This document shows positions 1 to 32,837 of a DNA stretch of 32,837 bases, piece after piece. Both the position numbers and the translations under genes were made by a program. This DNA is from an uncultured Chthoniobacterales bacterium (GTDB taxonomy: Bacteria > Verrucomicrobiota > Verrucomicrobiia > Chthoniobacterales > CALDSX01): contig CALDSX010000024.1 of the NCBI GenBank assembly GCA_937924445.1, positions 1-32,837 of the forward strand, given 5' to 3'. The notes under the pieces were generated by a model. It was not told where the DNA came from. It did not search any database and saw only the letters and a list, made by a program, of their open reading frames with translations. The stretch's first letter is position 1. Every line of letters starts with the position of its first letter.

Positions 1-1
1 C

Positions 2-361
2 GCCGCGGGTGATCTCTTTGAGGTCTTTAGTGCCGGCTCCAAGCCTACGGGCTATGTGCATCCGCTGGCCATCGAAGCCCTGCGCGAGATCGGCATTGAT
101 ATTTCCGGTCACCACTCCAAACACCTGGATCAGTTTCTCGACGCAGGGATCAACATCGTAATCACGGTTTGCGACCACGCGAATGATGTGTGTCCGATTT
201 TCCCCGGGCAAGTGCGGCGGCACCATTGGGGCTTCGAGGACCCGCCCAAAGCCGGCCGCCCCGGCGAATCCGAAATGGATGCCTTTCGCCGCATCCGCGA
301 CCAAATCCGCTCTGTTTTTGAGGCCTACGTGGAGGGTTATCGCGACGCGCTCGCCGACTAA
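2..361 (+). CDS. arsC: Arsenate reductase, low-MW protein tyrosine phosphatase family (ArsC-like), 5' truncated by window
   Basis: Frame is open from base 2 ([45 protein letters not shown]...), typical LMW-PTP/ArsC; adjacent to ACR3 gene. Confidence 0.88.
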
Positions 362-409
362 CGCGGATATTTTTCAGAAAGCCAACCAATTAAAAAACTA
401 ACTGATAAA

Positions 410-718
410 ATGAACGAACAAACCAAAGAACTCATCGCTCTCGGTGCTTCTGTCGCGGCTCACTGCCAACCGTGCCTGAAGTATCACTATGCCAAAGCAC
501 GAGAACTAGGGATTACCCCCGAGGAAATTCAGGCTGCGATGGAAGTTGGTCATCAGGTTTCCCAGGGTGCAACCAAGGCCATCCAGGATTTGCAAAATTC
601 TCTCTTGGTTTCGGCGCAGAAAGCCGATGACGAGCCCTGCTGCGGGGGGAGCGAAGCCAAGACCACTGACGAGCCCTGCTGCGGGGGCGGCGAAGACAGT
701 GGTGGGAAGTGCTGCTGA
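410..718 (+). CDS. Carboxymuconolactone decarboxylase/AhpD-like protein with Cys-rich C-terminal tail
   Basis: CQPCLKYHY (CxxC...H AhpD-type motif); tail DEPCCGGSEAKTTDEPCCGGGEDSGGKCC; arsenic operon context. Confidence 0.85.
   Translation: MNEQTKELIALGASVAAHCQPCLKYHYAKARELGITPEEIQAAMEVGHQVSQGATKAIQDLQNSLLVSAQKADDEPCCGGSEAKTTDEPCCGGGEDSGGKCC
629..687 (+). repeat. Intragenic 20-nt direct repeat (39-nt period) encoding DEPCCGG
   Basis: GACGAGCCCTGCTGCGGGGG at 629-648 and 668-687. Confidence 0.9.
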
Positions 719-782
719 GGCCGGTCTTCCATCGAAGTCGCCAACCTCCCGCCTGAAAAGTCTTCACCATCCTGCCTGAATT

Positions 783-1967
783 ATGAGCGAGTCTATTGCC
801 AAAAAAATGTCATTTCTCGACCGCTACCTCACCCTGTGGATTTTCCTAGCCATGGGGCTTGGGGTGGCGATTGGAAATTTTCTCATCGCTAACCCGGAGG
901 CTTTCTTTGCCCCGGTCACAATTGGGACCACCAATCTTCTCATCGCCGTCGGGCTGATCCTGATGATGTATCCGCCGCTGGCGAAGGTGCGCTACGAGGA
1001 GATGCCAAGGGTATTTTCCAATCTGAAAATCCTGGCCGTTTCGCTGCTGCAGAATTGGATTATCGGCCCGCTGCTGATGTTCACTCTGGCGGTGCTCTTC
1101 CTGCATGATCGTCCGGAATTCATGGTCGGGCTTATCCTGGTGGGCATTGCCCGCTGCATCGCGATGGTCCTCGTTTGGAATCAACTGGCCAAAGGCAACA
1201 GCGAATACTGCGCAGGCTTAGTGGCCTTTAATAGCGTCTTTCAGATCCTTTTCTTCGGCGTTTATGCCTGGATTTTTATCACCTGGCTGCCTGGGTTGCT
1301 GGGGATTGATTTGTCCGGAGTGCAGGGCGTGGGCGGGCGAACGATCACCGATGTGACGATCGGCGAGATTTTCACCAGCGTCGCGATTTACCTCGGCATT
1401 CCGTTTGCTGGCGGGATCCTCAGCCGCGTCGTCCTCATTCCGCTCAAAGGGAGGGAGTGGTATGAGAAAAAATTCATTCCGCATATCTCCCCCATCACTC
1501 TCATCGCGTTGCTCTTCACGATCGTGGTGATGTTTATGTTCAAGGGCAAAACGATCGTGACGTTGCCGATGGATGTGGTGTGGGTGGCCTTGCCGCTGGG
1601 CTGTTATTTTGTGCTGATGTTTTTGGTCAGCTTTTTCATCGGCAAATTTGTCGGCGCCGATTACAGCCGCAGCGCGACGCTGGCTTTCACCGCCTCGGGC
1701 AACAACTTTGAATTGGCCATCGCGGTGGCGATCGCCGTTTTTGGCGTGGCCTCGAAGGTCGCTTTCACAACCGTGATTGGGCCACTCGTGGAAGTGCCCT
1801 TCCTGATCGGCCTCGTCCACGTCGCTCTCTGGCTGAGGCGAAAGTATTTCCCGGAGGCTGTGATTCAGGAAGCCGACGCTTCCGGCATCGAGAGCCTGAG
1901 CGACAAAGACCGCGCCTTTCTCGAATCCGATGGCTGCAAGGCCGTGCGCCGGGCTATGGCAAAATGA
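783..1967 (+). CDS. acr3: ACR3 family arsenite efflux permease
   Basis: 394 aa polytopic protein; [34 protein letters not shown] matches the ACR3 signature. Confidence 0.95.
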
Positions 1968-2422
1968 ACGCCCCAATTCCATCCCGGCACCTTTCTCGCA
2001 GAACCATCCTTCCCCGCGCCTTAAATCTCCTCCTCTGGCTGAGCTTTTGCGCGATGGCAGGCACTGGGCTGCTTTTAGCCTTCCGCCTGCCGCCGGGCTC
2101 CCGTGGCGGGCGCGGGCTGGAAGCTCTGGGGCTGGGACGTCACGAATGGGGCGATGTGCATACCTGGGTGAGCTATATCTTCATGGCCACGATCGTTGTG
2201 CACCTTGCCTTGCACTGGCGCTGGCTCTGGCAGATCGCCGCCCGCAAGCGCGCGTGGCCCATGCTCGCCGGGTTCGGTCTCGGCATTGCCCAGCTTCTCT
2301 TCCTTGCGCTTCAACCGGTTCATAACCTAAATCGCAGTCGCTCCGAAACGGAAGCCAGATCGCTTGATCTTCAAAATGTGACGCAAAGGAAAGTTCACCC
2401 CGCACCGACATCGCCGAATTGA
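1964..2422 (+). CDS. DUF4405-like / cytochrome b-type membrane protein
   Basis: ATGA overlap with acr3; [21 protein letters not shown]...[28 protein letters not shown], paired TM segments with His residues. Confidence 0.7.
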
Positions 2423-2426
2423 TCTC

Positions 2427-3479
2427 ATGAAAAGCCCGCTGCTCGCTGCGACCTTGTTCGCTGGGATTCTCCTGCTTTCCGGCTGCGGGAAGCCCGCCGG
2501 TGATGAAAAAAAGGCGCCCTTGCCGGTGGTCGGTGTGGAGGAGATCCGTCCGGTGCCTTTTGCCCGCGAATTAGCACTGACGGGCGAAGTGGTCCCGGTG
2601 CGGGTTGCGAAGCTGTCCTCGTTTGCCGAGGGTCCTGTAACGTTTGCGGGGGTGCGTGAAGGCGACCGGGTCGAGGCCGGGACAAAACTCTTTGTGATTG
2701 GACGCAGTGCTTCCGCGGAAGCCGCCCTGGTCTCCTCGCTCGAAGAACTCCGCAAGCGCGAGGCGGAATTTCAACGGGCCAGCGCACTCCGAAATACTGG
2801 CGCGATCTCCGTCGAGCAACTCGATGTGGCTCGCTCGGAACTCGAACGTGCACGGGCGGCGGCCGCAGCGGCCCACCAGCAATCCGAAGACTACACCATC
2901 CATGCGCCCTGGAGCGGGGTGGTCGGTGCGATCTTGGCGCGGGAAGGGAACTATGTGCCGCCGAGGACGACCCTCGCAGAACTGTATGATCCGGCCTCGC
3001 TCGTGTTGCGGTTTGCGGTTCCCGAGGAAGAAGCCCTGCGCGTCGCGCCAGGGATGCGCCTCAAAGTTACCTTCGATGCGTATCCCGGCGAGACCTTCGA
3101 TCTCGAAGTCAGCCGGGCTTATGGGGAAATTGACCGCGCCCTGCGCCTGCGCACGTTTGAGGCCGGGCTGACCCCCGATCGCACTTTTCTACTTGGGATG
3201 TTCGCCCGGCTGCGGCTGGCTGTCGAGAGCCTGCCGGAAGCCATCACGGTGCCCGAAACCGCGTTGCTCAAGGATGACGCTGGCAGATTTGTCTTTGTCG
3301 TATGCGACAGCAAGGCGGCCCGTCGCGGGGTGGAAGTGGCCTTTGTGCAGGACGGGCGTGCGGTTATTTCGAGTGGTCTTGCGGCGGGGGAGGTCGTGGT
3401 GGTCGCTGGGAAGGAAACCATCCGGGCAGGCGCTGCTGTCCGCGTGCAAAAAGCTGACAAACCCTCCGCGTCGCAATGA
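2427..3479 (+). CDS. RND efflux transporter periplasmic adaptor (lipoprotein, MFP)
   Basis: Lipobox-like LLLSGCG; YTIHAPWSGVVGAILAREGNYVPPRTTLAELYDP biotinyl-lipoyl-like domain; ATGA overlap with the permease gene. Confidence 0.93.
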   Translation: MKSPLLAATLFAGILLLSGCGKPAGDEKKAPLPVVGVEEIRPVPFARELALTGEVVPVRVAKLSSFAEGPVTFAGVREGDRVEAGTKLFVIGRSASAEAALVSSLEELRKREAEFQRASALRNTGAISVEQLDVARSELERARAAAAAAHQQSEDYTIHAPWSGVVGAILAREGNYVPPRTTLAELYDPASLVLRFAVPEEEALRVAPGMRLKVTFDAYPGETFDLEVSRAYGEIDRALRLRTFEAGLTPDRTFLLGMFARLRLAVESLPEAITVPETALLKDDAGRFVFVVCDSKAARRGVEVAFVQDGRAVISSGLAAGEVVVVAGKETIRAGAAVRVQKADKPSASQ

Positions 3480-6400
3480 TTCAGGCTGCTGTCCGGAATC
3501 GCATCTCGACCCTGGTGCTGGCGCTGGGGCTTGCGCTCTTTGGCGCGTTCAATCTGCCTCGCATCCCGGTGGATTTCCTGCCCGACATCACTTACCCGCT
3601 CGTCAAGCTCTCGATCGAATGGAAAGGTGCGACGCCGGAAGATATTGACCGCAACCTCGCCGACCCGATTGAGCGCGAGATGGCCTCCGTTGAGGGCCTC
3701 GACTTTCTCTCCTCGAGTTCGCTCGAAGGGCTCTACCAACTGGATGTGAATTTTCGCTACGGGGTGAATCCCGACGTGGCCTACCAGGACGCGCTCGCGG
3801 CGTTTGCACGGGCTCAGAAAAATCTGCCTCCCGACATCGAACCGGCGGTCATTATTAAGGCCGATCCGTCCCAGTTGCCCGTTGTCGAGGTGGTCTTCGA
3901 GAGTGACCGGATGGACTTGCGCGACTTGCGCCTGTGGATTGACAACTGGCTGGTCGAGCGTCTGCTCGCCGCCCATGGCGTCGCGGCGGCGGATGTCGCC
4001 GGTGGGCTCGAACGCGAAATCCGCATCCTCATCCGCCCGGAATCCCTCGAAAAATACGGCCTCTCGCTCGATGCCATCGAGCGCCGTCTCCTCGAAGAAA
4101 ATGTGCAACGTCTCGGGGGACGCGTGACCGGCCCGCACCAGGAAACCATCGTGCGCACGCTCGGCGAGTATCGCCATCTCGACGAAATCCGGGGTATCAC
4201 CCTCCTGCGCAAAGGAGCTGACCGCATCCGGCTCGGCGACATCGCGCGGGTCGAGGACTCGCACGAGGAAGTCCGATTGCTCACGCGCTATCGAGGTCGC
4301 CCGGCGGTGAAGGTGAATATCATCAAACAGGCCGATGCCAACACGATCCTCACCGTGCGTTCGGTCGAAGAAACCCTGCGCTCGCTCCAGCCTTCGTTTC
4401 CCGCCGGCGTGGCCTTCCACCTCGTCCAAAATCAGGCCGACTACATCATCGGCGCGATCAAAGGGGTGCGCAGCACCGCAATCGAAGCCGCCCTCCTCGT
4501 CATTCTCGGATTTTTCCTTTTCCTCGGCAATCCGCGCATTGTCTTCATCATCGTCGTGGCGTTGCCAATTACCGTGCTGGCGAATTTCTTCGTCATGCGA
4601 ATGGCGGGGTTTTCGCTGAACATCCTCTCGCTCGGCGGGCTGATTGTGGCCATCAGCGTGCTGCTCGATCCCTCGACGATTGTGCTCGAAAATATTGCCC
4701 GCCGAATGCGCAAAGATCCGCACCTACCACCGGGGGATGTCGCTATTGAATTCACCCGCGAAGTCGCCCCGGCAGTGGTCGCAGCCGGGCTGGCCTTTGT
4801 GGCGCTCTTCGTTCCGTTTCTCCTGGTGCAGGGGATGGTGCCGCTGCTTTTCCGCGAGTTGGTTTTAGTGATCCTGAGTGTGGTGGTACTCAGCTCGCTC
4901 GGCGCGCTCACTCTCACCCCGACGCTGGCAGCGTGGCTCCTTCGCCCCGGCGCGAATCAAAAATCCGCCACCCGCGAGCCTTTCGACCAACGGCTCAACC
5001 GGGCTATGCAAGCCCTCTACCGTCCGGCGGTTGGGTTTTGCCTGCGGCACCGGCTGCTTGTGATTTTCTTTTTTGCGGTAATCCTGGCCAGTGGCGTGCT
5101 GGCCTTTGTGCGCTCGGGCGCGGAATTTTTTCCTGCGGTGGATGATGGGCGCATCATCGTAAAAGTGCGCATGCCCGCCGGCGTGCCCTTGGCCGAAATG
5201 GATGAGGTCATTCGCCGCATCGAGGCACTGGTGCAGGACGACCCGCGCGTGCGCAACGTCTTTGCCCTCACGGGCGGCGCGGTGCGTGGACTTTACACCA
5301 ACAAAATCGGCAACGAGGCTCAGGTGGACATCGAATTGGTTCCGCGTTCGCAGCGCAAGCTCACCACTTCGCAATTCCTTGCTGAGCTGCGCCCGAAGGT
5401 GACACAGATCAGCGCCCCCGGCGCGCGCATCATGCCCGCACTGGCGAAAATGCGCGGCATCCGCACACTCGGCCAATCGGATATCGAAGTGGAAATCAAG
5501 GGCCCCGACCTCGCCACGCTCTTCGACCAGGCCCGCTCGGTGGCGGCCGCGCTTGAGAAACGTCCGGGACTGACCAACGTGTATGTCTCCTTGGATTTCA
5601 CCAAGCCCGAGTTTCAGGTAACCGTGGACCGCGAGCGCGCGGCGGATGCCGGGCTGTCGGTCAGCGCGGTGGCGGCGGCGCTGCGCGGCTACATCGGCGG
5701 CGATGTGCCGACGCGCTATCGCGAGGGCAACGAACTCTACGACGTCCGCGTGTTGGTGCCCGAACGCGACATTCGCTCGCGTAGCGATGTCGAGAATTTT
5801 TCACTGGCCCTGCCAGGTGGAGGATTCGCCCGCCTCGGCACGCTAGCCAAGGTCGAACCCTCGACCGGCCCCGTCGAAATCCTGCGACAGAACCAGGTCA
5901 AGCAGGTCATCGTGCGGGTGGACGCCCAGAAAATTTCGCTCGGCAATGCCAACCGCGAAGTCGCGGACGTGCTTGCCGGGCTCGACTGGCCGGCCGGGTA
6001 TTCCTACACCATCGGCGGCAAAGCCAAGCAAATGGGGGAAATGCAGGGCACCGTGCGTGAGATTCTGGCACTGGCCCTGTTTTTCTCCTTCATCATTCTC
6101 GCCGTGCAATTCAACAGCCTGCGGCTTCCGTTTGTCGTCCTTGTGGCCGCGCCCTTCTGCTTGGCCGGTGTCGGCTACGGGCTTTATCTCACCGGCCAGC
6201 CCTTCGGGGTGACGGTGATCGTGGGGGTGCTGGTCGTTTTGGCGGCCAATGCCAACGACGCCGTCCTGCTCGTCGAGACCGCGGAGCGGCTGCGCGCCGA
6301 GGGCATGGAAAAAATCTCCGCCACTCTTGAGGCCGCTGTCGTGCGCCTCCGCCCGCGCCTCATGACCACCCTGCCTGTCGTGCTCGGGTTTATGCCCCTG

Positions 6401-6589
6401 GCTTTCGCGTGGGAAGAAGGCGGCGAACTCATGCGCCCGATGGCCTGCGCCGCCATTGGCGGCCTGCTTGCCGAAGTGGCCGTCGCCATTTTCCTTGTCC
6501 CTGTCTTTTATTCCCTTTTCTCCGGGCAGCGGTTGCGGGAACCTGCCCACGAGACAACTCACCTCCCGCTTCCAAAAACAACAAACTGA
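3476..6589 (+). CDS. RND efflux transporter permease subunit
   Basis: 1037 aa; N-terminal VRNRISTLVLALGLALFGAFNLPRIPVDFLPDITYPLVKLSIEWKGATPEDIDRNLADPIE typical of RND permeases. Confidence 0.95.
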   Translation: MIQAAVRNRISTLVLALGLALFGAFNLPRIPVDFLPDITYPLVKLSIEWKGATPEDIDRNLADPIEREMASVEGLDFLSSSSLEGLYQLDVNFRYGVNPDVAYQDALAAFARAQKNLPPDIEPAVIIKADPSQLPVVEVVFESDRMDLRDLRLWIDNWLVERLLAAHGVAAADVAGGLEREIRILIRPESLEKYGLSLDAIERRLLEENVQRLGGRVTGPHQETIVRTLGEYRHLDEIRGITLLRKGADRIRLGDIARVEDSHEEVRLLTRYRGRPAVKVNIIKQADANTILTVRSVEETLRSLQPSFPAGVAFHLVQNQADYIIGAIKGVRSTAIEAALLVILGFFLFLGNPRIVFIIVVALPITVLANFFVMRMAGFSLNILSLGGLIVAISVLLDPSTIVLENIARRMRKDPHLPPGDVAIEFTREVAPAVVAAGLAFVALFVPFLLVQGMVPLLFRELVLVILSVVVLSSLGALTLTPTLAAWLLRPGANQKSATREPFDQRLNRAMQALYRPAVGFCLRHRLLVIFFFAVILASGVLAFVRSGAEFFPAVDDGRIIVKVRMPAGVPLAEMDEVIRRIEALVQDDPRVRNVFALTGGAVRGLYTNKIGNEAQVDIELVPRSQRKLTTSQFLAELRPKVTQISAPGARIMPALAKMRGIRTLGQSDIEVEIKGPDLATLFDQARSVAAALEKRPGLTNVYVSLDFTKPEFQVTVDRERAADAGLSVSAVAAALRGYIGGDVPTRYREGNELYDVRVLVPERDIRSRSDVENFSLALPGGGFARLGTLAKVEPSTGPVEILRQNQVKQVIVRVDAQKISLGNANREVADVLAGLDWPAGYSYTIGGKAKQMGEMQGTVREILALALFFSFIILAVQFNSLRLPFVVLVAAPFCLAGVGYGLYLTGQPFGVTVIVGVLVVLAANANDAVLLVETAERLRAEGMEKISATLEAAVVRLRPRLMTTLPVVLGFMPLAFAWEEGGELMRPMACAAIGGLLAEVAVAIFLVPVFYSLFSGQRLREPAHETTHLPLPKTTN

Positions 6590-6595
6590 AAACCT

Positions 6596-6832
6596 ATGAC
6601 AAAACTGCAAATCCTTGGAACCGGCTGCGCCAAATGCAATGCCCTCACCGAAGTCGCTAAAAAAGCCGCCGACGAACTCGGCCTCACCTACGAAGTCGAG
6701 AAAGTCACCGACATGATGCGCTTCGCCGACTTCGGCGTCATGATCACGCCCGCGCTCGTCGTCAACGGCGTCGTCAAATCCTCCGGCAAAGTCCCCACGC
6801 TCGACGAGGCCAAAAAACTCATCGCAGGCTAG
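6596..6832 (+). CDS. Small thioredoxin / redox-active disulfide protein
   Basis: MTKLQILGTGCAKCNAL (CxxC), ITPALVVNGVVKSSGKVPT; commonly found in ars operons. Confidence 0.92.
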   Translation: MTKLQILGTGCAKCNALTEVAKKAADELGLTYEVEKVTDMMRFADFGVMITPALVVNGVVKSSGKVPTLDEAKKLIAG

Positions 6833-7081
6833 TCCAAATGCCATCCCTTGGGCTGGACGCTCAAAAGCATGCGCGGGAGTGATCTCGTCTTTGGCGAGGT
6901 TCACTTTTTGAGCTAAACCCACTTCGGTCGATTGCTGGAGTGCTCTGCACCATAACAACAATGCGCACCTCCGCAGGGGCGCAAGTTGAATGCTACGGGC
7001 GGCACCCCGAGATGCTGGCCGCGCACCTGACACGGGCCAAATGTTGCTGCCAAGCCCCCCCTGCCGCCCGCCTTTGGGCTT

Positions 7082-7095
7082 CTACCTGAGCAGTT
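7082..7095. repeat. Inverted copy of 14-nt putative IS terminus
   Basis: CTACCTGAGCAGTT is the exact reverse complement of AACTGCTCAGGTAG at 32784-32797. Confidence 0.6.
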
Positions 7096-7991
7096 TTGGA
7101 TGTGTCACGACTAGTTTTTGCTGGGCCATTGATAACAGACAGAGTGCGGCCGTCGGAAGCATTTTTCGCAGACAAAGTTTGGCTGCGGGCGATTTCGTGC
7201 TGGCATGAGTCAGGCGAAAAACCACAGCAAACTTCCCCAGCATAAAAGCCGCAGGCGCGATAGCACCTGCCGCGGTAACGCCTACTATGACGAAACTTTC
7301 CACAACCAAAAACTCGTAGGCTCACTGCATGTTCAAGTCGCGGGAAAGGCGTCGTAAGTCCAGATCGACGATTTTGCAGGCGACGTTTGGACATCCCCAC
7401 CTCGATTCTCTTAGAGCAAGCACGACCAAACGCGTCAAAGAGTGTCCTGCGAATTTTTCGTGCCACAGAATGGAGAAGTTTCTGGGGCAGGTTGCTAAAG
7501 TGAACATCTACGAGAGCTGCTCAATTGGCTTTTATCTTTTTGTGGGGATATACAGGAAGGAATTATGCTACTCATCAGTGTGTAACCAGAGAGGGCAACG
7601 GCCTCTGTCAAGACTGCCCTGCGAACGATTCGTGCAAATATTCCCAGCCCTTCACAAGAATACAACATGGGCAAATGGGAACTGCTGTGTTCTGTGCTCT
7701 GCCCCCACCCTGAAAGCGTCGGCATTTTTCCGTTGCACCGTGGTCGTTATCCTGAAAAAATTTATTTATGGCTAGTCTCCGATGTGTCATTTTGCCCTGC
7801 TTAAGCATCCTCTCAAAACTTTGTTCTTTCGCGGAACCCAGCTTTCACAAGAGGTATACAGCCTTAAACAAAGTGATTGCGCAGGTTGCCTTCGGTAGGT
7901 TTTCTGAGGGGTTCACCGCCAACCAGCTTAACGGCATGCGTCTGTTCTACTGCGCGAGCGTGGGAGATGCGCAGAGGCTCGCAATAAGGCG

Positions 7992-9719
7992 TTGCGCTCT
8001 CTCATGACCGCCATGGAACACAAGACTGGCTCTTGCAAGATGTCTTCGGTGCGCAAGTTCCGGTTGTGGTTGTGGGCGGGCGCTGCCTTGGGCTTGGTCT
8101 TGGTCGTAACGGCAGCTTTTGCCTGTCTGACCTATGGATGGGATAAGCCTCTCCTCGGCCCGCACGCATTCCGCCAGACGCAGACGGCCATTTCTTCATA
8201 TTACATGGTGCGTCATCCGGAAATGTTTCTACGCTACATAACGCCTGTTCTTGGCAAGCCATGGGAAATTCCGATGGAAGTTCCGTATTATCAATGGCTA
8301 GTGGCACGGTGGCACACACTTACGGGTATGCCTTTGGATGCAGCGGGGCGGTTTGTCTCCGTTTTTTTCCTCCTGGCATGTCTGTGGCCAATAACGTTGC
8401 TGATGCGCGCGTTAGGCACCCCTTGGGCCGGTGTTTGGGTCTCGTGGTGTTTAATCCTCTCCAGCCCGCTCTATTTATTCTGGAGCAATGCGTTTCTGAT
8501 CGAGAGCACAGGGTTATTTTTGGTCCTTGGAATGACCGCTTTTCTCACAAGAGCCCTCCGGCATCAATCCCCCTGGGATGCTGCCGTCGCGTTTTTGTTT
8601 GGGCTATTGGCGATTACCTGTAAGGCCACAACCTGGGCCATTGCGGCTGGGGCTTCACTCCTTCTCATCTTCTATCTGATTGGGCGGGAGAATCTATTGT
8701 CGGCAGTGAGAAATCCGCTTGCATCGCTGCGCGGGCCCAAGCTGCGTCTGTGGATGGTTGCCCTCCTTTGTGCCGTCTCGCTTGCTCTATGTTTTATTGT
8801 CGGGAAAATGTGGTTAGACTTTGCCGATAAGATAAAAAGCAAAAACATATTTGCGCGGGAACTTATCATCGCAAACTCCGAAAACCAAAAACGCTGGAAT
8901 TACGGCACGCTGGAACAGAAACTTGACCCGGCTACCTGGCAAGGAATTGGTCGGCACATTGCCAGCCAGCTTACTCCTGAAGCGCCTCTTGTTGGGAGCA
9001 TTTTCCTCCCTGCCGTTCTGATGATTTCCCTGGTTTTTGCACGTGGCAGGCGGCTAGTGCCGCTTATTTTCCTGGCCGTTTTTGCAGCTGGCCCCTTGGT
9101 TTTTACAAACCTTTATTTCGAGCACAGTTATTACTGGATGGCGAACGGAGTCTGGCTTTTGCTCGCTGCGGGAGATGTGGCAGGGCGTCTTTTGTCGTTC
9201 CCGAAAGTCCCGCTTGGGGGAGATAAAAAAAACGTTGCTTCGGTCTGGCTTGCGAGATCGGCCGTTACCCTCACAGTCGTTTTAACGCTAATTCTTAGTG
9301 GGTTCGCGCAGTGGCGACGCATTTATTTTCCGATCCTGCAAAATCTGCCTTCGCAAGCGAGCCTAGCGAAGGCGTTTATCGAACCAGCACAGAAAACTGT
9401 GCTACCCGGTAGAACGCTGTTGGTGCTTGGTCACGATTGGAACCCGGCCATTCTATATTATGCTGAGCGCAAAGGAATCGCTTTTCCAACAGCTCCGTGG
9501 ATTCCTTTTCCGTGTCGTCAGCTCGATGAGGCACTTGGCCGCTTTGAGGAGGCAGAAGAACTGGGTGGAGTTCTTGTTGGCGGCACTTTTCTCAATACCG
9601 AATTCAGGCAGGCCGTCGAGGCCTTCCTCGCGCAAATCGGGGCTGCGCCACCACCCGTACAGACACCCTTTGGCCTGCTTTTCCGTGTTCAAAGCGGGCG
9701 TGACAAAACCCGCTTTTGA
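7992..9719 (+). CDS. Glycosyltransferase family 39/PMT-like polytopic membrane protein (start uncertain: 7992, 8004, 8013 or 8040)
   Basis: GPHAFRQTQTAISSYYM luminal-loop motif, multiple TM segments, C-terminal soluble domain. Confidence 0.8.
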   Translation: MRSLMTAMEHKTGSCKMSSVRKFRLWLWAGAALGLVLVVTAAFACLTYGWDKPLLGPHAFRQTQTAISSYYMVRHPEMFLRYITPVLGKPWEIPMEVPYYQWLVARWHTLTGMPLDAAGRFVSVFFLLACLWPITLLMRALGTPWAGVWVSWCLILSSPLYLFWSNAFLIESTGLFLVLGMTAFLTRALRHQSPWDAAVAFLFGLLAITCKATTWAIAAGASLLLIFYLIGRENLLSAVRNPLASLRGPKLRLWMVALLCAVSLALCFIVGKMWLDFADKIKSKNIFARELIIANSENQKRWNYGTLEQKLDPATWQGIGRHIASQLTPEAPLVGSIFLPAVLMISLVFARGRRLVPLIFLAVFAAGPLVFTNLYFEHSYYWMANGVWLLLAAGDVAGRLLSFPKVPLGGDKKNVASVWLARSAVTLTVVLTLILSGFAQWRRIYFPILQNLPSQASLAKAFIEPAQKTVLPGRTLLVLGHDWNPAILYYAERKGIAFPTAPWIPFPCRQLDEALGRFEEAEELGGVLVGGTFLNTEFRQAVEAFLAQIGAAPPPVQTPFGLLFRVQSGRDKTRF

Positions 9720-9959
9720 ACTCGCAATTAGAGACGATCCCAGACAAGTCGACCTTTTTGACCGGAGAGGCAGAATCTCTGCCAGGGAGAAGATTGTTGA
9801 ATTTCGTTTTCATCTTCCGTTTTTCAACCTTAGCAATTTGCTCCTCTCTGCGGCAGGTGCGGGTATTCCGTTTTTCGCGACGGCGTTTGCCATTTTACTA
9901 AACAACGCCAAAATAACTTGCGAAGTTGACCCGCGAAGGGTAAACGCGCCACCGGCATC

Positions 9960-10988
9960 ATGATCATCTCTAGAACGCCCTTCAGAATCTCGTTTTTCGG
10001 AGGAGGCTCCGATTATCCTGTCTGGTATTTGCGCTACGGTGGAGCGGTGCTCTCGACCGCGATAGATAAATTCTGCTATCTGACCTGTCGTTATTTGCCG
10101 CCATTTTTCGAACATAAATTTCGTATTCTTTACTCGAAGATCGAAATGACCCAAGCGGCGACGGAAATCCAGCACCCTGCTGTGCGCGGAGCACTTCAGA
10201 TGATGGGTATAGAGCGTGGGCTTGAGATTCATCATGACGGCGATTTGCCGGCGCGCAGCGGCATGGGATCAAGTTCCTCGTTCGCGGTTGGCCTGCTGCA
10301 TGTGCTTCATGCGCTTGAGGGGCGAATGGCGAGTCGCGAGGTTTTAGCGCGCGAGGCGATTCATCTTGAACAGAATGTGCTGAAGGAAACAGTAGGCTCA
10401 CAGGATCAAATTGCCGCCGCTTTTGGTGGCTTCAATGCGATTAGATTCCGCCCTGACGGCCTGTTTGCGGTTGAGCCAGTTTACCTTCCTCCCGAACGTC
10501 TGGTTCAGTTTAAATCGCATCTTCTACTATTCTTCACCGGACTTTCCCGTCTTTCGAGTGAGATTGCGGAAAAGATCGTCGCATCTATTCCGGCTAAGGA
10601 GAACTCAATTCGACGATTTATTGAGATGGTTGACGAGGCGTTGGGTATACTTGCGAATGGCAATCTAGAGGATTTCGGTCGCCTCCTTGACGAGGCATGG
10701 CAGCGGAAGCGGGCGCTTAGCGAGGTCGTTACAAATTCGACGATTGACGAGGCCTATGAAGCAGCCAAAACAGCTGGGGCCTTAGGCGGTAAACTTCTGG
10801 GGGCTGGCGGGGGCGGTTTTCTTTTGATCTTTGCCCCTCCTGAGCGGCACGGCTCCGTCAGAGCAGCTCTTTCATCGCTGTTGCATGTGCCGTTTGATTT
10901 TGAGCCCGCCGGAAGTCAGATCATTTTCTATGATCCCGAGCAAGACTACGAACAAGCGGAGTTTGTTTTTGGGAGAAACCAGAGATGA
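9960..10988 (+). CDS. GHMP family kinase, D-glycero-D-manno-heptose 7-phosphate kinase-like
   Basis: MIISRTPFRISFFGGGSDYPVWY; DLPARSGMGSSSSFAVGLLHVLHAL ATP-binding loop; LGGKLLGAGGGGFLLIF. Confidence 0.9.
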   Translation: MIISRTPFRISFFGGGSDYPVWYLRYGGAVLSTAIDKFCYLTCRYLPPFFEHKFRILYSKIEMTQAATEIQHPAVRGALQMMGIERGLEIHHDGDLPARSGMGSSSSFAVGLLHVLHALEGRMASREVLAREAIHLEQNVLKETVGSQDQIAAAFGGFNAIRFRPDGLFAVEPVYLPPERLVQFKSHLLLFFTGLSRLSSEIAEKIVASIPAKENSIRRFIEMVDEALGILANGNLEDFGRLLDEAWQRKRALSEVVTNSTIDEAYEAAKTAGALGGKLLGAGGGGFLLIFAPPERHGSVRAALSSLLHVPFDFEPAGSQIIFYDPEQDYEQAEFVFGRNQR

Positions 10989-11081
10989 TCGTTCGTTATA
11001 CGGGAGTATCTATTTGTAATTTGTAAAATGACATTTTAGATGCCACGCCGCATAAAAGAAATGAACTAAGCCCTCAGTCAG

Positions 11082-12263
11082 ATGAATTCTTTTCCCCAAC
11101 TCGACTGGCCTCTCATGCGCAATAACATCACACGCTCGGATTTGGATGCGGTGATCACGTTTTTGCAACAGGAAGATCCGATCCTTACGCAATCTAAAAA
11201 TGTCGCTGCTTTCGAGCAGGAGTGGTCTGCGTGGTTAGGGGTTCGGCACAGTCTTTTTGTAAACTCCGGGTCGTCTGCTAACGATATTACAATGCTGGCC
11301 TTGCGAGAGTTACGCGGTTCTGGTGAGGTCATTGTGCCTCCGTTAACGTGGGTGTCTGATATTGCCAGTGTCCTGCACGCGGGCTTCAAACCGGTTTTTG
11401 CAGACATCAATCCTCGCACAATCGGAATGGATAGCGCTGAGGTCATCCGCAAAATGTCCGCAAACACCCGTGCGGTGTTCCTCACCCATATCTTGGGTTA
11501 CAACGCCCTTGATGACCAGTTGCTCGAGGCCTGTGCCGAACGCGGCATCCCGCTCATCGAGGATGTTTGCGAGTCGCACGGAGCAAAGTTTAAAGATCGA
11601 AAGTGCGGCACCTTCGGCTGGGCATCGAATTTCTCCTTCTACTATGCCCATCATATGAGCACGATTGAGGGTGGGATGATTTGCAGTAATGACGACGAAT
11701 TTATAGAGGTCTGTCGTGTCTTGCGCTCACACGGCATGGTGCGGGAGTCGCGTAATGAGGCCTTTAAACGTGGCTATGCGGATGCCTATCCAGATTTAAC
11801 TCCCACATTCATTTTTGCATACCCGGCACATAACATGCGCTCCACCGAAATCAATGCGGTGATTGGGCGTTCGCAGCTCAGTCGTCTCGATGCGAACAAC
11901 ATCATTCGCACTCGGAATTTGATAAGATTCCTAAATGGTTTGGACCCCAAAAAATTCCGCACTGATTTTGCAGTTGACGGTAGCAGCAACTATGCGTTCA
12001 CTCTGGTGCTTCATGAAGCGAACGATGCCTTGCGAGATAGGTGTATTGAGATGATGACTGCCGCAGGTGTGGAATTCAGACGTGGCACATCAGGTGGGGG
12101 GAACCAACTCCGGCAACCTTATCTTCGCCGAATATTCGGCGAAGAATTCAAAAACTACCCGCAGGTTGAGCACATCCATTTTTACGGATTTTACATCGGG
12201 AACTATCCTGACCTCGAACCCGAGAAAATTGACAGATTGTGCGTGATGCTCAACGCGCTATAA
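11082..12263 (+). CDS. DegT/DnrJ/EryC1/StrS fold PLP-dependent enzyme, ColD-like sugar 3-dehydratase candidate
   Basis: FVNSGSSANDITMLAL; NFSFYYAHHMSTIEGGMICSNDDEFIEVCRVLRSHGMVRE with His-His at the PLP-lysine position. Confidence 0.85.
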   Translation: MNSFPQLDWPLMRNNITRSDLDAVITFLQQEDPILTQSKNVAAFEQEWSAWLGVRHSLFVNSGSSANDITMLALRELRGSGEVIVPPLTWVSDIASVLHAGFKPVFADINPRTIGMDSAEVIRKMSANTRAVFLTHILGYNALDDQLLEACAERGIPLIEDVCESHGAKFKDRKCGTFGWASNFSFYYAHHMSTIEGGMICSNDDEFIEVCRVLRSHGMVRESRNEAFKRGYADAYPDLTPTFIFAYPAHNMRSTEINAVIGRSQLSRLDANNIIRTRNLIRFLNGLDPKKFRTDFAVDGSSNYAFTLVLHEANDALRDRCIEMMTAAGVEFRRGTSGGGNQLRQPYLRRIFGEEFKNYPQVEHIHFYGFYIGNYPDLEPEKIDRLCVMLNAL

Positions 12264-12679
12264 TCTCACTCTAACTTTTCGCTCATGAGCGACACACTCT
12301 CAGCCGATTGGGTCGAGGTTTATATAATTTTTTTTTCCGAGATGAGGCATCTTGCCAAGGAGAGGCCCTTTCCTCTGCGGCGTGGGGCTGGGCGCGATGA
12401 AGGAAACTTATGTGATGTGATTTCAGATAACTTCCCTCCAGAGCCTCTGGTGCAAGGGGAATGCGATATTAATCCTGCCCAGTTCTCGAAAAGAACCGGC
12501 GTATATTTTTAAGCGGAGAGTCTAATCGTGAATCTTTTAACCGACTCTCTCATTTCAGGAAAAACTCTCTCTGTTTTTGGCGAGCGAAATAAATGGATGG
12601 AACCCTGCAAAGCTCTTTGCGCCGATGAGAAAAAACCAGCGTTACATAGCGATGGGTCGTTTAAAGAAATCACGTTCTT

Positions 12680-13291
12680 ATGAATACTCTAACAGTCTCC
12701 CAACTTATTGCCTTCGAGGAAGAGATCGCACGTGAATTCAATGCGGGTAAGATTCGTGCCCCGATCCACCTTTATTTTGGCAATGAAGAGGAAATTATCA
12801 GCGTTTTTCGCAGAATTCGGCCCCAGGACTGGGTTCTTTGTTCGTGGCGCAGCCACTACCAATGCCTTCTTAAAGGAGTGCCGCCGGACCTGCTGAAGAG
12901 TGAAATTATGGCAGGGCGCTCTATCTCCCTTTGCTTTCCAGAATACCGGATTTTTAGCTCTGCGATCGTCGGAGGAGTTCTACCGATTGCCACCGGCATT
13001 GCCCTAGGCATTTGTCGCACAGGTGAAGATGCCCGGGTGTATTGTTTTATGGGTGAAATGACCGCTGAAACGGGGATTGCTCATGAATGCGTTAAATATT
13101 GCAGAAATCAGCAGCTTCCAATTACCTGGATTATTGAAGACAACGGCAAGTCAGTCTGCACAGACACCAAGAAAGCATGGGGCATCGAGGCGCATTGGTG
13201 GGAAAAGGAGTCATCTGCGGAGGATGTGATTCACTATAAATACCAATCCAAATATCCGCATGCCGGAGCGGGTATTCGTGTGCAATTTTAG
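12680..13291 (+). CDS. TPP-dependent dehydrogenase E1 alpha-like protein (short, 203 aa)
   Basis: HLYFGNEEEIISVFRRIRPQDWVLCSWRSHYQCLLKGV, IVGGVLPIATGIALG, FMGEMTAETGIAHECVKYCRNQQLPITWIIEDNG (degenerate GDG...NN TPP motif). Confidence 0.85.
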   Translation: MNTLTVSQLIAFEEEIAREFNAGKIRAPIHLYFGNEEEIISVFRRIRPQDWVLCSWRSHYQCLLKGVPPDLLKSEIMAGRSISLCFPEYRIFSSAIVGGVLPIATGIALGICRTGEDARVYCFMGEMTAETGIAHECVKYCRNQQLPITWIIEDNGKSVCTDTKKAWGIEAHWWEKESSAEDVIHYKYQSKYPHAGAGIRVQF

Positions 13292-13303
13292 ACTTTAGCC
13301 TCT

Positions 13304-13840
13304 ATGAATTATTTTGAGCAATTAAAACGCAGTATGGAATGGTTGGCTGAAGATCCGCGCACAGTTTTTATAGGTCAAGCGGTTGAGGTTCCTGGAACAG
13401 CCATGAGCAATACTGTCAAAGATATCCCTCTTGAGCGCCGAATTGAGCTCCCTGTTGCCGAAGAAATGCAAATGGGCATGACAATAGGACTCGCTCTGCA
13501 AGGTCAAATTCCCGTCTCAATCTATCCGCGCTGGAACTTTCTTCTCCTTGCGGTAAACCAACTTGTAAACCACCTCGACAAGCTTTCAGTAATGTCCAAC
13601 GGGCGGATCCATGCAAAAGCCATTATTCGCACGGGAATTGGCTCAGTTCGCCCGCTTCATCCCCAGCACCAACACATCGGAGATTTCACCGAAGCGTTCC
13701 GTCTGATGTGTTCAACGGTGGAAGTCATCCGTGTGGATGAACCGGATCAAATCTTTCCGGCCTACCAGAAAGCCCTGCTCAGGGACGACGGCCGCAGCAC
13801 CCTAATTGTCGAATGGGGTGATTATTACAACGAAAAGTAA
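13304..13840 (+). CDS. TPP-dependent dehydrogenase E1 beta/transketolase-pyrimidine-domain protein, lacks C-terminal domain
   Basis: RIELPVAEEMQMGMTIGLALQGQIPVSIYPRWNFLLLAVNQLVNHLDKL; 178 aa only; directly follows the E1-alpha-like gene. Confidence 0.82.
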   Translation: MNYFEQLKRSMEWLAEDPRTVFIGQAVEVPGTAMSNTVKDIPLERRIELPVAEEMQMGMTIGLALQGQIPVSIYPRWNFLLLAVNQLVNHLDKLSVMSNGRIHAKAIIRTGIGSVRPLHPQHQHIGDFTEAFRLMCSTVEVIRVDEPDQIFPAYQKALLRDDGRSTLIVEWGDYYNEK

Positions 13841-13856
13841 AAAACTCCCTCTGACC

Positions 13857-15377
13857 ATGCGCCCGCTCGATGTTCTTTTCATTAATGCCGACTCGTCCGC
13901 TGCCGCTTATCAAGAGTTGGCAAAGACTTTTGCCGCAATTGAGCCTCCCACATGGAGTCTACTCCTGGCGCAAAGCTGTCGAGCGAAAGGTTACGGCGTC
14001 GCTATTCTGGATGCGACGGCAGAGCGACTCACCCACGAGCAAACGGTGGCCCGTGCAGGAGAAATCAAGCCTCGTCTGGTTTGCTTCGTTATTTACGGTC
14101 AGAACCCAAACTCTGGCACGACGAACATGATCGGAAACACTGAATGCGCCAGGTTTTTAAAAGAGAGTCATCCAGAAATTCCGATCTGTTTCGTAGGCTC
14201 ACATACGAGCGCTCTCCCCATGGAAGTACTCTCCCTACCCTACGTTGACATTGTTCTGCTCAATGAAGGGGTTTACGCTCTTCACGATTTGCTGGCCAGC
14301 GACCTTGCTGATGATTTACCAAAAATCAAAGGGATCGGCCACAAACACGGAGGACGGCCGGTTCTTAATGAACCTCAGCGCGTTGTCCCGCAAGAGCGCA
14401 TGGATGCCGACATGCCAGGCTACGCATGGGATTTGTTGCCTTACAAGGAAAGGCCGCTCGACCTTTACAGGTCTCACTTCTGGCATGCGGAATTTTCCCA
14501 TGAAAAACGCACGCCTTTTGCCGCTGTTTACACCTCCCTAGGTTGCAAGTTCAAATGCGACTTCTGCATGATCAACATCGTCAACCGCGTGGACAATGCA
14601 GAAGGCGTCGCCTCCGCCCACTCGCCTAACATGCGCTTCTGGTCACCAGAATTGATGCTCTCAGAGTTTGAAAAACTCGCCGAAATGGGTGTTAAGACCA
14701 TCCGCATCTCTGACGAGATGTTTTTCCTCAACAAAAATTACTACGGTCCGTTGGTTGAAAGTCTGGCCGAACGAGATCTTGGACTCCGGATGTGGGCCTA
14801 CTCGCGCGTGGATACCGTCCGCCCACAATTTCTTGAGACCTTCCTCAAGGCCGGCATCGGGTGGCTTGCGCTTGGCATCGAGGCTGGCAGCCAGATGGTA
14901 AGGCAGGAAGTCTCTAAAGGCAGCTTCAAGGATGTTAACATCCGACAAATCGTTGCTTCAACCCGCGAATTGGGGATGAATGTGATTTCAAACTACATCT
15001 TTGGCTTTCCTGACGACAACTTTGAGACCATGCAGCAGACTCTCGACCTTGCGCTTGAGCTTTGCACAGAGATGGCTAACATGTATCCTTGTCAAGCGTT
15101 GCCAGGAAGCCCGCTCTATTACGAAGCCAAGGCCAAGGGTTGGGCATTGCCCTCTTCCTACGAAGGGTATGCATTTCTCTCGTATGAAAGCCAACCGCTG
15201 CCCACCAAGCATCTTTCCGCTGCCGATGTGCTGCGGTTTCGGGACGAAGCCTGGAAGACATATTTTACGCACCAACCTTTCCTCGAACTCGTGGAAAAGA
15301 AATTCGGATCGCTGGAGCGTCAGAATGTTGAAAGCATGGCCGCTATACGCCTGAAACGGAAATTGTTGGGGGATTAG
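13857..15377 (+). CDS. B12-binding-domain radical SAM protein (BchE-like architecture)
   Basis: N-terminal Rossmann-like cobalamin-binding region; SLGCKFKCDFCMINIVNR (CxxxCxxC); start taken at MRPLDVLFINAD (ORF extends to 13806). Confidence 0.92.
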   Translation: MRPLDVLFINADSSAAAYQELAKTFAAIEPPTWSLLLAQSCRAKGYGVAILDATAERLTHEQTVARAGEIKPRLVCFVIYGQNPNSGTTNMIGNTECARFLKESHPEIPICFVGSHTSALPMEVLSLPYVDIVLLNEGVYALHDLLASDLADDLPKIKGIGHKHGGRPVLNEPQRVVPQERMDADMPGYAWDLLPYKERPLDLYRSHFWHAEFSHEKRTPFAAVYTSLGCKFKCDFCMINIVNRVDNAEGVASAHSPNMRFWSPELMLSEFEKLAEMGVKTIRISDEMFFLNKNYYGPLVESLAERDLGLRMWAYSRVDTVRPQFLETFLKAGIGWLALGIEAGSQMVRQEVSKGSFKDVNIRQIVASTRELGMNVISNYIFGFPDDNFETMQQTLDLALELCTEMANMYPCQALPGSPLYYEAKAKGWALPSSYEGYAFLSYESQPLPTKHLSAADVLRFRDEAWKTYFTHQPFLELVEKKFGSLERQNVESMAAIRLKRKLLGD

Positions 15378-16087
15378 GTTTTCGGCGGCCTCCAGCCGAG
15401 TTCCAGCCAGAACTGGGTGTAGTACGCCGCTCCCCAACGGAGAACCTGAACTTTGGCGTCACCTGCGATGCGAGCAGGTTCATCCGAAGGAATCTCGGAC
15501 ACTTTGCACTTGGCGCGGGCCGCCCGAACAGAGAGCAGCGGCTCGATCCCCATGCGTGTGCAAAAGAGCCACTCAGGCAGCGCATAAGCTTTTTCCTGAT
15601 CCAGACCGAGTTGGTTGAACAGAGACGTTCGGTAAATACGGAAAATCGTCATGGCATCGGTGTAACGGCCACCATGCAAGAGATTAACAGTGCGAGTGAA
15701 AAGCCAGTTGCCAAAGCCTGTGACAAGACTGTCATCCTCGCTCTTGGCCGGAGGCAAATATCGGGAGGCAATAACCATATCATAACCGTCCTGGAATTTG
15801 GCGATGAGCCTCGACAGATCCTCCGGAGGGCAGTTTCCATCGGGGCTGAACGTGATCACCGCATCGCCTCTGAGCATCGGCCACGCCTCGATGTAGGCAA
15901 ACCGAATCCCTTTCTGCCGCTGGATATGCACATCATAGCCAAGTGACTTAGCATAATCTGCCGTGCCATCTTTTGAGTTTCCATCGGAAACCATAACTTG
16001 ACAAAAAAGAGAATGATCCACCTTCGGCATAATGGTCTCCATACTTTTCCTTTCATTAAGCGTGGGGATAAAGAGAGAAATTTTCAT
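15374..16087 (-). CDS. Family 2 glycosyltransferase (dolichyl/polyprenyl-phosphate sugar synthase-like)
   Basis: MKISLFIPTLNERKSMETIMPKVDHSLFCQVMVSDGNSKDGTADYAKS; ITFSPDGNCPPEDLSRLIAKFQDGYDMVIASRY. Confidence 0.9.
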   Translation of the reverse strand: MKISLFIPTLNERKSMETIMPKVDHSLFCQVMVSDGNSKDGTADYAKSLGYDVHIQRQKGIRFAYIEAWPMLRGDAVITFSPDGNCPPEDLSRLIAKFQDGYDMVIASRYLPPAKSEDDSLVTGFGNWLFTRTVNLLHGGRYTDAMTIFRIYRTSLFNQLGLDQEKAYALPEWLFCTRMGIEPLLSVRAARAKCKVSEIPSDEPARIAGDAKVQVLRWGAAYYTQFWLELGWRPPKT

Positions 16088-16095
16088 AAGACACC

Positions 16096-18078
16096 TTACT
16101 GCGATGAAGTTAATTTGATAAGCCGCAGATTCGCAGCCCGTCCCACAACACGCTCGCTGAGCGCAAGCGCATCAACAGAGTCCATAAAGTCGATCATGTA
16201 CCGCCCCCAAACTTCTTTAAAGAACCATTCGGGACGCTGATGCTCTTTCCAATGTCGGCGGGTGTAAAGAAGCATCGCATTCTCAAAATCCACAACAAGC
16301 AGGTAATCCACCCCAACGGAGCGGAGATAGTTTTTAAGAGCATCAGGGCCTTTCTCCAGGGGCCACGGGCCAATAGAACACGCACCGGCCACATCAGCAG
16401 TAAAAATTTTGTTTCTGTTAAAGTTAAGAGCGTAGGGGGTGTCGATAGCAGCAAAAATAACTGCTCCGGGTTCCGTTTTCTCCTGAAGTTCTGTCACACC
16501 TTTGGTGATGATCGGGGTGACCAGTCGTTGCGTTGAGGAAACAGCCTGTTGCGGCAGGCTCTCAGCCATTAATGTCAGCTCATTGCCAGCGTTGGGTAGA
16601 TTTACAGCCACAAGAAGCGCAAGCGCAAGTGTGGCCGCATATTTTTTGAGTGGACTATCTGGAGAATTAAATCGACTGCCGAGATATGAGGTTAAGATCC
16701 AGATGGCAATAGGAAAAAGCATCGGAAACGTGTATCGATAGCTTTCGAAAATGACAGTAACGCCAAACTTATAAGAAGTAAACCACGCCACACAAACTGC
16801 AGATAAAACCGCTGCCAGAGCAAGATCTTTGCGCTCGACAAACCATGCAAAAACATAACAGAACAATAACGCCAGCACCTCGGGTCTGAAGAGAAATCCC
16901 GTAGCGTGAGCGACATCCTGCAACGGTCCGTTTTTGCTGCCGAGAACGCCAAATGCAGGGTTCAACGTGCCTCCGAACGGTGGATACATCGGGGTGGCGT
17001 TTGACTGCCATAGGACAAACATCCATGGCGCAAGAGCGACGAAGGAAAGGACCCCTATAAAACCTAGTGTCTTTACGGCAAGAAACCCTCCTGGCGCTGC
17101 GGTTCTTGTTATCTTTAAAACGTGCAAGAGTGTGGGAAGTGTGAGTGAGATTGTGGTGATGGCGACTGCGCAGAGAAGAAAAGTGGGGCGCAGACTTCCC
17201 GCCGCCGCGATCAACAGCGCCGACGGCAGAAGAACTCTCATTTGAATCGGGGGCATTTTCCCAATCCTGTCAAAAGTCATTAACAAAGCCAAAAGAACAG
17301 AAGCCCCTCCCAGCGAGCTACTTGTGTTAATGCGCGGGACACTTATAAAAAAAACACTTCCAACCAAAAGCAACCGGAAGAGCGCGGCTGTGGCTGGCAT
17401 TCCGCGTGTGAGGCGAAGCAACATCCCAAAGATCATCAGCATACCGAACCCCCGGTCCGGGACATGGCCAGATCGCTCTGCTCCAACGACCATGACAAGA
17501 GCCTGTAAAAGCGATTGCCCGCCAAATGTTCCAAGCCGTCGCACATTAAAGGGCTCAATAAGGCTGCCAGTTTGGAGAATCCGTTCAGGAAAGAAAAGAT
17601 AGCATACCACATCGTCATTCGGATCAATCTGCGCGGGCCAGGCAATGGAGGAGGAAAAAGCCAGAGCGGCAAGCAGGCTGAGAATGATCAAAACAGTGAT
17701 GTTCGCGCCGTCAAAATGGCGCCACGCTTTTTTGACATTGGATTTCTTTGTCGCTGCGCGGCTTAAACTCACATCGCTTTGCCGCGTCGTTTTAGAGTGG
17801 GTGGAGTTTTTGGCGGAAAGCGCAAGCCCGCCGGCCAGGGCTGCACCAGCCAACACCACCATCGTGAGAACGGGCGCTTTGGCCGCCGAGAAAGCCATCA
17901 ATAGCCCACCAAAAGCGAGCGTTACAGCCATACCCCATGCCATCGTGAGCCCCCAGCCGAGATCCTCAAACTCTTTCCGATTGAGTAATCGACGCAGGGC
18001 TTCACCCCAACCCCAGAAACTGGTGCCGATGACGATACTCCAAAGAAGGACGGGGAGATAGCCGGGGTGACTGGACAT
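16096..18078 (-). CDS. Polytopic membrane protein, GT-C-like glycosyltransferase candidate
   Basis: 660 aa, about a dozen hydrophobic segments, C-terminal soluble domain (VDYLLVVDFENAMLLYTRRHWKEHQRPEWFFKEVWGRYMIDFMD); follows no other gene on the minus strand and abuts the GT2. Confidence 0.7.
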   Translation of the reverse strand: MSSHPGYLPVLLWSIVIGTSFWGWGEALRRLLNRKEFEDLGWGLTMAWGMAVTLAFGGLLMAFSAAKAPVLTMVVLAGAALAGGLALSAKNSTHSKTTRQSDVSLSRAATKKSNVKKAWRHFDGANITVLIILSLLAALAFSSSIAWPAQIDPNDDVVCYLFFPERILQTGSLIEPFNVRRLGTFGGQSLLQALVMVVGAERSGHVPDRGFGMLMIFGMLLRLTRGMPATAALFRLLLVGSVFFISVPRINTSSSLGGASVLLALLMTFDRIGKMPPIQMRVLLPSALLIAAAGSLRPTFLLCAVAITTISLTLPTLLHVLKITRTAAPGGFLAVKTLGFIGVLSFVALAPWMFVLWQSNATPMYPPFGGTLNPAFGVLGSKNGPLQDVAHATGFLFRPEVLALLFCYVFAWFVERKDLALAAVLSAVCVAWFTSYKFGVTVIFESYRYTFPMLFPIAIWILTSYLGSRFNSPDSPLKKYAATLALALLVAVNLPNAGNELTLMAESLPQQAVSSTQRLVTPIITKGVTELQEKTEPGAVIFAAIDTPYALNFNRNKIFTADVAGACSIGPWPLEKGPDALKNYLRSVGVDYLLVVDFENAMLLYTRRHWKEHQRPEWFFKEVWGRYMIDFMDSVDALALSERVVGRAANLRLIKLTSSQ

Positions 18079-18186
18079 TAGGAGCGGGTTTTGTGGATTT
18101 TTTATCGCTCAACCCTGTGCGGGTTTCAAGTGAGGGACACAGGGCTGCTCAATTCGTGGCCGTTTGAAGAGCACCTCTAATTCGGA

Positions 18187-19098
18187 TTAACGGTTATCCA
18201 GTCGGGAAAGCCTCTCCCAGAGAGCCCGCTCTTCGGCATCGGGGTTCTGCGGGACGACCAATTCGATTCTCGCGTGCAAGTCTCCACGACCGCCAGAGCG
18301 TTTAGGCAGGCCATGACCGGGAAACCGGAAACGTTTGCCGCTCGATGTGCCTGGCGGGATGGTAAGCCGACGCCGTCCATCAAGTGTTTCTATGGTTACC
18401 GTGCCACCGAGCACTGCCATCCAAGCAGGGATGTCCACTTCAGCAACAAGATCTTCGCCTTCACGACGAAATTCAGGATGTGGCCCAATTCGAGCAATGA
18501 GAAGGAGATCGCCTCCGCGAGGTCCCTGGCCTGCGAGACGGATTTGTTGACCGTCGTAAATGCCCGGCGGCAGTTTGACGTTAAAAGATTTGGATGCGCC
18601 ACCAGGAGCCCGAACCGTAATGCTTTTTTGGGCTCCATGAATAGCCTCGGACATACTGACCATCAGATCGGCCTGTGTGGCATGCGTCGGCGGGCTCGTT
18701 TGTTCCGCCCCGAAAAACGACCCAAAACCCTCCGAGCCGCGACCGAAGAACTGCTCAAAAAACGAACTAAAACCAGTGGAACCTCCAAAGTCAAACTCTT
18801 CAAAGCTAAAACCTCCTGGACTTTCCCCTCTTGTAGTTCGCCCAGCACGTGTTGAACTGCGGAAAGATCCGCCACCCTTCCATCTTGCACTGATCTCGTC
18901 GTATTGAGAGCGTTTAGCAGGATCGCCCAGCACTTCGTAGGCTTCGTTGATTTCCTTGAATTTCGCCTCCGCAGTCAATTTGTCTTGCGCCACGTCGGGA
19001 TGGTATTTGCGGGCCAAGCTTCGGTAAGCAGTGCGGATTTCCTCCCGGGAAGCGGTCTTCGGCACGCCAAGAATGCTGTAGTAATCTTTGAATTCCAC
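18187..19098 (-). CDS. DnaJ C-terminal domain co-chaperone, CbpA-like
   Basis: J domain DYYSILGVPKTASREEIRTAYRSLARKYHPDVAQD (HPD), G/F region, no zinc-finger, DnaJ_C domain. Confidence 0.93.
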   Translation of the reverse strand: MEFKDYYSILGVPKTASREEIRTAYRSLARKYHPDVAQDKLTAEAKFKEINEAYEVLGDPAKRSQYDEISARWKGGGSFRSSTRAGRTTRGESPGGFSFEEFDFGGSTGFSSFFEQFFGRGSEGFGSFFGAEQTSPPTHATQADLMVSMSEAIHGAQKSITVRAPGGASKSFNVKLPPGIYDGQQIRLAGQGPRGGDLLLIARIGPHPEFRREGEDLVAEVDIPAWMAVLGGTVTIETLDGRRRLTIPPGTSSGKRFRFPGHGLPKRSGGRGDLHARIELVVPQNPDAEERALWERLSRLDNR

Positions 19099-19138
19099 AG
19101 ATCAGCCTATATCAGTTTCTTATAGATTTTCCAATGGC

Positions 19139-19975
19139 TCAGTGCTCGAGTTCAACAGGATTTACGAGTGAACCGATCTTTTCAATTTCGATCACAACAA
19201 CGTCGCCGGGTTTGAGCCAGCGTGGCGGATTGCGCGCCATACCGACACCGTGTGGCGTGCCAGTGAGAATAACGGTGCCGGCATACAGCGTTGAGCTGCC
19301 ACTAAGGAACTCGATGATTGAAGGTATGTCGAAGATCATGTCGTCTGTGCGGGCTTCCTGCACAATTTCGCCGTTGAGCCGAGTGCGTATGGCGAGTTTG
19401 TTCGGATCAGGAATTTCGTCTTTGGTGACTAGGTATGGGCCAAGTGGGCAGAAGGTATCGAAAGATTTAGCCCGGCACCATTGTTTGCCGCTGCGACGAA
19501 TCTGCCAGTCGCGGGCACTGACATCGTTAGCGCAGGTATATCCCAGCACATAATCCAGCGCATCCTTTCGGGCTATATTCTTGCCGGTCCGACCGATCAC
19601 AACGGCTAACTCACACTCGTAGTCCACCTCTTCGCTTGGAAGATGACGCGGAAGGACGATGGGCGCACCCGGATCCTGAATGGCATTGATTCCTTTGGCG
19701 AAAATAACAGGATGTTCGGGGAGTTTTGCCCCTGTTTCTTCAGCATGCCGTCTATAATTAAGGCCAAGACACCAAATCTGAACAGGGATGATCGGCGCGA
19801 GAAGGCGTGCAGGTGTGAGGATATCGCCGACAGGTTGAAGAACTGTCGGCCCATCGAGGACCGAACCCTCCAGCCGACGAACTTTACCGTCAGACATCAA
19901 CTCTCCAATTTCGGGAACTGGCAGAGTGCCTTTGGCTGTCTTGGGTTTCTCTTGAAGGAACCTTACGATTTTCAT
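19139..19975 (-). CDS. Fumarylacetoacetate hydrolase family protein
   Basis: [41 protein letters not shown]...[12 protein letters not shown]...[40 protein letters not shown]. Confidence 0.95.
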
Positions 19976-20258
19976 TTTTTAGATCTGAAGTAGCAACACA
20001 GGTTAAAGTGCCGCTTGCTCCCATCCGAAAGTTGCTGCGGTCGGCAAAAGGTTCAAATAAAAAGATCTCACCCTCTGGCAAGCACCAATAGTAAACAAAG
20101 GTTTTATATCTCGGTGCAACTGCAACACTCTTTATGAGATATGGTGCTGAAGTTGGTGGATCTGGTATTTGAACAAATCTGGCTAAAAATTCGGATGTGT
20201 TATTTCCGGCAATTCGGTTATCGTATTCCCAACTTCCGCTTTTAGATAAAAAAAGAGT
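19890..20258 (-). pseudogene. Probable coding remnant or frameshifted small gene upstream of the FAH-family gene
   Basis: Uninterrupted minus frame TLFLSKSGSWEYDNRIAGNNTSEFLARFVQIPDPPTSAPYLIKSVAVAPRYKTFVYYWCLPEGEIFLFEPFADRSNFRMGASGTLT... with no start codon; GTG at 20268 joins in frame if one T of a T7 run is removed. Confidence 0.45.
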
Positions 20259-20721
20259 TTATTCTCACCTCGAACAGCTGCTTAGCCTACTCAAAGAGAT
20301 AAGGCAACCACCTGGAGTTTGGGCTTTAGATCGGGGCCTCTTTTGAGATATCGACTTTTGTGAACTGCGGAGAACCGCTAGTTAAGTAGTGTATCTTGTG
20401 TTTTTGTGCCTGTTAAGCACCAGAAATAGGTGGTCTAGCCTGTCTATCCAAATATGGTATTGATCACGTTCGGAACGGCGACGAGGAACCTATGTTCGTC
20501 GCAAAGTGAAGAAGGTGTCTCGAACTTGTCTGGATCTCTTTTCAGAAAACCCAAACAGAAACTCCGCGCTTCGCGATGTGTTTTGCAATTCTACTGCTTC
20601 TGGATTGATCTGCACTTGACCAAGTTGCGCGCTAGCCGTTATCAAATTGTGCGGCTCTGTTGGCGGATGGTCTTTATCAATTAGATGTTGGCTCAAGCAA
20701 ATGGAAAAAACACTCTCAGTC

Positions 20722-21513
20722 TCAGCGATTCGGCTGACCTGTTGTCGCCTTAAGACATCGTGCATGAAATTCCAAGGCCCCCTTAATTTGCTGATCCCAA
20801 TAATCCCAATTGTGCCCTCCCTCCGCCTCAAAGTAAACATGAGGTATTTCTAATTCTTTTAAAGTCGCTGAGAAAGATCTGTTTGCCTGAAGAAGAAAAT
20901 CATCCTTTCCACAATCCAAGCGAATTTTTGGAAGCGGGCGTCGGTTTTTCGCTTTTTGTGCGAGTGCAAATAGATCATGGACAGTTCCATCTGGATGAGA
21001 GCCAAAAACTCTTTTTATTTCCTCTAAAAACCAAGCTGGGTGCCGAGGCTGTGCAGCGAGTTCTTCAAAATGAGCCGTTCGACCCCAGGAGAGTGCGCCA
21101 GAGTGGCTATGAGCGGAGCAATACTTATATGGGTGGGCGAGTGCAAGACGAAGTGCGCCGTAGCCACCCATCGAGAGCCCGCCGATCGCACGCGAGGCTC
21201 GGTTTGAACGCACCCTAAAAGTACGTTCGATCACCTCCGGAAGCTCTTTTACCATATAATCACCATATGCTGCTCCTTGTTCGTTATTGGTGTAGAAACC
21301 TCTAAAACCATCGGGCATGACAATAAGCATAGGGAAAGGCTGGGCATAGTGCTCTATGCGTGTCCATCGCAGCCAGTTCGAGCTATCGTCAGAGAGCCCA
21401 TGCAACAAATAGAGCACTGGATACGGTGGCGGTGCGCAATCCGGGTTGATAATATGGGTCTCAACCTGTTTTTGTAGAGTTTGGCTGAACCATCGAAGGT
21501 GGAGAAGAGACAT
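20722..21513 (-). CDS. Esterase D-family alpha/beta hydrolase
   Basis: LYLLHGLSDDSSNWLRWTRIEHYA; AIGGLSMGGYGALRLAL (GxSxG); GGHNWDYWDQQI (catalytic His). Confidence 0.92.
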   Translation of the reverse strand: MSLLHLRWFSQTLQKQVETHIINPDCAPPPYPVLYLLHGLSDDSSNWLRWTRIEHYAQPFPMLIVMPDGFRGFYTNNEQGAAYGDYMVKELPEVIERTFRVRSNRASRAIGGLSMGGYGALRLALAHPYKYCSAHSHSGALSWGRTAHFEELAAQPRHPAWFLEEIKRVFGSHPDGTVHDLFALAQKAKNRRPLPKIRLDCGKDDFLLQANRSFSATLKELEIPHVYFEAEGGHNWDYWDQQIKGALEFHARCLKATTGQPNR

Positions 21514-21593
21514 TTGCTTGAAGGAGGTTTTGCGTGGTCCTTGAAGAAAGGCGTGAGTCTTTATACTCTGGATAAATAACGCCTGTAAAATAA

Positions 21594-21627
21594 AGGGCGG
21601 CTGCGGTCATGGGCCGCGTGCCGCCCT
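21594..21627 (-). terminator. GC-rich hairpin, candidate terminator of the minus-strand 132-aa gene
   Basis: AGGGCGGC-T-GCGG-TCATGGG-CCGC-GT-GCCGCCCT: 8-bp outer and 4-bp inner stem; 34 bp past the stop at 21661 on the minus strand. On the minus strand it is followed by TTTA, a weak T-tract. Confidence 0.5.
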
Positions 21628-21660
21628 ATCCGAGTAGATTAAACTTTAAACAATAAAGCC

Positions 21661-22059
21661 TCAGATGCCCGCTTTGCGTTCGGCCCAGCGGGCTTTTAGT
21701 GCTTCAGCAATTTTTCTGCGAACCTCTGGGCTCATTGTCTTGGCCCTTTTAGCTGAGGCTGACAATGCCCCACTTGCTCCGATCGGGGTGTTTGTGGAGT
21801 TCTTTGAAGAACGCTTTATTTTTGCCCACCGCAGCTTTTGCGCCTCGGCAATTCTACGGCGACCTTCTTCACTTATAGCAGCCCCCCCAATTTTGCGACC
21901 AGGTTTGCGATTTGCTTCGCTGGTTAAGCTCATACCGCTACGGTGTGCATAGTCGCTTCCGCTTAAGATGGCTTTGAGTTCATTTTCAAGAGCGACAATT
22001 TGCTCTTTCAAAGCAACCGCACGTTTAAGTTTTTCAACAGAGATTGATTCGATATTCAT
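21661..22059 (-). CDS. Small basic protein with duplicated RR(R/K)IAEAxKxRWA motif
   Basis: Coiled-coil-like N-terminus then SEEGRRRIAEAQKLRWAKIK and SPEVRRKIAEALKARWAERK. Confidence 0.7.
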   Translation of the reverse strand: MNIESISVEKLKRAVALKEQIVALENELKAILSGSDYAHRSGMSLTSEANRKPGRKIGGAAISEEGRRRIAEAQKLRWAKIKRSSKNSTNTPIGASGALSASAKRAKTMSPEVRRKIAEALKARWAERKAGI

Positions 22060-22544
22060 CGCAACTGTGTCATATAAGTATTTTGGACTTAGTCAATTTA
22101 AGAATTTCATAAATACTGCTTTTTATATAAACAATATCACAACTATGGGTGAGCTTGCCTGTTGTGAGATTGGCCTACCTTAATTTTCAGGGAGTGGGTT
22201 CGTAAGATGCGTGTCACAAGTTCTTTTATATATCAGTTTTTCTACGGTTTTAAAATTTGCCCTGGAGGCCACACTGGGCGGAGCGAATCATCGTGGACTT
22301 TTGTCATTTTGATGGTTGAAGAGTTAGATTAAACTCTCTCTCGAATTTGTTTGTGTCAGTCCAACACGCGGCACGACGACCAGCGATAATCAGCCACGGT
22401 AGACCGACCTGCGTCGCTTTTTGTCGTCTCTCTCCCTTTGGTAAGAGATTTTTCAGTTTATTCAGTTTATTTACCTGGGACTTGCGAAAACGGCGGCAAA
22501 AAAAAAGTTGACGTTGCTCTCACCGTGTCAAAAGTGCTTACCTC

Positions 22545-23621
22545 ATGAAAGTTCTACTACTCGGTGCTGGAGGTTTTATCGGAGTCAATCTTGCGGAACG
22601 TTTGCTCGCAGATGGCATCCACGAAACTGTCGCAATTGATATTCAAGAGGAAAAAATTAGTGAAATCTCACACAACTCCGCCTTGAAATATCTTCACTTG
22701 GACATCTCCAAGGACGAAGCTGAGGTGGACAAGTTGGTTGCTGAAAGTGATGTGGTTGTGGATCTCGTTGCGTTTGCTAACCCCTCTCTCTACGTGGAGG
22801 ATCCAGTGGGCGTCTACGACCTCAACTTCACCCAGAATCTCAAGGTGGTCGACCAATGTCGGCGCCACAAAAAACGACTGATTCAATTCTCAACATGTGA
22901 GGTTTACGGAATTACTGCCGCCAAGGCATTCGGGCTTGACTCCCGAGACCATCCAATCCCATTCATTGAGGATGAAACCCCACTCATAATGGGGCCGGTC
23001 AAAAACCACCGCTGGATTTACGCTTGCGCAAAACAACTCCTCGAAAGAGTGCTTCACGCCTACGGGATTAGGGACGATTTTCATTATTCTATCATTCGGC
23101 CATTCAACTTCATTGGGCCGCGTATTGACTACTTACCAAGCGAAGCAGGTGGCGGTAATCCGCGAGTTTTCAGCCACTTCATGAACGCGCTGCTCTATGG
23201 AACTCCTATGAAACTCGTGGACGGCGGCAGAAATTACCGCGCCTACACTTACATTGATGACGCCGTGGATTGCATGGTTAGGATTATAGACAATCCCAAC
23301 AACATCTGCGATAAACAAATTTATAATATTGGCACGCCTGAAAACGAGACCACAATAGCTGAGTTTGCGCGTTTGATGAAACAAATCTTTGACGAAGAAT
23401 TCAAACAACCCGGAGATCCTGACCCTCAAATTATTTCCGTTTCTGCCGAAGAGTTTTACGGGAAAGGTTATGAAGATTGTGACCGCCGAATCCCAAATGT
23501 TGACAAGGCCCGCTCTCATTTGAATTGGCGCAGCAAGCATGATCTGCGCTCCACGATTTATCACACAATGAAATATTTCGTTAACAAACACCGGGTGAAG
23601 CAGACAGCCAAAACAGCATAA
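22545..23621 (+). CDS. NAD-dependent epimerase/dehydratase, related to the ArnA dehydrogenase/decarboxylase domain
   Basis: MKVLLLGAGGFIGVNLAERLL; STCEVYG; GPVKNHRWIYACAKQLLERVLHAYG; IIRPFNFIGPRID; YGKGYEDCDRRIPNVDKARSHLNW, all parallel to ArnA C-terminal domain motifs. Confidence 0.88.
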   Translation: MKVLLLGAGGFIGVNLAERLLADGIHETVAIDIQEEKISEISHNSALKYLHLDISKDEAEVDKLVAESDVVVDLVAFANPSLYVEDPVGVYDLNFTQNLKVVDQCRRHKKRLIQFSTCEVYGITAAKAFGLDSRDHPIPFIEDETPLIMGPVKNHRWIYACAKQLLERVLHAYGIRDDFHYSIIRPFNFIGPRIDYLPSEAGGGNPRVFSHFMNALLYGTPMKLVDGGRNYRAYTYIDDAVDCMVRIIDNPNNICDKQIYNIGTPENETTIAEFARLMKQIFDEEFKQPGDPDPQIISVSAEEFYGKGYEDCDRRIPNVDKARSHLNWRSKHDLRSTIYHTMKYFVNKHRVKQTAKTA

Positions 23622-24481
23622 TAGCTTTTAACCGGCAGAAGCATTTTGCGTGGTCTAGGTAGCGTAAGCGACCTCGAGTCCGCCATTTTGCTCTCCCTAT
23701 AAGCAGGCGGACTGCATTTATTTCTCCTCAAAGCCCTGTTCACATCCTCTCTCGCGCTCGTGCTGTTTCTCGGGTTGTCGATTGACAGATGCGCAGAGAA
23801 TTACGGAGCGATGTGCGAGGGTTGAAGTATTGAATATGACGGGCCGCCCCCACGAAATCCCGTTGGGGGCTCGTTGTCGGATTTGCGTACCATTAGCCAG
23901 CATACTCGTTATCGGTTTGCTTCCAAGAGGTTCAAGCTCCGCAACAAGAGCATCATGACCGGCCGATGTGATAAAATGCCGCCCGCTGGGCAATTTTTTA
24001 AAACATCGATGAATACCGACTTCGATCCAGCAGAGATCATCGAAGAAAAAAGGGCAACGGCAATACTCTAGAGGATAGAGGATCAAAAGCCGATGAGCTT
24101 GGTTTAAAAGAGTCGAGATGAGGTTATCTGAAATTAGCTTTGTATAGAGCGTGAAAACTTTTCCTAAAAGAAAGCTTTTTACAGTCGCTTCGCAGTCGGT
24201 AAAGCGCTCACAGAGGGCCAATTTGGTCTCAAGAAAATGAGCCTTGCTACAGGACTTATAAAAGCACTAAAGCCGATTCCAAGTGCTTTGTTTGCCTGAT
24301 ATTGTTTACCCTGTTTGGTCCGTCTTTAAAGAGAAGCGTTTCGGCGGCGCGTTGGCATATTTGGTAAGATAACTAACGGCAGCGACCGGGTTTACCTTTT
24401 CGCAGTAGAACAATGAAGCCTCTTTGACGGTGTGGGGAATACAAAACTATAGAGAGCGAGAGCATGCCATGCGATTTTTGC

Positions 24482-24697
24482 CTAGTCATAAAAGGTTCGG
24501 GATGGTACGGGATAGAGGATGCATGGGGGGGGGAGGTCAAACTTTCTGAATGACTCCGCAAGCAACTTTGAATAGGAGGAGTTTAACGCAGCGTCATCCG
24601 CTCCCTCTACGATCTGGAAGATACCTCCGCTTGCTCCGGCCACTGGGCCAGAGGGCCAGATCAGAAGCAACGCGAAGCTTCAAAAGAGCTGCTTCAC
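24482..24697 (-). pseudogene. Possible decayed secreted-protein gene (signal-peptide-like start, in-frame TGA, poly-C tract)
   Basis: Minus strand GTG-AAG-CAG-CTC-TTT-TGA-AGC...: VKQLF*SFALLLIWPSGPVAGASGGIFQIVEGADDAALNSSYSKLLAESFRKFDLPPPC... Confidence 0.25.
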
Positions 24698-25337
24698 ACC
24701 TGAAAGCACAAGAGAGCATCCAGTAATGATTCTCCGACAAATGCGGTGTCGAAAAAAATCCCCAACCACAACAACGCCGGCACCAGAGTGGGGCATGAGG
24801 TGAAGTTCTTTATTTAGGGGAATATTTCGGAGCCAATTTCGCTGGGCTAGCCTGTCCTCCATTATTGCTTGTGTAACGTGGCGAAGAAGCAGAGGAATAT
24901 TTTTATTTTTCTTGTCTTTATTTCTTTGCATAGGTGCTTAGTTAAGGCTTAAGCCCTGCGGCTGGCTGCGGCTCAGAGCGGCTCGCTTTGCTAACTTCTT
25001 TACAAAGAGCTAACCGGAGTTGGCGGCAGGTCTTATAGGTGCAATTAGTTCGTTTATGTGTAATTCAGAAAGGGTCGCCTCGGAGTGCGCTTTTGGGAAA
25101 TACTCTTTGGCAATCACTCCAGGAAGTCGAAAGAGAGTTTTTATGCGCACCAAAGCGGAGGAGGTAAACCCGCTTTTCTTACCCTTCTCGTGACAAGGCG
25201 CTGAAATGGCGTGGCAAGGCGCACGCGGAGAGAAACGAAGGGCTCTATGGAAACGTGCCGCCTGAGGCACGAAAAAGCGCAACACCGCCACGAAGCGAAA
25301 GAACCAGCCGCAGGTGAACGGGTGTCAGAAAGACGGG

Positions 25338-26342
25338 TTAAAGTTCGATCCAGAAACTTTTCAAGAGCGGCGGTGCTGTAAAATCAGAAGGCACTTTACC
25401 TGGGTGAAGTGTGGCACTCATCCTTTTACTTGCCAATGCTTTATTGATCATAGCGCGAAATTCGGAGTTGGTAATAGAGGCCATATTTGTGCAGGCCAGG
25501 ATAGTTCCTCCTTCGGTGCTGAGATCCAATGCAAGAGCTAAAAGCTTCTGATAATCGCGGGCGACCTTGAAAATGCGACCGTTGGCATCGCGTGAAAAGG
25601 TAGGCGGGTCTAATATAATAAAATTGAACCGTCGCTTTTTCTTTACGAATTGCGGAAGCCATTCGAAGACGTCGCCCTTAAAAAATTCTGCACGCGAAGG
25701 ATCCAGATTATTGAGCAGAAAGTTAGCCCTCCCACGTTGAAGCGCTGCAGATGAGAGGTCTACACTTGTTGTCAGAGCGCCAGCGGAGGCAGCAACCACT
25801 GAGAAAGAGCAGGTGTAGGAAAATGTGTTCAACACATTTTGAACCGTTTTTGTCTGGACTGCCTGGGCGGTAATGCGCCTAAGAAGCTCCATTCTGTTCC
25901 CACGTTGATCCAAAAATAGCCCTGAGGAGTAGCTTGCGCCTGGTCGAACGAAATACCGAAAAGAATGCTCGCGAACCATCAACTCGGTTTCTGAACAATT
26001 TCCTCCAGTAAATCTTCCGGAATGGTCAGCCATTAGCTGAGGAGGAATTTTTTGTGCAACGGAAAGTTTTCGCCAAAAACAGGTTTGCCACCCGGGGGCC
26101 TGGAGCACCCATTCCGGGAAAACCGTATTGAAGGTAGAAACGACCCAGCAATCGGCGTATTGATCAACAAAGAGCCCAGGGAAGCCGTCACCTGAGCCGT
26201 CGAGCAGGCGGATCGCATCGGAGATGTCCGCAAGCGGCCGTCTCTGTTGGCGCGCATACGTCAAACGCGCCAGCTCGGAGTGCTTGCGTGTATGGAAGAC
26301 CCGTTGAAATCCTTCTGGTGAGCCCTTGTGCTCTGCTTTCAT
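25338..26342 (-). CDS. Class I SAM-dependent rRNA methyltransferase, RlmI/RlmK-like, without N-terminal PUA domain
   Basis: IRLLDGSGDGFPGLFVDQYAD; SSGLFLDQRGNRMELLRR; LNTFSYTCSFSVVAASAGA; FNFIILDPPTFSRDANG. Confidence 0.9.
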   Translation of the reverse strand: MKAEHKGSPEGFQRVFHTRKHSELARLTYARQQRRPLADISDAIRLLDGSGDGFPGLFVDQYADCWVVSTFNTVFPEWVLQAPGWQTCFWRKLSVAQKIPPQLMADHSGRFTGGNCSETELMVREHSFRYFVRPGASYSSGLFLDQRGNRMELLRRITAQAVQTKTVQNVLNTFSYTCSFSVVAASAGALTTSVDLSSAALQRGRANFLLNNLDPSRAEFFKGDVFEWLPQFVKKKRRFNFIILDPPTFSRDANGRIFKVARDYQKLLALALDLSTEGGTILACTNMASITNSEFRAMINKALASKRMSATLHPGKVPSDFTAPPLLKSFWIEL

Positions 26343-26427
26343 TCCTGCTTAATTAGGTGACATTTTGCCCGACAGCAAATCCCCAAAAACCCAGAAATAA
26401 AATTCAGGAATTAAGAGATAAGTGCCA

Positions 26428-28389
26428 ATGAATGAACTGAACAAAAAACTTGATGAAGCAGTGCTCGCCGGAAAGCTTCTTAAGACGAGCCGGGAGAACA
26501 TCGGCCGCGTTTTGGACGAGGATTGTCAACCAGTTTGCCGAGAGAGTATCGCTGAACTGGCAAATCGCGGTCTTTGGGATGAATTAAACGACAGATTCTT
26601 TCGCACTCTAGCCTTTGGCACCGGGGGACTGCGAGGGCGAACGATCGGCCGTCATGTCACGGCCGCAGAGAATGGCACGCCCACCCCTTTAGGCCGCCCG
26701 CAATTTCCTTGCACTGGCACGAATGCGATGAACACTGGGAACGTCACTCGTGCCACACTCGGACTTATCGCATATTTAAAAGAGTGGCTATCATCCGGGC
26801 CGCAACAGGCGATTCCTCGGATAGCAATTGCGCACGATACACGTCATTTTTCACGAGAATTTGCGGAGCTTACGGCGCGGCTTGCAGTTGAGCAGGGTTG
26901 CGATGCGGTTCTTTTCGAATCCCCTCGTTCCACTCCTGAACTCTCCTTTGCTGTTCGTCACACGGGTTCTCATGCAGGCATCGTGCTGACGGCGAGCCAT
27001 AATCCACCTCACGACAATGGCTATAAGGTTTATTTTGTTGATGGTGCTCAGATCGTTGAGCCACACGCTTCCGGAATAATCGCAAAAGTCAACGCCATCA
27101 CAGGTTCGGTGGCACCACTGCCGGAAAACCAGCGTGGGCGTCTCATCACTGTCGGTTCGGAAATTGATGAGGCCTACATGAAGCGTCTAGAGTCGCTTAT
27201 TCTTGATCCAAGTATGGTCGCGGCACAAAAATCGCGATTGAGGATTGTTTTTACCCCGATCCATGGCACAGGTGGGGTGATCATTAAACAGATGCTCTCT
27301 CGATTGGGATTTAACTTCTCGGTTGTTGGGGCTCAGGATGCCTTTGACGGGCGATTTCCGACTGTGAAATCGCCCAACCCAGAAAATGCCGAGGCACTGG
27401 ACATGGCGCTCAGTCTGGCTAATGAGACGGGTGCCGATCTTGTCATGGGAACAGATCCTGACTCCGATCGGCTTGGTGTCGCGGTGAGGACCCGGTCAGG
27501 GGAAATGCGGCTTTTAACAGGCAACCAACTCGCAGCTTTAATCGCCGCCTATCGCGTCACTCGGATGTTCTCCATGGGGATCCTCACTCCCGAAAATGCT
27601 CACCGCGCGGTTCTTATTAAAACCATCGTCACCACAGATTTGATAAAGGCCATCGCAGAAAAACACGGCCTCCGTTGTGTTGAGACCTTGACCGGATTCA
27701 AATATATCGGACAAAAACTTGGGAAGTACGAGCAGGCCCTGCCCGAAACAGTTCGGGCACATTACCGCACGCTTCTAGAGACTGAAACCCGCAAGACGCG
27801 CCTTGAACATTCCTCTTTCTATGTCTTCGGAGGCGAAGAGAGCTACGGCTACAGTGGTGGCGATTTTGTGCGTGACAAAGACGCGAACGGTAGTGCACTC
27901 ATGTTTGCCGAAGTGGCGGCGTATGCTTCATCGCGAGAAATGACGCTTGATGAATTGCTCGACGAAGTCTATTCGCAATACGGCTTTTATTTAGAAAAAA
28001 ACGGATCGCTGACCTTTGAAGGAGCCGATGGGGCAGCAAAAATCGCTACACTTTCCACATCTTACGCAATGCGTCCTCCTGAAAAAATCCTTTCTGAACC
28101 GGTCGTCAAGGTCACCAATTTCGACACCGACACTGTTGTGGATTGTGATGGTGAGGCTCTTCCGCGAGAAAAAGCATTGATCTTCGAACTTTCAAACGGA
28201 TGGAAAGTCGCCGTGCGACCCTCTGGCACCGAGCCTAAAATAAAATATTACATGTTTGCAGTGCAGAAAAACAGGAGTGGCGCGTCGTTGACACGAGATG
28301 AGATCGCTAAAATAAGAGAAAATGCAACACGACGACTTGACGAGTTGTGGGACTGGCTCAGGTTGGACGCTGAAGAGCGGACCGCCTGA
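26428..28389 (+). CDS. Phospho-sugar mutase (phosphoglucomutase/phosphomannomutase superfamily)
   Basis: FGTGGLRGRTIG; GIVLTASHNPPHDNGYKVYF (active-site Ser); GTDPDSDRLGVAVR; FGGEESYGYSGGDFVRDKD; RPSGTEPKIKYY. Confidence 0.97.
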   Translation: MNELNKKLDEAVLAGKLLKTSRENIGRVLDEDCQPVCRESIAELANRGLWDELNDRFFRTLAFGTGGLRGRTIGRHVTAAENGTPTPLGRPQFPCTGTNAMNTGNVTRATLGLIAYLKEWLSSGPQQAIPRIAIAHDTRHFSREFAELTARLAVEQGCDAVLFESPRSTPELSFAVRHTGSHAGIVLTASHNPPHDNGYKVYFVDGAQIVEPHASGIIAKVNAITGSVAPLPENQRGRLITVGSEIDEAYMKRLESLILDPSMVAAQKSRLRIVFTPIHGTGGVIIKQMLSRLGFNFSVVGAQDAFDGRFPTVKSPNPENAEALDMALSLANETGADLVMGTDPDSDRLGVAVRTRSGEMRLLTGNQLAALIAAYRVTRMFSMGILTPENAHRAVLIKTIVTTDLIKAIAEKHGLRCVETLTGFKYIGQKLGKYEQALPETVRAHYRTLLETETRKTRLEHSSFYVFGGEESYGYSGGDFVRDKDANGSALMFAEVAAYASSREMTLDELLDEVYSQYGFYLEKNGSLTFEGADGAAKIATLSTSYAMRPPEKILSEPVVKVTNFDTDTVVDCDGEALPREKALIFELSNGWKVAVRPSGTEPKIKYYMFAVQKNRSGASLTRDEIAKIRENATRRLDELWDWLRLDAEERTA

Positions 28390-28446
28390 TCTGGGTCTAA
28401 ATTATACTTTGATCGCTTGTCTGCGCGCTAAAGCGCTTTTTTCCTG

Positions 28447-29478
28447 ATGAGCAAGTCCGATTTTTTTGGTTTTTGCACCACTCTCAAACCAGTCGAGCTG
28501 AAAGCCATCGGAGAACTTTCCCATGTTGAACATATTGAGGAAGGCGTGACGATCTATTCGAGTGGCGATCCATCCGATTCTCTTTATATAATCAATCGTG
28601 GGGCTGTAGCCGTTATCCATGAAGACCCAAGATATGCCGACCGTGCGGATATCAGTTATTTGAGCCGTGGGGATATGTTCGGCGAAATTGACGTTCTGAC
28701 CGACTCCTATCGAAGAAATGCGATCCGCACTTGCGAGCCAGTCAGTCTTCAATGTTTTCGGCGTGAAGATTTTCCCGAGATCATACGACGTGTTCCTTCG
28801 TTCTTTTATTTTATCGCCCAACGGCTGGCCACGCGCTTTGTGCAAGTGACCGATATGGCTTTCGTTCAAAGCCATTGCCTTGAACTGAGCGGAAGCCTCG
28901 AGAATTTTGATCTTGTGACGATTTACCAAACAATCGTGAACTCCAACCAGACTGGGGAGCTGGCCGTTTACAATACTTTAGGTGAGGCCGTCGCAGTTTT
29001 CTTTTTCCTTAAAGGACACCCTCTTCACGCGCAATATTATCACCTTCACGGGGAGGAAGCCCTCTTCCAACTGTTCCTTCATGAACGAATCGAAGGCACG
29101 TTTAGTTTTTCAAAAATGGAGCAACCATCTGGAGATGAGACAAACAGCCCACAGATTTCGCGTAATCCCACTGATCTGCTGTTTAGCGCTCTTCAGTTTC
29201 GGGATGAATTCCGGGAGCTTGCGCGAAGAATCGTTGATCCTACGGCTATTCTTCGGCCTCTAAAACCTGAAGTTGAAAGGCCGGAAGAAAATTCTGAAGA
29301 CCGCGAGTTGGAACCTCTTGCAGGGCAGATATTTTTACTAGTCCAACAAGGCGCATACAGCGTGGATGATCTTTTCCAGCTATTGCAGGTATGTGAACAT
29401 AAACTTTATAAAACGATCCTTTACCTTGCCGAAACTGGCCATCTAGAGCTCCAGACTCAAATAGCCGCAACCGCGTGA
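28447..29478 (+). CDS. Cyclic nucleotide-binding domain + DUF4388 domain protein
   Basis: VEHIEEGVTIYSSGDPSDSLYIINRGAVAVI...LSRGDMFGEIDVLTDSYRRNAIRT (cNMP fold); SLENFDLVTIYQTIVNSNQTGELAVYN...GHPLHAQYYHLHGEEALFQLFLHERIEGTFSF (DUF4388). Confidence 0.88.
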   Translation: MSKSDFFGFCTTLKPVELKAIGELSHVEHIEEGVTIYSSGDPSDSLYIINRGAVAVIHEDPRYADRADISYLSRGDMFGEIDVLTDSYRRNAIRTCEPVSLQCFRREDFPEIIRRVPSFFYFIAQRLATRFVQVTDMAFVQSHCLELSGSLENFDLVTIYQTIVNSNQTGELAVYNTLGEAVAVFFFLKGHPLHAQYYHLHGEEALFQLFLHERIEGTFSFSKMEQPSGDETNSPQISRNPTDLLFSALQFRDEFRELARRIVDPTAILRPLKPEVERPEENSEDRELEPLAGQIFLLVQQGAYSVDDLFQLLQVCEHKLYKTILYLAETGHLELQTQIAATA

Positions 29479-29501
29479 ATCGTTTACCCTCATTATTAGC
29501 A

Positions 29502-29795
29502 ATGACTTCTCCTCTTCCAGACTCCTATCGGTCCTTACGCTGCGCTTTAAGAACCCGGTTAGATTTGATCGCCGACACGGCATGGCGAGACCGGGATCCC
29601 GAAGGCCATCTGAACGCACTCCGTGTTGCTGGAGCAGAGATTAACGCCCGTGCCGCTGCTCTTGATCCCAGCCCCCCCGCGGAGCTTGCTCATTACCTCG
29701 AAGGGCAAAGCCTATCAAAAGCATTGGAATGGCTTGATAATGCCGCCAGGCAGGGCGGTCAGATGTCAGGCGGTCCGATCGGTTGTGGCCGTTAA
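29502..29795 (+). CDS. Hypothetical small protein
   Basis: ORF MTSPLPDSYRSLRCALRTRLDLIADTAWRDRDPEGHLNALRVAGAEINARAAAL...LAHYLEGQSLSKALEWLDNAA, between DUF4388 gene and larB, overlapping larB start. Confidence 0.6.
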   Translation: MTSPLPDSYRSLRCALRTRLDLIADTAWRDRDPEGHLNALRVAGAEINARAAALDPSPPAELAHYLEGQSLSKALEWLDNAARQGGQMSGGPIGCGR

Positions 29796-30513
29796 AACTC
29801 AAAGATTTGTTCCTTCAGTGCAGCACGCCGACCGCGGTTTTCTCGACCTTGGTTTTGCTCGACCTGATACCGACCGACTTGTGCGAACCGGATTTGGGGA
29901 GGTGGTTTTTTGTGAAGGCAAAACACCTCAACAAGCAGCTGAAATCTTCCAGACGCTTTATGCAACTCAGGGAGGTGTTCTTGGAACTCGTGCAACTGAG
30001 GCTCATGCTACGGCACTGCAAACTTTTTTTTCTGAGGTGCAATACAATCCAATTGCGCATTGCCTCTCTGTCGGGCAGGCACCTCGTCCGGCCCGCGCCG
30101 GATCAGCTCTCATTGTGTGCGCAGGAACGAGCGATCTTCCCGTCGCGGAAGAGGCCGCTTTTACGCTTGAATTTCTTGGTCATGCAGCACCAAGGATTAA
30201 CGACTGTGGGGTTGCTGGAATTCATCGCCTTCTGGCCGACCACTCCGCACTGGAAAGCGCAGATGTGATTATCGTCGTTGCAGGAATGGACGGCGCCCTT
30301 CCGGCTGTTGTTGGTGGTCTGGTGGGGTCGCCGGTTATCGCCGTCCCCACAAGCGTCGGATACGGTGCAGGGTTCTCCGGCATCGCCCCGCTTCTCACCA
30401 TGTTAAACGCTTGCAGCCCCGGCGTCTGCGTGGTGAACATTGACAATGGTTTTGGTGCAGCGATTGCTGCCGCACGGATTTTTAACAGGGTTTCCAAAGA
30501 GCAAGATGCATAA
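29785..30513 (+). CDS. larB: Nickel pincer cofactor biosynthesis protein LarB (GTG start inferred)
   Basis: DLGFARPDTDRLVRTGFGEVVFCEGKTPQQ; ICAGTSDLPVAEEAAFTLEFLG; VGSPVIAVPTSVGYGAGFSGIAPLLTMLNACSPGVCVVNIDNGFGAAIAA. Confidence 0.9.
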   Translation: MAVKTQRFVPSVQHADRGFLDLGFARPDTDRLVRTGFGEVVFCEGKTPQQAAEIFQTLYATQGGVLGTRATEAHATALQTFFSEVQYNPIAHCLSVGQAPRPARAGSALIVCAGTSDLPVAEEAAFTLEFLGHAAPRINDCGVAGIHRLLADHSALESADVIIVVAGMDGALPAVVGGLVGSPVIAVPTSVGYGAGFSGIAPLLTMLNACSPGVCVVNIDNGFGAAIAAARIFNRVSKEQDA

Positions 30514-30764
30514 ATTTTTTTGCAAAAGGAGTCAGAGACCGGCAATCATTTCCCTTCAACAGAGCAATTCTCAAAATAATTGCACCCGGGCAATGAATCT
30601 TTCCAAGCAAAATACCCAACTCCCGGCGCTTCCTACCAGAGCCCGGTTGTGACTCTATTTTTTCGTCACAAAACCGTGCTTAAACTCAACGAAAAAGTGG
30701 GAAAATTTGCCAGTAAAAAAGTCCCCACAATATGCACTCTGTGAAGTCCGAGGTCATATTCGTT

Positions 30765-30793
30765 TTGACAAGCAATAGACCGCTCGTTAAACA
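30765..30793 (+). promoter_or_regulatory. Possible sigma70-type promoter upstream of deoC
   Basis: TTGACA, 17-nt spacer, TAAACA; perfect -35 but weak -10; 218 nt before the deoC ATG. Confidence 0.3.
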
Positions 30794-31010
30794 TTTGACT
30801 TTGAAAGATGATTTTAGCGTTAAAGCTGACATCTTAAGTCGGTCTGGAGGTCAATCAATGTTCTCCTTCGCGCATTGAAAGTTTCTAACCGACAAATTCT
30901 AACATTGCAAGAAGGCTGTCGCGTCTCATCTTTGCGCGACGGTTTGATTGTAAAGATTATCATTCGACACCCACCTCTCTGATTCGGTTCCTTAAACACC
31001 TGTCATATTT

Positions 31011-31772
31011 ATGAAAATCCAAACGCTCGCTGATATTGCTCGCACTATTGATCACTCTCTTCTTCACCCCACGTTGTCTGATGACGATCTGAAAAAAGGG
31101 TGTGAGTTGTCGAAGTCCTGTGGCACTGCCACAGCGTGTGTGAAGCCTTATCACGTTCCTCTGGCTCGCGAACTTCTTGCGGGGTCATCTACCGCAGTCT
31201 GTGCGGTTATTGGATTTCCTCATGGCAATTCAACCACTGGCATTAAAGTAGCTGAAGCCGAAGCGGTCTCTCTGGGTGGGGCGACTGAGGTTGATATGGT
31301 CGCTAATGTTGGCAAAGTTAAAAGTGGCGATTGGGAATATGTCGCCCGAGACATTCGCCTCGTGAACGAAGTGGTGGTTGCTCAGGGTGGAATTCTCAAA
31401 GTGATTTTCGAGAATGATTTCCTTACCGAATCGGAGATTATTCGTCTTTGCGAAATCTGTTCGGAGGTGCGGGTGGCCTTTGTAAAAACATCAACCGGCT
31501 ATGGGTTTGTGAAGGGAGCCGACGGCAAGTATAGCTACAAAGGGGCCACTCTTGAGCACCTGAAGCTTATGCGTGCGCATTGCCCGCCTGAGGTGCAGAT
31601 TAAAGCTGCTGGAGGTGTTCGCACCCTCGATGAGCTTCTTGCCGTTGTTGATGTCGGAGTGACTCGGATTGGTGCTACGGCCACAGTGGCAATCCTCGAA
31701 GAAGCCGCAAAGAGAGGCTATCCAGGTCAATTGCAATTCAAAGGCAGCTCCTCAGGCCCTGGCGGATATTAA
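31011..31772 (+). CDS. deoC: Deoxyribose-phosphate aldolase
   Basis: IDHSLLHPTLSDDDL; VCAVIGFPHGNSTTGIKVAEAEAVSLGGATEVDMVANVG; VAFVKTSTGY; IKAAGGVRTLDELLAVVDVGVTRIGAT. Confidence 0.96.
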   Translation: MKIQTLADIARTIDHSLLHPTLSDDDLKKGCELSKSCGTATACVKPYHVPLARELLAGSSTAVCAVIGFPHGNSTTGIKVAEAEAVSLGGATEVDMVANVGKVKSGDWEYVARDIRLVNEVVVAQGGILKVIFENDFLTESEIIRLCEICSEVRVAFVKTSTGYGFVKGADGKYSYKGATLEHLKLMRAHCPPEVQIKAAGGVRTLDELLAVVDVGVTRIGATATVAILEEAAKRGYPGQLQFKGSSSGPGGY

Positions 31773-32252
31773 GAAACGCTTTTGTTTCAGCCCGAGCTTC
31801 GAATTCAGCGTGGCTCCGTGGGACGTTTTTTTCACACCGCTTGTCATCCAGACGAATCTATCTAGTCGAGAAGTCTTGGGGAAGCATACAGATATTCCTA
31901 GACTGAGTGCCTCCACAAGCTCAGGTGAGAAGAAGCGTGTTGGGCAACTTCATTGGCAGCGTCGCATGAGCCATCGGGCTATCGAGTTGCTCGTCTGTCT
32001 GGCAAATGGTTGTCCTGCATTTTCTGGGGGATTTCCTTGAGGTCCGTTTGCCCTCTACGCCCTCTACGCACCACCACTTTTCCCATTATAACGAGCAACC
32101 GTTCGATATGGTGGAGCGCTGCTTTGAAGTGAATTTATAACTGCCAGATCCATATCTGCCATCTCGTTAAAGACGCTTGCCTTTTTTTCTCAAACAAAAA
32201 CAGGTCTTAATTTTCGCTCGCAAATGTTAAATCCGCAGTGGTTATTCTAAAC

Positions 32253-32781
32253 ATGAAAACTCGGATTTTTCAGGGTATCGCAGTTTCGGAAGTTGGTCTT
32301 GGCACATGGCAGTTCGGTGGGGACTGGGGCAGCATTACCGACGAACAGGCGCTTGAGACCATGCGCACAGCGGTTGATCACGGCGTCACATTTTTCGATA
32401 CAGCAGATGTGTATGGATTGGGTCGTAGCGAGGAACTCATCGGGCGATTTCTGCGGGAATACCATGGTCCACTGCTGATTGCAGCGAAGTTGGGGCGCTT
32501 GCCCGAGCCGGGTTGGCCGGCTAACTTTACCCGCCAGGCATTTCGCAAACATACAGAGGCTTCGCTCCGTCGACTTTGTGTAGAGCGGATTGACCTCATG
32601 CAGTTGCACTGTCTGCCGACTACCATTCTGAAGGAAGGTAAATGCTTCGAGTGGCTTCGTGAATTGCGAGGCGAGGGTAAAATTGCACACTTCGGCGCGA
32701 GCGTGGAATCTGTGGCTGAGGCGCATCTCTGCATGGAACAGAAGGATCTCGCCTCCCTGCAGTTGATTTTCAATATATTTC
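32253..32781 (+). pseudogene. Aldo/keto reductase, N-terminal portion, apparently interrupted at its 3' side
   Basis: MKTRIFQGIAVSEVGLGTWQFGGDWG...FFDTADVYGLGRSEELIGRFL...IAAKLG...ERIDLMQLHC...LQLIFNIFR then NCSGSRPPWGGHL-stop, unrelated to the family. Confidence 0.78.
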
Positions 32782-32837
32782 GTAACTGCTCAGGTAGCCG
32801 CCCGCCTTGGGGCGGCCACCTGTGAGTGAATGGCGGG
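32782..32837. mobile_element. Candidate insertion-sequence end (possibly IS66-type), continuing outside window
   Basis: GTAACTGCTCAGGTAGCCGCCCGCCTTGGGGCGG begins exactly where AKR homology stops; its core AACTGCTCAGGTAG recurs inverted at 7082-7095. Confidence 0.5.

Follow-up and report, generated by a model that had tools for sequence, protein, structure and literature searches.

What could a sugar kinase, a DegT-fold enzyme, two very small TPP-enzyme subunits, and a radical SAM protein make together? All five are encoded on the + strand at 9960-15377 of the window (the whole stretch of DNA analyzed, 32,837 nt). ORF calls and Pfam bear out the same-strand run that the initial annotation had described, namely GHMP kinase, DegT, E1-alpha-like, E1-beta-like, and B12 radical SAM genes. 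The features of the locus are:

7992..9719, + strand: large membrane protein, possible GT-C (PMT-like); ORF, assigned by appearance only
9960..10988, + strand: GHMP-family sugar kinase, HddA/FKP-like, outside both equivalog families; Pfam GHMP_kinases_N/C
11082..12263, + strand: DegT-fold protein, ColD-like dehydratase candidate; Pfam DegT_DnrJ_EryC1
12680..13291, + strand: mini E1-alpha, 203 aa, TPP diphosphate-binding domain alone; Pfam E1_dh
13304..13840, + strand: mini E1-beta, 178 aa, pyrimidine-binding domain alone; Pfam Transket_pyr
13857..15377, + strand: B12-binding-domain radical SAM protein; Pfam Radical_SAM and B12-binding
15374..16087, - strand: GT2 glycosyltransferase, AglJ / polyprenyl-phosphate hexosyltransferase-like; Pfam Glycos_transf_2, NCBIfam AglJ 80 bits
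16096..18078, - strand: large membrane protein, possible GT-C; ORF, assigned by appearance only

The radical SAM ORF spans 13806-15377, with the aligned start at ATG 13857. Gene spacing is loose, with 93 bp between the GHMP kinase and DegT genes and 416 bp, holding no good ORF, between the DegT and E1-alpha genes. An Rfam scan of the window returned no RNA family at gathering scores, riboswitches for B12 or TPP included. A role in defense was rejected, the defense library having given just a weak radical SAM match.

The five-gene set is a real unit and is widely shared. The TPP pair was found together in all 80 loci, which come from many phyla, and genes for the kinase, DegT, and radical SAM proteins were also present in 40 of the 56 loci that are 12 kb or longer (the GHMP kinase homologue in 45 of the 56). 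The control loci with canonical E1-alpha (L005-L033) were each only 3.5 kb and contained no cassette partners within that span; a genome-wide profile in Nitrospiraceae was used in their place, and the four cassette genes tested occurred in exactly the same 11 of 118 genomes. Furthermore, the divergence of the five cassette proteins was correlated across 41 cassettes (r = 0.63-0.86). The initial annotation had called for such a co-occurrence search and named a lack of neighborhood conservation as the result that would count against it; the neighborhood proved to be conserved across phyla. Gene order within the cassette differs between lineages. In cyanophage clusters that have the pair in fused form, genes for GmhA, a kinase, and a nucleotidyltransferase are also found. 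Among the open-access (PMC) papers searched, no description of this gene combination was found, and the cassette is apparently undescribed.

Among PDB structures, the DegT protein matches ColD best (151 bits, E = 2.8e-43, residues 23-385). His190-His191 lies at the position of the aminotransferase PLP lysine, as had been claimed, with His190 aligned to ColD His188 (which reads Asn in 3b8x; read from two alignments) and invariant in 29 of 29 relatives. No Lys takes the place of His-His; a catalytic Lys elsewhere in the protein had been named at the outset as part of a refutation. An ordinary aminotransferase was ruled out, Lys being absent. The subfamily has a C-terminal motif, GGGNQLRQPYL, of which GGGNQ/GGGSQ is found in 51 of 52 close relatives, and the score against the RfbH equivalog NF011936 was 171.7 bits, below the cut-off of 423. 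With the fold of ColD and His for Lys, the protein is a candidate ColD-type PMP-dependent dehydratase.

The mini E1-alpha was modeled by AlphaFold2 with a pLDDT of 91, and its best PDB match is human PDH E1-alpha (TM 0.82), and G125-[D/E]126 lines up with GDG of PDH, as E153-D154-N155 does with ENN. The GDG motif reads GEM or GDM in the mini pair, D being E in the window copy. In mini E1-beta, Glu53 is invariant in alignment A2 and aligned with the glutamate of P-I-S-E in human PDH E1-beta; Pfam detected no Transketolase_C, the transketolase C-terminal domain. Small size and cofactor-site residues are kept from Nitrospira to archaea and phages. The possibility that the pair is unable to bind TPP, raised at the outset as a ground for refutation, is thus disfavored by the residues kept at the predicted TPP site. 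The pair resembles alphaKADH2 pairs in consisting of homologous E1-alpha and E1-beta subunits with TPP-site residues (G-[D/E], N, and the catalytic Glu), but falls short of their full length (203/178 aa vs. 325/345 aa) and lacks Transketolase_C; nor is it YerE-like, its Pfam domains being E1_dh and Transket_pyr rather than TPP_enzyme N, M, and C in a single chain. An assignment as the PDH E1 of central metabolism was rejected, since the pair is truncated and a full-length E1-alpha is encoded separately on contig C103. A search with mini E1-alpha through 289 genomes of the phylum to which the window belongs returned, besides its own copy, only canonical full-length E1-alpha (~30%), so that its presence is patchy. 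A plasmid search returned only E1-alpha matches at ~30% identity.

A second form of the cassette, with DegT, SDR, GHMP, nucleotidyltransferase, and radical SAM genes, occurs in ~34 other Nitrospiraceae, and we read 24 of these paralogous loci for content. DegT, SDR, GHMP, and radical SAM genes were present in 24/24 and HddC in 23/24. Every one of the 24 also carried a TPP enzyme: YerE/JanthE-like in 14, a split transketolase in 6, and a full-length E1 pair in 4. The YerE/JanthE-like enzymes, whose best PDB match is 8rph (JanthE; PMC12188165), were found only in the paralogous loci. These types correspond to the three ThDP superfamilies for which activity on ketones and branching of sugars have been reported (PMC12247030). 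Because all three take the same slot, the mini pair, by analogy, most likely attaches an acyl group to the keto-deoxy sugar that the DegT enzyme would produce. The acyl transfer onto a ColD-type keto-deoxy sugar proposed in the initial annotation thereby gains strong comparative support.

The radical SAM protein carries CKFKCDFC at 230-237, with CxxxCxxC invariant in 23 sequences, and this motif together with the B12-binding domain places it in the predicted cobalamin-dependent class, the role of cobalamin resting on domain homology. Its AlphaFold2 model (pLDDT 92) is nearest among solved folds to AprD4, a radical SAM sugar diol-dehydratase (TM 0.69/0.76, 18% identity), and the nearest NCBIfam model is HpnJ. 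Scores were far under both cut-offs (AprD4: 61.2 vs. 500 bits; HpnJ: 110.2 vs. 577.6 bits). AprD4 and HpnJ both act on sugar-like substrates.

As to the substrate, the GHMP kinase scored 117.3 bits against the NCBIfam HddA model (heptose-7-phosphate kinase equivalog), below the cut-off of 600. Elsewhere in the window's genome are a homologue of the partner SDR (61%; C5:13979-14905) and an HddC-like transferase (40%); SDR5 fell in no 4,6-dehydratase equivalog family. GmhA/GmhB-like genes lie near 32 of the 80 mini-pair loci. The HddC-, GmhA-, and GmhB-like partners suggest a GDP-linked, possibly heptose substrate, not necessarily one of the 4-keto-6-deoxyhexoses that the initial annotation had named for assay.

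The initial annotation also had the product transferred by flanking glycosyltransferases, a PMT-like protein and a GT2. Pfam confirms the GT2 but gives no match for either flanking membrane protein (7992-9719 and 16096-18078), and the PMT-like label is tentative. The GT2 gene and the second membrane protein gene are on the strand opposite to the five-gene set. A GT2 homologue was near only 3 of the 80 loci; the proposed transfer by flanking enzymes is not supported, and the GT2 is probably outside the conserved core.

What we observed are the genes present, the residues kept at the cofactor sites, the inheritance of the genes together, and the swapping of TPP modules at one step; from these we think it probable that a widespread cassette, of which these five genes form the core, builds a branched-chain, deoxygenated surface sugar. 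The reactions, substrates, and order of steps that we infer are as follows. The GHMP kinase and HddC-like guanylyltransferase would activate a sugar to a GDP-sugar, and the NAD-dependent SDR (C5:13979-14905) or an enzyme of the 4,6-dehydratase type would fix the stereochemistry or introduce the keto group. The DegT protein, as a PMP-dependent ColD-type dehydratase, would remove the hydroxyl adjacent to the keto group. TPP would be bound across the interface of the mini pair, which would decarboxylate a 2-oxo acid or use a ketol donor and, as YerE does, add the acyl carbanion to the ketone to give a tertiary-alcohol branch; that the acceptor ketone is the direct target is proposed by analogy. 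The branched sugar may then be altered by the radical SAM protein, whether through C-methylation or through an AprD4-like deoxygenation or rearrangement. We know of no branched deoxygenated sugar of this type from these organisms.

The TPP pair might instead act upstream, as a small transketolase-like enzyme making a long-chain ketose phosphate of an unusual kind; GmhA-, GHMP-, GmhB-, and HddC-like enzymes would convert this to a GDP-sugar, with DegT and radical SAM steps later. The GmhA or GmhB homologues near 32/80 loci allow such a sugar-phosphate role, and the split transketolases in 6/24 paralogous loci and the partner genes of the cyanophage clusters point the same way. However, 2-oxo acid decarboxylating ligases (YerE/JanthE-like and full E1) are commoner in the slot (18/24), housekeeping transketolase already yields sedoheptulose phosphate, and every full cassette has a dehydratase candidate that would supply the kind of acceptor known for YerE-type enzymes, a keto-deoxy sugar; we regard the upstream role as unlikely.

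We give less credence to a DegT protein that makes a colitose-type deoxy sugar while the TPP pair and the radical SAM protein serve separate pathways within one glycan locus. Unrelated sugar genes do gather in surface-glycan loci, and gene order varies between lineages, but the exact co-occurrence of four genes in 11/118 genomes, the correlated divergence of five proteins (r = 0.63-0.86, 41 cassettes), and the return of the same partners with three other TPP types argue for a joint pathway. It is very improbable that the mini pair is an inactive, degenerate relic of pyruvate dehydrogenase: both subunits lack domains found in PDH E1, and E replaces D of GDG in the window copy, yet size and cofactor-site residues are kept from Nitrospira to archaea and phages, which is not expected of relics, and the two domains PP and PYR suffice for TPP binding in the superfamily.

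Branched sugars of the yersiniose type were associated with two kinds of enzyme, YerE-like ones in the surface glycans of Gram-negative bacteria and E1-like pairs in antibiotics. The cassette unites both worlds in one genetic frame that takes four different TPP modules and occurs in nitrifiers, Verrucomicrobia, cyanobacteria, SAR11, and proteobacteria, and from it one would predict that abundant uncultured bacteria perform new sugar chemistry. More tentatively, the product may represent a new class of surface sugar, GDP-linked, deoxygenated, possibly heptose-derived, given an acyl branch by a TPP module that can be exchanged, and remodeled by radical SAM chemistry (C-methylation, further deoxygenation, or carbocycle formation). 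In that case, the mini pair, which phages also carry, would be a sugar-branching TPP enzyme of exceptionally small size. A minimal two-domain carboligase pair of this kind might be of use in making tertiary alcohols. The TPP swap at one step allows comparative tests of different donors on related acceptors, and for an orphan family of B12-type radical SAM proteins the cassette supplies a context in a sugar pathway.

Among known systems, ColD (GDP-4-keto-6-deoxymannose 3-dehydratase) shares with the DegT protein the fold and His for Lys, but identity is ~30% and the motif GGGNQLRQPYL is the DegT protein's own. Like the mini pair, AviB1/AviB2, Pau11/Pau12, and KbDH-alpha/beta (sugar-branching alphaKADH2 pairs of actinobacterial antibiotics) are homologous to E1-alpha and E1-beta. 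For these known pairs, transfer of a two-carbon unit from pyruvate to a keto sugar or to a ketone analogue has been either demonstrated or proposed; in the case of AviB1/B2 and Pau11/12, a role in C2 branching is a proposal (PMC4425429, PMC4753412). Pau11/12, of 325/345 aa (PMC4425429), belong to an antibiotic cluster, whereas the mini pair, of 203/178 aa, is found in surface-glycan settings of many phyla and lacks C-terminal domains present in known sugar-branching E1 pairs. In yersiniose/YerE-type pathways (YerE, ErwE, JanthE; Gram-negative LPS), 3-deoxygenation by a ColD/E1-type DegT-fold enzyme gives a keto-deoxy NDP-sugar, on the ketone of which the TPP enzyme puts an acyl unit (PMC12247030, PMC4753412). 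Their TPP enzyme is a single chain of decarboxylase fold, whereas the window has a two-subunit mini E1 pair and, in addition, the GHMP kinase, HddC-like transferase, and radical SAM protein. With the GDP-D-glycero-D-manno-heptose pathway (GmhA, HddA, GmhB, HddC), the cassette shares relatives of the GHMP kinase and guanylyltransferase and, often, GmhA/GmhB nearby, but its proteins score well under the HddA and HddC cut-offs, and it has DegT, TPP, and radical SAM steps beyond that pathway.

The five cassette genes all lie on the forward strand, and Pfam places their products in the families that the initial annotation had named.

Cassette genes (ORF and Pfam assignments)
9960-10988, +, GHMP kinase
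11082-12263, +, DegT/DnrJ/EryC1/StrS protein
12680-13291, +, E1_dh protein (mini-alpha)
13304-13840, +, Transket_pyr protein (mini-beta)
13806/13857-15377, +, B12-binding and Radical_SAM protein

In most Verrucomicrobia cassettes DegT lies 3′ of E1-beta, so the gene order in the window looks rearranged. Window positions 12264-12679, inside the cassette, comprise 416 bp without a convincing ORF.

The closest solved relative of the DegT protein is ColD (E = 2.8e-43). The stretch SFYYAHHMSTIEGG aligns His190 with ColD His188, a position occupied by Asn in 3b8x, and His190 is invariant in 29 cassette-derived DegT homologues, some with identity down to 26-33%, which bears out the proposed His at the PLP-lysine site. 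The TPP subunits are short: mini-alpha has 203 aa (vs. 365 in human PDH), and mini-beta has 178 aa and lacks the transketolase C-terminal domain. Their family profiles nevertheless align with human PDH E1-alpha (E = 8e-17) and E1-beta (E = 8e-15), respectively. Conservation extends to the metal/diphosphate signature (G-D/E ... E-D-N) and to Glu53, the catalytic glutamate of mini-beta, and the AlphaFold2 model of mini-alpha (pLDDT 91) matches PDH E1-alpha (TM 0.82 on query). The CxxxCxxC of the radical SAM protein is invariant. Its confident model (pLDDT 92) is nearest in fold to AprD4, a sugar diol dehydratase, followed by MgmA, TsrM, TokK, CysS, and OxsB; checked against the AprD4 and HpnJ equivalog families, it falls outside both. 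Methylation and deoxygenation/rearrangement are both possible reactions.

An orthologue of mini-alpha is absent from 288 other genomes of the window's phylum. We scanned GTDB genomes with a mini-alpha profile and took 80 of 472 relatives as loci (39-71% identity); the hosts among these 80 are Nitrospira, Verrucomicrobia, cyanobacteria, beta-, gamma-, and alphaproteobacteria, Pelagibacteraceae, SAR86, SAR116, Bacteroidetes, CPR bacteria, and nano- and pacearchaea. The genomes compared are mostly MAGs, some with doubtful titles; environmental-type cassettes occur in MAGs titled Bordetella parapertussis (L079) and Streptomyces griseus (L115), species names that look wrong. Mini-beta accompanies mini-alpha in 80/80 loci. 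Among the 56 loci of at least 12 kb, to which completeness counts were restricted, we found GHMP kinase in 45, DegT in 48, radical SAM in 45, and all three together in 40. Examples are a cyanobacterial locus (L064) and a Spartobacteria locus with the genes on one strand (L073; identities: GHMP 59%, alpha 70%, beta 70%, DegT 66%, radical SAM 74%). Judged by its nearest cassettes, the window probably derives from Verrucomicrobiota (Chthoniobacterales-like). Pairwise divergence is correlated among the five proteins (r = 0.63-0.86, 41 cassettes). The strongest test of the cassette as a unit is the presence/absence profile in an even sample of 118 Nitrospiraceae genomes: mini-alpha is present in 11, and orthologues of DegT, radical SAM, and GHMP (minimum identities 83%, 72%, and 84%, respectively) occur in exactly the same 11. 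Were the genomes independent, the probability of a single match of this kind would be ~1 in 10^15; as they are related, the figure serves for illustration only. The conserved co-occurrence on which the initial proposal turned is thus upheld.

Mini pairs also occur in phages and on predicted viral contigs. In Synechococcus phage S-SM2 (L056 17983-19191) and Prochlorococcus phage P-TIM68 (L057 17986-19194) the pair is one 402-aa fusion, annotated "transketolase central region-containing" (phrog_34187, unknown function), with Zn-ADH, kinase, nucleotidyltransferase, GmhA, and epimerase genes as neighbours. Contigs predicted to be viral in IMG/VR (L034-L054; the longest 105 kb), whose viral status was checked solely by glycosyltransferase PHROG matches, carry mini E1 pairs (48-65% identity), often adjoined by the radical SAM gene.

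Clustering of neighbour genes identified recurring partners in the 80 listed loci: the NAD-dependent epimerase/dehydratase SDR5 (49/80), an HddC-like nucleotidyltransferase (45/80), a GDP-fucose-synthase-like protein (27/80), and, at a looser threshold, GmhA or GmhB homologues (32/80). In Nitrospira a further recurring cluster (cluster 10) reads, from its sequence, as the ATPase of a polysaccharide ABC transporter. In the window's own genome SDR5 lies on contig C5 (13979-14905, 61% identity) and the HddC-like transferase (40% identity) on contig C86; the partners are therefore scattered. The latter (L152 8347-9540, -) is fused to a NUDIX domain. At L107 16279-17460 (-) and other Pelagibacteraceae loci the cassette is adjoined by a fusion of an HddC-like nucleotidyltransferase with a GmhB-like phosphatase, which suggests a heptose-type route.

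Searches with the mini-cassette genes revealed a second, paralogous cassette (type II), its genes within 6-9 kb, in about 34 other Nitrospiraceae genomes (identities: GHMP ~57%, radical SAM ~42%, DegT ~35%); at the thresholds used, none of the Nitrospiraceae searched has both types. In the 24 loci that we read, DegT, SDR5, GHMP, and radical SAM are present in 24/24 and HddC in 23/24; the DegT motif here is GHQMSTIEGG, with the first His retained. All 24 also contain a TPP enzyme, of differing descent: a single chain with TPP_enzyme N/M/C domains (14/24), with 8rph, the YerE-like ligase JanthE (PMC12188165), as best PDB match; a split transketolase of 295 + 338 aa (6/24); or full-length E1-alpha/E1-beta by Pfam (4/24). 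The mini pair, which also accompanies second-type radical SAM and DegT (L124, L132, L100), is a fourth TPP solution for the cassette. The TPP module has been repeatedly replaced in an otherwise constant frame, which argues for a TPP-dependent carboligation step; such exchange would be hard to explain without one. A class I aminotransferase, present in all YerE-type cassettes and 16/24 type II loci overall, could, we conjecture, prepare a 2-oxo acid donor. Many type II cassettes have a second, distant radical SAM gene 3′ of the YerE-like gene (~23% identical, ~540 aa; L154 12408-14033). The split transketolase within the DegT/SDR/GHMP/HddC/radical SAM cassettes of Nitrospiraceae L158-L162 and L155 is a candidate for a transketolase of surface-glycan synthesis, with a keto sugar as its putative substrate.

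From gene content and comparison we propose that GHMP kinase and the HddC-like enzyme would activate a sugar to a GDP-sugar, the SDR would form a keto sugar or epimerise, the DegT protein would deoxygenate, a TPP-bound acyl group would be added to the ketone, and the radical SAM protein would modify the resulting sugar. Which donor is used may depend on the type of TPP module, with YerE and E1 taking pyruvate-like 2-oxo acids and transketolase taking ketols. A full-text search of open-access literature found no description of this cassette. What appears new, as far as we found, is the occurrence of a minimal TPP pair in a proposed sugar-branching setting, together with its constant association with a radical SAM protein and the swapping of TPP modules within the cassette; the parts are already known at the superfamily level. 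According to a 2025 review, exactly three ThDP superfamilies are known to use ketone acceptors: the YerE-like decarboxylases of surface glycans, the alpha-keto acid dehydrogenase 2 pairs of antibiotics, and the transketolases, the last proposed for miharamycin and amipurimycin (PMC12247030). E1 pairs have been proposed for the two-carbon branches of paulomycin and avilamycin (PMC4425429, PMC4753412). The overall plan of the cassette is similar to that of yersiniose biosynthesis.
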